Of a stretch of 64,000 bases of DNA, positions 1 to 64,000 are shown piece after piece. The notes beneath the pieces were generated by a model. The model saw only the letters and a list, made by a program, of their open reading frames with translations. It was not told where the DNA came from and made no database searches. The stretch is from Methanosarcinales archaeon. GTDB lineage: Archaea; Halobacteriota; Methanosarcinia; Methanosarcinales; Methanoperedenaceae. Position numbers and translations under genes: made by a program. The DNA lies in contig CAJPFJ010000058.1 of NCBI GenBank assembly GCA_905339155.1, positions 1 to 64,000 on the forward strand, read 5' to 3'. Position 1 is the stretch's first letter. Each line of letters starts with the position of its first letter.

Positions 1-469
1 TATTAAAAATAAGGTAGTTAGCTTCCTGAAAGATAAATACGGAACAGTCTGTTTTCAGGATGAAAATGTAAAAGCATGGCAGAGGATATGGGGCAGGAAA
101 ATCTTAACAACATCAATCGGCGGGATAATTAGCACACTCAATAAAAAGGTGCATACTCCGATTGAAGTGCCTAAGATGTACCCATCAACCAAAACATGCT
201 CAAAATGCGGAAACATCCAGGATATAGCTCTGGATGAACGGGTTTATGTTTGTAAGAATAAGAAATGTAGTAATATCATGGACAGGGACTATAATTCAAG
301 CATAAACATTGAGAATGAAGGATTAAAACGAGTAGGTATGGTGCGTACCGAATTAACGCCTGTGGAGATTGAGTCCTCTACTTTATTGTTCCTGAGATAC
401 TTCAACAGTATCCCATACGTCAAAGCAAGCTCGGTCAATGAATCAGGAAGCTTCACAGCTTTAGCGTGA
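1..469 (+). CDS. tnpB: TnpB C-terminal part (IS200/IS605-IS1341 family), cut by window edge
   Basis: The reading frame is open from base 2 to the stop at 469, so only the C-terminal part of about 155 residues is visible. It shows the TnpB zinc ribbon (CSKC, then CKNKKC about 17 residues later), the RuvC-III aspartate in DRDYNSSINI, and the typical TnpB tail (RTELTPVE, then a Gly-Ser-Phe stretch near the stop). TnpB is the RNA-guided nuclease of IS605-type elements. Whether the gene is complete upstream cannot be judged. No TnpA is visible. Confidence 0.85.
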   Translation, partial: IKNKVVSFLKDKYGTVCFQDENVKAWQRIWGRKILTTSIGGIISTLNKKVHTPIEVPKMYPSTKTCSKCGNIQDIALDERVYVCKNKKCSNIMDRDYNSSINIENEGLKRVGMVRTELTPVEIESSTLLFLRYFNSIPYVKASSVNESGSFTALA

Positions 470-480
470 GGTAGTTCACA
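430..480 (+). mobile_element. Probable right end of the TnpB element
   Basis: The tnpB stop codon is followed within a few bases by GGTAGTTCAC, and the stop region can fold (AAGCTT/TAGCGTGAGG). This resembles IS605/IS1341 right ends, where the guide RNA 3' end overlaps the tnpB 3' end. The exact boundary was not determined. Confidence 0.4.
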
Positions 481-562
481 CATGCAAAACATAATTGTTT
501 ATTGATAGGGACCTAATGAAAACATGAAAAATAATTCCTATATGACATTTTTGGTGATTTGA

Positions 563-931
563 ATGGTAAAAATCATGGTAGTGGATGATGAACCCGATAC
601 AGTGGATCTGATAAAACTGGTCCTTGAAACAGAAGGGTTTGAGGTTATATCAGCGTACAACGGCAAAGAGTGTCTTGAAAAACTCAAAATGGAGAAACCG
701 GCATTAATTTTGTTGGATATCATGATGCCTATGATGGATGGTTGGGAAGTTTTTCATAGAATAAAAGAAGAATACCATGATATACCTGTGGCAATCTTGA
801 CTATCCGCGATCGTGACATCGATAAAATGTTGGGACTTCATGTCCTGAAAGCCGACGATTACATCACAAAACCATTCGGAAGACAGGAATTAGTTGACAG
901 AGTAAGGAAAATAATTAAAATAAAGAGTTAA
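563..931 (+). CDS. Stand-alone response-regulator receiver domain (CheY-like)
   Basis: A single receiver domain of 122 residues with no output domain. The phosphorylation site set is complete: acidic pair D8/D9, phospho-acceptor D52 (in LLDIMMP), T80 and K103 (ITKPF). Such single-domain regulators pass phosphate between histidine kinases or bind a target protein. No kinase is adjacent: a transposon end lies upstream and the genes downstream run on the opposite strand, so its partner is unknown. Confidence 0.9.
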   Translation: MVKIMVVDDEPDTVDLIKLVLETEGFEVISAYNGKECLEKLKMEKPALILLDIMMPMMDGWEVFHRIKEEYHDIPVAILTIRDRDIDKMLGLHVLKADDYITKPFGRQELVDRVRKIIKIKS

Positions 932-983
932 TTGCAGGAACTGGCAAATAACATCCCATTCCAGCACGATGTGGGGACCAACA

Positions 984-1316
984 TCAATGATTATGAGGCC
1001 TTGTGTGGGTTCCTGCGACTATATATTTACAGTCGCTCATTGCGATAAATGTAAAAGCTTCATCCTGGCTCATGTATACGGCCTGTTCTTTTTTTAGAAT
1101 GGTTTTAATTTCTTTATTCTCAAGCTTTGCATCCCCCGTTAAGAGCAATAATATTTCGTCATGACCATTGGGTGCCATTTCTCTTTTCTCTCCACTGGAT
1201 ACCTCTCCATAAACAAGGTACACGCTGTGTTTTTGTATTTCCTGAGAACCAACAACATATTCTTTATATTTCTCTCTATAAAGGTCTCTGATATTGAACA
1301 ATTTCACTAAAATCAC
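984..1316 (-). CDS. Small cupin-like protein
   Basis: 110 residues predicted to form one beta-barrel of the cupin type. A central NGHDEILLLLTGDAKLE segment matches the first cupin motif in shape, and a second half contains EQAVYMSQDEAF. The C-terminus ends in a His-rich THTRPHNH tail. The metal-ligand set is incomplete compared with classical cupins, so an enzymatic role is uncertain. The start codon abuts the stop of the upstream methyltransferase gene, indicating co-transcription. Confidence 0.6.
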   Translation of the reverse strand: MILVKLFNIRDLYREKYKEYVVGSQEIQKHSVYLVYGEVSSGEKREMAPNGHDEILLLLTGDAKLENKEIKTILKKEQAVYMSQDEAFTFIAMSDCKYIVAGTHTRPHNH

Positions 1317-2081
1317 TCATCCTTTTACTTTGAAGTAAAGACTTATAGGGTTTTTGGTTTTGTTTCTTGTCTTAAAATCAAGTTTTTCAGAAAATTCTAC
1401 CTCCCTGAAACCAGCCGTTTTTAAAAATCCCCTTATTTCTTCAATAGTATATCCCCAGACTTCAAAATGCTGCTCAAATCCAAAATCAGGGAAAATACCA
1501 TCCATAATAATTACCCCTGTTTTTTCCTTGATTTTTCTTTTCCAGATTATTCGGTTCTCATCCTTATCGGGAGTTATTACTTCCTGGAACGGCCTGGAAT
1601 TTATCAATACGTCAAATAGAAATATTCCATCATCGTTAAGGCATCCTCTTATTTTTCGAATGACGTTTATCAAATTATCTTTTCTTATATGAGAAAGCAC
1701 ATTCCCAATGCTGTAAACAAGATCAAATTTTCCGAAATACGGCAGCTCATCTTTCTCGATATCAAGAATCATGAAATCTGTTTTTTGCTTATTACTGGCA
1801 TTCCTTTTCTTCGCAAGCTCGATCGCAGATTGTTCAATATCTACCCCGGTTATTGAAAAACCTTTTTTTGCGAACTCAAGAGCATGCAACCCTCCACTGC
1901 ATCCGATATCCAGAATTCTTTTAGTCCCTGGAATGTACCAGGTAAGTATCTGTTCAACTTCAGTAATGTGTTCCCCATTTGAATAATGTGACTTTTCATA
2001 TATTTCAAGTCCTGAGTTCCTGTAAAGTCCGGTCATTGTTACTATGTAAATTGGATATGGAAACCTTCGGATGATAAACAT
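1317..2081 (-). CDS. Class I SAM-dependent methyltransferase
   Basis: 254 residues. Motif I, ILDIGCSGGLHALEFAKKG, binds S-adenosylmethionine. Further class I signs are the acidic GVDIE at the end of strand 2 and FDLVYSIGNVL (motif II region). The substrate cannot be read from the sequence. The gene starts 7 bases after the glutamate-synthase-like gene and is followed directly by a cupin gene, so it is probably translated from the same message. The first 15 residues may not be real; M16 (MTGLYRN) is an alternative start. Confidence 0.8.
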   Translation of the reverse strand: MFIIRRFPYPIYIVTMTGLYRNSGLEIYEKSHYSNGEHITEVEQILTWYIPGTKRILDIGCSGGLHALEFAKKGFSITGVDIEQSAIELAKKRNASNKQKTDFMILDIEKDELPYFGKFDLVYSIGNVLSHIRKDNLINVIRKIRGCLNDDGIFLFDVLINSRPFQEVITPDKDENRIIWKRKIKEKTGVIIMDGIFPDFGFEQHFEVWGYTIEEIRGFLKTAGFREVEFSEKLDFKTRNKTKNPISLYFKVKG

Positions 2082-2088
2082 TTCATGA

Positions 2089-3576
2089 TCAGGGTCCCCT
2101 ATCTAAATATTCCCCGTTTAACCATCTGGTGCCAGTTATAATTGCCATCTCCCTTTTCATTGAAACAAGATCATCACGATCAAGTTTGTTAATATCGTTT
2201 TTTCCCACGATTCTGGTGAGGTTAGCTATTTCCTGAGTTGATAAATTGATGAAATTGGATAGTTTTTCAATAGATTTTTCAACGTTTACCTGCTCTGAAA
2301 GTACCTGATCTGTTGTGGTCACACCTGTCGGGCACAAACCGGTATGACAAATCCTGTACTGCTCGCAATTGATAGCGATTAGGGCTGCTGTGCCGATGTA
2401 AACAGCATCTGCGCCAAGAGCGAGGCATTTGGCAAAATCAGCACAAGTGCGCAGACCTCCGCCTCCTATAAGAGATATCTTATCTTTTACACCAAGATCT
2501 GAAAGCACTTTAAAAGCACGCGGCAGAGCTGCAAAAATTGGAATTCCCACATTTTCCCTCACATAAAGATTGGTAGCCCCGGTGCCTCCGCCAAAACCAT
2601 CAAGAGCGATAAAGTCAACCCCCGCATCGACAAGGATCTGAATATCCTTTTCGACATTTCCACAGCCTAACTTCGCACCTATGGGAATTCCATCTGTGAG
2701 ATTACGCAGCCATTTAACTTTTTCTTTAAGTTCTTGCGGGGTGGTTATGTCAGCATGATGGGCTGGAGAATATGCGGCTTCACCGCTCTTTAAGCCTCTG
2801 ATCTTGGCAATTTCCGGAGTAACTTTACTTGCGGGCAGATAGCTCCCTTTACCCGGATAGGCTCCTTCTCCAAATCGGATCTCTACTGCTGCGACCTGCT
2901 TTAGCATGTTCTCATTAATACCGAATCGGCCGGTGGAATACTGGGCAATAAGGTAATCTTTTGCAATTTTGAGGCTCTCTTCTAAAACTCCGCCTTCACC
3001 TGAATTGAAAGCGAGTTTCAGCTTTGATGCAACCTGTGCGATCACCAGCCTGACATTTTTAGAAACAGCTCCAAAACTCATCCCGGAGATCAGGATTGGG
3101 GATGAGACTTTTAGCGGTCTTCCTGCTTCAGGTCCGATACAGAGTCCGGTATTTACCTCATCTTCCTTATTTAGCGGAATACTTCCAACCTGGGCAGGAA
3201 TAAAATGCAGGTCATCCAGGGAGAGGGGGAGTTTTTTCAATGATCCCATTGCGGCCACCACGCTTTCGCCCATGGCTGCCATATCTTTAATATCCGCTAT
3301 GGTTCGATAAAAAGAACCATCTTCCCAGGATCTCTTTTTTCTCATCAAGGTATTACTTGCCCCGACCTCTTCCTTGTCGCAGAAATATAACCCCGTGAGC
3401 TTATTTTCAAAATAAACAGAGCAGAGGCTACAGGTGCATCCAGAGGCTTTAATATCACAAATACTTTTACCCATGGAACAGTATAAAATCTCCGCCTCAC
3501 AATCGTGAGGGTAACTGGGACATTCCGGGCAAAGACAATTTTTTCGGTTTTCCGGTGTGTTCTGAACTATCATCAT
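2089..3576 (-). CDS. DUF2769 domain fused to FMN-binding glutamate-synthase-like domain
   Basis: 495 residues. Residues ~14-75 are a cysteine-rich DUF2769-like module (CLCPECPSY, CSMGKS, CTCSLCSVYF, then a final Cys). From ~115 on comes the FMN-binding alpha/beta barrel related to the GltB synthase domain (ISGMSFGAVS, NSGEGG, GLKSGEAAYSPAHH, ALDGFGGGTGAT, IGGGGLRT, CPTGVTT). There is no glutamine amidotransferase domain, as in other archaeal stand-alone versions whose reaction is not firmly established. The start overlaps the permease stop by 4 bases. A solo DUF2769 protein lies at 13428 and a second family member at 61713. Confidence 0.85.
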   Translation of the reverse strand: MMIVQNTPENRKNCLCPECPSYPHDCEAEILYCSMGKSICDIKASGCTCSLCSVYFENKLTGLYFCDKEEVGASNTLMRKKRSWEDGSFYRTIADIKDMAAMGESVVAAMGSLKKLPLSLDDLHFIPAQVGSIPLNKEDEVNTGLCIGPEAGRPLKVSSPILISGMSFGAVSKNVRLVIAQVASKLKLAFNSGEGGVLEESLKIAKDYLIAQYSTGRFGINENMLKQVAAVEIRFGEGAYPGKGSYLPASKVTPEIAKIRGLKSGEAAYSPAHHADITTPQELKEKVKWLRNLTDGIPIGAKLGCGNVEKDIQILVDAGVDFIALDGFGGGTGATNLYVRENVGIPIFAALPRAFKVLSDLGVKDKISLIGGGGLRTCADFAKCLALGADAVYIGTAALIAINCEQYRICHTGLCPTGVTTTDQVLSEQVNVEKSIEKLSNFINLSTQEIANLTRIVGKNDINKLDRDDLVSMKREMAIITGTRWLNGEYLDRGP

Positions 3577-4889
3577 AATCTCTCCATCCCATCCGCGCTA
3601 TAATGCCTTTTGTTGTAATAATATGCTATTATGCCAATCGCAATCCATGCCCCTGCAAACATAATAGCATTGAAATTCAAATAAATAGCAAGGATAAAGC
3701 AGCATAATAGCCCAAGTATCGGAGGAATCGGATATAGTGGCACCTTGAAGGTACGGTTTGCATCTGGCATTTTTTGCCTTAGTCGCACCACACTTATATT
3801 GATGAAAAAGAACGTTATCAAAGTTCCGAAGTTAAAGACCGAAGCAAGCCATTCCAGGTTGCCATGAGTAACAATAACAATTAATGCAATTACAATGCCA
3901 CTGATCAGCACTGTAAAGAAAGGAACACCATTTTTTGAAACTCTTGCAAGTGAACCCGGGATTACATGCTGTCTTGCCATTGCAAAGAGAGCCCTTGAAC
4001 CTCCAAGAATGGAAGCCATAACTACGGACGCTGTTGCAAACAGCGCGGAAATAGAGATGAATTTCAGCACGAAGAAATTATTTGTTGCTGCTCTCATTGA
4101 TACTTCCAATGGTGCACTCGAAGCGCCTATGATCTTCCAGTTCAACAGCCCGACCTCAACCGCCGAAACACCAATATAAAGCAAGGTGCTTACTCCAAAT
4201 GCGAGCATTATTGCCCTTGGCACTGTCTTCTCCGGGTTCTTTATTTCTTCAGAGAGTACTGTAACCGTATTGAAGCCTATGAACGCAAAGAAAATTATTG
4301 CTGCGCCTGAAAGCATTCCAGCAAAACCCCCGGGAAAAAACGGATGATAATTGGAAAAATCCCCGCGTGAAAATAGGAAAAAGCCTCCTACAATTATGAA
4401 AAGCACAAGGGCTGTAACCTTCAGTATCACCAGTAAATTGTTTGTGCTTGAAGCTTCTTTTACTCCTTTGAAGTTTAACAGCATGATGAGCAAAGGCAGT
4501 GCTGCCCCGATAATTATTATTAAACTTTGCATGACCGGAATTCCAAGAAAATATACAAAGTATGTTGCGAATCCTATGCTAACTGCGCTTGCTCCCACTA
4601 TATAGTCAAATGATTTAGTCCAGCCAACCAGGAATCCCCAGAATCTTCCGAACGCCTTATCTGCATAAATATAGGAACCTCCAGCCTCGGTAATGAATGA
4701 GGATAGCTCGGCAGAACTCAATGCCGTAAGAAATGCAGTAGCTCCTGCAATCATGAATGAAAGTATGACAGCAGGTCCTGCGATCCCGGAGGCAACACCA
4801 CTCAGGACAAAGATTCCTGCGCCAATTATTGCCCCGATACTTACGTTCGTAGCCCCTAACAATCCCAGACTTCTTTTCAATTCAGGCAT
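3573..4889 (-). CDS. APC-superfamily amino-acid permease
   Basis: 438 residues with about 12 hydrophobic segments. The N-terminal segment SIGAIIGAGIFVLSG is the substrate-binding unwound TM1 signature (GAGIF) of APC transporters, and residues 60-75 (ELSSFITEAGGSYIYADKAFG) carry the second family signature. It probably imports an amino acid or amine by cation symport or exchange. Its gene overlaps the glutamate-synthase-like gene by 4 bases, which suggests a nitrogen or amino-acid link. The substrate is unknown. Confidence 0.9.
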   Translation of the reverse strand: MPELKRSLGLLGATNVSIGAIIGAGIFVLSGVASGIAGPAVILSFMIAGATAFLTALSSAELSSFITEAGGSYIYADKAFGRFWGFLVGWTKSFDYIVGASAVSIGFATYFVYFLGIPVMQSLIIIIGAALPLLIMLLNFKGVKEASSTNNLLVILKVTALVLFIIVGGFFLFSRGDFSNYHPFFPGGFAGMLSGAAIIFFAFIGFNTVTVLSEEIKNPEKTVPRAIMLAFGVSTLLYIGVSAVEVGLLNWKIIGASSAPLEVSMRAATNNFFVLKFISISALFATASVVMASILGGSRALFAMARQHVIPGSLARVSKNGVPFFTVLISGIVIALIVIVTHGNLEWLASVFNFGTLITFFFINISVVRLRQKMPDANRTFKVPLYPIPPILGLLCCFILAIYLNFNAIMFAGAWIAIGIIAYYYNKRHYSADGMERL

Positions 4890-4905
4890 TCTTAATCCCC
4901 TTTTT

Positions 4906-5514
4906 TTATTTTGCTTCTACTACTCCTTCTCCCGCCTTTATTATTTTATCTATCAACCCATAATCCACTGCTTTCTCTGCCGTAAGGAAAAAGTCCCGGT
5001 CGGTATCCCTCTCAATGACTTCAATGGGTTGCCCTGTATGATAGACGAGGATATCATCCAGAAGGTTCTTCACCCGGTTCATCTCTTTTGCCTGGATCTG
5101 GATATCCGATGCCTGTCCCTGTGCACCGCCAAGAGGCTGGTGTATCATTATTCGTGCATTAGGAAATGCCATTCTCTTTCCTTTAGTTCCACCTGCCAGT
5201 AAGATCGCAGCCATCGAGTCAGCCTGTCCCACACAAATAGTTGCAACATTGCACTTAATACACTGCATTGTATCATAGATAGCAAGACCGGCAGTAATCG
5301 TCCCCCCAGGGCTATTTATATATATACGGATATCGCCATCGAAATCTTGTGCTTCTAAATATAGGAGTTGGGCGATAATACTTTCCGCCATATCATCATT
5401 GATTTCACCATTGAGAAATATTATCTGCCCATCCAGAAGACGAGAGTAGAGGTCAATTTGTCGAGGACCCTGTTGTGTTTGCTCAGTTACGAAAAACGTG
5501 TATGGAATTCCCAT
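4906..5514 (-). CDS. clpP: ATP-dependent Clp protease proteolytic subunit
   Basis: 202 residues, full length for ClpP. The serine-protease triad is intact: S100 ([14 protein letters not shown]), H125 (MIHQPLGG) and D174 (DTDRDFFL). The INSPGG oxyanion region is present. A strong ribosome site (AAAGGAGG in the minus sense) precedes the start. No ClpX/ClpA/ClpC ATPase is in the window. ClpP is common in bacteria and plastids but rare in archaea, which use the proteasome and Lon, so horizontal acquisition is likely (inference). The permease gene begins 16 bases downstream. Confidence 0.92.
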
Positions 5515-5729
5515 TGTTCTTACCTCCTTTAAGGTTCAAATCGCATAACATCGAACCGAATCCAGACCTCCTGATTTAAGATTATTACAGCCTGATGATA
5601 TTTAACCCCCACGAATCATCTGAGAGATAAACTCAAGCGATGCAATGCAAATTGAAAATTGCTCTGAATATTATATAAACCCATCGCTTAAGCAGTAAAT
5701 AGCTTCAAATATAAAGAGAATAAATCTGT

Positions 5730-5852
5730 TTAATGGGGGTGTCCACCCGCATCACTTTTATGAACTACCTGCAAAGAGATTATTTTCATTGCGACAGGGT
5801 AGCCAACTTCTTCTGCGGTCTTTACAGCTTCATCAGTATTTTTTGTAAACTA
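5730..5852 (-). pseudogene. Fragment of an NDP-forming acyl-CoA synthetase ATP-grasp domain
   Basis: A 40-residue minus-strand reading frame without a start codon encodes TAEEVGYPVAMKIISLQVVH followed by KSDAGG. This matches the nucleotide-binding core of ADP-forming acetyl/acyl-CoA synthetases (family pattern GYPVVLK...HKSDxGGV). The frame is closed by TGA on one side and TAA just after GGHPH, so only a stub of a roughly 700-residue (or 230-residue beta-subunit) protein survives. Confidence 0.65.
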
Positions 5853-5865
5853 TTCATTCTCCTGA

Positions 5866-7124
5866 TTACACTTTCTTTTTAAGGTCATTTGCAGCTATCA
5901 AAATTGGATCCCATACAGGTGCAAATGGAGGTGCATAACTCAAATCGAGGTCCCCTATATCTTCCACAGTCATTTTAGCTGCTATGGCTGTTGCAAAAAC
6001 ATCTATTCGCTTCGAAATACCCTCCCTGCCGACCATTTCGGCACCGAGAATTCGGCCGGTGTTCTTTTCCGCAATTAACTTGACCCATACCTTACTGCCA
6101 CCAGGATAATAATGAGCTCTTGAATTCTGCTCAACCACATTGGAGATAAAATTGAAACCTTCTATTTGTGCATCTATTTCGGAAAGACCAGTCCTTGCAA
6201 CTTCGAGGTCAAAGACCTTTAAGACGGAAGTTCCGACGATCCCTTTGAACGAAGCATCCCCACCTACCATATTTTCTCCTGCTACTTTCCCCTGCTTGTT
6301 CGCAGTGGTTCCAAGAGGAATATAAACTTGTCTTTTAAGGACTTGATGATAAGCCATTGCACAATCCCCGGCTGAATAGATGCCGGGAACATTCGTCTCC
6401 ATCCGTTGATTGACGTTGATTGCTCCTGTGGGGTCGATTTCTATCCCTGCCTCCTTTGCAATCTCTGAATTTGGCCTCATACCAATACATACAATTACAA
6501 TATCAGCATTGATTGACTCATTGTCCTCTAAAATCGCTTCCCCGACATAACCATTTTTACTGATGAATTCCCTCACCGATGTGGATTTAAGGAGCTTAAC
6601 ATTGTTTCTTCCAAGTTCTTCCTCTACTATTTTTGGTAATTTCTTCATCCATAGTCCCCAAAATATCAGGCCACGAGCTTATCATATTGATATTCGTTCT
6701 CTTCTCCTGTCTTGAGGTTTTTAACAAGTACAGATTGTTTTGCCGGGTATATTGCAATTACTTCATGATAGAGAAATACATCGATGTCCCTTTTTTCTTT
6801 AAAGAATTTTGAATCGTGCATAACAAGATCTTCCGGAGATTTAATTAAATCCGATATAAGGTACGGCAAACCGCAGGAACCATAGGAAATATGACCACTT
6901 TTTTCAAATACAAGTATCTCAATATCAGTTCTAAGTTTTCGTGCTTTACTCGCTGCGCTCAGCCCGGCAGCTACCCCGCCAATTACCACAATACGATTAC
7001 CAGATTTTAGCGATTCAAACGACATTCTTATCTTCCTTTCTTGCGCCGTAAAGCCTTCAACAACAGTTCCCTCTGCTTCCAGACCTGCGGCTTCTGCCCT
7101 ATCTGTCACATATTTTATAGCCAT
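5866..7124 (-). pseudogene. Broken CoA-disulfide reductase/NADH oxidase-like flavoprotein gene
   Basis: Two pieces of one family. The first (MSFESLKSG start at 7025, frame to 6666) has the FAD motif VVIGGVAAGLSAASKARKL and the redox-cysteine motif YGSCGLPYLISD, and ends at YDKLVA. The second (6648-5866) resumes at KIVEEELGRNN and continues through a second FAD-binding region (GIYSAGDCA) and the dimerisation domain. The NAD-binding domain (about 90 residues) is missing, there is a stop after YDKLVA, and the frame shifts at a run of five A's: DEEITK and IVEEEL join if one A is removed. The first ORF has a 33-residue leader (7124-7026) resembling a universal-stress-protein C-terminal half, preceded by an AGGAGG site. 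Confidence 0.8.
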
Positions 7125-7330
7125 AGCACCCTCCTGACTTAAAGCGAGTATGCGTATTCCATCGGAGCAGATAGTGGGATTGATCGATAAGCAGACTCTT
7201 CAATATCTTTATGTGGTGGTATTGATATAAGTCTATCTGGTTGAAATACTATTTTATGTTGGCTGCATTGGATTTCGAGGATTTTATCTACCCAAGTAAT
7301 ATATTATTAATAATTAATTTTAAAGGAGGC

Positions 7331-7346
7331 GGAAAAGTTTAAATAG
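7331..7346 (+). promoter_or_regulatory. Archaeal TATA/BRE promoter of the redox gene run
   Basis: GGAAAAGTTTAAATAG has the purine-rich BRE and TATA shape of archaeal promoters. It lies about 50 bases before the hemerythrin-like gene, which also has a clear ribosome site (GGGAGG). Confidence 0.6.
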
Positions 7347-7391
7347 CTCTTTCTTTGATATAAAAAGCATAAGAGAAAAGGGAGGTTAGAC

Positions 7392-7748
7392 ATGGAATTC
7401 AATATACCACAATCCTTGAAATTAGAGCATGAAGAGCTTCATGCCGAACTCACCAGGGCAACCCGGGTGAGCGGGAAGATAGGGGATTGTGCAAAAGCTG
7501 TTGCAAAGATTTTACATCCACATTTCATAAAGGAAGAAGAATACGCGATGCCACCACTTGGATTATTGTCTTTGCTGGCGGATGGAAAAGTCACAATGGA
7601 AATGAGAGATGCATCAAAAAAAGAAAATAAAATGGAATATATGCACTTTGCCGATAAACTGATATTGCATGCCCAGAACGAAGAAGAGGTTCTATATCCA
7701 GCATCCATATTGGTTGGCGAATACCTGAAACTAAGGCGCATTGAATAA
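7392..7748 (+). CDS. Hemerythrin-like HHE-domain protein
   Basis: 118 residues, alpha-helical. Metal-binding positions typical of the HHE family are visible: H13 and E14 (LEHEELH), H43/H45 with E49/E50 (HPHFIKEEEY), and H86/H92 with EE (HFADKLILHAQNEEEVLYP). The family binds a di-iron centre and senses or carries O2 or NO, or repairs iron clusters. It is the first gene of a plus-strand redox run, so an oxidative or nitrosative stress role fits. Exact ligand assignment needs a model. Confidence 0.8.
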   Translation: MEFNIPQSLKLEHEELHAELTRATRVSGKIGDCAKAVAKILHPHFIKEEEYAMPPLGLLSLLADGKVTMEMRDASKKENKMEYMHFADKLILHAQNEEEVLYPASILVGEYLKLRRIE

Positions 7749-7784
7749 TGTCCAAATCAAAGATTAATGAAACAGGAGAGTATT

Positions 7785-8024
7785 ATGGCAAGATTTAAAG
7801 TGGAGATTGAAAGACCGTTATGCATATCATGTGAGAGCTGCGTTAACATCTGTCCTGAATTCTGGGAGATGGCTCCTGATGGTTTTTCTCATTTGAAGGG
7901 TTCAAAAGAGGCAGGCAAGAATGAAGAAAGGGAAGTGGATGATGTGAGTTGCAACATCGACGCGGCAGAGAGCTGCCCGGCCATTTGCATCCATGTGTAT
8001 GAAAATGGAAAAAAAATCATTTGA
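7785..8024 (+). CDS. Ferredoxin, [4Fe-4S] type
   Basis: 79 residues starting at MARFKVEIE (an ATG preceded by AGGAGA; an ATG 18 bases upstream is less likely). The cluster motif CISCESCVNICP is complete (Cys-x2-Cys-x2-Cys-x3-Cys-Pro), and a second Cys group (SCNIDAAESCPAICI) closes the fold. It is a low-potential electron carrier, probably serving the sulfite-reductase-like enzyme or another redox protein in the same run. Confidence 0.9.
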   Translation: MARFKVEIERPLCISCESCVNICPEFWEMAPDGFSHLKGSKEAGKNEEREVDDVSCNIDAAESCPAICIHVYENGKKII

Positions 8025-8061
8025 GATATTCGCATGCGAAACAAATACACTGAGGCTAACT

Positions 8062-8442
8062 ATGTTTAAAAGAATTGACCATATAGAAATTATTCCCCGG
8101 GATATAGAGAAAACCATTAGTTTCTACACAGGAATCCTGGGTTTTAAAATTAAACAGCGGCAAAGGGTAGAAGTACCTCCTCTGGAAGAGATAGTTTACA
8201 TTGAACTTAATGGTTCAGTTATAGAACTTATTAAGGTTACAAATCCTGCCCTTCCATCTCAAAATCCATGGCAGACTGGTTACAGGATGATAGCACTTGA
8301 GGTAGAGGACATGGATATGGCCGTAAAGTATCTTTCGAGTAAAGGAGTGGAAATAACCTGGGGGCCGGTGACTCTTGGGAACTCAAAAAGAGCTGAGATA
8401 AAAGATCCTGATGGGCTTTTAATCGAACTGCGGCAGTGGTAG
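8062..8442 (+). CDS. VOC (glyoxalase/epimerase/dioxygenase) superfamily protein
   Basis: 126 residues from MFKRIDHIEI. Two beta-alpha-beta-beta-beta repeats of the VOC fold are visible: IDHIEIIPRDIEKTISFYTG, and later YRMIALEVEDMDMAVKYL. Likely metal ligands are H7, the Glu of VIELIK and the Glu of LIELRQW. The position that often holds the second His (before the second ALEVED) is Met/Ile, so metal binding may be altered. An upstream in-frame ATG at 7993 would overlap the ferredoxin gene and is not favoured. Confidence 0.8.
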   Translation: MFKRIDHIEIIPRDIEKTISFYTGILGFKIKQRQRVEVPPLEEIVYIELNGSVIELIKVTNPALPSQNPWQTGYRMIALEVEDMDMAVKYLSSKGVEITWGPVTLGNSKRAEIKDPDGLLIELRQW

Positions 8443-8493
8443 AGAGTAGCTCAGATTAAAGTATTGACTATCTTAAGTTAAAGGAGATCAGAA

Positions 8494-8880
8494 ATGGTAA
8501 AAATTGAAGGAAAATACAAGGAAGTCATGGATAGAACAGAATGGGTCGCTATAGCAACATGCGGGGAAAACGGCCCTCATGTGGTAGCGACATGGGGAGA
8601 CTATGTGAGAGCCCTCGATACAAAAGATAACGAGGTAATAGTCGTTCCTGCAGGACATTATAACATTACAGAAGAGAATCTCAAGAAGAACAATCGTGTT
8701 GAACTGCTCATTGCTTCCAGGCAAATTGAGGGAACTTATGGCCCTGGGCAGGGGTGCTGCATCTCTGGAATAGGTGAACTCCAGACTTCGGGAAAATTCG
8801 CCCGGATGGCAAAGGAAAAATTTCCGTGGGCAAGAGGAGCGCTTGTTGTAACGGTGAAGGAAATAAACAATCAACTCTGA
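8494..8880 (+). CDS. Pyridoxamine-phosphate-oxidase-like flavin-binding protein
   Basis: 128 residues with the split-barrel fold of PNPOx-like proteins: an early strand WVAIATCGENGPHVVATW, the NRVELLIASR strand, and the GQGCCISGIGELQTSG segment that contacts FMN in the family. A good site (AAAGGAGA) precedes the start. The substrate is unknown. A related gene lies at 53907. The position just before the sulfite-reductase-like gene suggests a redox function. Confidence 0.8.
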   Translation: MVKIEGKYKEVMDRTEWVAIATCGENGPHVVATWGDYVRALDTKDNEVIVVPAGHYNITEENLKKNNRVELLIASRQIEGTYGPGQGCCISGIGELQTSGKFARMAKEKFPWARGALVVTVKEINNQL

Positions 8881-8967
8881 ATACCCGGCTTAATCTATTG
8901 CATTACCAGCGTGTGTGTACAATCCTCTATCCTATCAGAGTGAAGTAAGAAATAAAAGACGAGCAAT

Positions 8968-9945
8968 ATGACAAAAGATACAAAACGAAGACTCTTAACC
9001 ACAGAAGAACTTAAAAGCGGGGGTTTCATCCCGCAAAGACAGAAAGACCTGGTCGCAGTGAGATGCAGGGCTCCAGGTGGGCGCTTGACAGGAGCTAAAT
9101 TGAGGAAACTGGCGGACGTTGCTGAAAAATATGGTGATGGAACTGTGCATCTATCAGTACGGATGTCTCCCGAAATATTGTATGTCAACATGAAGGACTT
9201 AACCAGTGTGATTGAAGAGCTTGGAAGTCTCTGGCATTCCCCCATAGCCACATGCGGTAGCAGGGTACGTGTTCCAACCGCATGCGGCGGTTGCGAGTAT
9301 AATCCAAGAGGATGGACAGATACGCAAAAATTTGCAGTGGAAGTTGACAGGCGATATTTTGGTACAGATACGTATCACAAGTTCAAGATCGCATTTACTG
9401 GCTGTGTCATTGATTGCATGCGTACCCGTGAAATGGATCTGGGGTTTCAGGGAATGGTAAAGCCTGAACTGGTAGAAAGCCTATGCACTGGCTGCAGTCT
9501 GTGTGTCCACTCCTGCCATTCAGGAGCGCTTGAAATGGTAAATGAACTTCCAAAAAGAATATGGGACAGATGCGTATCCTGTGGGGACTGCATCAACGTA
9601 TGTCCATCCAGTGCTCTTGTTGCAAAAAATGTAGGACATGCCGTTTATGTGGGAGGAAAACATGGACGGAACCCACATGCAGCGTATCCAGTTGCTGAAT
9701 TCATTCCCGATGAAAAGGTCTTTGATGTGATAGATGGGACCCTTTCCTGGTATAAATCAAAAGGTAAACCGAGGGAACGCATTGGTTTCACCATAGATCG
9801 GGTGGGAATCGACGATTACAGGAAAAATATGAAAGATATTTTAGGAGAGTGTCTCCTCATGCAGAAGGATATTGAACAGCCGAAATGGAAAACTATATTC
9901 TGGCCAGGAGCTGCGGAAGCATTCCCCAGGTATGGGGATATTTGA
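8968..9945 (+). CDS. Dissimilatory-type sulfite/nitrite reductase-like protein with two [4Fe-4S] ferredoxin motifs
   Basis: 325 residues. An N-terminal ferredoxin-like half domain (to ~85) precedes the siroheme/[4Fe-4S] region, with C146 and C150 in FTGCVIDCMR and an upstream pair C106/C109 in TACGGCEYN. An inserted ferredoxin module holds two complete motifs (C173-C176-C179-C183 and C202-C205-C208-C212). The architecture matches the small AsrC/Dsr-LP-type enzymes of anaerobes and methanogens. The first Cys pair is spaced C-x2-C rather than the usual C-x5-C, so siroheme-cluster coordination may differ. The next gene could supply electrons from NAD(P)H. Confidence 0.82.
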   Translation: MTKDTKRRLLTTEELKSGGFIPQRQKDLVAVRCRAPGGRLTGAKLRKLADVAEKYGDGTVHLSVRMSPEILYVNMKDLTSVIEELGSLWHSPIATCGSRVRVPTACGGCEYNPRGWTDTQKFAVEVDRRYFGTDTYHKFKIAFTGCVIDCMRTREMDLGFQGMVKPELVESLCTGCSLCVHSCHSGALEMVNELPKRIWDRCVSCGDCINVCPSSALVAKNVGHAVYVGGKHGRNPHAAYPVAEFIPDEKVFDVIDGTLSWYKSKGKPRERIGFTIDRVGIDDYRKNMKDILGECLLMQKDIEQPKWKTIFWPGAAEAFPRYGDI

Positions 9946-10042
9946 ATCGAATTCCGAAAAAGCAAATCAACACGACCGCTTCAGAATATCATGCAAATAA
10001 CTATATGAGGGTCAAAACATTATAAGTTGTCCGGGGAAAGAT

Positions 10043-10741
10043 ATGCATTTTGAGACATATATTAAACAGATAATTCTGCAGACTCCAGATGTCAAAAGCT
10101 TTAGATTTGACAGGCCAGAAGGGTTAAATTGCAATCCCGGACAGTACATGATAGTGACTATCAAAAGTGAAGGGACAGAACTCAGGGAGCCTTTCACAAT
10201 ATCGAGCAGCCCAACAGAGACAGACTTTCTGGAGTTGACCAAAAAGCTGACTGGCCATCCGTTTTCAAAAGCACTTGACTCATTAAAAGTGGGAGATAAA
10301 GTGATCATAGATGCCCCATTCGGGGAGTTCACCTTCAAAGGGGAGTACGATAAGATCGCACTACTCGCGGGAGGCATAGGCATAACTCCGCTGCGGTGCA
10401 TAATCCGCTATGCAACGGATAATCAGTTAAAGACAGATATAATCCTCCTTTACTCCAACAGGTTCGATGATGAGATTATATTCAAGAATGAACTTGAAGA
10501 AATGCACAGATTGAACAATAATCTAAAAGTCGTTTGCACTGTAACGCGACCTTCCGAAAAATGGAAGGGACTCGTTGGACGAATCGATAAAGAGATGGTA
10601 CAAAAGGTAATACCTGACTATATGGAGCGTGTCTTCTATATATGCGGTCCCCTGAAGATGGTAGAAGCTATGGTAGTAATACTAAAGGATTTGAACATAC
10701 CTGAAAAGCAAATAAAACAGGAATATTTCCCTGGATACTGA
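10043..10741 (+). CDS. FAD/NAD(P)-binding ferredoxin-reductase-like oxidoreductase
   Basis: 232 residues. FAD-binding barrel with the REPFTISSSP motif (RxYS/T type), then the NAD(P) domain with LLAGGIGITPLRCIIRYA, a nucleotide loop, and the terminal FYICGPLKMVEAM motif. It ends without the C-terminal cysteine cluster seen in PyrK/AsrB-type subunits. A GGGGAAAG site precedes the start. It lies 97 bases after the sulfite-reductase-like gene, so an electron-input role for that enzyme is the simplest reading. Confidence 0.85.
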   Translation: MHFETYIKQIILQTPDVKSFRFDRPEGLNCNPGQYMIVTIKSEGTELREPFTISSSPTETDFLELTKKLTGHPFSKALDSLKVGDKVIIDAPFGEFTFKGEYDKIALLAGGIGITPLRCIIRYATDNQLKTDIILLYSNRFDDEIIFKNELEEMHRLNNNLKVVCTVTRPSEKWKGLVGRIDKEMVQKVIPDYMERVFYICGPLKMVEAMVVILKDLNIPEKQIKQEYFPGY

Positions 10742-10933
10742 CAACAATAATTATTTCATTCTTTAATTATTTCATCCGTGGTTTCTGATAGTGGACTTGT
10801 GATAGAAATCCCGACTACAAGAGACCATGGAGTTATCAAAACAGGCATTTATTTAAACGATTAGCTCCTAATAATTTGCTTGAGAGTGGTTTTACCCATG
10901 ATTTCTCTATGTTTAAAATCGTGAGGGGTTGCA

Positions 10934-12649
10934 TTGAACTTCAAACATGATATCGTCATAGTAGGCTCGGGTCTTGCAGGGCTTCGGGCTGCTGTTGAAT
11001 GTGTGGAGGAAGCGGATGTTGCAATAGTGAGCAAAGTCCTTCCAACGCGCTCACATTCAGGTGCAGCCCAGGGAGGAATTACAGCCTCTATCGGCAATGA
11101 GGAAGAAGACCACTGGGAATGGCATATGTTCGATACTGTCAAAGGAAGCGATTACCTCGCTGACCAGGATGCTGTTGAGATTATGGTAAAGGACGCTCCC
11201 CGTGTGATTTATGAACTTGAGCATATGGGTGTTCCGTTCAGCCGCAATGCAGAAGGAAAAATCGCACAGCGCAACTTTGGAGGTCATACCAGTGAATATG
11301 GAAAAAAACCTGTAAAGAGAGCCTGCTATGCTTCGGACAGGACAGGAAGGGTGGTTCTTGACACCTTATATGACCAGTGCCTGCGCCACAACGTAAAGTT
11401 CTATCAGGAGCACTATGTCCTTTCCCTTGTTCTTAAAGAGGGGAAGTGCTCGGGATTGGTTACCTATGATCTCTCATCTGGTGAACTCAATCTCATTGAA
11501 GCAAAAGCTGTTCTCCTGGCAACAGGAGGATGCGGCAGGATCTTTAAGACCACTTCTAATGGATTTGCCTCGACAGGGGACGGTCTAAACCTGGCGCATG
11601 GGGCAGGGATCCCCCTTATGGATATGGAATTTGTCCAGTTCCATCCCACCGGACTTTATCCTTTAGGTATCCTTGTGAGTGAAGCTGCACGAGGGGAGGG
11701 CGGTATTTTACGGAACAGCCTTGGTGAGCGGTTCATGGAACGATACGCTCCGACTGTAAAAGACCTTGCTGCAAGGGATGTGGTATCAAGGGCAATTCTT
11801 ACGGAAGTGCGAGAAGGCAGGGGTTTTGAAGGAGGTTATGTGCATCTTGACCTCACGCATCTGGGAGAGGAAAAGATACTTGAGAAGCTCTGGGAAATAA
11901 CCTCTTTTGTGAGGATATATCTGGGTATCGATCCTGTTCATGAGCCCGTTCCTGTTTATCCTACATGTCATTACCTTATGGGAGGTATCCCTACTGATTC
12001 AGATGGAAGGGTGCTGCAAGACGAGTCAGGTACGATCACAGAGGGATTATACGCTGCAGGAGAATGCGCCTGCGTATCCGTGCATGGTGCAAACAGGCTC
12101 GGGTGCAATTCCCTGCTTGATACACTCGTATTCGGGCGAAGATGCGGATTGGCGATGAAGAAGGATATACCGGAAATTGAACATGATCCTGTCTCTTATG
12201 AGCCATTAAAAAAAGGCAAGGAGATGACAGCGAGTTTGCTCGACCGCAAAGGAAGCGAAAAAATCGATGGAGTCCGTCGAAATATGCAGTTGGTGATGAT
12301 GGATTATTGTTCTGTATTCAGGGACGAGGAGGGTTTGAATAAAGGGATTGAAAATATCAGATTACTTAAAACACGATTCAATGACGTGGAAATCGTGAAC
12401 AAAGGCAGGAATTTCAATTATGAACTTATGGAAGCGGTTGAACTTGGTCACCAGCTTGACCTTGCAGAGGTGATACTTCTTAGCGCCCTTTACAGAAAAG
12501 AGAGCCGAGGAGCCCACTTCAGGGAAGATTTTCCGGCAAGGGATGACAAGAATTTCCTGAAACACACCTTTTTTTTCCGGGAGGCGCCCGAAGTGAGGTA
12601 TAAACCTGTGGCAATAATGCGATTCCGGCCTGAAGCGAGGGTATATTGA
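10934..12649 (+). CDS. sdhA: Succinate dehydrogenase/fumarate reductase flavoprotein subunit
   Basis: 571 residues from a TTG codon. The dinucleotide motif GSGLAGLRAAVE begins at residue 11. H41 in TRSHSGAAQGG is the covalent FAD site of the family. Catalytic-site segments QFHPTGL, SEAARGEGG, HYLMGGIPTD and HGANRLGCNSL are intact. It oxidises succinate or reduces fumarate together with the iron-sulfur subunit whose gene overlaps its 3' end by 4 bases (ATGA). Confidence 0.93.
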   Translation: MNFKHDIVIVGSGLAGLRAAVECVEEADVAIVSKVLPTRSHSGAAQGGITASIGNEEEDHWEWHMFDTVKGSDYLADQDAVEIMVKDAPRVIYELEHMGVPFSRNAEGKIAQRNFGGHTSEYGKKPVKRACYASDRTGRVVLDTLYDQCLRHNVKFYQEHYVLSLVLKEGKCSGLVTYDLSSGELNLIEAKAVLLATGGCGRIFKTTSNGFASTGDGLNLAHGAGIPLMDMEFVQFHPTGLYPLGILVSEAARGEGGILRNSLGERFMERYAPTVKDLAARDVVSRAILTEVREGRGFEGGYVHLDLTHLGEEKILEKLWEITSFVRIYLGIDPVHEPVPVYPTCHYLMGGIPTDSDGRVLQDESGTITEGLYAAGECACVSVHGANRLGCNSLLDTLVFGRRCGLAMKKDIPEIEHDPVSYEPLKKGKEMTASLLDRKGSEKIDGVRRNMQLVMMDYCSVFRDEEGLNKGIENIRLLKTRFNDVEIVNKGRNFNYELMEAVELGHQLDLAEVILLSALYRKESRGAHFREDFPARDDKNFLKHTFFFREAPEVRYKPVAIMRFRPEARVY

Positions 12650-13368
12650 TGATAATGAAATTCAAGATTTTCAGGTACGATCCGGATAAGGATGTTGAGC
12701 CTTATTATCAGAGTTACGAGGTTGAGGCTTCTCCGAAAGACAGGATACTTGACTGCCTCAACAGGATCCGTGCGGAAAATGACCCCACATTGTCTTTCCG
12801 GATGTCCTGCGGCCACGGTGTATGCGGGTCTGATGGTATGAGGATAAACGGCACAAGTGCTCTTGCATGCCAGAAGCTTGTAAAGGATTTTAAAGAAGAC
12901 GAGGAGGTGCTGATAGAGCCATTACAGGTATTCAGGGTGATAAAGGATCTGGTTGTTGATATGGATCCATTCTTTGAAAGATACTATTCAGTCAAACCGT
13001 ATCTTATCACAACAACTCCCGCGCCGGATAAAGAGCGGCTCCAGTCCATTGAAGAACATAAAATGTTTGAAGGCGCCATCCGCTGCATCCTGTGCGCCTG
13101 CTGCACAGCTTCTTGCCCTGTCAATCTGGATAAAGCCACTGAAGCGTATATAGGTCCTGCCGCGCTTGTCCGCTCTTTCCGATACCTTTTCGATTCGAGG
13201 GATGAAGGTTCGAAAGAGAGGATCGCTCTTCTGGATAATAAGGATGGGGCATGGGGATGCCAGACAAAATGGATGTGCACAAAAGTGTGTCCCAAGGAGA
13301 TACCTGTTACGAAAGAGATATTCGAGGTCAAGAAGCGCATCCTGAAGAGTAAGAAAGGGAGGATGTGA
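12646..13368 (+). CDS. sdhB: Succinate dehydrogenase/fumarate reductase iron-sulfur subunit
   Basis: 240 residues. The N-terminal [2Fe-2S] domain has MSCGHGVCGSDG and a later Cys in ALACQK. The C-terminal domain has CILCACCTASCP plus CQTKWMCTKVCP for the [4Fe-4S] and third cluster. It lacks the CCG-repeat extension found in methanogen thiol:fumarate reductase subunit B. No gene for membrane anchors (SdhC/D) follows, so the complex is either soluble, uses unlinked anchors, or has another partner. Confidence 0.92.
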   Translation: MMIMKFKIFRYDPDKDVEPYYQSYEVEASPKDRILDCLNRIRAENDPTLSFRMSCGHGVCGSDGMRINGTSALACQKLVKDFKEDEEVLIEPLQVFRVIKDLVVDMDPFFERYYSVKPYLITTTPAPDKERLQSIEEHKMFEGAIRCILCACCTASCPVNLDKATEAYIGPAALVRSFRYLFDSRDEGSKERIALLDNKDGAWGCQTKWMCTKVCPKEIPVTKEIFEVKKRILKSKKGRM

Positions 13369-13427
13369 AAACTGTTATATACTAACGACCAGAATGAATA
13401 ATATGCTAATTTAAAAGGGGGTAAAAT

Positions 13428-13727
13428 ATGGCAAAAGAACCACAGAAAACTTTTGAACAGAATATGGAAGCAATGAGCAAAATGACCCCGGCAGACATGC
13501 AGGCTAAGATAAAAGAATTAGATAAGATATGCATCTGCGGAAAATGTCCCACGTATATTGGAACTGGAGAAAAGAAACTCACATTTTGTGCAATCGGGAA
13601 AAGCACAATGATCAAAAAAGATAAAGGCTGCCTGTGCCCAACATGCCCTGTCCAGAAGAACCTGGCTCTTAGATGGGATCGCTACTGCCTCAAGGGTTCA
13701 GGCAAAGAGCAGTCCGGGATGAAATAA
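13428..13727 (+). CDS. Solo DUF2769 cysteine-rich protein
   Basis: 99 residues. A short helical N-terminus (~1-35) is followed by the DUF2769 pattern CICGKCPTY, CAIGKS, GCLCPTCPV and a last Cys in DRYCLKG. The same Cys order and the GKS motif occur at the N-terminus of the glutamate-synthase fusion at 2089. Seven or more cysteines suggest zinc or iron-sulfur binding, but no function is established. The gene follows sdhB by 59 bases with its own GGGGG-type site, so it may belong to that transcript. Confidence 0.8.
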   Translation: MAKEPQKTFEQNMEAMSKMTPADMQAKIKELDKICICGKCPTYIGTGEKKLTFCAIGKSTMIKKDKGCLCPTCPVQKNLALRWDRYCLKGSGKEQSGMK

Positions 13728-13818
13728 CCTTAGATCAAATGGCTCTGTACAGGAAATCCTGATTGATCTGATAAGCAATCAGAGAAAGAAAAAGCAGTGG
13801 CTGTCATGGAGATTACCT

Positions 13819-14700
13819 TTGAAACTCATCTCTCTCTATCCAGCGGCGCCATTTCGACTGGATTTGACGGTCTGGGCTCTGCGCCGCCGGGCAAATAATA
13901 TAGTGGACCGGTGGGATGAGAAAACTTATCGTCGGGTGCTACCGCTTGATGGCCGGGCTGTAGATATTGCAGTTATGCAGACAGGCCCGCAGGATGATCC
14001 TGAACTTAATATCGAAGCCGCCAGCTCCGGACTTTCGCCTGAAGATGAATCTGCTATAGCAGCAATAGTTGAACGGACGCTGGGTACCGGGCAAGACCTC
14101 TTTGAATTTTATCGGTTTGCTTCTGAAGATGCTCAACTTTCACAACTGGCACAGCGATATCGCGGGCTCAAACCACCTCGCTTCCCTACACTTTTCGAGG
14201 CGGTAATCAATGGAATTGCCAGTCAGCAGATAACGCTTACCCTGGGCATTATCCTGCTTAATAGATTGGCAACGGACTTTGGCAATAACGAAACATTACC
14301 CGGCAACCTTCGCAGCGCTGGCATAGGTTACACGCATATGGCCGGGCTGGGCGGCCTTCGCCACGCACGGAAAGACTCACCTAACATGGGCTGGCATAAT
14401 TCATCTTTCAGGGGTTTTGCTGACTACATGCAGACAGAAGAATTTGAGAAAAATTTAGAGGAGTTAATACATCTTGCAGAGTCGGAACAAATCGCATTAA
14501 TGTGTGCTGAAGCCCTTCCCTGGCGCTGTCATCGCTCTCTTATTGCCGATGCGCTCTGGGTTCGTGATATCAGGGTTGAACACATCATGAGCATGAATCG
14601 CCGTTCACCTCATACGCTCACGCCTTTTGGACAGGTGAATGGTTTGAGCATCACGTATCCGCCTGATGCAGAGTCAAAAAATCAGCTCAAAAGTATATAA
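13819..14700 (+). CDS. Chimeric ORF: N-terminal DNA-3-methyladenine glycosylase piece joined to DUF488 C-terminus
   Basis: 293 residues from a TTG codon. Residues 1-~155 match the AlkA-type glycosylase N-terminal region (FRLDLTVWALRRRANNIVD; FPTLFEAVINGIASQQITL). The helix-hairpin-helix and catalytic Asp that should follow are absent. Residues ~156-293 match the C-terminal two thirds of DUF488 (NNETLPGNLRSAGIGYTHM, GGLRHARKDSPNMGW, LMCAEALPWRCHRSLIADAL), lacking the DUF488 N-terminus. The two halves are in frame, consistent with a deletion fusing adjacent genes. A glycosylase activity is unlikely. Confidence 0.75.
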   Translation: MKLISLYPAAPFRLDLTVWALRRRANNIVDRWDEKTYRRVLPLDGRAVDIAVMQTGPQDDPELNIEAASSGLSPEDESAIAAIVERTLGTGQDLFEFYRFASEDAQLSQLAQRYRGLKPPRFPTLFEAVINGIASQQITLTLGIILLNRLATDFGNNETLPGNLRSAGIGYTHMAGLGGLRHARKDSPNMGWHNSSFRGFADYMQTEEFEKNLEELIHLAESEQIALMCAEALPWRCHRSLIADALWVRDIRVEHIMSMNRRSPHTLTPFGQVNGLSITYPPDAESKNQLKSI

Positions 14701-15175
14701 AAAATTAAACGATATAATACAAAATACCCAGCCACGAGAGATGTATTCATCAAACATGGAAATCATCTGATACAGGCGGTGCACGACTTGTAGTCAATCT
14801 GCAAGTAACATCGGCAGGTCATTTTCCAAAAAGTCTTCTTTTTTCTGCTGCAGACCAGCGGTAAACTTAAAGCAATTGTTTAAAAATAAACGATTGATCA
14901 GATAGTTTTAAATACTAATAAAGTATTCAGTATATTGTTTACCACGAGTGAACTATGGGAGCGGGAATTTATCGTGCTCTACTCATGCACCAGTTTCTCA
15001 TTGGATCAGGATCCTGGCGTGTGAAAAGGGCACATTCCTTATTGTAAATCCCTATCTGGAAAATAAGTTAAAGAAAGATCGGAAAATATCAGGAATCTCA
15101 TAATGTAAAGAGGTAAACATGAAAAAGACATTGATTATCGGATTGTTAGTTAATAAGCGGATGAGAGGTTAAATC
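14701..15175. other. Intergenic stretch with one promoter-like site
   Basis: No convincing gene. AGTTTTAAATAC at 14903-14914 looks like an archaeal TATA box. A 17-codon ORF begins at 15119 (MKKTLIIGLL start) and may be a leader remnant. Nothing else is recognisable. Confidence 0.4.
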
Positions 15176-15322
15176 ATGATCGGGACAATAATTGTAATTC
15201 TGATTATACTCTGGCTATTGGGATTTTCGCTCCGTTTAGTTGGCGGCTTTATCCATATATTGCTGGTCATCGCTATCATCCTGATATTGCTCAGAATCAT
15301 CCAGGGACGAAAACCTTTGTAG
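15176..15322 (+). CDS. Very small membrane protein, lmo0937/DUF5670-like
   Basis: 48 residues, nearly all hydrophobic: MIGTIIVILIILWLLGF, a short Gly-containing turn (LVGGFIHI), a second membrane segment (LLVIAIILILLRI), and a basic tail (IQGRKPL). This two-helix pattern with the LWLLGF and HILLVIA motifs matches the lmo0937 family of tiny membrane proteins of unknown role. Confidence 0.7.
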   Translation: MIGTIIVILIILWLLGFSLRLVGGFIHILLVIAIILILLRIIQGRKPL

Positions 15323-15348
15323 CCAGTGTAGAAAGGAAGCAATGGAAA

Positions 15349-15609
15349 ATGACAAAAATAATAATCCGGCTGCCATATCCCAATGATGAGTTTAAATATG
15401 ACACTCTCATCTCGGATCTTGAAAAGTTCCTGCATCAAAAATTAGACTCCAAGAACTGGAAATACGAAATATATCGAGAAGAGGAAATGAACGAACCATA
15501 TAACTCAGAAAAAATGAAGGATGAAGAATTGACTGAGATGCTTGGAGAACCGATCGAGAAAGTAAGAGAAAGAGAACGGGTAAAAAGGCTTAATAAAATT
15601 CCCGAATAA
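15349..15609 (+). CDS. Small hypothetical protein, charged
   Basis: 86 residues, no family recognised. The N-terminus forms a strand (TKIIIRLPYP) followed by an amphipathic helix and a very acidic/basic C-terminal half (EREEEMNEP..., VRERERVKRL). It follows the small membrane protein by 26 bases on the same strand. Confidence 0.5.
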   Translation: MTKIIIRLPYPNDEFKYDTLISDLEKFLHQKLDSKNWKYEIYREEEMNEPYNSEKMKDEELTEMLGEPIEKVRERERVKRLNKIPE

Positions 15610-15784
15610 ATAACGGGGTGATATTATTGGATATGCGCGCCCGGGGATTGGGGGTGGTTACAAAAAATAATGGGCGCGCCTATTAATGAATAGTACTTGA
15701 GCACATATAAAGAAGACTGAACATTTGTGTACAGTTGTGTACATTCGTCCAGCGTTCCACGATCATGTTTGAATATTGCATATA

Positions 15785-16762
15785 TCAAGTGATAAAGTTC
15801 AGGCCCAGATCTTTGGCGTAATTTACTGCTTTTTCAAATTCCATTTGAGTAAGACTTCGTGAAATCTCCGGGTATAAGTGTGCCTTCCATTCAGGCCTGT
15901 ACTGATCCATGATATTCACAATAACTTTTTCTCCGTAATTATCGGAAATATACTTTAAAATGTTTTTCGTGCAGCACTCAAAATGATTTGGCAAAACAAG
16001 ATGCCTTATCACCATTTCATTGTCCTTGAAGGCCATATCATGATTCCTTCTGACAATTTCCAGATAATTCTTGACTTTTGAAAGCTTTTGCGCGCATTCA
16101 TTATTCCAGTATTTCCAGTCGCTCAGATAAACATCTATGATATCTTTCAATAACTCCATGGATCTTTCACTCATGTAAAAGTTGCTATTCCACACTGTGG
16201 GAATGTTGGATTTCACATACTGGAGACAGTCTAAAATGAAAGGCAAATGCGAGGCAGGTTCTCCTCCGACAAAATTCACATTGCGGCACCAGGAATTGCC
16301 ATCAATGATCTGTGCCAATTCTTTCACGGTAACGATGTGACCGCTCTCATACCGCTGGCTTATCGTATAGTTCTGGCAAAACTGGCAGTGAAAAGAGCAG
16401 CCTATAAAAAATATTGTGAACGAGGGTACGAAGAAAGGCTCTTCTCCCCGGTGCTGGAACGCGGAGGAAATCAATGGCTTGTTTCCTGCTTTACATATCC
16501 CCAATTTCCCCTCTGCACGATTTACGTGACATCTCCTTTCGCACAGTTCACATGATTTTAATATGTGATTTGCTTCATCAACCTTCTTTTGCAGCAGGTT
16601 GTTTTCTCCTGCAATTATAAACTTTGCCTTTTCCTTGCCGAGCAAAATTGCACGGTAGCGCAGCAAAGCCTTTTTCACATTTTCCGACTCCAGATCATTT
16701 TTAGAATCAGGCCAGGCAAATTCAAACATATTCGTTATTTTCTTTTCCAGGGTTAAAATCAT
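15785..16762 (-). CDS. Radical SAM protein related to pyruvate formate-lyase activating enzymes
   Basis: 325 residues. The radical SAM cluster motif is C122-x3-C126-x2-C129 (GCSFHCQFCQ). A preceding cysteine group C71-C74-C78-C90 (CELCERRCHV...LGICKAG) is the extra module of the archaeal/bacterial PflA-like subfamily. SAM-contacting GGEPASH is present. The substrate is unknown; the family includes glycyl-radical-enzyme activases, but no glycyl-radical enzyme is in the window. Confidence 0.85.
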   Translation of the reverse strand: MILTLEKKITNMFEFAWPDSKNDLESENVKKALLRYRAILLGKEKAKFIIAGENNLLQKKVDEANHILKSCELCERRCHVNRAEGKLGICKAGNKPLISSAFQHRGEEPFFVPSFTIFFIGCSFHCQFCQNYTISQRYESGHIVTVKELAQIIDGNSWCRNVNFVGGEPASHLPFILDCLQYVKSNIPTVWNSNFYMSERSMELLKDIIDVYLSDWKYWNNECAQKLSKVKNYLEIVRRNHDMAFKDNEMVIRHLVLPNHFECCTKNILKYISDNYGEKVIVNIMDQYRPEWKAHLYPEISRSLTQMEFEKAVNYAKDLGLNFIT

Positions 16763-16793
16763 GATGGATTAGTGAACAAATCTCAGATCAAAA

Positions 16794-17219
16794 CTAAAAT
16801 CTCATTATGCCATGGATTTCATATCTCAACTTATTTACATAATTATTGAGACTTTCTATGTCTTTTATTCTTTTTTTTGAAAGGGATCTTAACCTTGACC
16901 GGATTTCGGTATTGGGCACAATACCATAAGCAGCGAGATGATTAATGATTTTGCGTGCAACAAGGTTTCCTTTTTTATCCCAGTCGGTCAATAACACGAT
17001 TTTTTTTCCAGTCTTTGAGAGCGAATCCGTAAGATCAATCAATGGTTGCTGTGAAGCAAATTGTATCTTGCCACAGATGCCAAGATATCGCAAAGATCCA
17101 GCATCCTTTTTCCCTTCCACAATGATAATTGCCCCATCTTGTGCAAGTTCCTTAAGTTCCAGGATAATTTCTTCAAGTTTTTCAAGACGTCCTACATCTT
17201 CAAGATCACTTCGCGTCAT
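16794..17219 (-). CDS. Small Toprim-domain protein (UPF0292-like)
   Basis: 141 residues with a Toprim core: the Glu motif AIIIVEGKKDAGSL and the Asp motif KIVLLTDWDKKGN (DxD). Small archaeal Toprim proteins of this size are conserved but their substrate is unknown; the fold occurs in primases, topoisomerases and RNase M5. Its start overlaps the stop of the DUF167 gene by 4 bases, so the two are translationally coupled. Confidence 0.8.
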   Translation of the reverse strand: MTRSDLEDVGRLEKLEEIILELKELAQDGAIIIVEGKKDAGSLRYLGICGKIQFASQQPLIDLTDSLSKTGKKIVLLTDWDKKGNLVARKIINHLAAYGIVPNTEIRSRLRSLSKKRIKDIESLNNYVNKLRYEIHGIMRF

Positions 17220-17515
17220 TGCAGGCTCAGGATTTCTAAGATCTCTTCCTGTTTTCCCTGAAAGATCATTACCGATTTCTTGCTGCTTGCAAGACCGGAT
17301 ACGATCTCTATGTTTTTAGAACTGGTATTAAATAATTTTGATAAAAAAGAAATAAGTTCTCCATTAGCTTTTCCTTTCTGAGCCCTTTGTGCGATCCTGA
17401 CTTCAATACGCTTGCGCCATGGATTATAACCCTGGATTGCAGTTTCTTTTGCTCCTGCTGTTATCTCAAGATCAAGGATCACCCCTTCTGCGGCAACTTT
17501 GATAGCATCTTTCAT
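17216..17515 (-). CDS. DUF167/UPF0235 protein (YggU-like)
   Basis: 99 residues. The family pattern is clear: GVILDLEITAGAKETAI, then RKRIEVRIAQRAQKGKANGE and the C-terminal IVSGLASSKKSV. The fold is small alpha/beta; function is not established. It is the first gene of a two-gene unit with the Toprim protein. Confidence 0.85.
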   Translation of the reverse strand: MKDAIKVAAEGVILDLEITAGAKETAIQGYNPWRKRIEVRIAQRAQKGKANGELISFLSKLFNTSSKNIEIVSGLASSKKSVMIFQGKQEEILEILSLQ

Positions 17516-17763
17516 CGCTTCCTAAAATGACCGGACTGATATTAACTCGTGGGGTTAAGGGGTAGAGAATTCCCCAATCCGAAAGGTTATGTATGAATCG
17601 TATCCCTTACAATTGTAATACCTAACCCAAAAAAGTAGTTGTTAAGTTTACATATTTAAGGGTAGATATAACGATTTATAGTATCAAAACCCATATAAAG
17701 GTTGGTTAATATGAGAAAAGCATATCAATTCAGGATCATAGAAAATAGAAGTGGGGAATTTTA

Positions 17764-19200
17764 TTGAAAAAGTATAACCTGAAAAAATATGATCTTATCG
17801 TGATCGGAACAGGTTCGGGAATGAACTATATTGGCTCGATCCTTGAAGAGAACCCTGATTTCAAAATTGCCGTAATTGATAAAGATGAACCGGGCGGAAT
17901 ATGCCTTACTCGCGGATGCATACCCTCTAAACTCCTGCTATATCCTGCAGAACTAATAAGGACAATAGGAACCGCGCAGAAATTCGGTATAGATGTGGAA
18001 TTGAAAAATGTTGATTTTAATTACATTATGGAAAGAATGAGGTCACTTATTTCAGAAGACATTGGATCCATACGCATAGGACTTTCCAGCGACCCGAATG
18101 TTGATTATTATCACGATGTTGCAGAATTCGTATCCGCTTATACGATGAAGGTCGGCGACAAAACCATAACTTCAAAAATGATATTTCTCTGTACAGGCTC
18201 AAAAACTATCATACCGAAAATTAAGGGGCTGGAGGAAGCAGGTTATCTCACAAGTGATACTATATTGGAAATGGCGAAGCTTCCAGCAAGTATTGCCATA
18301 ATAGGCGGTGGATACATAGCGGCAGAGTATGGACATTTTTTCTCCTCAATGGGTTCTAAAGTAACTATTATCGGGAGAAACAAGCAGTACATACCTGAAG
18401 AAGAGCCAGAGATTTCAATGCTGGCAAAAAGAGATATGTCCGGATTCATGGATATTGTCACAGGTTATGAAGTTGAGGAAGTGCAAACAACAGCTGTTGG
18501 AAAGAAAAAAGTGACTGCACGCGGCGAAGGGAATAAAGTTGATTTTATTGTTGATGAGATCTTAGTTGCATCAGGACGAGGGCCAACTCATGACATCCTG
18601 CATCCTGAGATAGGGGGAATAGAAACCGATGCAAAAGGATGGATAGTCGTAAATGAATATCTTGAAACAACCCAACCTGGTGTCTGGGCTTTTGGTGATG
18701 CTAATGGTAAATATCTCTTCAAGCACGTGGCAAATTTTGAATCAAGGGTCGTTTTCAATAATGCGATCATGAAAAAGAAGATCAAAATTGATTATCACGC
18801 AGTCCCTTATGCTGTTTTTTCATATCCTGAGATCGCAAGTGTCGGAATGGGAGAAAAAGAAGCCCTTGAAAAATACGGACAGACAAACCTGTTGATCGGT
18901 TTTCAAAAATATGAAGATACGGCAAAAGGCCACGCAATGGATGTAAAAGATTATTTTGTGAAAGTCATATTGGAAAACAATACCAGAAGGATATTGGGCG
19001 CCCATATCATAGGCCCATATGCATCTATTCTTATCCAGGAGGTCGTGAACCTCATGTATACAGAACAAGAAAATCCAGACCCTATAATCCAGGGAATGCA
19101 TATCCATCCTGCATTAAGCGAGGTCGTCCAGAAGGCTTTTTATTCATTGGTGCCTCCGGAACATTATCATCATCTCCTGGGGCATATGGGGCTGGAATAG
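17764..19200 (+). CDS. FAD-dependent pyridine-nucleotide disulfide oxidoreductase (dihydrolipoamide/mycothione reductase-like)
   Basis: 478 residues from TTG. FAD motif VIGTGSGMNYIGS near the N-terminus, the redox-active disulfide GGICLTRGCIPSK (C-x4-C), NAD motif IIGGGYIAAEYGHFFSSMGS, second FAD motif VWAFGDANG, and the C-terminal catalytic His-Glu pair in HIHPALSEVVQ. All active-site elements are present. No 2-oxoacid dehydrogenase genes are adjacent, so it may reduce a low-molecular-weight disulfide rather than lipoamide. The substrate is not determined. Confidence 0.88.
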   Translation: MKKYNLKKYDLIVIGTGSGMNYIGSILEENPDFKIAVIDKDEPGGICLTRGCIPSKLLLYPAELIRTIGTAQKFGIDVELKNVDFNYIMERMRSLISEDIGSIRIGLSSDPNVDYYHDVAEFVSAYTMKVGDKTITSKMIFLCTGSKTIIPKIKGLEEAGYLTSDTILEMAKLPASIAIIGGGYIAAEYGHFFSSMGSKVTIIGRNKQYIPEEEPEISMLAKRDMSGFMDIVTGYEVEEVQTTAVGKKKVTARGEGNKVDFIVDEILVASGRGPTHDILHPEIGGIETDAKGWIVVNEYLETTQPGVWAFGDANGKYLFKHVANFESRVVFNNAIMKKKIKIDYHAVPYAVFSYPEIASVGMGEKEALEKYGQTNLLIGFQKYEDTAKGHAMDVKDYFVKVILENNTRRILGAHIIGPYASILIQEVVNLMYTEQENPDPIIQGMHIHPALSEVVQKAFYSLVPPEHYHHLLGHMGLE

Positions 19201-19405
19201 AACGCACTCGTTTTGGGCATAGAAAAAAATTGTCATGATCATGATGGTTGGCTCAGAAAACTTTTTATATTATTAACATAATGATTATTATGTGTAAATT
19301 CAGCCTGCTTTATGAAAAACAGAGCAGGTTAATATTTTAGTACAGCAATTTAATCCCTGGCCGCGGGATGGGGGATTAAAAAAAGCATAAGAGGTGAGAT
19401 AAGTT

Positions 19406-19735
19406 ATGGAAAATAAACAGTATGATGGCAAAGGACTGGATATCTATGAAGAAAGGGCTATATATCTGGCAAATATTGATGAAATGATATTAAAAACAAT
19501 GGAAGTCCCCTTGGCCGAAAAGAAATATAATACCGAGAACGTGAAGCATGGTGTATTTGAAGAAATTGAGTTGATCAATATAATTGAAGCAGCTGAAAAT
19601 ATCGGATCCGTGAAAAATATTGATGTAGAGGAAAACCTATTTTCAAAAAAGGAATTTTTGAACGTCCCCGGAAATAACATGCCCCGACCAACATCCAAAA
19701 ATAAATATCCGGCTCTACGGGATTATTCCAGATAA
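19406..19735 (+). CDS. Hypothetical acidic protein
   Basis: 109 residues, soluble and Glu/Asn rich, no recognised domain. A promoter-like ACTTTTTATATTATT lies about 140 bases upstream, and AAGAGGTGAGA precedes the ATG as a ribosome site, so it is probably a real gene. Confidence 0.5.
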   Translation: MENKQYDGKGLDIYEERAIYLANIDEMILKTMEVPLAEKKYNTENVKHGVFEEIELINIIEAAENIGSVKNIDVEENLFSKKEFLNVPGNNMPRPTSKNKYPALRDYSR

Positions 19736-19930
19736 ATCCGGGGGTATTTGAATTTTTTTATAGGCAAGAATCAGATGCAAGGTCTTCTTATATCATCAAC
19801 ATTATTATGATTTTGTTATCTTCTGTGATCTGAAAACTATGAACCAATTGCAGGTTGATATCAAATCTTAGTAATGTAACCGTATGTCACAGAATCGCGG
19901 ATTATGAAAAACCATGAGAAGTGGGTAGTT

Positions 19931-20068
19931 ATGATAGAGAAACATGATGACAGAAGAAAATTTGAAGAAAATAACGATGAAGGTAATGAAATCAAACACG
20001 GGAAACCGGGAAGCGAGCATGAATTAGACTCTGAAAAGAACCAGGATTATGTCTGGTGGTTGATATGA
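19931..20068 (+). CDS. Possible small charged protein (45 aa)
   Basis: 45 codons from ATG, very rich in Glu, Asp, Lys and Asn, ending in DYVWWLI. No family recognised. Its stop overlaps the start of a second small ORF (ATATGATG), the arrangement of coupled genes. Weak ribosome site. Confidence 0.3.
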   Translation: MIEKHDDRRKFEENNDEGNEIKHGKPGSEHELDSEKNQDYVWWLI

Positions 20069-20160
20069 TGGAGCAGACCGAAATAAACGATAAATCACTA
20101 AAAACATCTCAAAAAGAAATCAGTCAGTTCCTGGCAGATAAGAAGTCAAAATTGGACTGA
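20065..20160 (+). CDS. Possible small protein (31 aa) coupled to the preceding ORF
   Basis: 31 codons starting inside the stop of the previous ORF (MMEQTEINDK start). Charged, helical by appearance, no family recognised. Support rests only on the start-stop overlap. Confidence 0.25.
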   Translation: MMEQTEINDKSLKTSQKEISQFLADKKSKLD

Positions 20161-20164
20161 TTAT

Positions 20165-20347
20165 CTATAAGAGGGTTAAAATCTCTTCAATAATTGCGGG
20201 AGTGTAACCTTTTTCATCTGTGAAACGTTTTACAACAACGGATTTATCTTTATCTTGTTCGTTGAACCATTCATCAGTAGCATAGACGAATTTGTTGAGC
20301 TTATGTTTGGTTTTTATTATCCGCTTTATTCGTGTTCTGTTATTCTC
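20165..20347 (-). pseudogene. Open frame without start codon, likely gene remnant
   Basis: A minus-strand frame between stops gives about 60 residues (basic RTRIKRIIKTKHKLNKFVYA, then TDEWFNEQDKDKSVVVKRF) with protein-like composition but no ATG, GTG or TTG at its beginning. No family recognised; it may be the tail of a decayed gene. Confidence 0.3.
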
Positions 20348-20502
20348 ATAATCGGATTATTCAGAAAGCTTAATTAATCATAATACCTTTAAAAGCAGTG
20401 TTTTCATACTTAATTTTGTATAGAAATAGGTGATGGAGTTCGCCTTTAACCGCTCTACAGCTAATAACTCCTACCAACAAATATTACGAACGGAGACAAG
20501 AT

Positions 20503-21651
20503 ATGAGAGCGGACATCATAGCGATTGTAGGGATATTAGTTTTCATCTCAAGTTTGATTTCCTTGAGAGTTGGGTTATCGGTAGCAATAATTGAAATTCT
20601 CTTTGGAGCGATTGCTGGAAATTTAGGGGTTCAACCTGATGATTGGATGCTATATTTAGCAAGTTTTGGTGGAATTCTTCTAACCTATCTGGCAGGAACT
20701 GAAATCGATACAAAGTTGATGAAAGAGAGATTTAAAGAGAGCTTTCTAATCGGAGCATTATCTTTTTTGCTACCATTTATTGTAGTTTTTCTTTATACAT
20801 ATTATTTAGAGGATTGGAATCTTTCAGCATCTTTAATTGCAGGAACTGCTCTATCTACAACGTCTCTTGCTGTTGTTTATTCGGTTCTCGTGGAGACAGG
20901 CTTATCAAAATCTGAGATTGGTAAATTAATTATGGCATCCACATTTATTACCGATATGGGAACTGCAATTGCTTTAAGCATATTATTTGTTAAGCCTACA
21001 CTTTATACAGCCCTTTTTATTTTAGTTTCGTTATGTGTGATTTATTTTGCTGGGAAATTTTCTCATCATGTTTTTGATAATCCGAAATTGAAGAACAAAG
21101 TGATTGAGCCTGAAATAAAATATATATTTCTATTGCTGTTTATTTTTATGTTCTTCGCAAATATAGGTGAAGGGCAAGCAGTCTTGCCAGCATTCGTATT
21201 GGGTTTGTTGATGTCAAAACATTTTACTGAGACATCCGGGACAAAGGAAGTAAGAAATAGATTAAGAACAGTAGCCTACGCTGTAATTACTCCTATATTC
21301 TTTATCGTTGGTGGCTTAAATATTTCATTTCCATTAATTTTATCCGCATTTGGCCTTTTTTCTATTCTTTTTGCTCTCAAAATTATAGCTAAGTTTCTCG
21401 GTGTTTATTTTCTTGCAAGAAAATATATTCCTGACGGGAGTATGTACACTACGCTCTTAATGAGCACAGGATTGACTTTTGGTACCATAGCAAGTGTTTT
21501 CGGATTAAATTCAGGATTTATTAATCAAGTTCAGTATTCGGTTCTGATTGGAGTAGTGATAGCAAGTGCGGTAATACCTACATTCATAGCTCAGAAGTGG
21601 TTTATGCCTGTTCACTCAGAGGACCTGGTGGACCTAAACAACGGAAAATGA
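20503..21651 (+). CDS. Cation:proton antiporter (CPA2/Kef-NapA type membrane domain)
   Basis: 382 residues with about 12 membrane segments. Characteristic elements: FGGILLTYLAGTEID in TM3, the unwound TM4 region TALSTTSLAVVYSVL, and the ion-binding segment ITDMGTAIAL (Asp in TM5). There is no C-terminal TrkA-N or TrkA-C domain. It exchanges Na+ or K+ for protons across the membrane. A GGAG site precedes the start. It is followed after 68 bases by nikR, but the two are functionally unrelated by family. Confidence 0.85.
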   Translation: MRADIIAIVGILVFISSLISLRVGLSVAIIEILFGAIAGNLGVQPDDWMLYLASFGGILLTYLAGTEIDTKLMKERFKESFLIGALSFLLPFIVVFLYTYYLEDWNLSASLIAGTALSTTSLAVVYSVLVETGLSKSEIGKLIMASTFITDMGTAIALSILFVKPTLYTALFILVSLCVIYFAGKFSHHVFDNPKLKNKVIEPEIKYIFLLLFIFMFFANIGEGQAVLPAFVLGLLMSKHFTETSGTKEVRNRLRTVAYAVITPIFFIVGGLNISFPLILSAFGLFSILFALKIIAKFLGVYFLARKYIPDGSMYTTLLMSTGLTFGTIASVFGLNSGFINQVQYSVLIGVVIASAVIPTFIAQKWFMPVHSEDLVDLNNGK

Positions 21652-21719
21652 CTTCTGAAAAACACATAAATGCAAAAGATTATACTGTTCAACTTCAATC
21701 CAAGATAAAGGAGACTTAT

Positions 21720-22142
21720 ATGGAACAAGACCTGTCAAGAATCGGGGTTTCTCTTCCTGAGAACCTGCTGGTAAAATTCGATGAGATAATAACGAAAAGA
21801 GGCTATTCATCGCGATCAGAAGGTATACGCGACGCAATAAGGAGCTATATCCGTTACTATGACTGGATGAGCGAGGTGCAGGGTGAGAGAATTGGTATTT
21901 TATCAATGACTTATGATCATTCCCAGCGCGGGCTTGTTACCTCGCTGCTGGACATAGGGCATGATTTCACGGCTATTACAAGGTCGGCAATACATGTTCA
22001 CATCAGCCATGACGAATGCGTGGAAGTGCTAATACTCAATGGTGAAGGCAAAGAAATAAAAGCTGTCGCCGAAAAGATCATAGCACTAAAAGGTGTAAAG
22101 AATGTGAAGCTGACCACTATTCGTCCCGGGGAAGAATTGTAA
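21720..22142 (+). CDS. nikR: Nickel-responsive regulator NikR
   Basis: 140 residues from MEQDLSRIGV, an ATG preceded by AAAGGAGA. The ribbon-helix-helix DNA-binding domain (1-~45: RIGVSLPENLLVKFDEII, SRSEGIRDAIR) is followed by an ACT-like tetramerisation domain with the Ni ligands of HVHISHDEC (two His and the Cys). NikR represses nickel uptake genes when nickel is sufficient. It is convergent with the Ni/Co uptake block, a likely target. An in-frame extension to 21597 overlaps the antiporter gene and is not real. Confidence 0.93.
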   Translation: MEQDLSRIGVSLPENLLVKFDEIITKRGYSSRSEGIRDAIRSYIRYYDWMSEVQGERIGILSMTYDHSQRGLVTSLLDIGHDFTAITRSAIHVHISHDECVEVLILNGEGKEIKAVAEKIIALKGVKNVKLTTIRPGEEL

Positions 22143-22186
22143 GTCATTCTCAATTCTTTTTATCGCAGCAGCAGTTCTTATTGTCT

Positions 22187-23560
22187 TCAGAGCAGCCTCA
22201 GGTATTTGATCTGCTGTCCACCGTGCTTATTGTTTCCTTCTATTTTCCGGATAACACGATCCGCCATACCGCCAGTGGCAAATACCATAACATCCAGGCC
22301 CCGCAGGGCTGCAAGTATGCTTGACTGGATTACGTCCACCTCAAAATCGCATTGAATACCTGCTTTTCTAACTGCCACTTTTGCAGAGGTTCCCATAGCG
22401 CCTATTTTGTGTGGGCGCAGCCTGGCTATTACTGCACATATCGTTTCCAGGTCGACTGCCCTTGATCCGCCTTCTATTACACACGGGATGGGCACTATAT
22501 GGATATCCCCGGTTTTTGGTGAAAGAGTTCCTGTTTTCCCGCTAACCACAATATCCTCACCAGCTTTTGCATCATACAATACTGTGCCGATCGCATTATT
22601 TTTAACGTCCGATCCAGCATCAATTCTTGTCGTGAAAAGCGCGCCATTTTTCATAACCAGACCCACATTTTCCCCGGCGCATACATCCGTACTTGTTATC
22701 GCGCACCTTACTTGAAGAACATTAAAAGGTTTTGAAACTGACTCTACAAAATTCAGCATAGTTAGCGGTGAATCTCCTCCTGATATACCCCTTGCCTTTA
22801 ACTCACGAAAAGTCTGGACAAAAGTTGGAAGTCGAAGGCCAGTCCCGGAAATCATGGCATGATCGGCAAATATTTGGGTCGCAGTGCCGTTATTTTTGAT
22901 TTTTCCTTCATGAAGGACATATATTTCATCTGCCCATTTCGCTGCCAGGTCAACATCATGAGTGGAAAAAATGATGGTCTTGCCCTCTGCATTTAATTCA
23001 TCAAGAATCTCGATAATTTCGGCACAACCCTGCGGATCAAGGCCAGCGGTTGGCTCATCAAGCACAATGATCTCAGGAAGCATTGCGATCACACCTGCGA
23101 TCGCTACCCGCTTTTTCTGTCCACCGCTAAGGAAATGCGGCGGTTTATCTGCATAAGCATTCATCCCCACGAGGCATAGGGCTTCATCTACCCTTTGTTT
23201 TATTTGTGCACCTGTAAGTTTCAGGTTTTTCGGACCGAATGCCACATCCTGCAAAACCGTGGGTGCAAGAAGCTGGTCATCGGGGTTCTGGAACACCATT
23301 CCGACAGTGCTTCGAATGTGATGCAACCCCTTTTTATTATAAGCGAAAGGTTCGTTTTTCAGATATACAATGCCATCACCGGGTTTCAAGGTGGCATTCA
23401 GGTGAAGAAGTAGAGTAGATTTCCCGGCGCCATTCTGGCCAAGAATAGCTGTAATGTTTCCTTTTTCAACTGAGAAATCAATGGCATCCAGGGCTTTTGT
23501 ACCGTCAGGATACTTATAGGTTAAATTTCTTGTTTCGATGATATTCATGTTTTTTCCCAC
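22187..23560 (-). CDS. cbiO: Ni/Co ECF transporter ATPase CbiO with an extra C-terminal domain
   Basis: 457 residues. The first ~270 are a complete ECF-type ATPase: Walker A GQNGAGKST, Q-loop FQNPDDQL, signature LSGGQKKR, Walker B EIIVLDEPTAGLDP, switch His in STHDVD. Residues ~280-457 form an additional domain not found in ordinary CbiO (GTVLYDAKAGEDIVVSG; HKIGAMGTSAKVAV; DVMVFATGGMADRVI). Its function is unknown to me; it may sense substrate or metal. It is the last gene of the cbiM-N-Q-O unit, with its start base shared with the cbiQ stop. Confidence 0.88.
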   Translation of the reverse strand: MGKNMNIIETRNLTYKYPDGTKALDAIDFSVEKGNITAILGQNGAGKSTLLLHLNATLKPGDGIVYLKNEPFAYNKKGLHHIRSTVGMVFQNPDDQLLAPTVLQDVAFGPKNLKLTGAQIKQRVDEALCLVGMNAYADKPPHFLSGGQKKRVAIAGVIAMLPEIIVLDEPTAGLDPQGCAEIIEILDELNAEGKTIIFSTHDVDLAAKWADEIYVLHEGKIKNNGTATQIFADHAMISGTGLRLPTFVQTFRELKARGISGGDSPLTMLNFVESVSKPFNVLQVRCAITSTDVCAGENVGLVMKNGALFTTRIDAGSDVKNNAIGTVLYDAKAGEDIVVSGKTGTLSPKTGDIHIVPIPCVIEGGSRAVDLETICAVIARLRPHKIGAMGTSAKVAVRKAGIQCDFEVDVIQSSILAALRGLDVMVFATGGMADRVIRKIEGNNKHGGQQIKYLRLL

Positions 23561-24354
23561 TAGATCAATGCCATGTTTTGTGTTATGATCGCCAAATAAG
23601 CAAGGGAAAACTCAAATAATAAAACTGCAAAAAGTGCTGTGACGCTTATTCTTTTTGGATTTTCCCGATAGCTAAGGCTGTTTGTTTCACCGTCGTAACA
23701 GCGGGAGTTCATGGCTACAAAGAGTTTTTCACCCTGGTGTAAGGTGCGAAGAAAAAGTGTACTTGCCATCATTGAGGTCACTTCGATCTTTGTTCGAAAA
23801 TTATTCTCTCCCCTCATTTGAGATGCCAGCCACATCCTCTGGGCTTCCCCTAAGAATAAAAAGATATAACGATATATTATCATGGTAAGCTCAATTACAA
23901 CTTCCGGTATTCTAAGCCATTTTAATCCAGTGAACAGTTCTGTCATTGGTGTGGTAAGTGCAAGAAAGAATAGACACGCTGAGCCGGCAAATGCTCTTGA
24001 TGCAACAAGAATTCCCGCATTTATCCCTTCTTTTTGCAGTACAAAAATGTGGGACAGTATTTCAAAAGAATACAAGGGGCTGTCAGTATATCCGAAAAAC
24101 AAAGACATCAGCAGCACGCTAATAAGTCCAAATAAAAGTGGTGTTAACAGAAGTAATAAATATATATTAAGTCTTATCTTTGCAGCAAACAGTATAAGAA
24201 TAGTTGCTGTTAGAAAAATTAAAATGGGTGTAATAGGAGATGTTGATGCGACAGTAATTAACAATGTTGTTATGGCAAATATGACTTTCAATCGTGTATC
24301 AATATACCTTAGCCTATTTGTATGGGCTATTGTATCGATCGTCGAGTAACTCAT
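23560..24354 (-). CDS. cbiQ: Ni/Co ECF transporter membrane coupling protein CbiQ
   Basis: 264 residues from MSYSTIDTIAH, whose ATG overlaps the cbiN stop (ATGA). About five membrane segments. The cytoplasmic coupling motifs of the T component are visible: WLASQMRGENNF and LVAMNSRCYDGE-like (FVAMNSRCYDG), which dock onto the ATPases. A longer in-frame ORF to 24495 reads through cbiN sequence and is rejected. Confidence 0.88.
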   Translation of the reverse strand: MSYSTIDTIAHTNRLRYIDTRLKVIFAITTLLITVASTSPITPILIFLTATILILFAAKIRLNIYLLLLLTPLLFGLISVLLMSLFFGYTDSPLYSFEILSHIFVLQKEGINAGILVASRAFAGSACLFFLALTTPMTELFTGLKWLRIPEVVIELTMIIYRYIFLFLGEAQRMWLASQMRGENNFRTKIEVTSMMASTLFLRTLHQGEKLFVAMNSRCYDGETNSLSYRENPKRISVTALFAVLLFEFSLAYLAIITQNMALI

Positions 24355-24656
24355 GTATTGTCTCTCTTTTTCTCTTTTCTGCCTGTGTATAGACCTGCCA
24401 CGTATCCGATAATGCCTGCTCCGATAGCTGCCTGCAGTGAGAATAAAAGGGTTTCCATTTCCCCGCCCGGCGGTTTCCAGACGGGTGAAAACCACGGTAG
24501 ATAATTACTCATTTCACCGATCTTATTCGCCGCCGCAGCATCGGTTCCGCCCCATTCCGGGGTGGTCCCGATCATGTGCGGCACAAATACTGTCAGCAAT
24601 CCGATGACAGCAATCAAAAGAACCACTATTTTTGTGAGTTTTTTCAGCTCAGACAT
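24351..24656 (-). CDS. cbiN: Cobalt transport accessory protein CbiN
   Basis: 101 residues, two membrane segments flanking an extracytoplasmic loop. Family signatures: WGGTDAAAANKIGEM, PWFSPVWKPPGGEMETLLF, and LQAAIGAGIIGYVAGLY. CbiN assists metal loading of CbiM. Its start overlaps the cbiM stop by 8 bases. Presence of CbiN favours cobalt as the substrate of this copy. Confidence 0.9.
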   Translation of the reverse strand: MSELKKLTKIVVLLIAVIGLLTVFVPHMIGTTPEWGGTDAAAANKIGEMSNYLPWFSPVWKPPGGEMETLLFSLQAAIGAGIIGYVAGLYTGRKEKKRDNT

Positions 24657-25335
24657 TTTTCGCCTCCTCTAATGCTACTTTATCACTTACCTGGAATGCC
24701 CTGAACACATCCGGTCTTAATTCCAGAAGGTACTTGAAAATCAGCATGGTGACAAGTCCCTCGATTAATGCAAGTGGCACCTGTGTTACTGCAAAGATGC
24801 CCATAAATCCGATAAAGGATTTCATGACCCCTCCCAGGGGGGCAGGAAATGCCAGAGCAAGCTGGAATGAAGTTGTAACATAAGTTGCCATGTCTCCAAG
24901 AGTAGCTGCCGCAAACACTGCAAAATTGAATCCACCTATATCCCGAAGGGCCCTATAGACCATATATGCAACAATAGGCCCTACAATTCCCATGGAAAAG
25001 GTATTGGCGCCAAGAGTGGTGATACCTCCGTGAGCCAAAAGCAGCGCCTGGTATAACAGCACTATTACGCTCATTACTGATGTGACAGCAGGTCCAAATA
25101 CGATAGCTCCAAAACCTGTGCCTGTGGGATGGGAACTACTGCCTGTTACTGAAGGTATTTTAAGAGAAGAAAGAACGAAGGCAAAAGCGCCTGCCATCGC
25201 AAGCATGGGTTTTGAATCGGGATGTTCTTCCGTGATTTTTTTCAATCTCCATACGCCATAGATAATAAAAGGAGCACTGAGGCAGTACCAGAAAATTACC
25301 CATGTCAGCGGCAGGAATCCTTCCATTATGTGCAT
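24649..25335 (-). CDS. cbiM: Ni/Co ECF transporter substrate-binding membrane protein CbiM
   Basis: 228 residues when started at MHIMEGFLP, the start I chose because the family coordinates metal with the N-terminal Met-His. Conserved features: SGxP-like SSSHPTGTGFGAIVFGP with a metal-binding His, LLLAHGGITTLGANTFSMG, and about seven membrane segments. With CbiN, Q and O it forms a complete ECF importer, probably for cobalt needed in corrinoid cofactors. Confidence 0.9.
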   Translation of the reverse strand: MHIMEGFLPLTWVIFWYCLSAPFIIYGVWRLKKITEEHPDSKPMLAMAGAFAFVLSSLKIPSVTGSSSHPTGTGFGAIVFGPAVTSVMSVIVLLYQALLLAHGGITTLGANTFSMGIVGPIVAYMVYRALRDIGGFNFAVFAAATLGDMATYVTTSFQLALAFPAPLGGVMKSFIGFMGIFAVTQVPLALIEGLVTMLIFKYLLELRPDVFRAFQVSDKVALEEAKNV

Positions 25336-25414
25336 AATCGACGATTCATGCAGCCAATGATAAAAGAATCTGTGTTTTTGGATTATAGTTATTACCTGAA
25401 TGGATAATGATGGA

Positions 25415-25921
25415 CTATTGTTCAATTTTTACGAATATTCTTTTGCGCGTCACTGGTACCAGTTTTTTCCATTCTATTGTGGAATCTTTTTCGATATTGA
25501 AATCTTCAACTGTAGTTTCAGGTGACTTTCCATTGACTTCATAAATATAGAAACCCTGCTCACCATCGATGGAGATGACAAATTCTTTATCACGGACTTC
25601 CTTTACTTCCACTCCCGATACCTTTTTCAAGGTCTCAAGAATACTTGAGCCTTTTGGTACATTAACTTCGCACGTGTCAGCAAAAGCATTAAGAAGAGTG
25701 TCTATATTTTCTATTTTACATTTGAGCACATGGGTTTTACCAAATTTCGTTCTCCGGATCAAACCGGCTGCTTCTAAAATATTTACATGCCTTGCCACAA
25801 CAGGATTTGAAAGATTTAGCTCCCTTGCAAGCCCTGAGATGTGCATTTCTTTTTTTGCCAGTGTCTTTAGCATTTTCAAGCGAGTAGCGCTGCTCAGCGC
25901 CTTGAATAAATCGTTGTCCAT
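25415..25921 (-). CDS. ArsR-type regulator with a DUF4430-like C-terminal domain
   Basis: 168 residues. Residues 1-~75 form a winged helix (LFKALSSATRLKMLKTLAKK, SGLARELNLSNPVVARHVNIL recognition helix). Residues ~98-168 resemble the DUF4430 fold related to cobalamin-carrier C-terminal domains (FVISIDGEQGFYIYEVNGK, then DSTIEWKKL). The gene sits between the two Ni/Co transporter sets and immediately before cbiM on the same strand, so control of metal or corrinoid uptake is likely. The ligand assignment is inference. Confidence 0.75.
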   Translation of the reverse strand: MDNDLFKALSSATRLKMLKTLAKKEMHISGLARELNLSNPVVARHVNILEAAGLIRRTKFGKTHVLKCKIENIDTLLNAFADTCEVNVPKGSSILETLKKVSGVEVKEVRDKEFVISIDGEQGFYIYEVNGKSPETTVEDFNIEKDSTIEWKKLVPVTRKRIFVKIEQ

Positions 25922-25947
25922 ATGGATAACAATTGTTGCTCAAATAG

Positions 25948-26226
25948 TTAAGTACTTTCCCTGAATTTCAAATAAATCAATGCTGTTACGACCAGGATCA
26001 AGGCCAATATAATTACATAGGATAGATGATTACCTTCGAGTGTGAAGCCAAAAATCCCATTATCGCCGCTTTCAGATTCGCTCGGTAGTCCTACTGCATT
26101 TGAAAAGCGCTCTTCTATCCCTTTATCTCCTGTTATTATATAGGTCAAAACGCTTAAGACCAGAAATATTACCACGATCGCCCCGAATATAATAATTCCC
26201 TTTTTATTACTTTGCGGCTGCTCCAT
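25948..26226 (-). CDS. Accessory membrane protein of the second Ni/Co ECF transporter (PDGLE/NikN-like)
   Basis: 92 residues with two membrane segments (GIIIFGAIVVIFLVLSVLTY and YVIILALILVVTALIYL) around a loop with GIEERFSNAVGLP and GIFGFTLEGN. Same size and topology as CbiN/NikN-type accessory proteins, although sequence signatures of CbiN are absent. Start overlaps the preceding M-component gene by 20 bases. Confidence 0.65.
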   Translation of the reverse strand: MEQPQSNKKGIIIFGAIVVIFLVLSVLTYIITGDKGIEERFSNAVGLPSESESGDNGIFGFTLEGNHLSYVIILALILVVTALIYLKFREST

Positions 26227-26875
26227 CGGGATTCACCTCTGAAAGCATATCCGGCCTGATCCTTTTAATATATGACACTACATACCCGGTAATGAAAGAC
26301 TCTATTATAGCAACACCCATGTTCACTGCAGCAATGAGCGACAATCCATAGAAAGTAGTTGTGATATCCTGGTGAACACCCTGTATTCCGGATATGAGAA
26401 TTATCAATATCATTGCTATGTTTCCAAAAAGAAGTCCGATAATCGTTGCAATTCCGGCTCTTGAGAACGTATCGAGATTCAGCTTAAGAAGAGACTTATA
26501 TATGGCATATGAAACAGTAACCTCCGTCATGTTGACGAGTATGTTTGCACCTATCATCCCCCATCCGCCATGGCCGATAGCGGCCGATAATATGTTTACG
26601 ATAAGAACGATGATGCTGCCGATCGCAGGCCCGGCAAGTATGCCTATAAGTGGGGTCAGGTTTATGTGTACACCTCCAAACAGGGGTATGCTGACCTGGA
26701 ATATCGCAAAAGAGGCGGCAGTTAACATCGCTGCCAGTGTTATTGTTTTATTGTCTATTTTCCTGATTTTCTTCAACCAGTACAGGCATAAACCTAAAAT
26801 TATGATGGCCAGGATCCACCATATAATAACCCACTGAATTGAAAATGTCCCATCCGGAAGATGTACATGCGCCAT
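26207..26875 (-). CDS. Second ECF transporter substrate-binding protein (CbiM/NikM family)
   Basis: 222 residues. N-terminus MAHVHLPDG retains the His-containing metal-binding start but with one residue inserted relative to MHxxDG types. Other family features: GGVHINLTPLIGILAGPAIGS and AIGHGGWGMIGANILVN (the His-rich segment equivalent to LLLAHGG), and six to seven membrane segments. Sequence differs clearly from cbiM at 24649, so this second set probably carries nickel while the first carries cobalt, or the reverse. Confidence 0.85.
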   Translation of the reverse strand: MAHVHLPDGTFSIQWVIIWWILAIIILGLCLYWLKKIRKIDNKTITLAAMLTAASFAIFQVSIPLFGGVHINLTPLIGILAGPAIGSIIVLIVNILSAAIGHGGWGMIGANILVNMTEVTVSYAIYKSLLKLNLDTFSRAGIATIIGLLFGNIAMILIILISGIQGVHQDITTTFYGLSLIAAVNMGVAIIESFITGYVVSYIKRIRPDMLSEVNPDGAAAK

Positions 26876-26878
26876 GAT

Positions 26879-27781
26879 TTAACTTTCCCTCATCATCCGG
26901 GAAATGTTCTTGATCAACTCATCAATTGTCAGGGGGCAATTATCCATAATAACGCCCGGATCTTTTCTTATTCCCTCGTATATCCGGACAACATTGGGCT
27001 GCCTTAATCCCGACATTTCCAGGAGATTCTTGTCATAAAATATTGACTTGGGTTTCCCCTCTGCAATAATAGAACCATCTTTCACTATGCAAACACGGTC
27101 TGATATCCTCGCTGCCATGTCAAGGTCGTGTGTCGCTATAACGATACTGATTCCGTGGTTATTTTTTAAGTTAAGGATGATGTCCTCTACCATTTGCGCG
27201 TGTAACGGGTCAAGGTCAGATGTAGGCTCATCCATGGCGATCACTCCCGGCTTCATGGCAAGAACCCCGGCAATGCAAACCAGCCTTTTTTGGCCACCAC
27301 TCAGATAGCCCGGTATTTTATCAGACAATTTTTCGGCACCAACTGCTTTTAATGCACTCAAAGCTTCCTCCCTTGCTTGTTCAATATTAAATCCCATGTT
27401 CATGGGGCCAAACATCACGTCATCTAATACTGTTGGTGCAAAAAGCTGATCATCCGAGCTCTGGAATACTACTCCAACATCCCTCCATATATCTGAAAGA
27501 CTCAAATCCAGCTTCTTGCCCATAACTGTGACATTACCGCTGCTGGGTCGCAGCAATCCGTTCAAATGCTCGATGAGCGTGGACTTGCCAGATCCGTTAG
27601 GTCCGCATAAAGCCACGATCTCTTTTTCAAGCACCCTGAAACACATTTCATGAATCCCATGGCTTCCATCGGGGTAGATGTGGTTTGCACAATCAACATG
27701 AATGAGCTCTTTTGCACCAGGCGTACAAGCATTACAGGTGTGTATTATCTGGATTTGTTTTGGGATTGTCAATCGTATCAC
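26879..27781 (-). CDS. Second ECF transporter ATPase (CbiO/NikO family)
   Basis: 300 residues. Walker A CGPNGSGKST, Q-loop FQSSDDQL, signature YLSGGQKRL, Walker B VIAMDEPTSDLDP, switch His ATHDLD. An N-terminal extension of ~25 residues contains HTCNACTPG with two Cys and several His, which could bind metal. The C-terminal ~50 residues (after EMSGLRQPNVVRI) match the short CbiO tail. The gene is 2 bases from the Q-component gene and 3 bases from the M-component gene. Confidence 0.9.
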   Translation of the reverse strand: MIRLTIPKQIQIIHTCNACTPGAKELIHVDCANHIYPDGSHGIHEMCFRVLEKEIVALCGPNGSGKSTLIEHLNGLLRPSSGNVTVMGKKLDLSLSDIWRDVGVVFQSSDDQLFAPTVLDDVMFGPMNMGFNIEQAREEALSALKAVGAEKLSDKIPGYLSGGQKRLVCIAGVLAMKPGVIAMDEPTSDLDPLHAQMVEDIILNLKNNHGISIVIATHDLDMAARISDRVCIVKDGSIIAEGKPKSIFYDKNLLEMSGLRQPNVVRIYEGIRKDPGVIMDNCPLTIDELIKNISRMMRES

Positions 27782-27783
27782 TC

Positions 27784-28590
27784 TTAAAACGGTAATTTAA
27801 CGAAGTATATTAGATAAATCACTAATATCGTCGCACCAAGCATAGTAAAGTATTCACCTATGCTCACTACAGGCATCCTGGTAGCAGCAACGTATCTACC
27901 ATTGAATCCCCTGGATTCCATGGCCTTATTGATCCTATCAGCCCTATCGTATGAACGTATCATGGTGAGGGCGAACACCTCGGCAAACATCCTGCTCTGC
28001 CTGCGCGCGCTTTTTAAAAGCCCACCGCCCCTTGACCTGAGAGCTTTGATCATGGATTCGACCATTTTCAAAGTCGTAAAGATAAACCTGTACGACATAA
28101 GAAATATCTGGTCGATCGGATAAGGGAAAACCCGATATATCATGGATGAGAAATAATTATACCTGGTTGTCATAAGGAAAAATAACGAATAGGTCACAGA
28201 TGCAAGGGATTTAAACAGAAGCGTTAGAATCATTAGCAGCCCATTATCAGTGAGAGTAAGGGAAAAGTATGGCGCGCCCATGGAAAATATTGGATTCCCT
28301 GGCTCGTTCCACATTATTATGAGCGCCAATGATAGAATAAATATAGAGGGCATCATGTACCACTGGAACAATTTTTTGATTGGCAGGCCCGATAAACCGT
28401 ATAATGCAAAAACGACCAGGAAAAGGCATACTGCCAGTATGAGGCTTTTATCGATCGAAACAAAGATTATGATAAGTACAAGCATTAATGCCTTGGTCCA
28501 GGGGCTTATCCTGGAGAAAAAAGAAGTACTTTTTTCACTGTAAAATGTGATAAGGTCAAGGTCTGGTATGTGGGGAGATAGTTCGCTCAT
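27784..28590 (-). CDS. Second ECF transporter coupling protein (CbiQ/NikQ family)
   Basis: 268 residues from MSELSPHIPD, whose ATG overlaps the stop of the upstream regulator (ATGA); an ATG 15 bases earlier is possible. About five to six membrane segments and the coupling motifs MIKALRSRGGG and KAMESRGFNGRY of T components. Works with the M and ATPase proteins encoded directly downstream. Confidence 0.88.
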   Translation of the reverse strand: MSELSPHIPDLDLITFYSEKSTSFFSRISPWTKALMLVLIIIFVSIDKSLILAVCLFLVVFALYGLSGLPIKKLFQWYMMPSIFILSLALIIMWNEPGNPIFSMGAPYFSLTLTDNGLLMILTLLFKSLASVTYSLFFLMTTRYNYFSSMIYRVFPYPIDQIFLMSYRFIFTTLKMVESMIKALRSRGGGLLKSARRQSRMFAEVFALTMIRSYDRADRINKAMESRGFNGRYVAATRMPVVSIGEYFTMLGATILVIYLIYFVKLPF

Positions 28591-29039
28591 CCGGTAATAC
28601 CCCATTGATTATCAGGAGGACAGCAACAGCACGTATCATGCTTGATCCTGCCACAGATGCCCATGTTCGGATGCCCCAGTGAATTGCATATTTTATCGAC
28701 CACATCCTTGGATACAAGCCCTTCGAACTTCAAAGCCACCTTGCAAGCTTCCTGCGCTGTAAGCCCATAATGCGAGAGCATCAATTCTATGATCCTGTGC
28801 CTTCTTACCAGGAATTCAGCGAACTCCCTGCCCTTTGGCGTCAATTTTACTCCCCTATACGGAATATGCTCGATAAGGTTAGTTGGCGACATCTCCTGGA
28901 TGGTCTTGGTTATAGTTGAAGGATCAAGGTTAAAATGCTGCGAAATATCTGTCGTATGTACGATACCACCCTTTTCCAGTATGTACTTTAAATATTCGCT
29001 TTTCTTGGGGCTTAATTCAAGACCATCAATGTACCTCAT
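28587..29039 (-). CDS. DtxR/MntR-family metal-dependent regulator
   Basis: 150 residues. Winged helix (SEYLKYILEKGGIVHTTDIS, FNLDPSTITKTIQEM) followed by the metal-binding/dimerisation region (RRHRIIELMLSHYGLTAQEA). The C-terminus carries a Cys cluster (DTCCCCPP), which is unusual for the family. First gene of the transporter block, so it probably represses that block in response to nickel or cobalt (inference). Confidence 0.82.
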   Translation of the reverse strand: MRYIDGLELSPKKSEYLKYILEKGGIVHTTDISQHFNLDPSTITKTIQEMSPTNLIEHIPYRGVKLTPKGREFAEFLVRRHRIIELMLSHYGLTAQEACKVALKFEGLVSKDVVDKICNSLGHPNMGICGRIKHDTCCCCPPDNQWGITG

Positions 29040-29142
29040 AAGATAAAATATGCGTATGTTGGATAAATAATTTTTGGGTAGGCACCAAACTTGTAGATAG
29101 CAGCGTTTTCATTGAAGCTTCCGAGGGAGTTCGCCTTTCTCC

Positions 29143-30432
29143 TTACGATGATGATTCGCTATCTCCTTTTTCCATCATCTCATCAAGCAGTTCCTTTGCC
29201 CTGTCAGCCCTGACTTTCTTTTCCATTACCATTATCTGTGCTATTTTATCAACCATATCACCAGTGGCACCTGCCTGGATGGCTACGTTCCTTGAATGAA
29301 GCCCCATATGACCTCTCTGGATACCCTCTGTAGCAAGCGCTCGCATTGCTGCGAAATTCTGGGCAAGGCCAAGGGCTGCAAATACCTCACCCATTTCCGT
29401 AGCAGTCTTTACGCCAAGGATCTTTACGGCTGTGCGCGCTATCGGGTTGGTCTTTGTCGCGCCTCCTACAAGACCCACGGCCATTGGCATCTCTATTGTT
29501 GCAACAAGGTCTCCGTTTGCGTTTTTCTCATAGCACGAAAGGGGGCGGTAAACTCCGCTTCGCGATGCATAAACATGGGCTCCAGCTTCAATTGCCCTTG
29601 TATCGTTGCCTGTAGCAAGCACTGCCGCTGAAACCCCGTTCATGATACCTTTGTTATGGGTTGCCGCCCTGTACGGGTCGCCCGCCGCAAAATGATATGC
29701 TGCTAGAATCCCATCTACTACCTCTTCTCCTCCTATGGTCTCTTTTGGGAAAACCGCTTTTGCCCTCATCAAACGTTTATCTGCAAAATTTGAAATAATC
29801 CTTAGATACACGCGCCCTCCGGTGAGTTCCTCAATATAAGGCGCCACAGTTTCAGCCATCGTATTCACGGCATTTGCGCCCATGGCATCCCTGCAATCCA
29901 CCACAAGGTGCGTGATGACCATTTTCCCGGAAGGTGTATCAATTACCCTTACTTCCACATCCTTTGCGCCGCCGCCAAATTTAACAAGTATCGGGTCAAC
30001 TTCATTCGCACGTCTTATAATTTCTTCTTTTTTCTCCAGGATGTTCAATCTCGCTCCATTTGGGTCTTTTATCCCGACAGCCTGTATCTGCCCCATCATA
30101 ACAGGACCTGTGCTGCTGGTTGTGAAACCTCCGCCTTCTCGCGCCATCTTTGCGGAGTTGCTTGCCGCAGCTATCACTGAAGGTTCTTCGATTGCCATGG
30201 GAATAAGATAATCCCTGCCGTTTATCCGGAAATTCACGGCTACACCCATGGGCACTTCCATTACTCCGATGAGATTTTCTACCATTCTGTCAGCGGCATC
30301 AAGTGATAGAGCGCCTGTTGCGCTTATGCTTGAAGCCTCTTCTTCCGAAAGACCTGAGAATTCGGATACTATCTTGAGCCTTTCTTCTGGGCTTTGCTTA
30401 TAGAAACCTGATATCTTTGATGTTTTTACCAT
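29143..30432 (-). CDS. Hydroxymethylglutaryl-CoA reductase, class II type
   Basis: 429 residues. Catalytic residues of the family are present: Glu in MAIEEPS, Lys in THNKGIMNG, Asp in ATGNDTRA, and the C-terminal His in [10 protein letters not shown]. The overall pattern ([11 protein letters not shown] start, [30 protein letters not shown]) is that of class II enzymes such as the Pseudomonas one. In archaea it makes mevalonate for isoprenoid lipids. Class II enzymes occur in only some archaea, so the gene may derive from bacteria. It is divergent from the L39e gene. Confidence 0.92.
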
Positions 30433-30550
30433 ATCATATCACCCGCAAGAGGATTTTAGATGGCAGGAGTGTATAAATAGGTATCCAAAGCTTTATCAAT
30501 GTATCAAGACGTACAGGGTATTCCAATTCTAGATTATTCGGTGAATTCTT

Positions 30551-30703
30551 ATGACTCAAAGGACAAAAGCAAAGAAAAAACGACTGGCAAAACACCAGAA
30601 CCAGAACCAGCGCCTTCCGGCATGGGTTATCGTAAAGACTAAGAGAAATGTAATGACCCACCCTAAGAGACGCAACTGGAGAAGAAGCACACTCAAAGGT
30701 TAA
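30551..30703 (+). CDS. rpl39e: Ribosomal protein L39e
   Basis: 50 residues, highly basic: [20 protein letters not shown], then [10 protein letters not shown] and the terminal [14 protein letters not shown]. This matches eL39 in length and motif order. It is the first gene of an L39e-L31e-aIF6 run typical of archaea. Confidence 0.93.
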
Positions 30704-30714
30704 AGTGATTATTT

Positions 30715-30978
30715 ATGGCAGATATTGAAAGGATTTATACTATTCCTCTTTCGGATGCAAGGAAAGTCCCGCGCTGGAAGAGAGCGGAATGCGCAGTCAG
30801 GAAAGTAAGAGCATACCTCGGAAAACACCTGAAAACCGAACTTGACGAGATCAAGATCGATAAGACAATAAACGAGAAACTCTGGGAGAGGGGCTCAATG
30901 AAACCGCCATTGAAATTAAGAGTAAGGGCGGTCAAGTTCGAAGCCGGCGGCGTTCAGGCTGAACTCGCCCAGGAATAA
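30715..30978 (+). CDS. rpl31e: Ribosomal protein L31e
   Basis: 87 residues. eL31 features: [31 protein letters not shown], and [13 protein letters not shown]. It sits at the polypeptide exit of the large subunit. Starts 11 bases after L39e. Confidence 0.95.
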
Positions 30979-30996
30979 TTTTTTTTAGGGGCATAA

Positions 30997-31656
30997 TTGA
31001 AACGTAAATTGAATATTTCAGGGAGCCCCGTACTGGGCGTCTTCGCAACGTGTACAGATGAATTCGTTTTTGTACCTTATGAGATATCTCCTGACACCAT
31101 AGGAGAATTGGAAGAATCACTTGGAGTTGTAGCCTGCCGTACTGCTGTAAGCGGAAGTTCTATTATAGGTTCACTTATGCGAGGAAACAATAACGGGATG
31201 ATGGTAGCAGGTTTTGTCCTGGAAAAAGAGATCCGGGCTATAAGGAAACATATCAAGGCAGCAAGGTTAACTGAAGAACTGAACGCAGCAGGAAATCTTA
31301 TTTTAGCTAATGATACGGCGGCACTTGTCCATCCTGACCTCTCTGAAAAGTCCATTAAGATAATCCAGAAAACTCTCGGTATCGAAGTCCAAAGAGGCAC
31401 ACTTGGCGGTTTAAAGACTGTTGGAATGGCAGGTATAGCCACGAACAAGGGCGTACTCGTGCATCCTAAATCCAGCCCGGCAGAGATATCCGTAATTGAA
31501 GAACTGTTCAAATTACCGGTCAATATCGGGACGGTTAATTTTGGCTCACCTCTTGTTGGTTCAGGGCTTCTTGCCAATGGTAAAGGCTATGCGGTCGGCG
31601 AAGAAACCACCAGTCCTGAGATAAGCCGGATAGAAGATACACTGGGATTCCTGTAA
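30997..31656 (+). CDS. eif6: Translation initiation factor aIF6
   Basis: 219 residues from TTG with an AGGGG site. Five-fold repeat of the pentein fold is visible, with repeated GxxxxTN/GxL elements: SPVLGVFATCTDEFVF, SGSSIIGSLMRGNNNGM, NLILANDTAALVHPDLSEK, GMAGIATNKGVLVHPKSSP, GSGLLANGKGYAVG. It binds the large subunit and prevents premature subunit joining. The usual downstream partners (L18a/LX, prefoldin alpha) are missing here. Confidence 0.95.
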   Translation: MKRKLNISGSPVLGVFATCTDEFVFVPYEISPDTIGELEESLGVVACRTAVSGSSIIGSLMRGNNNGMMVAGFVLEKEIRAIRKHIKAARLTEELNAAGNLILANDTAALVHPDLSEKSIKIIQKTLGIEVQRGTLGGLKTVGMAGIATNKGVLVHPKSSPAEISVIEELFKLPVNIGTVNFGSPLVGSGLLANGKGYAVGEETTSPEISRIEDTLGFL

Positions 31657-31823
31657 GCTTAATATTTTTTCTATTTATACGAACCAACCAAAATTGTTAA
31701 ATAGTATTGTGATTATGATAAGTATGAGCAGGCATTTTTTTATGTCACTCCCACACACACCTATCCTACGCCTGCTCTATCCAATCATAAAATCTTTATG
31801 CAATCACTCTTATTGAAGCGTGT

Positions 31824-32819
31824 ATGGCGTTAACTTATGCAAAAGCAGGCGTTGATATCGATACAGAAAACCGGGCAATAGCTGCCCTTGCAAAACAGCT
31901 TATCTATAAACGCAAAGGTATTGGCGCGCCTATTACAGATGTTGGCCACTATGCGGGTCTTATTGATTTTGGGGAATATGCTCTCGCACTGACTACAGAC
32001 GGTGTGGGTTCAAAGGTCATGATCGCAAATGAGATGAAAAAATGGAACACAATTGGGATTGATTGTATCGCCATGAATGTGAACGACCTTCTTGCTATGG
32101 GGATTGAGCCTCTTGCATTTGTGGATTACATCGCCATACATGAACCCAATAATGAGATCATGGGACAGATCGGGGAAGGGCTTGCAAAAGGCGCCGAGAT
32201 GTCAGGGATGACCATCGTAGGGGGTGAAACTGCGACTCTCCCGGATATTATCAATGGTTTTGACCTTGCCGGAACATGTCTGGGAATGGTCAAAAAAAAC
32301 AGAGTGATCACAGGAGAGAAGATTGAAATAGGCGATGCCATTGTCGGGATACCATCAAGTGGCGTGCACAGTAATGGATACTCCCTTGTCAGGAGGATCA
32401 TAAAAGACGCAGGTTATTCATATCATGATCCTTTTCCATACAACGAAGAGACCACTATAGGGGATGAGTTGCTGGTACCTACAAGGATATACATGGAAAT
32501 ACTGGATGCAGTAAAAGAGTTCGATATTCAAGGGCTTGCCCATATTACCGGAAGCGGGCTTATGAAACTTCACCGCACCACAAAATATGGATTTGACATA
32601 AAATACCCGCTGGAACCACAGCCGATATTTAAGTTCCTGCAGGAAGAAGGGGATGTTGAAGACCTTGAGATGTATAAGACATTTAATATGGGTATGGGTT
32701 TTGTTGTAGTAATTCCCAAAAAAGATGCAAAAAATGTGGCACAGATGTTAGGTGGAAAAGTAGTCGGGGAAATCGTTGACAAAGGGATAAATGTGAAAGG
32801 ATTGGAGATATTAGCTTGA
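31824..32819 (+). CDS. purM: Phosphoribosylformylglycinamidine cyclo-ligase
   Basis: 331 residues. Family motifs: YAKAGVDIDTENRAI at the N-terminus, DGVGSKVMIA, DCIAMNVNDLLAMG, and GGETATLPD. It makes AIR from FGAM with ATP in purine synthesis. A TATA-like AATCTTTATGC lies about 30 bases upstream. Monocistronic. Confidence 0.95.
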   Translation: MALTYAKAGVDIDTENRAIAALAKQLIYKRKGIGAPITDVGHYAGLIDFGEYALALTTDGVGSKVMIANEMKKWNTIGIDCIAMNVNDLLAMGIEPLAFVDYIAIHEPNNEIMGQIGEGLAKGAEMSGMTIVGGETATLPDIINGFDLAGTCLGMVKKNRVITGEKIEIGDAIVGIPSSGVHSNGYSLVRRIIKDAGYSYHDPFPYNEETTIGDELLVPTRIYMEILDAVKEFDIQGLAHITGSGLMKLHRTTKYGFDIKYPLEPQPIFKFLQEEGDVEDLEMYKTFNMGMGFVVVIPKKDAKNVAQMLGGKVVGEIVDKGINVKGLEILA

Positions 32820-32866
32820 AATGTCAATCCTTAAATAAGAACAAGATAAATAAAGTATAGATAATT

Positions 32867-33277
32867 ATGGCGAGTGAATTAATAGAATTACTTAATAAAG
32901 CGATAGCCAGAGAAATAGGTGTAAGTGTCCAGTATATGTGGCAGCATGTAATGGCAATGGGGATGAAAAGTCCTGAAGTAAAGGATATTTTTGAAGATAT
33001 CGCAATAGATGAAATGAAGCATGCCGAGAAGATCGCTGATCGGCTTTTTTATCTGGGAGGGATTCCGACAGCAAAACCTACACCCATAAAAGTTGGCGGT
33101 TCTCTTGAAGAGATGGTGCAAGACGACCTCGAAACAGAAAATGAAGCCATTGAGCTATATAAGGAAATCATAGCTGTTGCTTCAGAAAATAAAGACTCGA
33201 CCACAAGATTGCTGTTTGAAGAGATCCTTACAAATGAGGAAGAACACAAACATACATTTACAATATTGTTGAAATAA
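32867..33277 (+). CDS. Ferritin-like/bacterioferritin-type diiron protein
   Basis: 136 residues, four-helix pattern. Carboxylate-His ligands of a di-iron site can be placed: E17 region (AREIGVSVQYMWQH), E53-x2-H56 (DEMKHAEK), E91 (DDLETENEA), and E124-x2-H (TNEEEHKHTF). It probably stores iron or removes oxidants. It follows purM by 47 bases; cotranscription is uncertain. Confidence 0.82.
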   Translation: MASELIELLNKAIAREIGVSVQYMWQHVMAMGMKSPEVKDIFEDIAIDEMKHAEKIADRLFYLGGIPTAKPTPIKVGGSLEEMVQDDLETENEAIELYKEIIAVASENKDSTTRLLFEEILTNEEEHKHTFTILLK

Positions 33278-33584
33278 TTATTCTTATAAACACTTTTTTT
33301 CAATATGCATCATCATTATTATTTTAACCCCTTTATTTCCCATGGAAAAATTAAATTATAATTTTGATTATGATGATGGAAAAATTGCATATTAAATCAG
33401 CCATTGGCTATCGATTCACGATTTAACATGAATAATAGATATTGTTTTTAACAGATTAATGGCAGTCTTTAGAAATATGTTTACTATTTTACCTGCATTT
33501 CATGTGGAAAATGTTCTGATAAACAAATCATGGTTTCATTGTTTCATAGAAACGCTTACATCTTTTCGGATTGTTATTAATGCA

Positions 33585-34382
33585 ATGTCACCTGACGAAA
33601 AAATGCAGTCTATTCTGGCGGATCTTGCAGAAAGAGGCAGCGTTCTTATTGCGTTTTCGGGGGGAGTGGATAGTTCCGTACTTGCAGCGCTGGCATTTAA
33701 GGCCCTTGGAAAAAATTCAATTGCTGTCACAGCGGATTCACAGACACTTGCCCCGGGTGAGCTTGATCGCGCAAAAGCAGTAGCAAAAGAGATCGGGATT
33801 TTACATAAGACGATATACTACGATGAACTTGGCGAGCCGGGATTTGCAGAAAATCCAGTGAATAGGTGCTATCATTGCAAGAAGGGACTGATAAAAGAAC
33901 TAAAAAAAATTGCCTCAGATTATGATATAAAAACTATAATCGAAGGAACAAATATTTCTGATCTGAAAAACCACAGGCCTGGCTACATGGCAATCGTTGA
34001 GGAGGGGATCTATAACCCATTCGTGAAATTTAAGGTCACAAAGGAAGAGATCAGGGATATAGCCCGAAAACTTGGTTTATCTGTTGCAGATAAGCCCTCA
34101 ATGGCATGCCTTTCGTCCCGTTTCCCTTATGGGCAAACCATCACAGCTGATGCGTTAAGGCGCGTAGGAGTTGCTGAGAATTATCTTCATGCACGGGGGT
34201 TCACTGTGGTTCGTGTGCGCGACCATTCCGGAATAGCCCGCATCGAGATCACGCCAGATGAGATGGTACGGTTGATGGAGATGCGCGATGAAATCTGTGC
34301 TGAATTCAAGAGGCTGGGCTTTTCGTATGTTACGCTTGACCTGATGGGTTTCAGGAGCGGTAGCATGGATGAAGTGCTGTGA
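33585..34382 (+). CDS. larE: LarE-type ATP-dependent sacrificial sulfur transferase
   Basis: 265 residues from MSPDEKMQS; the longer ORF to 33459 is not supported. PP-loop SGGVDSSVLAALAF binds ATP, the sulfur-donor cysteine lies in NRCYHCKKG, and MACLSSRFPYG is a family signature. LarE thiolates the nickel-pincer precursor of lactate racemase in bacteria; LarB and LarC are not in the window, so the acceptor in this organism is unknown. Its TGA overlaps the GTG start of the nucleotidyltransferase gene. Confidence 0.88.
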   Translation: MSPDEKMQSILADLAERGSVLIAFSGGVDSSVLAALAFKALGKNSIAVTADSQTLAPGELDRAKAVAKEIGILHKTIYYDELGEPGFAENPVNRCYHCKKGLIKELKKIASDYDIKTIIEGTNISDLKNHRPGYMAIVEEGIYNPFVKFKVTKEEIRDIARKLGLSVADKPSMACLSSRFPYGQTITADALRRVGVAENYLHARGFTVVRVRDHSGIARIEITPDEMVRLMEMRDEICAEFKRLGFSYVTLDLMGFRSGSMDEVL

Positions 34383-34750
34383 TTGCGAAACTGAAAATTA
34401 AAATGGATTTAAAGATGAAAAGCAAAAAAAGTGTGGAAACTGATATAATAAAAAAACAGGTGAATAAGATATTACAAGACCTGGGTACATCAGCTCAGAA
34501 AATAATTCTTTTTGGTTCAAGGGCAAGGAAGGATTTTACTCCATTGAGTGATTACGATGTTCTTATAATAACGGAAAAGCCATTTGAAATAAATAAAAAA
34601 ATGAGCATTTCTAAAAATATCAGACAATATTTGGCGCATTTGGGTTTAGATGTCGATGTAACAATTAAATCCGTTAATGAAGTCAATATTCTAAAGGATA
34701 AGCCTGGAAGCATAGTGCGTAATGCCTTGAAAGAAGGCATTGCATTATAA
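34379..34750 (+). CDS. Minimal nucleotidyltransferase (MNT antitoxin type)
   Basis: 123 residues with the polymerase-beta nucleotidyltransferase motif LFGSRARKDFTPLSDYDVLI (GS and DxD) and a third carboxylate in LDVDVTIK. GTG at 34379 overlaps the larE stop; ATG codons at 34403 and 34415 are alternatives. The MNT domain usually neutralises an adjacent HEPN RNase toxin. Here the HEPN gene downstream is broken. Confidence 0.8.
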   Translation: MIAKLKIKMDLKMKSKKSVETDIIKKQVNKILQDLGTSAQKIILFGSRARKDFTPLSDYDVLIITEKPFEINKKMSISKNIRQYLAHLGLDVDVTIKSVNEVNILKDKPGSIVRNALKEGIAL

Positions 34751-34937
34751 TTGATGATTACATCGAAAGTTTGAAAATCGACCCGGATTTTAAAGATGTG
34801 GATGTTGGAAATCTATCATTTTATGCTGTAGAATAAGATACCCTGATGAATTTTATATGCCATCTGTTGCCGAAGCTAAAGAATGTTTCAGCATAGCCTC
34901 CAAAGATAAGGATCTCTTATTAAAGAAAATCAGCTAG
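34750..34937 (+). pseudogene. Decayed HEPN-domain toxin gene
   Basis: Directly after the MNT stop, one frame encodes IDDYIESLKIDPDFKDVDVG up to FYAVE then stops; the next frame continues IRYPDEFYMPSVAEAKECFS to a TAG at 34935. The joined sequence FYAVE-IRYPDEFYMPS is the HEPN C-terminal pattern (RYPxxFxxP). Inserting one base in GAATAAGATAC restores the frame. The HEPN N-terminal half is missing, so the toxin is inactive. Confidence 0.75.
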
Positions 34938-34968
34938 TTTAACAAATTTTCAAATAATATGATTTCTG

Positions 34969-35124
34969 TTAAATCTTCTTCACATTTCCTGATTCACACG
35001 TAGGGCATTTTACCTTTTTCCCGATCCCGCGGAACTGGTAACTGCAATCCATGCATTTATACTGCTCAAATACAAGATCTCCTTCCTCAAGTTCCACGCT
35101 GACCGATGAATCTGCAAAGCACAT
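34969..35124 (-). CDS. Small zinc-ribbon protein
   Basis: 51 residues from MCFADSSVSV with an AGAGGTG site. Two Cys pairs, YKCMDCSYQF and VKCPTCESGN, make a rubredoxin-like zinc ribbon. A longer ORF to 35322 reads antisense to nifB and is rejected. It lies 38 bases after nifB on the same strand and may be cotranscribed, but no nitrogenase role is established. Confidence 0.75.
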   Translation of the reverse strand: MCFADSSVSVELEEGDLVFEQYKCMDCSYQFRGIGKKVKCPTCESGNVKKI

Positions 35125-35162
35125 TTTTTCACCTCTCTTGCTTTTTATTTCTTTTATGAATG

Positions 35163-36053
35163 TTAAGCATGATAATATTCGCTGGTTGTACGCTGCTGCA
35201 CGGGTGAGCCGCAGGGCTCTGCACCCGGGACACCAACCGCATCTGCGCGGCACTGCCTGCACAGCCTGAACTGGGGCAGGAATTCTTCCGCAATAGTTCT
35301 TGCCATCGTTAGTTCGTCGCAATCCGGGGGTCTTTCCTTTTCAAACTTGTTAAGAGGTATCATGGGAATGATATTCATTATTATTGCGCCGTTCTCTGCC
35401 GCTTTTTTTGCGATTTCCTTTATCTGTGAAAAGTTTATTTCAGGAATTAGCACAGTGTTGACTTTAACATTCAGTCCGGCTTCACTTGCCTTCTTTAATC
35501 CCTCGAACTGTTTCTCAATGAGGAGTTTTGCGCCTTCCACGCCTTTATAAGTCTTATCATGGTAGCGGACAAAGGAATATATCTTTGCGCCGACCTCAGG
35601 GTCAACTGCGTTTATTGTTACAGTGACACTTGTTACTCCGGCTTTGACAAGATCATCTACTCTTTCGGAAAGCATAAGACCGTTGCTCGCCACGCATTTA
35701 ATAAGGTCGGGATATTTTTCATGCACAAGGCGCATGGTTTCAAAGCTATCTTCATTTGCAAGCGACTCTCCAGGCCCTGCTATACCCACGACCTTGAGAT
35801 TTGGCATTTCCTTTGAGTATTTATCAACCCTGACAAGAGCTTCGCGGGGATTAAGAATACCTGCCGCAACACCCGGCCTGTGCTCGCATTTATCTAATTT
35901 GCGAATACAGTAATTGCACTGTATATTACACCGCGGCGCAACTGGCAAATGGAGCCTTGCAGTCGTGAAATGCGCTTTTTCATTATAACACGGGTGAGCG
36001 CTCGTAAGATGCGCGAATTTTGAGCCTATGTTGCCCCAGCGTTCTTGTTTCAT
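35163..36053 (-). CDS. nifB: NifB, nitrogenase cofactor precursor synthase (short archaeal form)
   Basis: 296 residues. The radical SAM cluster is C42-x3-C46-x2-C49 (RCNIQCNYCIRK). Other signatures: HRPGVAAGILNPREAL, GIAGPGESLAN, and the K-cluster-binding LCRQCRADAVGVPG near the C-terminus. It lacks the C-terminal NifX-like domain of bacterial NifB, as in methanogens. NifB makes the 8Fe-9S-C precursor of nitrogenase cofactor. A perfect palindrome (36071-36086) lies just upstream of the start. Confidence 0.92.
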   Translation of the reverse strand: MKQERWGNIGSKFAHLTSAHPCYNEKAHFTTARLHLPVAPRCNIQCNYCIRKLDKCEHRPGVAAGILNPREALVRVDKYSKEMPNLKVVGIAGPGESLANEDSFETMRLVHEKYPDLIKCVASNGLMLSERVDDLVKAGVTSVTVTINAVDPEVGAKIYSFVRYHDKTYKGVEGAKLLIEKQFEGLKKASEAGLNVKVNTVLIPEINFSQIKEIAKKAAENGAIIMNIIPMIPLNKFEKERPPDCDELTMARTIAEEFLPQFRLCRQCRADAVGVPGAEPCGSPVQQRTTSEYYHA

Positions 36054-36070
36054 GTTTTTCCTCTGTATTA

Positions 36071-36086
36071 TTCGTATATATACGAA
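36071..36086. promoter_or_regulatory. Perfect 16-bp palindrome in the nifB promoter
   Basis: TTCGTATATATACGAA reads the same on both strands. It lies 18-33 bases before the nifB start. A minus-strand TATA-like CTATATAGT near 36103-36111 would place transcription start on the palindrome, the position of a repressor operator. Confidence 0.55.
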
Positions 36087-36170
36087 CTAATATTATGGCC
36101 AATACTATATAGGTATTTTCCCAATTACCGCACTAATCGCTTTTTAATATTAAACCTGCCGAAGGATTTC

Positions 36171-36326
36171 CTACATTTTTTCAAACATTTCTTTTCCCAC
36201 GCCGCATTCAGGGCAAACCCAATCATCAGGCAAAGCCTCAAATGCAGTTCCTGGTTTGATATTAGGGGAATCTCCCACTTCGGGATCGTAAACATATCCG
36301 CACACTGTACACTTATATTTGTCCAT
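36171..36326 (-). CDS. Rubredoxin
   Basis: 51 residues with a TAAAGGAGG site. The iron-binding pairs are [15 protein letters not shown] and [12 protein letters not shown] (both C-x2-C), and [18 protein letters not shown] is the family signature. It carries one electron on a mononuclear Fe(Cys)4 site. It precedes nifB by 117 bases on the same strand and could feed electrons to it or to an oxygen-defence protein. Confidence 0.93.
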
Positions 36327-36556
36327 TTTTCCTCCTTTATTTTCTTGATTATTCTTTTAATTCGGCATGAGATAAGGATTTCGATCATAGGTTTTATTGG
36401 TATTTAATTATATCTTTATTTCAGTATCTGCCGCAGTTTTTTGGGGGCTGAGACCGAAACCTATTTTTATGTTGAGTATAATTATAGACTGCTATTATTT
36501 TAGGGTAGCTTTTATAATAATCATTGCAATCATTAAAATTATGGATGTGAAAAATA

Positions 36557-36754
36557 TTGTTTGAAGATAAAGAAATAGGGAATGTTTCTCTGAGATTAAG
36601 CGAATACGTGAGGGTGCTCAAACTCACAAGGAAACCATCAAGAGAAGAATTTTCAGTGATTGCAAAAGTAGCTGGCGCTGGTATACTTTTAGTAGGATTC
36701 ATAGGTTTTATCATTTATATTTTAATAACGGTATTACCGGGAATGTTAAAATGA
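36557..36754 (+). CDS. secE: Preprotein translocase subunit SecE (Sec61 gamma)
   Basis: 65 residues from a TTG codon. An amphipathic helix (SLRLSEYVRVLKLTRKPSREEF) precedes one membrane segment (VAGAGILLVGFIGFIIYILIT), the archaeal SecE layout. Start of the secE-spt5-L11 run; overlaps the next gene by 4 bases (ATGA). Confidence 0.9.
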   Translation: MFEDKEIGNVSLRLSEYVRVLKLTRKPSREEFSVIAKVAGAGILLVGFIGFIIYILITVLPGMLK

Positions 36755-37221
36755 ACGAGGAAGCTGCTGCCATATATGTTATCAAGACAACAGCGAACCA
36801 GGAAAGGACGGTAGCGAATTTGATTGAGAAAGTTACCAGGAAAGAACATCTGGGCATATATGCAGTGCTCGCCCCTGATGAGCTAAAAGGCTATGTTCTT
36901 GTCGAAGCAGCAAGTCCTGAAGCAGTCGATGAGGTCATTCAGAACGTTCCCCATGCCAGGGCAATGATCAAAGGCCAGTCAAATTTCGATGAAATATCCC
37001 ATTTCCTTACGCCCAAGCTTTCCGTTACTGGAATTACCGAGGGAAGCATTGTGGAACTGATATCCGGTCCGTTCAAGGGAGAAAAAGCAAGGGTAAAAAG
37101 GATTGATTCAACTCATGAAGAGATTACAGTTGAATTGTTTGAGGCGATGGTTCCCATCCCTGTAACAGTTCGCGGTGATAATGTTCGAATATTGAAACGA
37201 GAAGAAGAAGAAGAGAAATAA
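36751..37221 (+). CDS. spt5: Transcription elongation factor Spt5 (NusG-like)
   Basis: 156 residues. NGN domain (IYVIKTTANQERTVANLI, FVEAASPEAVDEVIQNVPHA-like segment) followed by a KOW domain (VELISGPFKGEKARVKRID). It binds RNA polymerase with Spt4 and couples transcription to translation. Overlaps secE by 4 bases. Confidence 0.93.
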   Translation: MNEEAAAIYVIKTTANQERTVANLIEKVTRKEHLGIYAVLAPDELKGYVLVEAASPEAVDEVIQNVPHARAMIKGQSNFDEISHFLTPKLSVTGITEGSIVELISGPFKGEKARVKRIDSTHEEITVELFEAMVPIPVTVRGDNVRILKREEEEEK

Positions 37222-37242
37222 TATTAACAGGAGATTTTAAAA

Positions 37243-37725
37243 ATGGTGAGCGTTGTAGAAGCATTGGTTTCCGGCGGTTCAGCGTCCGCAGGTCCGCCAT
37301 TGGGTCCATCACTTGGCCCGCTTGGCGTAAATGTAAAGGCAATAATAGAAAAAATAAATGAACAGACAGCAGCTTTTAAGGGAATGCAGGTCCCGATCAA
37401 AGTAATTATTGATGATAAGAAACAATTCACAATAACGGTGGGAACGCCCCCGACATCAGCGCTAATAATTAAAGAAGCTGGTATCGAAAAGGGCTCAGGA
37501 ACACCAAATACCGTGACCGTTGGCAATATAACGGCAAAACAGGCCGTCAAGATCGCCAAAATGAAAAAGAGCGACTCTCTTGCAAAATCATTGAAAAATA
37601 CTGTGAAAGAGATCGTTGGAACATGTGTTCCGCTGGGTGTAACTTTTGAGGGATTAAAACCCAAGGAAGCAATAGCGGCAATTAACAGCGGTAAATTCGA
37701 CCTGGAGTTCTCCGAGGCGAATTAG
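37243..37725 (+). CDS. rpl11: Ribosomal protein L11
   Basis: 160 residues. Family features: ALVSGGSASAGPPLGPSLGP, VNVKAIIEKINEQT, and the RNA-binding C-domain with VGTCVPLGVTFEGL. The usual L1-L10-L12 genes do not follow; instead convergent minus-strand pilin-like genes begin. An A/T-rich stretch (GATTTTTTTTATC) between them may end both transcripts. Confidence 0.95.
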   Translation: MVSVVEALVSGGSASAGPPLGPSLGPLGVNVKAIIEKINEQTAAFKGMQVPIKVIIDDKKQFTITVGTPPTSALIIKEAGIEKGSGTPNTVTVGNITAKQAVKIAKMKKSDSLAKSLKNTVKEIVGTCVPLGVTFEGLKPKEAIAAINSGKFDLEFSEAN

Positions 37726-37735
37726 ATTTTTTTTA

Positions 37736-39037
37736 TCAACTTATCCCCACATCCGCCCTGTTCTCGGTGACGTGCAGGTAGGTGAGGGCGCCGGGGCCGG
37801 GGTCGTAATAAAGCGTGAATGATGATTTAGTGCTATCAACTCTATTACCTGGGTCGGTCTGGAAAATTACATCAGGTCCAATGAGTAATATATAATGCTG
37901 TATTAAATCAAATGAACTATAATTAGTAGAGCTTGTACATATGACTGGGCTCCAAGTAGGACATGGAGAATCATCAAGGGTAAGATTCAGGCTCTTGTTC
38001 AAGAAATCAACTTTTTCCGGGTCAGTTGAAACAATTCCTATGCTATTCCATTCTTCTTCAACGCTCGTTTCTGATGTATATTCGATAATCATTTTGTAAT
38101 TGCAGCCTTGCTCATGCTCAACACCTATTTTCAATTCTGCAAGACCTTTTGTTGCAGTAGCATACCAGTTTCGAGCCCCACAAGCACCTCCCTTCACATC
38201 TTTATACAGATCAAATGAAAGATTTGTCAGGGGGGCAGAGCTGCTCATATTAATATTCCTCATGGTTATTTCGGAGGGTATAGAAACGAAAGTCCCCATC
38301 GGGGATATCACTTCAAGAACAATAATTGCTGTCTTATTCTTATCATTAACTGAAACATTTGTATAACTCAGGGTTCTGGCATAATCAGCCCAGGATTTAT
38401 AATAATCGCTTGTGATATTGACATTTACTATTCCATTGTTGCTGCCGTTTACCGGATTCGTCCTCCCTGCGATACTTGCATTGGGATATTGTATTATGGT
38501 TGCCATTTTCTTGACAGAAACTACCGCAGTCCCCTTTCCTCCAACAGACGCATTGCCGCTTACATTAATTACCGGAAGCGTTAAAGTCCATCCATTATAA
38601 TGGAATTCTGGAGGAGAAAGCATTACTGTGCCTCCCCCTGGATATAGCGCCCATACACCGCCGCCCTCGTAAGACACTATCCTGTCGCCAAGAGTATATT
38701 TTATCCTTCCCATAGGAATAGTGAAATTGAAATCACTGCTATTTACAAAGATATAACCAGAATTGTTGGAACTGTTCGGCTCAACTGTCAGGGTGCCCCC
38801 ACCAAGTTCAATATTTGTTATCTGAAGCGGCGAATCCCCCAATGTTACCCTGCTCGCACGTGAGTCCAGGACGGTAAATGCCTGTTCCACATTCTTGGAA
38901 TTTGCCATATCTTCTAAGGTGTAAATCGCAGGCACGCCGAACAGTGTTATCATGCCTATTCCAAGAATAGTAATAGACAGGATAATTATGTGGCCAATAA
39001 CTTCTGCTTCCGCTTTTTCAGAAGTAATTAGTTTCAT
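37736..39037 (-). CDS. Pilin-like secreted/membrane-anchored protein (DUF7289-like), long form
   Basis: 433 residues. Short charged start (MKLITSEKAEAEVIGHIIIL) leading into one hydrophobic helix, as in archaeal type IV pilin-like proteins. The rest is extracytoplasmic, beta-rich, with many N-x-S/T sequons (e.g. NSSNNS, NVSGNAS, NMSSS). GGGTLTVE and GGGVWALYPGG are repeated themes shared with the next gene upstream. Last gene of a six-gene run; overlaps its neighbour by 4 bases. Confidence 0.7.
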   Translation of the reverse strand: MKLITSEKAEAEVIGHIIILSITILGIGMITLFGVPAIYTLEDMANSKNVEQAFTVLDSRASRVTLGDSPLQITNIELGGGTLTVEPNSSNNSGYIFVNSSDFNFTIPMGRIKYTLGDRIVSYEGGGVWALYPGGGTVMLSPPEFHYNGWTLTLPVINVSGNASVGGKGTAVVSVKKMATIIQYPNASIAGRTNPVNGSNNGIVNVNITSDYYKSWADYARTLSYTNVSVNDKNKTAIIVLEVISPMGTFVSIPSEITMRNINMSSSAPLTNLSFDLYKDVKGGACGARNWYATATKGLAELKIGVEHEQGCNYKMIIEYTSETSVEEEWNSIGIVSTDPEKVDFLNKSLNLTLDDSPCPTWSPVICTSSTNYSSFDLIQHYILLIGPDVIFQTDPGNRVDSTKSSFTLYYDPGPGALTYLHVTENRADVGIS

Positions 39038-39777
39038 TCTACCTCCGTATCCAGCTGGATATTTATTATATACACATCAATATTTTCCATTTCAAGTTTT
39101 GCAGTGCATTCATCCGGATCACAGGGACTCCAGGCATTAACATTAGTGAAATAATTCTCCCAACCTTTTGAATAAGTGCTATTTATCGTTACAATGATAT
39201 TGCTCACATTTTTATAAACACTAACCTTCGGTATGCCTTTAGCTGTAACCCTGCTCATACCGCTGCCGCCTACGGACGAAGTACCGCCTATTGCCACGAT
39301 AGGAATAACAAGCATGTTGCTCTGATTGGAAATGAGCGGCTTTGAAACAAGTATCGTATTGCCGTTTGGATACCTGACCCATACACCTGTGCCTTCATAA
39401 GCGACGATGGTTTCTCCCACCACACTTTCAATACTTCGCATCTGCCTGTCTACCAGAGTAATATTTTCATTCGTCGAATTTATTGCTGTAATATTGATCG
39501 TACTACTTCCCGTAACACTTAACGACCCACCGTACATTTTCAGCTCTACGTTCTGTGAAGGCGCCTGCCCCATCACAACTTTATTGACGTTATTTGCAAG
39601 CACAATAAAACTCTGTTTTGTATTTTCTATATGGTTTGCTTCCTGGGCATTTTTCACGATCGGATATCCTGCCACTCCTATGAGTCCAATGGATAACACC
39701 AGTAAACCAAGAATTGTTACAAAGTCAACTACTTCAGAGACTGCATCTTCCGAGGAAAGAAATTTTTTGTTAATCAT
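39034..39777 (-). CDS. Pilin-like protein (DUF7289-like), short form
   Basis: 247 residues. N-terminus FLSSEDAVSEVVDFVTILGL is the pilin-type signal/helix. Extracellular part has the same module order as the long paralogue (GGSLSVTGSS; YEGTGVWVRYPNGNT; GTSSVGGSGMSRV) and sequons. The two look like a tandem duplication with divergence. Confidence 0.7.
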   Translation of the reverse strand: MINKKFLSSEDAVSEVVDFVTILGLLVLSIGLIGVAGYPIVKNAQEANHIENTKQSFIVLANNVNKVVMGQAPSQNVELKMYGGSLSVTGSSTINITAINSTNENITLVDRQMRSIESVVGETIVAYEGTGVWVRYPNGNTILVSKPLISNQSNMLVIPIVAIGGTSSVGGSGMSRVTAKGIPKVSVYKNVSNIIVTINSTYSKGWENYFTNVNAWSPCDPDECTAKLEMENIDVYIINIQLDTEVE

Positions 39778-40238
39778 TGTTTTATTTTCATAGTGTTATT
39801 GTTTTTATCATACCACAGTGTATACTCCTGGGCATTGCTGTATATCTTCTCATTTATAGTATATGAAGAATTAAATGGTATCCAGGCCTTTACATCATTT
39901 TCCGCGTCCAGGAATATCTTTTCGCGGGTTACATTGATACTATAACTCTCACCTGCAATGGATGCAGGGATTGAAAAATCGTATTCCAGCTGGTTAACAG
40001 TACCCCCATATGGTCTTGTTATATTTACCAGGGTATCCATGGATGTTACCCTTGCTGCAAATCCGCTTCCCAGAATATCAAAACTTGCCTTCATTGCCGT
40101 TTGTTTTGAGTGCTCTGAGAGTGTAAAAAAAGAAAGAACGATCCCCGAAAAAACCAGCACTGTAATTGAGAACATGAGAATAAAACCAATTGTGATGGAT
40201 ACCGCATCCTCATTTTTTAATAATTTTTTTATTTTCAT
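39774..40238 (-). CDS. Pilin-like protein (DUF7266-like)
   Basis: 154 residues from MKIKKLLKNEDAVS; a 14-residue upstream extension is unlikely. NEDAVSITIGFILMFSITVL is a pilin-type start. Short beta-rich ectodomain with sequons (NITR, NVTR, NSSY). Overlaps the next gene by 4 bases. Confidence 0.68.
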   Translation of the reverse strand: MKIKKLLKNEDAVSITIGFILMFSITVLVFSGIVLSFFTLSEHSKQTAMKASFDILGSGFAARVTSMDTLVNITRPYGGTVNQLEYDFSIPASIAGESYSINVTREKIFLDAENDVKAWIPFNSSYTINEKIYSNAQEYTLWYDKNNNTMKIKQ

Positions 40239-40242
40239 ATTA

Positions 40243-41010
40243 TCACCACGGCACTGAAACAGGAATAGTGATATTAGCACGCATATTGCTGGTAAAAAGA
40301 ATTATTGTGGCGTTTATGATGTAATCGCGAGCGCGGGTGAAACCTTTACCGTAGGTTGTATTGCCTATAATAGTGTAGTTGCCAGAAGTTGTACTTCCGT
40401 TTATGAATGCTATAGAGTATGCTGATGTTATATTTTGCATAATCTGTGTATTATTAATAGTTCGAATCTCTGGATTGGTGAAGTTTATATGCCAATATGT
40501 TGTTGCATTGGATATATTTACAATAAAAGTGAAGGAATTTATCGAGGATACATTGACTATTATGGTCGAATTTTTAACATTTTCAATTAAAGTCCAATTT
40601 GCTGCCCCATTTACAGTCCCATTCTCCGTAAAATTCGCATAAATACTTTTATTCCAATTATTCACATCCCAGCTTACATTCATTCCTTTTCCATGTAAAG
40701 CATTAATCTGGGACAAGTTTGAGTTGAAATTATTCATTTGTTTTGAAAAATTAGTGATCTTATTATTCTTTGGTGCACTTACATTGGTTACATTCCTATA
40801 TGCGCTTTTTATTTCATCCCCGCTTATACGCATAAGGTTCACTACATCATATTTTATGGAATCGCCTCCTGCTTCCCCCGCCATATTGCTTTCAAATATG
40901 ATATTATTGAGCATAACCGTGGTAATAACAAGACCGATCGCAATGATAAAGCCCGCAAGGAGCATAAACTGGGCGCGCTCATTTTCTATTATTCCCATTA
41001 CATCCTCCAT
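40243..41010 (-). CDS. Pilin-like protein (DUF7261-like), heavily sequon-bearing
   Basis: 255 residues. ENERAQFMLLAGFIIAIGLVI is the N-terminal helix. The ectodomain is extremely rich in Asn and Thr/Ser with many N-x-S/T sites (NVTNVS, NSTIIVNVSS, NISNATTYW, NITSAY, NGSTTSGNYT). N-glycosylation of a surface protein is likely. Overlaps the upstream gene by 13 bases. Confidence 0.65.
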   Translation of the reverse strand: MEDVMGIIENERAQFMLLAGFIIAIGLVITTVMLNNIIFESNMAGEAGGDSIKYDVVNLMRISGDEIKSAYRNVTNVSAPKNNKITNFSKQMNNFNSNLSQINALHGKGMNVSWDVNNWNKSIYANFTENGTVNGAANWTLIENVKNSTIIVNVSSINSFTFIVNISNATTYWHINFTNPEIRTINNTQIMQNITSAYSIAFINGSTTSGNYTIIGNTTYGKGFTRARDYIINATIILFTSNMRANITIPVSVPW

Positions 41011-41585
41011 AAAATAAGTTTGACATCCACAATATTATATAGATCGGTTGAAGGATCGATATCTGTTAATAGAAAATTATTCTTATTTGGATTATCACTG
41101 TTATGCAATGCGATTTTCCTTGAAACTATCACGGCGTTGTCTGAAGGATTCCCATTGTAAATCATTTTCTGGCTTAATAAAGAAGTTCCGTTGTTTGTAA
41201 GAAAAGTCACATCCACACTATGCGCAATGCCCTGCGTGACCAGAGTATAATTTAGGTAGTTCGTCAGGTTATTTGTGAGGTTGTTTTGAGGGTACGAAGC
41301 ATTCCCCTTTTCCATGTATTTTATTCCGTTCCAGGTATATTCTTTGCCATTCCATCCCAGTACATCATTCTTCAGCTTTGAGTTAAATCCGGGTTCAGTA
41401 TAATCAAGCGCCCCTAAAATATCCTGGCCGAGGACCTGAAGCTCGGTTTCCACATGCACGTTCGCTGTTGAAGAAGTAAGCGGTGTCATCGAAGTTGCAT
41501 CTATTGCATATACAATGACAAGAAGCATTATTGTGGCAGCTGCCACTCCTTCCAGGGTATGCATCTGTCCTTTTTCATCTAACAA
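40998..41585 (-). CDS. Pilin-like protein (DUF7288-like)
   Basis: 195 residues. KGQMHTLEGVAAATIMLLVI is a pseudopilin-type N-terminus with the conserved Glu. The ectodomain has sequons (NASYPQ, NLTNNLTNYLNYT). It lies between two others of the run with no gap larger than 2 bases. Confidence 0.68.
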   Translation of the reverse strand: MLDEKGQMHTLEGVAAATIMLLVIVYAIDATSMTPLTSSTANVHVETELQVLGQDILGALDYTEPGFNSKLKNDVLGWNGKEYTWNGIKYMEKGNASYPQNNLTNNLTNYLNYTLVTQGIAHSVDVTFLTNNGTSLLSQKMIYNGNPSDNAVIVSRKIALHNSDNPNKNNFLLTDIDPSTDLYNIVDVKLILWRM

Positions 41586-41586
41586 A

Positions 41587-42093
41587 TTACCACACCCTTA
41601 CTGATAGGATAGCTGTTTCATTATAACCAGTAGAAGAATTTATGATCAATACTATATGTTTAATTTGCCCGATATCAGTTGTTCCAGGAAGAGCTGGTCC
41701 GCTCAGATTCATAATAGTTCCGTTCAGGTACGCAACCGTCACATTCATATTAAACGCGGATTCACTGCTGGATAAACCAATTTCCCCAAGTGCAGCATTA
41801 TAGTTGGTCAGGTTTGAATAATTTAATCTCGTATTATTGAAATAATATAGTTTACCCTGTTCTATAACATTTAATTCACTTGCCTTTTCTGAATGGAGCA
41901 TACGTTCAACAAGTACTGTTCCTGCCCTGTCAGCAGCAAGAGTGACCTGGTCGGAGCTTGATTGAAAGGGTATGAAAATACTATTTATGAACTGGAAAAC
42001 AAAAAAAACTGAAAGAAGAAATATTCCTATCCCTGCTATATAATCTATATTTACCTGAGCATTATGGTTCTTTGAAAAATCAATTAATCTCAT
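41587..42093 (-). CDS. Pilin-like protein (DUF7287-like), first gene of the run
   Basis: 168 residues from MRLIDFSKNHNAQ (ATG at 42099 also possible; the ORF to 42135 adds hydrophobic residues that look non-native). NAQVNIDYIAGIGIFLLSVF is the pilin-type helix with a conserved acidic residue. Ectodomain with sequons. No assembly ATPase or TadC-like platform gene is in the window. Confidence 0.68.
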   Translation of the reverse strand: MRLIDFSKNHNAQVNIDYIAGIGIFLLSVFFVFQFINSIFIPFQSSSDQVTLAADRAGTVLVERMLHSEKASELNVIEQGKLYYFNNTRLNYSNLTNYNAALGEIGLSSSESAFNMNVTVAYLNGTIMNLSGPALPGTTDIGQIKHIVLIINSSTGYNETAILSVRVW

Positions 42094-42236
42094 TTTCATT
42101 ATCAATATAATTATCATAATACAATACTTGTACAAAAGACTTATGGCAATAAATATATTATCATTAATTCAATGATAATTCCCAGAAAAAAATAAATAAA
42201 TTAAGATAATCTATTAAAAAAGCAGTGAAAAAAAAA

Positions 42237-42548
42237 TTAACTCGTAAGAACGATCTCAATACTGATATCTTTGGGAACCTGTATGCGCATTAACTGCCGC
42301 AGCGCCCTTTCGTCAGCATCAAGGTCGATGAGTCTCTTATGAACCCTCATCTCCCAGTGATCCCATGTCGAGCTTCCTTCGCCATCAGGGCTTTTCCTGC
42401 ATGGCACTACTAATTTCTTAGTAGGCAGAGGAACGGGGCCGCAAATACTTACTCCTGTCTTGACCGCAATATCTTTCACCTGGGAACATATTCCGTCAAG
42501 AGTGATGGGGCTTGTCCCCGATAAACGTATTCTTGCTTTCTGTACCAT
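42237..42548 (-). CDS. rps10: Ribosomal protein S10
   Basis: 103 residues: [42 protein letters not shown], and [23 protein letters not shown] are uS10 signatures. Last gene of an EF-2, EF-1A, S10 run. S7 and S12 genes are absent upstream of EF-2. Confidence 0.95.
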
Positions 42549-42582
42549 AAATTACACCGTTTTATTAAAAAAAGTGAGAATA

Positions 42583-43851
42583 TTATATTCTCGCTTTAAT
42601 GTCCTGTACCATTCCTGCGGCAATTGTCATCCCCATATCCCGGATCGCAAATCGACCAAGCTGCGGGATATCTTTTACCTTTTCGATACATAAAGGTTTA
42701 GCTGGTTTGATCACCACAATAGCTGCATCCCCGGCTTTTATGAAATCGGGATTCTCAGCTGCGGTCTGACCGGTCTTTGGATCAAGTTTCTTTAATATTG
42801 CCGTGATCGTTCCTGCAACCTGCGCAGTATGGCAGTGCAGAACTGGTGTATAACCAATTGTGATTGCTGACGGGTGCTGTAATACAACAATTTGTGCAGT
42901 GAATTCTTCAGCAACAGTTGGAGGTTTGGCAACAGGCCCACAGACGTCTCCGCGCCTGATATCTTTTTTCTCAACACCTCTTACGTTCCATCCGATGTTA
43001 TCGCCAGGAACTGCTTCTTTGATTTCCTGGTGATGCATTTCAATGGATTTGACTTCACCGACTGCTTTGGCCGGCATGAATATAATTTTATCTCCGGGTC
43101 TCATCACTCCAGTCTCAACCCTGCCCACTGGAACTGTCCCGATACCGGAAATCGTGTAAGCATCCTGAACAGGAATGCGAAGTGGTAATGATGTTGGCTT
43201 ATCCGGTAATTTCAACAGATCAAGAGCTGCAAGCAAAGTGGGTCCTGTGTACCATTTGGTATTCTCACTTGGCTTTGCAAGGTTGTCTCCTTTGAAAGCT
43301 GATGTGGGGATAAAATTCATTTCATCAGGCTTATAACCCACCATTTTGAGAAGTGTGCTAACTTCGCCTTTTACTGTATCGTATCGTGCCTTATCATAGT
43401 TGACTTCGTCCATTTTATTGATAGCTATGATCAACTGGGTAATACCCAGGGTTCTTGAAAGGAATACATGTTCTTTTGTCTGTGACTGGACGCCTTCTTT
43501 GCCTGCGACTACAAGAATTGCAGCATCAGCCTGTGAAGCGCCTGTGATCATGTTCTTTACGAAATCCCTGTGACCGGGGCAGTCCACGACTGTGAAATAA
43601 TATTTTGCAGTATCAAATCGCTGGTGAGCAACGTCTATTGTGATACCTCTATCCCTCTCTTCCTTAAGAGAGTCCATAACCCAGGCGAAAACGAAGGATT
43701 CTTTACCTTTAGCTTTTGCTTCTTCTCTGTATTTTTCTATAATATGCGGCGGTACAGCGCCAGTTTCAAACATTAATCTTCCTACGAGAGTTGATTTCCC
43801 ATGGTCGATATGCCCGATAACTGCTAAATTTAAATGTGGTTTCTCTGCCAT
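42583..43851 (-). CDS. tuf: Translation elongation factor EF-1 alpha
   Basis: 422 residues. GTPase motifs: GHIDHGKST (G1), RGITIDVAH (G2), DCPGHRDF (G3), NKMD (G4). Domains II and III follow ([24 protein letters not shown]). Delivers aminoacyl-tRNA to the ribosome. 34 bases separate it from S10. Confidence 0.96.
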
Positions 43852-43925
43852 AATATTTCTCCTTAATATTTTTTAAGATTATTTTGTGTCCGTATTGTTG
43901 TTTTTGTTTTTAAACCTTCCGTTAC

Positions 43926-46115
43926 TCACGGACTTATGAAATCACTCGGTTTTGGCATTTCAAGTTTAAGCCCTTTCCTCTGCCTGATGGCCATAACGAT
44001 CTCATTAAGCATGTTCCCCGGGATCGGTTCAAATCCGACAAATTCCGTGCTCCACATGGCTCTGCCTTCAGTTGCGGAGCGGATATCACCTGAGAACCCG
44101 AACAATTGGGCAACGGGCGCTTTTGACTCGATAATGGTCATGTCGCCTTCTGATTGCATATCAAGTATAGAGCCGCGCCTGCCCTGCATCTCACGCATCG
44201 CCCCTCCCATCTGGTCATGCGGGACATGTATGAACACTTTCTGGAAAGGTTCAAGAAGAGTGGCGCCGGCCATAAGCATTGCAGCCTGGATTGCCTGTCT
44301 TGATGCAGGAATGACCTGGGCAGGTCCCCTGTGAACGGCATCTTCATGGAGCTTTGCATCCATTAATTTTACTTTTACACCCATTACAGGTTCTCTGGAC
44401 AAGGGTCCGGCTTTCATGACCTCTTCAAATCCTTCCAGGATGAGTTCCATTGTTTCATGCAGATACTGGATACCTTTCGTCATATCTATGTACATATTCG
44501 TTTCATAAATATGAGCAATGCTCTTGGCTTCATCCTTTGGCATTCCTGCTTTCATCAGTATGTCCCTTCGCTCAACTTCTCCCTGTCTCATTGAAACTTC
44601 ATTGTTCTTGATAAGTTCAATTATAGCCGGAGACATAGGTTCGACTTCAACGTAGAACCTGTTGTGGCGGTTGGGAGATTTCCCTTCAACAGGACCCACA
44701 TGACCGGATATCGTTTCCCTGTATACTACAAGCGGTTTGGATGTTGTGATATCGACATGTTTGTCGCGTTTGATCCTGCCTGCTACCACCTCAAGATGAA
44801 GTTCACCCATTCCAGCCAGCAGATGTTCACCGGTTTCCTGGTTTATCATTACTTTAAGAGTGGGATCTTCTTTTGCCACCTGTCTTAATACTTCAACAAG
44901 TTTTGGCAGGTCTTTCATATGTTTGGCTTCGACAGCCACAGTCATAACAGGCTCGCTGACATGCCTTATGCTCTCAAATGGAGTCATGTTTCTATCGCTT
45001 GATGCTGTAGAACCTACGATCGCATCAGTCAAACCTGTTACTGCTACGATATTTCCGGCAGGGATATTATCACATTCAATTCGCTCAGGACCCATGAAGA
45101 GACCTACAGATTGTATCCTGTTGGCATTTGGCATTCCTGAAATAAAAACTTCCTTGCCCCTTTCAAGAGTGCCTGAGAAAAGCCTTCCGCTTGCTACTTC
45201 ACCCGCGTGCGGGTCGGTGGTAATGTCTGTAATCATTAAAGCTATCTTGCCGTTCCTGTCCACGTTTATCATGGATTTTCCGATATCGCTTTCCTTATCG
45301 CCATGCCATATGACTTTTATTCTTTCCTGTTGTGCCTGGACAGGGCTTGGAAGGAATTTTATGATCATATTATTCATTACTACATGAAGCGGACATTTTA
45401 CAGCAAGTTCATTCTGCTTTTCAGCCTGGCATAACTCGATAATTTCTTTAAACCCAATTCCAGACTTTTTCATATAGGGAATGCTGATCGCCCAGTTATT
45501 TAAAGCTGATCCGAATGCAACTTTGCCAACTACAGGGTCAAGCTTCAGTCTATCATAATCATTGGGTTTCAGGCCTTTTACGATCTTATTGACTTTATCA
45601 ATAACAAGCCCCAGCCGCATTTGCATATCGGCAGGTGTGAGCTTTATCTCATTAATCAGTCGGTCAACTTTGTTTATGAAAAGAATAGGTGTTACATTTT
45701 CACGAAGCGCCTGACGCAGCACAGTCTCAGTCTGCGGCATAGGACCTTCCACAGCATCAACCAGCACAACTGCTCCGTCCACAGCCCTCATGGCGCGAGT
45801 TACGTCACCGCCAAAGTCAACGTGGCCCGGTGTATCGATAAGGTTGATGAGATATTCCTGGCCTTCATAATGATGCACCATAGAAACAGTTGCAGAATCA
45901 ATAGTAATACCACGTCTTTGTTCTTCTTCATCAAAGTCCATGAATAATTGTTCGCCAGCCAGTTCTGATGAGATCATGCCCGCGCCGGCAAGTAGATTAT
46001 CTGAGAATGTTGTTTTTCCATGGTCAATATGTGCAACTGTACCGATATTTCGGATAAACTCGGGTTTATCCATCAGTTCAGTGACATGTTCAACCATTTT
46101 CTTTCGTCTGCCCAT
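43926..46115 (-). CDS. fusA: Translation elongation factor EF-2
   Basis: 729 residues. [30 protein letters not shown] and NKVD are the GTPase motifs. The diphthamide acceptor is the His in DAVHRGPAQ. Drives translocation. First gene of the run; 74 bases upstream of EF-1A. Confidence 0.96.
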
Positions 46116-46492
46116 TTGATTTACCTCTTATATTTAAAATTTTTATTGCTCTATTATTCTATCCTATATAAACACTTTGAAAAACAGAAACCACTTATGG
46201 AAACAACAAAATCATGGATACGATACTTCAGAATATCAGCACCGACAACCCATGCGAGCCGGATATTCCAGGTCCTGGATAGTTAATACTTTCACATCGC
46301 TCTCACCGCCCACTTAAAAGCAAAGATGTTATCCCTGAGCTTTATTGGGTTTGTATGAATTCTGTAAAAGTAGGAACACTAAGTCGGAGGGATCATAATT
46401 GATGGCCATGCCTTATCCCCAGTAACAAGACATGTAGGCTGGGAGAACATAATCCATTAAATATATCCCCAATGCTATCGTAAAAAGCTATC
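46116..46492. other. Intergenic region with the pyrG promoter
   Basis: Divergent region between EF-2 and pyrG. CCATTAAATATATCCCC at 46454-46470 is an archaeal TATA box about 25-30 bases before the pyrG ATG, so the message is nearly leaderless. A short ORF at 46213 (MDTILQNIST start, 22 codons) is not supported by anything else. Confidence 0.5.
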
Positions 46493-48070
46493 ATGAAGTA
46501 CATTATAGTCACCGGCGGTGTGATGAGCGGACTTGGAAAAGGAATAACAGCCGCATCTATCGGGCGGATTTTGAAAAACAAAGGTTTCAATGTTACAGCC
46601 ATCAAGATAGATCCTTATATCAATATCGATGCCGGGACCATGAGCCCCTACCAGCATGGGGAGGTCTTTGTACTAAAGGACGGCGGGGAAGTTGACCTTG
46701 ATCTTGGTAATTATGAACGTTTTCTTGATATAGAACTGACGCGTGAGCACAATATTACTACTGGCCAGGTATACCTGTCAGTAATAGAAAAAGAGCGGCG
46801 CGGGGATTATCTTGGGAAAACGGTACAGATCATTCCTCATGTGACTAATGAAATAAAAGAACGGATCAGGAAAGTTTCAAAAAAGAGCGGTGCAGAAATA
46901 TGCATAATTGAAGTAGGGGGCACAGTAGGCGACATAGAAAGCATGCCATTCCTTGAAGCGGTAAGGCAAATGCATAGCGAAGAAAAAGAAGAGGACATAA
47001 TCTTTGTACATGTAACGCTTGTTCCACTTGATACCCAGGGTGAACAGAAAACAAAACCTACTCAGCACTCTGTAAAAGAACTCAGGAGCCTCGGCCTTCA
47101 GCCTGATGCGATAGTGGCGCGATGCAAGGAACCCGTACTTCCTGACACAAAATCAAAAATTGCCCTGTTTTGCGATGTACCCGCAAGCGCAGTTGTTAGC
47201 GCCCATGATGCAAGCGATATATATTATGTTCCCACCCTTATGGAAAAAGAAGGACTTTCTGATTATTTAATGAAGAAACTCAATATCACAGAAAAAGAAA
47301 TTTCAAATGTCTGGGAAACATTAATGAAAAAGATGGCAACCATTGACAGGGAGATCCGCATAGCTGTGGTCGGGAAATATGCCCATCTTGGCGACTCATA
47401 TATCAGTATCAACGAAGCGCTAAAACACGCAGGTATAGAATGCGGCTGCCGTGTAAAGGCAGATTGGCTTGATGCTGAGGAATTTGAGAAAACAAATTCT
47501 GACATTGATATGCTCCGTAAATATAATGGTATACTTGTCCCCGGGGGTTTCGGTGTGCGTGGGACTGAAGGAAAAATCCTTGCCATAAAATTTGCACGCG
47601 AGAACAATATCCCATACCTCGGATTGTGCCTTGGAATGCAGCTTGCTGTCATCGAATTTGCCAGGAATGTACTCGGATTAACGGATGCGAACAGTTCTGA
47701 GCTTGCAGCAACTGATCATCCTGTGATAGATCTCCTGCCGGAGCAGGAGAATATAAAGAAAATGGGTGGTACAATGCGCCTTGGCAATTGTGAAGCAACA
47801 CTTGTGGAAGGTTCTCTTGCCAGCAAATTGTATGGAGGTACCACTCTTATCGAACGCCATCGCCACAGGTATGAGGTAAACCCGAAATACCTGAAACAGA
47901 TCGAGAAAAAAGGCATGAAATTCACAGGCAGGAACGACCACCGAATGGAGATAGCAGAGATACCCGGTCACAAGTTTTTCTTTAGCTCCCAGTTCCATCC
48001 CGAATTCAAGTCGCGCCCAGGAAAGCCGTCGCCTCCTTTTTTAGCATTTGTGAGAGCGGCGATCCAGTAG
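46493..48070 (+). CDS. pyrG: CTP synthase
   Basis: 525 residues. N-terminal amidoligase domain ([51 protein letters not shown]), then a class I glutamine amidotransferase domain with catalytic Cys in LGLCLGMQ and the His-Glu pair in QFHPEF. Converts UTP to CTP using glutamine. Confidence 0.97.
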
Positions 48071-48123
48071 ATATGTGAAACAAAGGTCGGGAAACTGCTC
48101 TTCTTATTGGACATTGATTCCAT

Positions 48124-48633
48124 TCACAGAGATTTCCGGGTTTTCTTTATAAGCTCTCTTCCGAATGCATACAGGTCGCGCGGATGCCTTGAAGTGATAA
48201 GATTTCCATCCACAACCACTTCCTGATCCTCATACAGGACACCTGCACATTTCATGTCGTCCCTGATACCTATGTAACAGGTCGCTCTCCTTCCTTCTAT
48301 TACACCTGCTGAAATAAGGGTCTGAACGCCATGACATATCGCTCCCACAGGTTTATTCCCTCTGATAAAATGTCGTGCGATCTCAAGAGCCTTTTCATCA
48401 AGCCTGACCTTTTCAGGCGCTTTTCCTCCTGGAAGGATCAGAATATCAAATTCTTCAGGATCCACTTCGTTAAATGTCATATCTACATCTATCGAATAAC
48501 CATATTCTCCCGTAATTATTCCATGTTTCATGGATGCGACCTTCACAATAATGTCTTCTTCTTTTAACCTGTTAAGCGGATAGAAAAGCTCCTGGTCTTC
48601 AAAATTATCAGCGCTTAATATGAGTGCCTTCAA
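48124..48633 (-). CDS. DJ-1/PfpI-family protein
   Basis: 169 residues from a TTG (MKALILSADNFEDQE) preceded by GGAGG; the longer ORF is an extension over the cytochrome gene. The nucleophilic Cys-His motif is GAICHGVQTLISAGVI, with an upstream Glu in FEDQE. Family members act as proteases, deglycases or chaperones. Its TTG overlaps the cytochrome stop (TTGA), so the two proteins are translationally coupled. Confidence 0.85.
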   Translation of the reverse strand: MKALILSADNFEDQELFYPLNRLKEEDIIVKVASMKHGIITGEYGYSIDVDMTFNEVDPEEFDILILPGGKAPEKVRLDEKALEIARHFIRGNKPVGAICHGVQTLISAGVIEGRRATCYIGIRDDMKCAGVLYEDQEVVVDGNLITSRHPRDLYAFGRELIKKTRKSL

Positions 48634-49571
48634 TTCCTCCCCCGTTTTCTGATCATATATCCTGCGATCACAAATCCTATTGCTGATATCCCTGCAAATC
48701 CTGGTATTTTCGCTGTTGAAGCTTGCGGACTCTCTGGTTGATTTTCCGGTTTGGCTGTTTCCACAGGCGATACAACTGTATTTACCGGCTGCGAAGTCTG
48801 CTGCGCCGACAATTTGGTCTCGTCTGTGTGGCAGGCAGAGCACTTCAATCCGGTTTGCGAGGTCAATTTTCCTATCTTAGTGAAAGCATGCAATTTATCA
48901 ATATCATGACATCTTGTGCATTGTGGTACGACCACTTGACCATTTTCCTGGTGGCATCCTTTACAATCCACCTTTGAAGCATGGATAGTGTGTGGTATCT
49001 CGCTGCCGTTGGCATTTGAAGTACCTTTGTGGCATTCATAACATCCTTTTTTGTCATTTACTTCCCCGTGGATAGTTGCAACACTTGAAGCCGAATGACA
49101 GTTCTGGCAAATGAGGGTCATTTCTTCTGATTTAAGAGGTTTAACAATTGCCGGCGGGGACTTGTGACATTTTACACATGCGGCCTCTTTTCCGTGAACG
49201 TCTATCAGGTCCTTGTGGCAATGGGAGCATACAGCGTCGCTCATCAGGTTATTATGTACTTCCGTTATGGTCTTATGGCAATATGCACAGGTCTGTGTGG
49301 CCACTTTCCCGGCATGTACCTGGTGGATCGGCCCATCATGGCATTTTGTGCATTGGGGAATTGATACATTCATCTTGTCACCATGACAGTTGACGCATTC
49401 CACAGGTTTTTTGGCATGGATCACATGTGGGGTATCAGCATGGCATTTTTTGCAATCGACATCATTTGCCGTAAGTAAAGATGCTGAAAAGTTCGCTTCT
49501 GCTGCATACGCTGCTGTCGAAAATGCGACAGACATAAAAACCAATAAAATAATAATTCTTCCAATCTTCAT
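48630..49571 (-). CDS. Secreted 11-heme c-type cytochrome with PGF-CTERM-like anchor
   Basis: 313 residues. A signal peptide (GRIIILLVFMSVAFSTAAYA) is followed by eleven CxxCH heme-binding motifs (e.g. CKKCH, CVNCH, CTKCH, CAYCH, CSHCH, CQNCH, CYECH, CKGCH, CTRCH, CSACH). The tail is a Pro/Thr/Gln linker, then PGFAGISAIGFVIAGYM and a basic end, the pattern recognised by archaeosortase. A cell-surface electron carrier is likely. Coupled to the PfpI gene downstream. Confidence 0.92.
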   Translation of the reverse strand: MKIGRIIILLVFMSVAFSTAAYAAEANFSASLLTANDVDCKKCHADTPHVIHAKKPVECVNCHGDKMNVSIPQCTKCHDGPIHQVHAGKVATQTCAYCHKTITEVHNNLMSDAVCSHCHKDLIDVHGKEAACVKCHKSPPAIVKPLKSEEMTLICQNCHSASSVATIHGEVNDKKGCYECHKGTSNANGSEIPHTIHASKVDCKGCHQENGQVVVPQCTRCHDIDKLHAFTKIGKLTSQTGLKCSACHTDETKLSAQQTSQPVNTVVSPVETAKPENQPESPQASTAKIPGFAGISAIGFVIAGYMIRKRGRN

Positions 49572-49693
49572 ATCAAATCATCAACCAATACCCGTTTTAT
49601 ATGAATCGTGTTGCGCATTGTATATTATGCTTTCGATTTGGTTCGCGATACTTTCATTTATTATAGTACAAAAACAATAAAGATCCAATAATC

Positions 49694-50254
49694 ATGAACT
49701 CAATAATCCTTACTGATCCAATAAAATACAACGGCTCCCAGATCGCCCCATTATGGGCTTACAGCATGGGAATAAAAGGCGATTCCATAGTGATGTTCCA
49801 TGGCCCTATGGATGTGACATTTGAAAACATGAAGGATCTAGAGGATGAAAAAGCAGGGAAAACCATTAAAGGCGATGACCTGATCCATTTTATTGTGGAG
49901 AGATTCAATTCACCCGCAAGTATGCGCCTTGCTTATTATATGCAGCGCCTTCTTATTGTTAGCATAAGGGATGTGCTTGGAAAACATGGAATAAAAACTA
50001 CACGCAATGGTGATGATCTTTTTGTGGATAATGGAAAACTCACTGTAAGCATAGCAAGCGCGGGTGTAACAAGTGAAAAAATCCATTGCGGGATAAATAT
50101 CACGACACAGGGAACACCTCCCGATGTCAGGACAGCCGCACTTTCTGAAATGGGGATAAAAGACTGGAAAGCAGTTGCAAAGGATATAGCGCAAACTTTT
50201 ATCCGGGAAATAGAAGATATTGAAGGCGATATCGTTAAAACAAAAAGCCTATGA
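49694..50254 (+). CDS. DUF366-family protein
   Basis: 186 residues. Family pattern: YNGSQIAPLWAYSMGIKGDS, HGPMDVTFENMKDLEDEKAG, and DLIHFIVERFN. Conserved in methanogens and some thermophiles; function not established. Confidence 0.75.
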   Translation: MNSIILTDPIKYNGSQIAPLWAYSMGIKGDSIVMFHGPMDVTFENMKDLEDEKAGKTIKGDDLIHFIVERFNSPASMRLAYYMQRLLIVSIRDVLGKHGIKTTRNGDDLFVDNGKLTVSIASAGVTSEKIHCGINITTQGTPPDVRTAALSEMGIKDWKAVAKDIAQTFIREIEDIEGDIVKTKSL

Positions 50255-50395
50255 ATTAAAACAGTTATCATCCTGATAGGTACCAGGTTGCAGAAGCTTT
50301 GACTTTTTTATTGCTCCGTTATAAAATAATCTGTATATTATATTTTCCGTTGATGCGACCTTAGTTATAAGTTCAGCATTTTCCTTGAAGGTAAT

Positions 50396-50408
50396 AAGTT
50401 TAAATACT
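50396..50408 (+). promoter_or_regulatory. TATA-type promoter of the membrane protein gene
   Basis: AAGTTTAAATACT about 50 bases before the ATG at 50459, with AAAGG as a weak ribosome site. Confidence 0.5.
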
Positions 50409-50458
50409 CTAATTGAATATTTAAGGATGAAACATGGATAAACATATCAAAAAGGATA

Positions 50459-51370
50459 ATGAATATGGTAGAAGATATTGGAAAAATTATCAGTAACAGC
50501 TTTGGAACATATACGAAGAATCTTAATATATGCATTCCTTTTATTCTCAATTTTTTTATTTCGATCTTGCTGGTGTTTCTTTTGGCCGGTTTCGGATTTG
50601 CAGGTATTTTTGGTTCGTCTTTATCGAACATTGAGAATGTCAAGACTCCCGAAGAAGTTATTTCCATTCTGCTTCCATCCATTATGGAGCATATCATAGA
50701 AATCGCTATTTTGGTCATGATAATTTTCCTGCTGGTTTTTTTCATCCAGGCATATTTCACTTCAGGTGCTATCGGAATGGCGATACAGGCTACTGAGTCA
50801 GGAAAATCCAACATTTCCGCAATGAGGGATGCAGGAAAAAAGAACCTAGTTAACATGTTCCTTGCAGAATTACTCTTCGGTTTACTTTTACTTGTCGGCG
50901 TAGTTTTCATTGTGCCAGGCGCAATGAAGATTGATATTTCTCAAATATTAACTTCAGAAAATACGGATGGAGTTGTATTACTTTTTGGTGGATTTTTATT
51001 ATGGTTCGTATATTTAGTGATATTGAGCATTCTTCTGGCTGTTTTCAGATATGCGCTTGTCGCAGATAATCTGGGGCCATTAGAAAGCATGACAACTAGC
51101 TTATCATTTTTCAAAAAAAATAAGATTGACGTATTTCTATTATTCATATTTGTTTTGGTTGTAGTCCTGGTTTTCATTATAATTGACCAGATCATTGGTC
51201 AAATCCCGGTAATTTCAACAATCTGGTATTATATCAACTTTATGATTTCATTACTTGTTATCTCACCACTCATAACCATATGGTGGGTTCGCCTATATAT
51301 GACAAGAACCAACAAGAAGCTCTATTTCGATGATCTTCTTGCTCACCCGGATGACCTTAAGGGAAATTAA
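50459..51370 (+). CDS. Multipass membrane protein (DUF7847-like)
   Basis: 303 residues with about six long hydrophobic segments (e.g. IPFILNFFISILLVFLLAGF, VFLLFIFVLVVVLVFIIID). Soluble ends are short. The pattern of a periodic six-helix domain with a GxxGMAIQATESGK loop matches archaeal DUF7847-type proteins of unknown role. Confidence 0.6.
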   Translation: MNMVEDIGKIISNSFGTYTKNLNICIPFILNFFISILLVFLLAGFGFAGIFGSSLSNIENVKTPEEVISILLPSIMEHIIEIAILVMIIFLLVFFIQAYFTSGAIGMAIQATESGKSNISAMRDAGKKNLVNMFLAELLFGLLLLVGVVFIVPGAMKIDISQILTSENTDGVVLLFGGFLLWFVYLVILSILLAVFRYALVADNLGPLESMTTSLSFFKKNKIDVFLLFIFVLVVVLVFIIIDQIIGQIPVISTIWYYINFMISLLVISPLITIWWVRLYMTRTNKKLYFDDLLAHPDDLKGN

Positions 51371-51458
51371 GTGTTATTAGAGTCTGAAATCATTAGATAC
51401 ATGCAATTATGATCTTAATAGTAATCCTAATATACAACTTATTACCCATAGTTATATA

Positions 51459-52016
51459 ATGTTTCTTCCAACTCCAGATGATATAAAGAAATTGAGGCTT
51501 GAACTAAACCTCACCCAGCATGTACTTGCATCACGTGCCGGTGTAAGCCAGCCTCTTATTGCCCGCATAGAATCGGGAGATGTTGACCCCAGGCTTTCAA
51601 CACTTCATAAAATATTCAATGTTTTTGATGAAGCACGAAAAGAAAAGATCGATGTCAGGAAAATTATGCATCCTTCTGTTATTCATACAAACTCTGATCG
51701 TTCGGTCGAGGAAGCTGCAAGGATCATGGAAGAACACAGTTTTTCGCAGATGCCTGTGATCGACAACGGTGTTCCTGTAGGGAGTATATCATCTGATCAG
51801 ATAGTCCGCTCAATGACAGACCATGACCTGAGGAAAGTATCACACCTGCTTGTTCGAAACATCATGGGTGACTCTTTTCCTGCGATCTCCCCGACAACAG
51901 ATGCCAATACCGTTTCAAGGATACTTGAGAAGAATCCTGCGGTACTGGTGTTAGAAATGGGAAAGGTTATAGGCGTTGTTACAAAACATGATATCATGAA
52001 AATGTTAAGAGTGTAA
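51459..52016 (+). CDS. HTH-XRE regulator with a CBS-domain pair
   Basis: 185 residues. Residues ~5-65 form a lambda-repressor-like HTH (LRLELNLTQHVLASRAGVSQ, PLIARIESGDVDPRLSTLHK). Residues ~70-185 are two CBS motifs (VRKIMHPSVIHTNSDRSVEE, MPVIDNGVPVGSISSDQIV; IMGDSFPAISPTTDANTVSR, VIGVVTKHDIMKML). CBS pairs bind adenine nucleotides, so this is a candidate energy-state-responsive regulator. It appears leaderless. Confidence 0.88.
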   Translation: MFLPTPDDIKKLRLELNLTQHVLASRAGVSQPLIARIESGDVDPRLSTLHKIFNVFDEARKEKIDVRKIMHPSVIHTNSDRSVEEAARIMEEHSFSQMPVIDNGVPVGSISSDQIVRSMTDHDLRKVSHLLVRNIMGDSFPAISPTTDANTVSRILEKNPAVLVLEMGKVIGVVTKHDIMKMLRV

Positions 52017-52049
52017 AAAAATTGAACCCTGGTTTCAATTGGACAATAA

Positions 52050-52262
52050 GCCTATATACTTAAAAATTAATTATAAGTTTCCAGACCTACGAAATCTGGA
52101 AAATCGTGTTGATAGGTCCTTGCGGAAGAACGGCAACGCCAAATCGATGACCGTACAGACAACCCCAACGCGGTACACGCGAAATTACCTGACACGAGGG
52201 TAACGGGGACGGACAACGGCAATAGCCAATGGGTGAGATCTCTGAGTTAGTGTCAGGTTACA
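52050..52262. ncRNA. Candidate structured non-coding RNA
   Basis: No ORF. The stretch is distinctly richer in G+C than its flanks. ACCTGACAC (52187-52195) pairs perfectly with GTGTCAGGT (52250-52258), enclosing about 54 bases that contain a small GGCAATAGCC hairpin. CCAGA/TCTGG (52081-52085/52095-52099) forms another hairpin. An AT-rich TATA-like TACTTAAAAATTAATTATAA lies just upstream. I do not recognise the class; it is not a standard RNase P or SRP RNA by motif. Confidence 0.45.
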
Positions 52263-52492
52263 GCAAAACTGCTTTATGTAGTTATTTTGTTTTTGGAGTA
52301 TTCAGAATATAAAGAACTTAGAGATAGCTATCCGAGGGAGAAGATTCGGAACCTTAATACTATTGAAAATAATCTGATAACAATCGTAAGATATAAGTAT
52401 AATGATGATAATACAACATCCTTAGGGCAGGCTGAAAATTTTTTTTTATAACACTCCCACACTCCCAACCTGCCCATGATATTTTCTTATGA

Positions 52493-53785
52493 TCATTTTT
52501 TTCTAATAACCATTTTGTCTTCATTCGTGCGGTGTTCATCAATAAGCGATTCAAGCATGAAATACTTCTCGACAAATTTCGTCAGTTCCTCATCCGAGAT
52601 AGCTGATATGCGTTTCTCCTCATTATACAATTTCTGGATATCAGCCTGGATGGCCTTTACACGCTCATCGTTTTTTTCGATCTTGATCTCAACATGCATC
52701 AATTCATTGAGCGCCTCTTCCACCTTGAAGCGAATAACCTCAAGTCCTGAGGAATCACCTATCATCAATTCCCTCTTACCTCCAACTATCTCCGGCGGAT
52801 AAGGTTCATAAGTGAATGGGTTCTTGATGATCCCTGCAGCATGAATACCACTTTCGTGCGAGAAAATATTCTTCCCAACAACCGATTTGTTGCGCGGGAC
52901 TCGTATCCCTATCTCTCTTTCCATGAATCGCGCAAATTCAGTGATGGATTTTAAGTCATATTTCTCAAATCCCTCTACTCTCTGGATCAGGAAGAGAGCT
53001 ATCTTTTCAAGCTCTGCATTCCCTGCGCGCTCTCCTATACCGAGGAAAGTAAGGCTTGACCAGTTCGCACCATACCAGTATCCTGCAATAGAACACGCGA
53101 TCGACATCCCAAAGTCATCGTGGATGTGGGTTTCGATATTCTTTGTTCCGATCTCTAAAAGCCGTTGTGTAATGTGAGGAATACCATATGGCTCATCTAC
53201 CTCTGGAAACGGTAACCCGAAGCCAACAGTATCGCAAAGGCGAATGATGCAATCAGGATCGATCTGGAGAAGTTTTTTTATAAGCGGGAACACGAAACCT
53301 TCGTTATCTGCGCGGGTCATGTCCTCTATATGCGCTCTTGTTTTAAGGCCGTGGTCAACAGCATACTGTAATGAATCGGTATATTTCTTTTCGGCCTCCT
53401 CCCTGCTCTTAAGACCCATCTTGTCAATGACATGGGAGTCTGAAACAGACATCAATATACCAGTTTCCTTGATTTCGTCCATACTAAGAACGAAATCGAT
53501 ATCTTTGGGATTTGCCCTTGCCCATCCGGTTACTTCGGGGAATTCATATCCCCTGTCAACCATTTCCCTGGCAGCTTCCCTGTCCCTGTCATTAAATAGG
53601 AAAGTTTCAAGTTTTTCGATCCCGATCTTGTGAAGATATTCGTATATTTCGGTCTTATGCCGTTTTTTCATTACAATTCCGGGCATCTGCGAGCCGTCAC
53701 GGATCGTACTGTCGCTTATAAAGACATCCTGTCCCATAGGCAGCTTGATCTTTGGTAAATCTTCATATGACCTGTATATTTTCAT
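52493..53785 (-). CDS. 2-isopropylmalate/homocitrate synthase-family enzyme
   Basis: 430 residues. TIM-barrel of the HMG-CoA lyase-like family: FISDSTIRDGSQMPG (metal Asp and catalytic Arg), and THIHDDFGMS (His-x-His metal site). C-terminal helical region includes HESGIHAAGI. The enzyme condenses acetyl-CoA with a 2-oxo acid; the sequence does not tell homocitrate (coenzyme B or nitrogenase) from isopropylmalate or citramalate activity. Monocistronic. Confidence 0.8.
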   Translation of the reverse strand: MKIYRSYEDLPKIKLPMGQDVFISDSTIRDGSQMPGIVMKKRHKTEIYEYLHKIGIEKLETFLFNDRDREAAREMVDRGYEFPEVTGWARANPKDIDFVLSMDEIKETGILMSVSDSHVIDKMGLKSREEAEKKYTDSLQYAVDHGLKTRAHIEDMTRADNEGFVFPLIKKLLQIDPDCIIRLCDTVGFGLPFPEVDEPYGIPHITQRLLEIGTKNIETHIHDDFGMSIACSIAGYWYGANWSSLTFLGIGERAGNAELEKIALFLIQRVEGFEKYDLKSITEFARFMEREIGIRVPRNKSVVGKNIFSHESGIHAAGIIKNPFTYEPYPPEIVGGKRELMIGDSSGLEVIRFKVEEALNELMHVEIKIEKNDERVKAIQADIQKLYNEEKRISAISDEELTKFVEKYFMLESLIDEHRTNEDKMVIRKK

Positions 53786-53906
53786 TGGCTGACTGATTGT
53801 AATCAGGATTTATATTACTTGCGGTTTTTCATTTTTCTTGAAAGTTTCAAAATTAAATCAAAATCTTTATTATAATTGCAAACTAAACGAATAACGGTGA
53901 TAATTT

Positions 53907-54305
53907 ATGGTGAAAATGCCTTCTGAAATAAAGGATGTTGTCGCAAAGCAAAAACCATTGCCTATAGCAACTGCTGATAAGAGTGGGAAACCCAATGTAG
54001 TATTTGTTACAATGTGGAAGATACTGGATGATGAGACTATATTATTCGTAGATAATTTCTTCAACAAGACAAGAAAGAACATTGAAGCAAATCCCAATAT
54101 GGCAATCGTTGCTTATGACGGTGATGCCAAGAAATCTTACCAGATAAAAGGCACTGTGGATATAGAGAATAAAGGGGAGAGGTTTTCAAGTGCCAAGGAG
54201 ATGGCAGATTCTAAGAAATTGCCTGGAAAGTCAGCATTCGTATTCCATGTGAAAGAGATATACGACGCAACATATGGTCCCAATGCAGGAAAGAAACTTG
54301 CTTAA
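53907..54305 (+). CDS. Pyridoxamine-phosphate-oxidase-like protein, second copy
   Basis: 132 residues with the PNPOx-like split barrel: [38 protein letters not shown], and [16 protein letters not shown]. The FMN-binding regions correspond to the copy at 8494. A TATA-like TCTTTATTATAATTG precedes it by about 50 bases. Confidence 0.82.
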
Positions 54306-54316
54306 ATAGATTTTTT

Positions 54317-55369
54317 TTGTATTTTCTTTTTACTAAATTGTCAAACATTTTGACCCGAACCAGCATTATTTACCATCCTGATTACCTGAAACACGATACA
54401 GGATCACATCCTGAAAGAAAAGAGCGCCTGCTGTCGATAATAGCTTACCTGAAAGAAACAGGAAGGCTCAAAAAGCTGGAATTGATCGAGCCAAGGCGCG
54501 CAAGCCTTGAAGAGATCCAGTATATACATCCGAAAGAATATATCGAAAAAGCAAGGAGATATTCCGAACTCGAGATGCCCCTTGACCCTGATACGGTTTT
54601 ATCCCGCGATTCATATGAGGTGGCGCTCCTTGCAGCAGGAGGCGCCATAACAGCTGTTGATTCTGTGATCGATGCACTCGATTCTTCATTTGCACTCGTG
54701 AGGCCGCCAGGGCATCACGCAACCCCGAAAGGAGGAATGGGATTTTGCATTTTCAACAATATCGCTATTGCGGCACGCCATGCTCAGAAAAGAGGTAAGA
54801 AGCGTGTGCTGATCGTGGACTGGGATGTGCATCACGGAAACGGGACACAGGATGCGTTTTACGATGACCCGTCGGTATTGTATTTTTCAACTCACCAGTA
54901 TCCCCATTATCCTGGTACGGGGTGGCTCGATGAAACAGGTAAAGGCGATGGCAGGGGATATAACATCAATGTACCTCTGCCTGCCGGAACAGGAGATTCT
55001 GGTTTCATCGCCGCATTTGAGGAGATGCTTGTTCCGGTCGCGCATAAGTTTCGTCCTGATATTGTGTTGATTTCAGCCGGGCAGGATGCATGCAATCAGG
55101 ATGGACTTGCCCAGATGGAAATGAGCGTGGAAGGTTTTTCTGTTCTGGCATCTATTGTACGATCAATTGCGGGGAAGAACTGCGACTGGAAAGTAGCAGC
55201 TGTTCTTGAAGGTGGCTATGACCTTGATCTTCTTCCCCGTTCTGTTGCGGCCGTTCTGGATGTATTCATGGGCAAAGAAGCGCAAAAAAAGATGTATGAA
55301 GTAAGCCCTCAAGTAAAGGCCCGGTTGGATGAAGTAAAGAAAATCCAGCGAAAATTCTGGGATATTTAG
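54317..55369 (+). CDS. Histone-deacetylase-family (HdaC/AcuC-like) zinc hydrolase
   Basis: 350 residues as ORF from a TTG; the TTG at 54350 (before [12 protein letters not shown]) may be the true start. Family motifs: [16 protein letters not shown] (His pair), [21 protein letters not shown] (zinc Asp-His), and [17 protein letters not shown]. Removes acyl groups from lysine or polyamines; archaeal substrates are mostly unknown. Confidence 0.88.
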
Positions 55370-55429
55370 AAATCGATGATTCATCGATAGATTAATACGT
55401 AAAAAGCTATTATTTAGGCCGCCGTTCGA

Positions 55430-55502
55430 AGCCCGGTAGTGTAGCGGTCAATCATGCGGGACTCTGGATCCTGCGACCAAGGTTCGAATCCTTGCCGGGC
55501 TA
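55430..55502 (+). tRNA. tRNA-Gln (CTG anticodon)
   Basis: Cloverleaf: acceptor AGCCCGG/CCGGGCT, D arm, anticodon stem CGGGA/TCCTG with loop CTCTGGA (anticodon CTG), T arm with GTTCGAATC, discriminator A, and a genomically encoded CCA at 55503-55505. Archaeal tRNA-Gln commonly begins with A1-U72 as here. Confidence 0.93.
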
Positions 55503-55560
55503 CCATACATCATTATATAGCCCGCGGGATTGTAAATAAGAAATTGGAGTTATCTTATGA

Positions 55561-55695
55561 ACAACGGACCCGGATGATATCCATGGATTTGATAGGGCAT
55601 TGGAAATGGCTCTTAAAAGACTTGACGACCCAATAGTATCACCGAACAATAAAGAACTAACACACAGATTTATATTGATGAAGTATGGCCGAACT
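55561..55695 (+). pseudogene. Remnant of a tyrosine-recombinase N-terminal (core-binding) domain
   Basis: An open frame starting right after a stop, without its own start, encodes HGFDRALEMALKRLDDP then PIVSPNNKELTHRFILMKYG. The pattern KRLxx...SxxNKELIxRFxxxK is that of the SAM-like N-domain of archaeal XerA-type integrases. It is then overrun by the LigD-polymerase gene. It lies 56 bases after tRNA-Gln, a common integration site. Assignment rests on a short match only. Confidence 0.4.
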
Positions 55696-56545
55696 AACAA
55701 AAGTATCATTCACGAATCTGGACAAGATCATCTATCCCGAGCTGGGATTGAAAAAATCCCGGGTCATCAAATACTATATCGAGATAGCTCCCCGGATGCT
55801 GGGATTCCTGAAGGACAGGGTCATAGTCATGAACAGATATCCTGATGGCGTTGACAAAGATGGATTCTATGAAAAGGATGCGCCAGCGGGTATACCTCCA
55901 TGGGTTGAAACTTTCAACCGATATTCAAAGACAGCGAGGCGGGATATCAACCATATTCTATGCAATAATCTGGATACCCTTATCTGGATGGCTAATCTTG
56001 CAACTCTTGAAATAAACACTACTCTTTCAACTATTGATAATTATGATACACCCGATCTTGTATTTTTTGATATAGATCCGGAACCTCCCTGTTCCTTTGA
56101 TGATGTCATAGATATGGCTCTTTTATTGAAAGAAAAGCTGGATGAACTCAACTTCAGGTCATATGTCAAAACTTCGGGGAAAAAGGGACTGCATGTTGTC
56201 CTGCCCGTCATTAAAAGTTATAATTTCAAACAGACAAGGGAATTCGTTCATCAATTCGGAAAGTTCATGGCAAGGGGATCTGATATTATTGTATCGGAGT
56301 TCAGGAACTCCAGGGATCCTGGAACTATCTTTATTGATTACCTGCAAAATATCCGGGGAAAGACCATGATAGCTCCTTATAGCCTGAGAGCGCAAGTCAG
56401 AGCAACAGTATCTACACCCCTTGAGTGGAAGGAACTTAAGAAAGGATTAAGACCTGAGGAGTTCAACATATTTACTGTCTTAAAAAGAAAGACTGATCCC
56501 TGGGAGGGGTTACTGGAAAATAAACAATCACTGGAAGTGAAATAA
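55685..56545 (+). CDS. ligD-pol: LigD-type primase-polymerase (end-joining polymerase)
   Basis: 286 residues. Archaeo-eukaryotic primase fold: catalytic Asp pair in VFFDIDPEPP, the ribonucleotide-binding Ser/His in TSGKKGLHVVLP, and a third Asp in FIDYLQN. It adds (ribo)nucleotides during end joining. It is a separate protein rather than a domain of one large LigD, as in Methanocella-type systems. The gene is 1 base from ku. Confidence 0.92.
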   Translation: MAELTKVSFTNLDKIIYPELGLKKSRVIKYYIEIAPRMLGFLKDRVIVMNRYPDGVDKDGFYEKDAPAGIPPWVETFNRYSKTARRDINHILCNNLDTLIWMANLATLEINTTLSTIDNYDTPDLVFFDIDPEPPCSFDDVIDMALLLKEKLDELNFRSYVKTSGKKGLHVVLPVIKSYNFKQTREFVHQFGKFMARGSDIIVSEFRNSRDPGTIFIDYLQNIRGKTMIAPYSLRAQVRATVSTPLEWKELKKGLRPEEFNIFTVLKRKTDPWEGLLENKQSLEVK

Positions 56546-56546
56546 A

Positions 56547-57359
56547 ATGGAAAATGATCAAGACACGGCCAAACCATCCAGCAGGCCCATCTGGAGCGGC
56601 AGTATCACAATAGGGCTTGTGAATGTACCGGTCAAGCTCTATATAATGATCCGGGATCAGGCATTTTCATTCAGGCTTTTACATAATGCTGATGGGCAGC
56701 CCTTGAAATATGAACGCGTCTGCATCAGGGATAATAAAGTAGTTGATTGGAAGGATACTGTAAAGGGATATGAAATAAGAAAGAATGAATTCATAGTTTT
56801 CAAGAAAGAGGAACTGGATGCCATAAGACCTGAATCAGACAGGAAGATCAGGCTCGATAAATTTATCAGTTTACTCTCCATTGACCCCGTATATTTTGAA
56901 AAGTCATATATACTGGTCCCTGACAAGAGCCTGGATGCCTATAGCCTGTTGATGGCAGTGATCCGGCAGGAGGGCAAAGCAGGAATGGGGAAGGTCACTA
57001 TGAGAACCAAGGAATATCCGGTTGTTGTTTATGAATACAGGGGTGCTTTGGTCCTGACAACCCTGCGTTATTCTAACGAGGTGATTAATCCCGGTGATAT
57101 GGAAGATCTTACAAAATTACAAAAACCTTCAGAAAAAGAGATGGAACTGGCCATAAAGATCATTAAGGAATTATCAGGGGAATTTGATATAACCGAGTAC
57201 AGGGATGGTTACAGGGAGAAAATGGAAAAGCTCATAGAAACCAAGATGAAGGGAGAGGTCATAGTTGCGGAAGTTCCCAAGAAAGAGGAAGTCAAAGAAT
57301 TGATGGTAGCCCTTCAAGAGACTATAAAACAGCTCAGCAAGTCAATCACCCACCCCTGA
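56547..57359 (+). CDS. ku: Ku homodimer end-binding protein
   Basis: 270 residues. The Ku core is clear: PIWSGSITIGLVNVPVKLYI at the N-terminus, FRLLHNADGQPLKYERVC, KGYEIRKNEFIVFKKEELDA, and a C-terminal helical tail with a Lys/Glu-rich region. It encircles DNA ends and recruits LigD. Its stop lies inside a candidate RNA hairpin that precedes iscB. Confidence 0.94.
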   Translation: MENDQDTAKPSSRPIWSGSITIGLVNVPVKLYIMIRDQAFSFRLLHNADGQPLKYERVCIRDNKVVDWKDTVKGYEIRKNEFIVFKKEELDAIRPESDRKIRLDKFISLLSIDPVYFEKSYILVPDKSLDAYSLLMAVIRQEGKAGMGKVTMRTKEYPVVVYEYRGALVLTTLRYSNEVINPGDMEDLTKLQKPSEKEMELAIKIIKELSGEFDITEYRDGYREKMEKLIETKMKGEVIVAEVPKKEEVKELMVALQETIKQLSKSITHP

Positions 57360-57600
57360 TAGGTGTGGGCATGTCCCGTGAGGGATATGGGAAACTGGTT
57401 GACAAGGAGGCATAAATTATGCAGCAGTTAGAAGAAAGAAATACATACACACCCACCGATATTCCGCACGTTAGTGGCAACTGTGATCTATCATTAAACA
57501 GAGAGGAAACTCTCAGTGTGATAGGTTTAAAAACATCTTCTAACAACTCCGATGCGGCTCTAATTGCGACAGAACACGCAAAGCAGAACACGAGTGTATC
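57346..57600 (+). ncRNA. Candidate IscB omega RNA (HEARO-like), overlapping the ku 3' end and the iscB ORF start
   Basis: Three foldable elements. (1) CCCACC/GGTGTGGG around the ku stop (57349-57369). (2) CATGTCCC-GTGA-GGGATATG (57370-57389), an 8-bp stem capped by a GNRA loop. (3) A nested hairpin: CTATCA (57488-57493)/TGATAG (57519-57524) enclosing GAGAG-GAAA-CTCTC (57501-57514), again GNRA-capped. IscB guide RNAs lie directly upstream of iscB and contain such hairpins. The third element falls within the annotated N-terminal extension of IscB, so that extension may be RNA rather than protein. Confidence 0.5.
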
Positions 57601-58879
57601 TGCTGTTTATGTTCTAAACATGAGGGGGCAACCACTCATGCCTACAACACCAGGGAAAGCAAAAAAGTTATTAAAGGAGGGAAAAGCAAAAGTAGTTAAG
57701 AGAACACCATTTACGATTCAATTAAAATATGCAACAGGCGAAGCAAAACAACCGGTAATTCTTGGAATAGATAGCGGATTCTTGCATATCGGAGTATCCG
57801 CCACAACTGAAAAGAAAGAAGTATATTCTGCAGAAGCGAACCTTCGCTCAGACATAGTAAAACTGAATTCTGAAAGAAGGCAGTATCGCAGATCAAGACG
57901 TAACCGCAAAACATGGTATAGAGCGCCAAGATTCCTTAATAGGAAAAAACCAGAAGGTTGGTTAGCGCCATCAATCCAACATAAACTTGATAGTCATATC
58001 AAGTTAATTAACAAAGTAAAAGAACTTCTTCCGATAACAAAGACCGTTATTGAGGTAGCCGCATTTGATATCCAGAAGATCAAGAATCCTGAAATATCCG
58101 GGACAGAATACCAGAACGGAGTGCAGAAAGATAGCTGGAATGCCAGAGAATATGTGCTTCATCGAGATAACCATACCTGTAAAGCATGTAAAGGGAAATC
58201 AAAAGACCCAATACTTCAAACCCATCATATTGTTTCAAGACAAATTGGTGGGGATGCTCCTGATAACCTCTTAACTTTGTGCCAGACCTGTCATGAAAAG
58301 GTCACAAAAGGCAAACTTAAATTGGATATTAAAGTACCAACAGGTTTCAAACCCGAAACTTTCATGTTAATCGTAAGATGGAAGCTGGTTAATATGTTGA
58401 GAGATGCAGGAAATATTGTAAATCACACTTATGGATATATCACAAAATTTGACAGAATCACTCTCTGCCTTGATAAATCTCACAATACTGATGCTTTTGT
58501 AATTGCAGGGGGAACTATACAAGAAAGAAGTACCTCATATTTCATAATACAACAGGTCAGGAAATGCAACCGTAAATTGTTCAAAGGCGATAGAAGCCAC
58601 ATCAAGAATACGGCTGCTCGGATCATTCATGGATTCCAGAGATTTGATAAAGTTCTCTGGAATAAGATCGAATGTTTTGTATTCGGAAGAAGAAAAACAG
58701 GTTATTTCGAATTGAGAAAACTTGATGGAACAAAAATTCATGCATCGGCTAAAGCAAAAGAACTCACTTTATTAGAAACTGCTGATACGTTGTTAATAGC
58801 GAATTTGAGGCGGGGTACGCTCCTCCACACTCTGAAAAGTGTGGTTTCCGACACCCCTGCACCCCACGGAGTTTTATGA
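57419..58879 (+). CDS. iscB: IscB RNA-guided nuclease (PLMP-RuvC-bridge helix-HNH)
   Basis: 486 residues. Order of domains: N-terminal extension 1-~60 of no known fold; PLMP domain (PLMP at 72-75, TPGKAKKLLKEGKAKVVKRT); RuvC-I D118 (ILGIDSG); arginine-rich bridge helix ~151-172; RuvC-II E212 (TVIEVAAFD); HNH at ~248-300 with zinc Cys pairs C254/C257 and C288/C291 and HH 269-270; RuvC-III D358 (SHNTDAF). All nuclease residues appear intact. The ATG has an AAGGAGG site, and the TGA overlaps the ligase ATG. IscB is the ancestor of Cas9 and nicks/cuts DNA with a guide RNA. No TnpA is present. The C-terminal ~20 residues coincide with a DNA hairpin and may be element-end sequence. Confidence 0.9.
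   Translation: MQQLEERNTYTPTDIPHVSGNCDLSLNREETLSVIGLKTSSNNSDAALIATEHAKQNTSVSAVYVLNMRGQPLMPTTPGKAKKLLKEGKAKVVKRTPFTIQLKYATGEAKQPVILGIDSGFLHIGVSATTEKKEVYSAEANLRSDIVKLNSERRQYRRSRRNRKTWYRAPRFLNRKKPEGWLAPSIQHKLDSHIKLINKVKELLPITKTVIEVAAFDIQKIKNPEISGTEYQNGVQKDSWNAREYVLHRDNHTCKACKGKSKDPILQTHHIVSRQIGGDAPDNLLTLCQTCHEKVTKGKLKLDIKVPTGFKPETFMLIVRWKLVNMLRDAGNIVNHTYGYITKFDRITLCLDKSHNTDAFVIAGGTIQERSTSYFIIQQVRKCNRKLFKGDRSHIKNTAARIIHGFQRFDKVLWNKIECFVFGRRKTGYFELRKLDGTKIHASAKAKELTLLETADTLLIANLRRGTLLHTLKSVVSDTPAPHGVL
58825..58844 (+). repeat. Hairpin near the 3' end of iscB, possible element end
   Basis: CCACACT and AGTGTGG form a 7-bp perfect stem with a CTGAAA loop. Subterminal hairpins mark the ends of IS605-type elements. 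It lies 32 bases before the ligase start. Confidence 0.4.
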
Positions 58880-60264
58880 AAGATTATAAACCAATGCTTG
58901 CCCGACTGGCAGAATCGCCATTTTCGTCCAGTGACTGGATCTTTGAAGTAAAATGGGATGGCATAAGGGCTATCAGTTATGTTAATGAAGAACTCAGTAT
59001 CAGGAGCAGAAAACAGAAGGAACTGATAGGTAATTTTCCTGAACTTTCCGAACTGAAGGATTTGACAGGGAATATAGTGCTTGATGGGGAAATAATTATT
59101 ATGAAGGATGGGAGAGCTGACTTCCAATCCCTCATCCAGAGAATGCAAAATACCAATCCGCGTGAAATAATGTATCTGGCGGGCAAATTTCCTGCAACCT
59201 ATATAATATTTGATATCCTGGAAAAGGATGGAAAGGAGGTCTCAGATATACCTCTTACGGAGAGAAAGAGGTTATTAAAAAATTCTGTAAAAGAAGGAAA
59301 TTTCGTTGTCCTGTCTTTATTTGTTGAAGAAACCGGAGAAGCTTATTATGGGGCAGCCCTGGAAAAAGGGCTTGAGGGTATTATAGCCAAAAAGAAGCAG
59401 AGTCCATACGAACCGGGAAAAAGGAGCAATAACTGGCTCAAAATTAAGCCGGTAAAGACATGTGATTGCGTCATTTTCGGTTATACGGATGGTGAAGGAA
59501 ACAGGGAGAAGACCTTTGGATCATTGATCCTTGGATTGTATGATAAAGCAGGACCGGTCTTTATTGGTAAAGTTGGTACGGGTTTTTCCCGGGAATATAT
59601 GGAAAATCTAAAGCTGTCCCTGGATAAACATAAGGTAGAGGAAGAAACACTTCCCGGGGTGGATAATGACAGGGAAATTACCTGGTTAAGACCCGATATT
59701 GTGTGTAAAATAGGTTACCAATCAATAACGGAAGACGAAAAGCTTCGTATTCCTGTGTTTAAAAGCTTGAGAGAAGATAAAGAACCCCTGGAATGTACGA
59801 TAGACCAGATAAGACCTGTTGTTTCAGATTACACGGAAAAAAGGGATTTTAGCAGGACACCTGAGCCTCAAATGTCGCATGAAAGGGGTACCGGAAAATC
59901 CTTTGTTGTACAGGAGCATCATGCCCGCAGGCTCCATTACGATCTGAGACTGGAAAAGGATGGAGTTTTAAAGAGCTGGGCCGTTCCCAAAGGTCCTCCG
60001 GAAACAAGCGGTGACCGGAGGCTTGCTGTCCAGGTAGAAGATCATCCTCTTGAATATGGTAAATTTGAAGGAGCGATCCCGCAAGGACAGTACGGGGCAG
60101 GAACGGTAAAGATATGGGATAAAGGATTTTATGAAACCATTTACTGGAAAGAGGACAAGATCGAGTTCATTGTTAAGGGAGAAAAGATGGAAGGAAGGTA
60201 TGTGCTTGTAAAATTCAAGAAAGCAGGTGAGAAGAACTGGCTATTATTCAAAGGAAGTGATTGA
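58876..60264 (+). CDS. ligD: LigD ATP-dependent ligase fused to a 3'-phosphoesterase domain
   Basis: 462 residues. Ligase catalytic Lys26 in FEVKWDGIRA; further nucleotidyltransferase motifs VLDGEIIIMK, FDILEKDG, GLEGIIAKKK and NNWLKIKP; OB-fold to ~330. Residues ~345-462 are a 3'-phosphoesterase domain (FVVQEHHARRLHYDLRLEK, SWAVPKGPP, QVEDHPLEYGKFEGAIPQGQ). The order LIG-PE differs from the PE-LIG-POL order of Pseudomonas LigD, and the polymerase is a separate gene upstream. It seals ends bound by Ku. ATG overlaps the iscB stop. Confidence 0.93.
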   Translation: MKDYKPMLARLAESPFSSSDWIFEVKWDGIRAISYVNEELSIRSRKQKELIGNFPELSELKDLTGNIVLDGEIIIMKDGRADFQSLIQRMQNTNPREIMYLAGKFPATYIIFDILEKDGKEVSDIPLTERKRLLKNSVKEGNFVVLSLFVEETGEAYYGAALEKGLEGIIAKKKQSPYEPGKRSNNWLKIKPVKTCDCVIFGYTDGEGNREKTFGSLILGLYDKAGPVFIGKVGTGFSREYMENLKLSLDKHKVEEETLPGVDNDREITWLRPDIVCKIGYQSITEDEKLRIPVFKSLREDKEPLECTIDQIRPVVSDYTEKRDFSRTPEPQMSHERGTGKSFVVQEHHARRLHYDLRLEKDGVLKSWAVPKGPPETSGDRRLAVQVEDHPLEYGKFEGAIPQGQYGAGTVKIWDKGFYETIYWKEDKIEFIVKGEKMEGRYVLVKFKKAGEKNWLLFKGSD

Positions 60265-60265
60265 T

Positions 60266-61003
60266 GTGAAAAAAATGCATATAGGCACTATTGGGTGGAG
60301 TTATGATTTCTGGAAAGGGAATTTTTATCCCGAAGGAACGCAGGAGTTGCTTGCTGAATATGCAAGGAATTTTGATACCGTTGAAATAGACAACACTTTT
60401 TATAGGATTCCTTCCAGGGATACTGTAAGAAAATGGAAGGAAGAGGTGCCTGATGATTTTAAATTTTGCGCTAAATTTCCCCGCAAAATTACACATATTA
60501 AAATGCTCCAGGATTGTAAAGAAGAGCTTGATGTCTTTATTGAACATATGTCATTGCTCGAAGATAAGCTGGGACCTTTGCTTTTGCAGTTGCCTCCCGG
60601 TTTTAAACCTGAGAAGTATGAAATATTGAAGGATTTCCTTGAAGGATTGCCACGAAGATGCCGATATGCGGTGGAAGTCAGGAATAAAAAGTGGCTTGAT
60701 GGGAAATTCTATGATATGCTCAGGGACAATGGAGTCGCACTTGCGTTGATAGACCATCCATGGATGCCTGAAATGAATACAGTAACCGCTGATTTTGTGT
60801 ATATCAGATGGATAGGGGACAGGAATAAAATCAATGGAAAACTCGGAAAATTTGAAAGAGATAGAAGCAATGAAATAAAGGATTGGGGAATGAAGATCAA
60901 CGGTTTTATTGAGGATTCTGTTGAAGTTTTTGGTTATTTCAGTAAGACTTATTCGGGTTATCCGCCGGGAGATGTGAGGATGTTGCTGGGATTTATCACT
61001 TGA
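60266..61003 (+). CDS. DUF72 protein (YecE-like)
   Basis: 245 residues from GTG (KKMHIGTIGWS); ATG at 60275 is an alternative. Family signatures: IGTIGWSYDFWKGNFYPEGT, FDTVEIDNTFYRIPS, FKFCAKFPRKITH, and the C-terminal FGYFSKTYSGYPPGD. TIM-barrel-like; function unknown, although DUF72 genes often neighbour end-joining genes. It follows the ligase stop by 1 base. Confidence 0.85.
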   Translation: MKKMHIGTIGWSYDFWKGNFYPEGTQELLAEYARNFDTVEIDNTFYRIPSRDTVRKWKEEVPDDFKFCAKFPRKITHIKMLQDCKEELDVFIEHMSLLEDKLGPLLLQLPPGFKPEKYEILKDFLEGLPRRCRYAVEVRNKKWLDGKFYDMLRDNGVALALIDHPWMPEMNTVTADFVYIRWIGDRNKINGKLGKFERDRSNEIKDWGMKINGFIEDSVEVFGYFSKTYSGYPPGDVRMLLGFIT

Positions 61004-61031
61004 TCTTAACTTATGAACAAAAGATGCTGCA

Positions 61032-61166
61032 TCAGCAGCATCCTTTGAAACTTTTGTACATTTTAGCGCATTCTTCTGTACATTTTACGTTGAATCCGTT
61101 ATCTGTACATTCGATGGTTGCGATCTCCTTTCCTTCACTTGTTACCTTGAATTCCTTGGTTTTCAT
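61032..61166 (-). CDS. Small cysteine-containing protein (44 aa)
   Basis: 44 residues: KTKEFKVTSEGKEIATIECT, then NGFNVKCTEECAKMYKSF and a terminal KGCC. A strong GGAGGTG site precedes the start. Five Cys (TIECT, VKCTEEC, GCC) suggest metal or thiol chemistry. Divergent from the PadR gene across two matching palindromes, so it is probably that regulator's target. Confidence 0.6.
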   Translation of the reverse strand: MKTKEFKVTSEGKEIATIECTDNGFNVKCTEECAKMYKSFKGCC

Positions 61167-61187
61167 TTCATTTCACCTCCTCCGTGA

Positions 61188-61203
61188 TATCGGATATACG
61201 ATA
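61188..61203. promoter_or_regulatory. Operator copy 1 between the PadR gene and the small Cys protein
   Basis: TATCGGATATACGATA is a near-palindrome (TATCG/CGATA). It is 14/16 identical to a second copy 40 bases away, four helical turns, and sits in the leader of the minus-strand small gene. Confidence 0.6.
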
Positions 61204-61227
61204 ATAAGATGTTTGAATATTTAACTG

Positions 61228-61243
61228 TATCGGTTATCCGATA
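61228..61243. promoter_or_regulatory. Operator copy 2 in the same divergent region
   Basis: TATCGGTTATCCGATA, inverted repeat TATCGG/CCGATA. It lies just before a plus-strand TATA-like TTCTTATACAT (61254-61264) and beside a minus-strand TTAAATATTC, so a bound protein could repress both directions. Confidence 0.6.
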
Positions 61244-61283
61244 TAAACCAACCTTCTTATACATAGTACCCAATATAATATTC

Positions 61284-61583
61284 ATGAATTGCTGCGATAT
61301 GAAAGGGTTTTTGTCCTACCTGATACTGTGGATATTAAGAAATAAGAAGATGAATGGGGCCGAGATATCCAGGGAACTGGAAATAAGAAGAAGCACAAAG
61401 CCAAGCCCTGGGACACTATATCCTGCATTAAAAGAGCTTAAGGATAAGGGCTTGATAGAATCTGATGAGAATAAATACTATTCTTTAACTGATAAAGGGA
61501 AAAAAGAATTGAGTTCTGCCTGCAATTTCTTCTGCAAGACATTTTATGACATGAAAGAAATGTTTAACTGCCGCGAGCGATAG
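61284..61583 (+). CDS. PadR-family transcriptional regulator
   Basis: 99 residues from MNCCDMKGFL. Winged helix: FLSYLILWILRNKKMNGAEIS, then PSPGTLYPALKELKDKGLI and YSLTDKGKKEL. Short C-terminal helix. Cysteines at the N-terminus (NCC), in SACNFFCK and near the end (FNCRE) could sense metal or redox. The ATG is about 25 bases after a TATA box, so the message is probably leaderless; the ORF extension to 61209 is not supported. Confidence 0.82.
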   Translation: MNCCDMKGFLSYLILWILRNKKMNGAEISRELEIRRSTKPSPGTLYPALKELKDKGLIESDENKYYSLTDKGKKELSSACNFFCKTFYDMKEMFNCRER

Positions 61584-61649
61584 TCGTATATGTGTATCAG
61601 GATAGTCTGCTATCTGGATGGGAGAATTTTGACTGATAAAAAATATTCA

Positions 61650-61680
61650 CCGCAGATAGAAGAAAAAAATCTATCTGCGG
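61650..61680. terminator. Hairpin between convergent genes
   Basis: CCGCAGATAGA (61650-61660) and TCTATCTGCGG (61670-61680) form a perfect 11-bp stem with an A-rich loop, between the ends of the PadR gene and the glutamate-synthase-like gene. Probably a transcript end for one or both. Confidence 0.55.
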
Positions 61681-61712
61681 TTACTTATCCCCTGGTTCAA
61701 TCCAGAGGTCTT

Positions 61713-63302
61713 TTATTCATCCAGAATTGCTTCTGCAACTTCTCGATATGCATTCATCACATATGGAATGCCGGAAACTTTTGATGCGTCCTCAGTCAGT
61801 GCCATTACATCCTGGCGCCCGATAGTTGATACATTGAATCTTCGTGAGCCTGCCATCAGTTGCTGCAAGCCTGTCCTGAATTTCTGGGCATAGGTGTAGA
61901 CGCCAATTGCGCCCAGCGGGATATTCTTTATATCCTCACCGAAGCGATCTGCGAGTTCTTCATAGCAAACGAAGATCTCTTCCGGCCTGCTTCCGAATTC
62001 GGAAACGGTCTTGGGCAGGTCGCCATCTTTTATCCACTGTCCAATATTCTTCCCTACGAATCCCGGTATCATGAGGGCTCTTCCCATGCATACTGCCTTG
62101 AAGTATGGTGCTCCCATTGCCAGTGCCTTGTAAACACCGTCTTCGCTTGAGAAGCCGCCTGCCATTGCAAGATCGGGTATTCTCATGCCTTTCTTGCTCA
62201 TCTTTTCTGCGAACTCATAGACAAGGGACTGGAGATAGAATGTCGGGATACCCCATTCTTCCATCATTGGCCATGGGCTCATGCCTGTTCCGCCGGGTGC
62301 GCCATCTATTGTGAGCAGATCGATCTTTGCTTCCGAGCAGTATTTAATTGCCATTGCAACTTCAACCATGGAATAGGCCCCGGTCTTGAGTGTGACTCTC
62401 TTGAAACCAAGGTCACGGAGACGGTCTACTTCTTCAAAGAATCCATCTTTTGTGACAAATCCGAGTCTTGAATGTCTCTCGAATTCTTTTATTGCCCCAT
62501 CCTTATATGCAGCCTTTATTGCGTGGTCTTCCGGGTCCGGAGTAACTATATATCCGCGTCTCTTAAGTTCAATTGCGCGTTCGATTGTATTGACCTTGAT
62601 CTCTCCGCCAATGCATTTTGCGCCCTGTCCCCATTTTAACTCAATGGTATCGAGGTTGTGCTTTGAGGATACATATTCGGCAACTCCAAGCCTGGTATCT
62701 TCAACATTCATCTGCACAAGGATTTCGCCAAAGCCTTCATGATATTTATTATAGGTTGTAATTCTGCGGTCCATCTCAGGTGATTGTTTGATCTTCTTGT
62801 TGCTGTCAAGAACAAGCCCAGGGTCGATACCGCATACGTTCTCACCGCATACAAGGGTGATCCCTGAGATCGCTGCGCCAACTGCGAAATGTTCCCAGTT
62901 TTTGCGTGCGATCTCTGTTGAGCCAAGCGCTCCTGTGAAAATCGGGACTTTCATCCTTACTTTCTTATCCCAGCCGTATTCGGTCTCGGTATTGACAATT
63001 GGGAATCTGGCGGTATCCGGATTTGCCTCTTCTCCTTCCGGCAGTCCCCATGCGCCTACTGCATAGCCCTGTATGTTCAGATGCGAGTAATCTATAGGGT
63101 AATTTTTGTCTGCGCCTGCTGTTATATTCCCGAATGGACCGGGATATATGACTTCTCGGCCTCTGAATGAGGATTTGAAGATTTCGCAATTCCCGCGGCA
63201 TCCGTCAAGACACCGTGTGCATATCCCTGACATCGGGGATACGCTCTTTGAGCGATTATAGGTCTGTGTCGCTTCATTTGCATTTGGTTGTCTAAGATTC
63301 AT
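61713..63302 (-). CDS. FMN-binding glutamate-synthase-like protein, second copy
   Basis: 529 residues. N-terminal Cys group CTRCLDGCRGNC (~28-39) in place of DUF2769. FMN barrel with FTGALGSTEIARKNWEHFAV, KWGQGAKCIGGEI, LLTIDGAPGGTGMSPWPMME and AMAGGFSSEDGVYKALAMGA. No amidotransferase domain. Differs in length and N-terminus from the copy at 2089, so the two probably have different substrates or partners. TATA-like TATTTAAATA at 63413 region precedes it. Confidence 0.85.
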   Translation of the reverse strand: MNLRQPNANEATQTYNRSKSVSPMSGICTRCLDGCRGNCEIFKSSFRGREVIYPGPFGNITAGADKNYPIDYSHLNIQGYAVGAWGLPEGEEANPDTARFPIVNTETEYGWDKKVRMKVPIFTGALGSTEIARKNWEHFAVGAAISGITLVCGENVCGIDPGLVLDSNKKIKQSPEMDRRITTYNKYHEGFGEILVQMNVEDTRLGVAEYVSSKHNLDTIELKWGQGAKCIGGEIKVNTIERAIELKRRGYIVTPDPEDHAIKAAYKDGAIKEFERHSRLGFVTKDGFFEEVDRLRDLGFKRVTLKTGAYSMVEVAMAIKYCSEAKIDLLTIDGAPGGTGMSPWPMMEEWGIPTFYLQSLVYEFAEKMSKKGMRIPDLAMAGGFSSEDGVYKALAMGAPYFKAVCMGRALMIPGFVGKNIGQWIKDGDLPKTVSEFGSRPEEIFVCYEELADRFGEDIKNIPLGAIGVYTYAQKFRTGLQQLMAGSRRFNVSTIGRQDVMALTEDASKVSGIPYVMNAYREVAEAILDE

Positions 63303-63556
63303 GTTCCTCCAAGTTGGTTTTTTGAAGAAGAACCAGTAACAAGAGGTCTCTTCTTCTACATTGTAAATATTGTTTGCGCTCTCAACGCGCGGAAGCGGAA
63401 GGGTGTTTCCTCTATTTAAATATTGCGAAATCTTAGCCTATATAACAACATACTTGCGAGAAAAATAAAGAAACCAATAGACTTTCACATCTATTGGCAC
63501 CTGTTCAAACAATTCTCTATCTTATTCTTCTTCTTTTTGGTAAGCTTCTGTTTATG

Positions 63557-64000
63557 TTAGTTTATCATGTGCTCCAATGGAGTCCCCCCAATAGTTATTG
63601 AATATTCGAACCCTGGAGTATTTCTGGGCAGGATCGAAAGTATATATTCTCCTATAGTGCCTCTAACAGTATAAGTCTCTATATACTGGTTTCCCATTTC
63701 CTGATATATACTATTACCATCGATCTCCCATGGTGGAATTTCTCCTCCCATACTCACACTTCCTTTTATCACTTTCTTACTGACTTCTAGATTTGATATT
63801 CCATTAGGACCTGAAAGGATAGTTTCGAATGATGGATTGTTTTTCTCCTTACCAGCTGGATACATTCCAAAGGAACTCGAGGTTATCTCTATAGTAATAG
63901 GTGAATCTTTTTCCAAACTGAACTTCTTGATGAAAGGGTCAGTTGGCTGCTTCCATATATTGAAGTTAAGGGTTACTCTTCCCCCGTCAGGTACTGATGG
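63557..64000 (-). CDS. Hypothetical protein, cut by window edge
   Basis: The minus-strand frame is open from the window end to a stop at 63557 (about 147 residues visible). Beta-rich and probably extracytoplasmic (GRVTLNFNIWKQPTDPFIKK; GTIGEYILSILPRNTPGFEY). No family recognised. The TTG at 63916 is not a necessary start because the frame continues upstream. Confidence 0.5.
   Translation of the reverse strand, partial: PSVPDGGRVTLNFNIWKQPTDPFIKKFSLEKDSPITIEITSSSFGMYPAGKEKNNPSFETILSGPNGISNLEVSKKVIKGSVSMGGEIPPWEIDGNSIYQEMGNQYIETYTVRGTIGEYILSILPRNTPGFEYSITIGGTPLEHMIN

What the first reader, a model, noticed from the sequence alone, without database searches (positions are those of the whole stretch)
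55430..61003. End-joining cassette (LigD-pol, Ku, LigD-ligase/PE, DUF72) interrupted by a complete IscB gene
Seen: ku stop, then iscB with intact PLMP, RuvC (D118, E212, D358) and HNH residues, whose TGA overlaps the ligase ATG. The genes form one apparent transcription unit. Known: IscB is an RNA-guided nuclease, and Ku/LigD seal breaks. Inference: a programmable cutter placed inside a repair operon could be a chance insertion by an OMEGA element, or could couple cleavage to end joining (homing, or tolerance of self-inflicted breaks).
Basis: partly seen in the sequence, partly recalled or inferred. Interest (0 to 1): 0.93.

Follow-up and report, generated by a model that had tools for sequence, protein, structure and literature searches.

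The report
IscB transposon docked at ligase start
A small selfish element carrying an RNA-guided DNA cutter has landed exactly between two DNA-repair genes of an archaeon, directly in front of the second gene's start codon, which looks like an accidental but gene-sparing insertion rather than a repair system with a built-in cutter.

Summary
A LigD-Pol / Ku / ligase-PE / DUF72 operon contains a full iscB between ku and the ligase gene, and the iscB stop overlaps the ligase ATG. It is a 1,535-bp OMEGA (IscB/HEARO) element at 57341-58875. Its omegaRNA (Rfam HEARO, 98.7 bits) starts inside the last codons of ku, so the predicted guide is the ku 3' end. None of 17 relatives with this ku carries iscB there; 16 keep the ku|ligase ATGA junction. 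The insertion left no duplication, gave Ku a 5-residue tail, and took the iscB stop codon from the host's ATGA. Relatives carry related elements at other sites, and iscB does not co-occur significantly with this ku operon (Fisher p = 0.26). The operon setting is best read as chance; repair coupling is not supported. A more general pattern appeared: this clade often sits directly in front of ATGA start codons (four insertions with precise empty sites), so the target-adjacent motif would be the host start codon and the guide the host's ribosome-binding region. Enrichment held in an exploratory set (52) and a second set (24), but 19 and 12 of these are not at recognisable gene starts. Cleavage and homing are inferred.

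The parts
57341..58875 (+). IscB/HEARO OMEGA element, 1,535 bp, inserted without target duplication between ...CAGCTCAGCAA and ATGAAA...
   Evidence: Left end = start of the HEARO model and shared by relatives (GTCAAT in 17 of 18 distinct left ends, window included); right end by alignment of relatives; both confirmed by empty sites.
57341..57564 (+). omegaRNA scaffold (Rfam RF02033 HEARO); its first 19 nt overlap the ku 3' end incl. stop, its 3' part overlaps the iscB ORF leader
   Evidence: 98.7 bits vs gathering 83, E=4.7e-19; first 78 nt fold z=-3.3.
57325..57340 (+). predicted natural guide (16 nt) = 3' end of ku coding sequence, TAAAACAGCTCAGCAA
   Evidence: Position directly 5' of the scaffold; HEARO nucleases are reprogrammed through this 5' spacer (PMC9755519, passage). 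15/16 match, 12/12 TAM-proximal, to the empty site of L008; 9-13 of 16 in the other 16 relatives.
58876..58881 (+). predicted TAM, host sequence ATGAAA: ligase start codon plus next codon
   Evidence: ATGA at this place in 17 of 17 relatives' junctions; ATGA directly in 7 of 9 distinct right flanks, window included.
57605..58879 (+). conserved IscB nuclease (PLMP, RuvC, RRXRR, HNH); stop TGA borrowed from host ATGA
   Evidence: Pfam PF14239/PF01844; aligns with solved IscB structures; dN/dS 0.10-0.12 against 5 relatives.
57419..57604 (+). leader ORF (62 codons) in and just 3' of the omegaRNA, preceded by AAGGAGG; in frame with iscB
   Evidence: Open in this and 18 related elements, a set chosen for being open; the other two frames are open in 0 of these 19; no codon-position-3 bias.
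58825..58875 (+). element right end: hairpin CCACACTCTGAAAAGTGTGG, then ...CCCCACGGAGTTTT with a Shine-Dalgarno-like GGAG 4 nt before the ligase ATG
   Evidence: Sequence; pattern shared by the full-length close relatives; the whole 107-nt region does not fold better than shuffles (z=-1.2).
56547..57359 (+). ku; last 5 codons (SITHP) and stop supplied by the element
   Evidence: Relatives' Ku ends at the position of residue 265; window Ku ends ...QLSKSITHP*.
55685..56545 (+). LigD primase-polymerase
   Evidence: PF21686 E=4.7e-80.
58876..60264 (+). ATP-dependent ligase + 3'-phosphoesterase (LigD parts); start codon intact
   Evidence: PF01068, PF04679, PF13298; ATG is at the same place in relatives.
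49694..50254 (+). DUF366 gene; its start codon is the EMPTY site of the related element of another species (L111, G021)
   Evidence: Joined flanks 86/120 identical across the junction, guide 14/16; PF04017 matched 1-184 of 184 from the ATG.

Best explanation
The iscB is the payload of a selfish, single-gene OMEGA element (IscB with its HEARO omegaRNA, no transposase of its own) that inserted once, by chance, exactly in front of the ATGA start codon of the ligase gene of an end-joining operon. Insertion put the element's omegaRNA scaffold directly behind the last ~16 nt of ku, which thereby became the guide; the matching target is the uninserted ku|ATGA junction, with the ligase start codon as target-adjacent motif. 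SHOWN: element ends, empty sites, intact and conserved nuclease and omegaRNA, related elements at other sites. INFERRED: IscB cuts empty alleles, and repair by copying from the occupied allele, or re-insertion, keeps or spreads the element; a Y1 (TnpA) transposase acts in trans; the ligase stays translated because the element's right end brings GGAG just before the ATG and the iscB stop overlaps it. No special working link with Ku/LigD is needed.
For: HEARO RNA at 57341-57564 beginning inside ku. Scarless empty junctions: 0 of 17 relatives have iscB there, 16 keep the ku|ligase ATGA junction. Guide 15/16 to L008's empty site. Related elements in 11 of 31 genus genomes (own included) and in MAGs of other phyla, at other sites. 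Three more exact empty sites, all at gene starts: L111/DUF366, empty in this very window, guide 14/16; L031/ATP-grasp, empties L254, L255, L257 each 16/16; the omegaRNA-only mini-element L004 before an AAA gene, empty in L270 16/16. Purifying selection on iscB equal to that among the other copies compared. Catalytic residues intact. Measured TAMs of the sister nuclease IsrB are NTGA/TTGA, NTG or NTGG (PMC9581776, passages read); the first kinds are compatible with ATGA. Four apparently intact Y1 transposases elsewhere in the genome. [quoted passage not shown]
Against: No tnpA in the element; the element's ends were not found around the genome's Y1 genes (no BLAST match; one 7-base CACGGAG in L247). 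No expression, cleavage or transposition data. The nearest own-genome copy is only 82% identical in protein, so the insertion is not demonstrably recent or active. 16 of 17 relatives' junctions match the guide at only 9-13 of 16 positions, so the guide would hit only very close relatives. The left/right hairpin similarity of the window element is unremarkable (8.5 against a mean of 9.1 for own and 6.3 for other pairs).
Confidence: 0.86

Rival explanations
1. IscB has been recruited to the end-joining operon: programmed cleavage is coupled to Ku/LigD sealing (homing by end joining, or tolerance of self-inflicted breaks).
For: Same strand, same apparent transcription unit, overlapping stop/start; nuclease under purifying selection; a non-significant excess of the ku operon among iscB-positive genomes, 8 of 11 vs 9 of 20.
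Against: Found in 1 of 18 loci with this ku (own plus 17 relatives); no Ku/LigD-Pol/ligase homologue in the fetched flanks of L029-L133 (tblastn E<=1e-3) or L002-L005; co-occurrence p=0.26; selection no different from copies elsewhere; the stop/start overlap is explained by the host's own ATGA.
Confidence: 0.05
2. A decayed passenger: the element is immobile and IscB/omegaRNA are inert.
For: No transposase in the element; own-genome copies diverged (82% and 52%).
Against: Open frame, catalytic residues and omegaRNA all intact; dN/dS 0.10-0.12 for pairs with this copy, though this averages over the whole history.
Confidence: 0.15
3. The element is a regulator of the ligase gene: IscB-omegaRNA or the inserted RNA tunes ligase translation or transcription.
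For: It sits at the start codon with its own GGAG and hairpins.
Against: Same position relative to many unrelated genes, so no ligase-specific role; nuclease catalytic residues kept, unlike the nuclease-dead regulators derived from TnpB (recalled).
Confidence: 0.05

Closest known systems
IscB OMEGA nucleases (OgeuIscB, PDB 7UTN/7XHT; OrufIscB)
   Same: PLMP, RuvC, arginine-rich, HNH layout and catalytic residues align; omegaRNA 5' of the gene with the guide at its 5' end.
   Different: This clade's right flank is mostly ATGA, whereas OrufIscB uses NTAAA and engineered OgeuIscB prefers NWRGNA (PMC13180657, passages). Its ORF opens inside the omegaRNA.
HEARO RNA and ORF (Rfam RF02033; Weinberg et al. 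2009, paper not held, recalled; PMC9755519, passages)
   Same: Same RNA family above the gathering score. I recall, unverified, that the original paper already reported integration next to ATGA or GTGA.
   Different: Here empty sites tie that motif to host start codons. I do not know whether the 2009 paper said this.
IsrB (HNH-less sister nuclease)
   Same: Measured TAMs NTGA/TTGA and NTG (one ortholog NTGG; PMC9581776, passages), i.e. a similar motif.
   Different: IsrB lacks HNH and nicks; this protein has HNH.
IS200/IS605 / ISC elements
   Same: No target duplication; hairpins at both ends.
   Different: No tnpA in the element; mobilisation in trans is inferred.

Membership tests
IscB nuclease | RRXRR/RuvC + HNH + N-terminal PLMP, homologous to solved IscB | tested here: met
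IscB nuclease | Cognate omegaRNA immediately 5' of the gene | tested here: met
   RF02033 98.7 bits at 57341-57564.
IscB nuclease | RNA-guided double-strand cleavage next to a TAM | not testable with these tools
   Residues intact only; TAM inferred from flanks.
OMEGA mobile element (IS200/IS605-type ISC) | Discrete element with precise empty sites and no target duplication | tested here: met
OMEGA mobile element (IS200/IS605-type ISC) | Linked Y1 transposase tnpA | tested here: not met
   No other + strand ORF of 90 aa or more between the ends. Y1 matches elsewhere in the genome: 6, of which 4 look intact; no BLAST match of the element's ends near five of them.
OMEGA mobile element (IS200/IS605-type ISC) | Matching hairpins at left and right ends | tested here: inconclusive
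   Summed own left/right similarity over 58 elements (one pair, L030/L112, is the same element twice) was reached by 0 of 5000 shuffles, but clade relatedness alone could cause that, and on average 31% of foreign right ends score at least as well as the own one.
Bacterial/archaeal NHEJ operon | Ku plus LigD-Pol, ligase and PE domains adjacent | tested here: met

The most novel reading that the evidence does not exclude
The ATGA clade of IscB/HEARO elements are start-codon-docking elements: the TAM is the host start codon (ATG-A), the natural guide is the host ribosome-binding stretch, and the element is built so that insertion spares translation. Its left end stops the upstream frame, its right end can replace the ribosome-binding site, and its own stop codon is read from the host's ATGA. 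OmegaRNA-only mini-elements obey the same rule, presumably served in trans.
Probability: 0.45. Interest if true: 0.72.

Novelty: new member of a known kind. Interest (0 to 1): 0.5.

Why it matters
It removes a tempting but unsupported story (a programmable cutter built into a repair operon) and replaces it with a testable rule. If IscB elements of this clade use start codons as their target-adjacent motif, their insertion sites, natural guides and empty sites can be read straight from genomes, which would explain how a cutter-bearing transposon can sit in operons without breaking them. It also gives precise natural targets for biochemical tests of what IscB does for its transposon.

Tried and rejected
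Coupling to end joining: rejected on synteny and co-occurrence. N-terminal 62 residues as a new protein domain: rejected for lack of codon-position-3 bias (close set of 8: 0.383/0.294/0.324 vs core 0.217/0.145/0.638); the frame is nevertheless open in 19 elements, a set I had chosen because it was open, so '19 of 19' is not a test; relatives with a stop in the leader exist (e.g. L122, L087, L041).

A universal start-codon rule: rejected. 19 of 52 located junctions in the first set and 12 of 24 in the second have no ORF of 50 codons from the ATG. In the close clade L115 and L033 and L034 do not sit at a recognisable gene start, and L033 and L122/L113 have the ATGA three bases off the aligned end. 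The own-genome copy on C4 (L003) and its relative L119 have ATAAAA after the right end, judged by eye, so a sister clade may follow another motif. The C35 copy (L002) lies at a gene start but its left flank does not match relatives' flanks, so it gave no empty site. A portable ribosome-binding site as a general feature: the GGAG before the host ATG is in the full-length close relatives, not in the mini-elements, so it stays an inference.

Promoter/terminator scan of the operon found no excess of promoter-like sites (15 vs 14.0 in shuffles) and slightly more terminator-like sites (7 vs mean 4.5, sd 2.1); sigma-70 type scans do not suit archaea. Paper searches bearing on start-codon docking of IscB. 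I saw listings and starts of abstracts only, the lists were capped (e.g. 25 of 75, 15 of 1,090, 25 of 35), and many hits were off topic; no listed entry stated it. Passages were read in PMC9755519, PMC13180657 and PMC9581776. The 2009 HEARO paper is not held, so a prior description there cannot be excluded.
Full report
1. What is there. The window lies on contig C58 of a 3.34-Mb, 79-contig genome. The operon reads tRNA-Gln, LigD-Pol, Ku, [iscB], ligase+3'-phosphoesterase, DUF72, all on the + strand.

2. The element. Rfam's HEARO model (the IscB omegaRNA) matches 57341-57564 end to end with 98.7 bits against a gathering score of 83. It begins inside the ku coding sequence. Aligning related elements shows a left end GTCAAT(C/T)ACC at 57341 (17 of 18 distinct left ends, window included) and a right end ...CACGGAG.. 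or close variants ending at 58875 (9 distinct right ends). Empty junctions in relatives prove the ends: L008 reads ...TTAAACAGCTCAGCAA|ATGAAACAATATAAACC, the window ...TAAAACAGCTCAGCAA|GTCAATC...GGAGTTTT|ATGAAAGATTATAAACC. So 1,535 bp were inserted with no duplication. Ku gained SITHP plus a stop from the element, and the TGA that ends iscB is the host's own ku/ligase ATGA.

3. Empty sites. Of 60 genomes searched (own included) 21 have a Ku match; besides the own genome, 17 have the operon-type ku (77-86% identical), 16 of the same genus and 1 (L022) of the same order. None of the 17 carries iscB at the junction. 16 keep the ku|ligase ATGA junction, two of them (L018, L023) with a decayed ligase; L021 has lost the ligase. 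All 17 show ATGA at the predicted TAM position. The 16-nt predicted guide matches L008's empty site at 15 of 16 positions and all 12 nearest the TAM; the other 16 match at 9-13. [quoted passage not shown]

4. Is it functional? The nuclease aligns with solved IscB chains (E down to 3e-45), its RuvC and HNH residues are present, and dN/dS over 1,200 nt of the core against five relatives is 0.10-0.12, like that among those relatives (0.08-0.14). The leader of the ORF (57419-57604) lies in or just 3' of the omegaRNA, is preceded by AAGGAGG, and shows no codon-position-3 bias, in contrast to the core. Whether it is translated is open. In one published curation, N-terminal insertions of 10 residues or more were cut by choosing a downstream start (PMC13180657, passage).

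5. Chance or coupling? Matches to this iscB occur in 11 of 31 genomes of the genus, own included and, at 64-87% identity, in MAGs assigned to several phyla (best 80 of 190 kept). Their flanks look unrelated to one another by eye. No Ku, LigD-Pol or ligase homologue was detected in the fetched flanks of loci L029-L133 (tblastn E<=1e-3) or L002-L005; genes further away were not examined. In the genus, the ku operon is present in 8 of 11 iscB-positive and 9 of 20 iscB-negative genomes (Fisher p=0.26). G024 has 21 matches to this iscB, many of them fragments, and no Ku match. Chance insertion is the plain reading.

6. Where these elements land. Nine distinct right ends (window included), chosen only by alignment through the element end, are followed directly by ATGA in 7 and by ATAATGA or ACAATGA in 2. 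Four insertions have exact empty sites, all at the start codon of a gene: the window; L111 (G021) before a DUF366 gene whose empty version is in this window at 49694 (guide 14/16; Pfam DUF366 matched from residue 1); L031 before an ATP-grasp gene (L254, L255, L257 identical over 16 nt, with AGAGGT just upstream; more distant relatives' flanks differ); and L004, a 405-bp omegaRNA-only mini-element of the same genome before an AAA-ATPase gene (L270 identical over 16 nt by count and 40 nt by eye; in the other 13 relatives printed the 16 nt match at 4-14 positions). Of the five HEARO matches in the own genome (one of them, C68, below the gathering score) four are followed by ATGA opening a long ORF with Pfam support; the fifth (C4, L003) has ATAAAA and no gene start.

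7. Survey and second set. 80 loci were scanned for HEARO; with the window this gave 79 left ends. A right end could be placed by rule for 52 after dropping 25 that could not be placed and 2 duplicates. The rule requires an ATGA, so it says nothing about ATGA frequency, and it was written on these same data; at least one placement, L042, looks wrong, and L101 has no left flank. ORF of 50 codons or more from the ATG: 33 of 52, against 28.9% of 3,900 control ATGA sites in the flanks; Shine-Dalgarno-like match in the joined left flank: 17 of 52 against 9.5%; both: 14 of 52 against 3.8%. The same right-end rule, with a regular expression for the left end (right at 74 of 79 known left ends), on 80 viral-contig loci placed 24 (30 without left end, 25 without right end, 1 duplicate): 12 of 24 vs 23.6%, 8 of 24 vs 9.2%, 5 of 24 vs 4.4% (p=0.004, 0.001, 0.004). 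One of the 24 (L239) repeats a site of the first set (L089); without it 12, 8 and 5 of 23 (p=0.003, 0.0007, 0.003). Rows are not independent (multi-copy genomes, related elements), so these p-values are too small. Of 76 plasmid records with a match I fetched 8: 1 had no annotation, and in 1 (L163) the IscB was more distant and I could not place the right end; of the other 6, 4 have an annotated CDS starting exactly at the ATGA that follows the element (L159, L160, L162, L164), L165 has an ATGA but a later annotated start, L161 has no gene there (right ends judged by eye). So start codons are favoured, not required. Selection against gene-breaking insertions could produce this without active choice.

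8. Mechanism proposed. A Y1 transposase in trans inserts the element 5' of ATGA (inferred; four intact-looking Y1 genes exist in the genome, but the element's ends were not found around them; few HEARO nucleases have a linked TnpA, PMC9755519, passage). The flank upstream becomes the guide. IscB then recognises the empty site, guide plus ATGA, and not the occupied one, because the element separates guide match from TAM. Cutting of empty copies followed by repair from an occupied copy would retain or spread it. Measured TAMs of IsrB (NTGA, TTGA, NTG; NTGG in one ortholog; PMC9581776, passages) are of a similar type.

9. Known or new. The parts are known: IscB, HEARO/omegaRNA, single-gene elements, NTGA-type TAMs. 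I recall, without having been able to read it, that the 2009 HEARO description already named ATGA/GTGA as the integration site. What I did not find in the searches named (capped listings) is the reading of that motif as the host start codon with the guide as ribosome-binding stretch; this is weak evidence of absence.

Noticed in passing
57419-57604 and relatives (L002, L030, L031, L111, L033, L044 and others): The iscB ORF opens inside its own omegaRNA, behind an AGGAGG-like stretch, and stays in frame in many relatives although the leader evolves like RNA, not protein; guide RNA and mRNA would compete for one transcript.
   Followed up: partly
L004 (G000:C6), L005 (G000:C68), L130 (G024:C52): OmegaRNA-only mini-elements of 305-405 bp with both ends but no iscB, each followed by ATGA opening a long ORF; possible guide-only parasites of IscB.
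   Followed up: partly
L003 (G000:C4), L119 (G003:C49): A 48-52% identical IscB clade in the same genus has ATAAAA, not ATGA, at its right flank (by eye), suggesting a TAM switch between sister clades.
   Followed up: no
L029, L034 (MAGs labelled Ignavibacteria): Elements 86-87% identical in protein to the window's in MAGs of another domain: recent transfer or mis-binned contigs.
   Followed up: no
L018, L021, L023: The ku-ligase operon is decaying in some relatives: ligase internally deleted, lost, or reduced to a remnant.
   Followed up: no
G000:C12:13878-14588 (L028): A second, distant Ku (30% identical) elsewhere in the same genome.
   Followed up: no
20420-20480: Fluoride riboswitch, 57.3 bits.
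   Followed up: no
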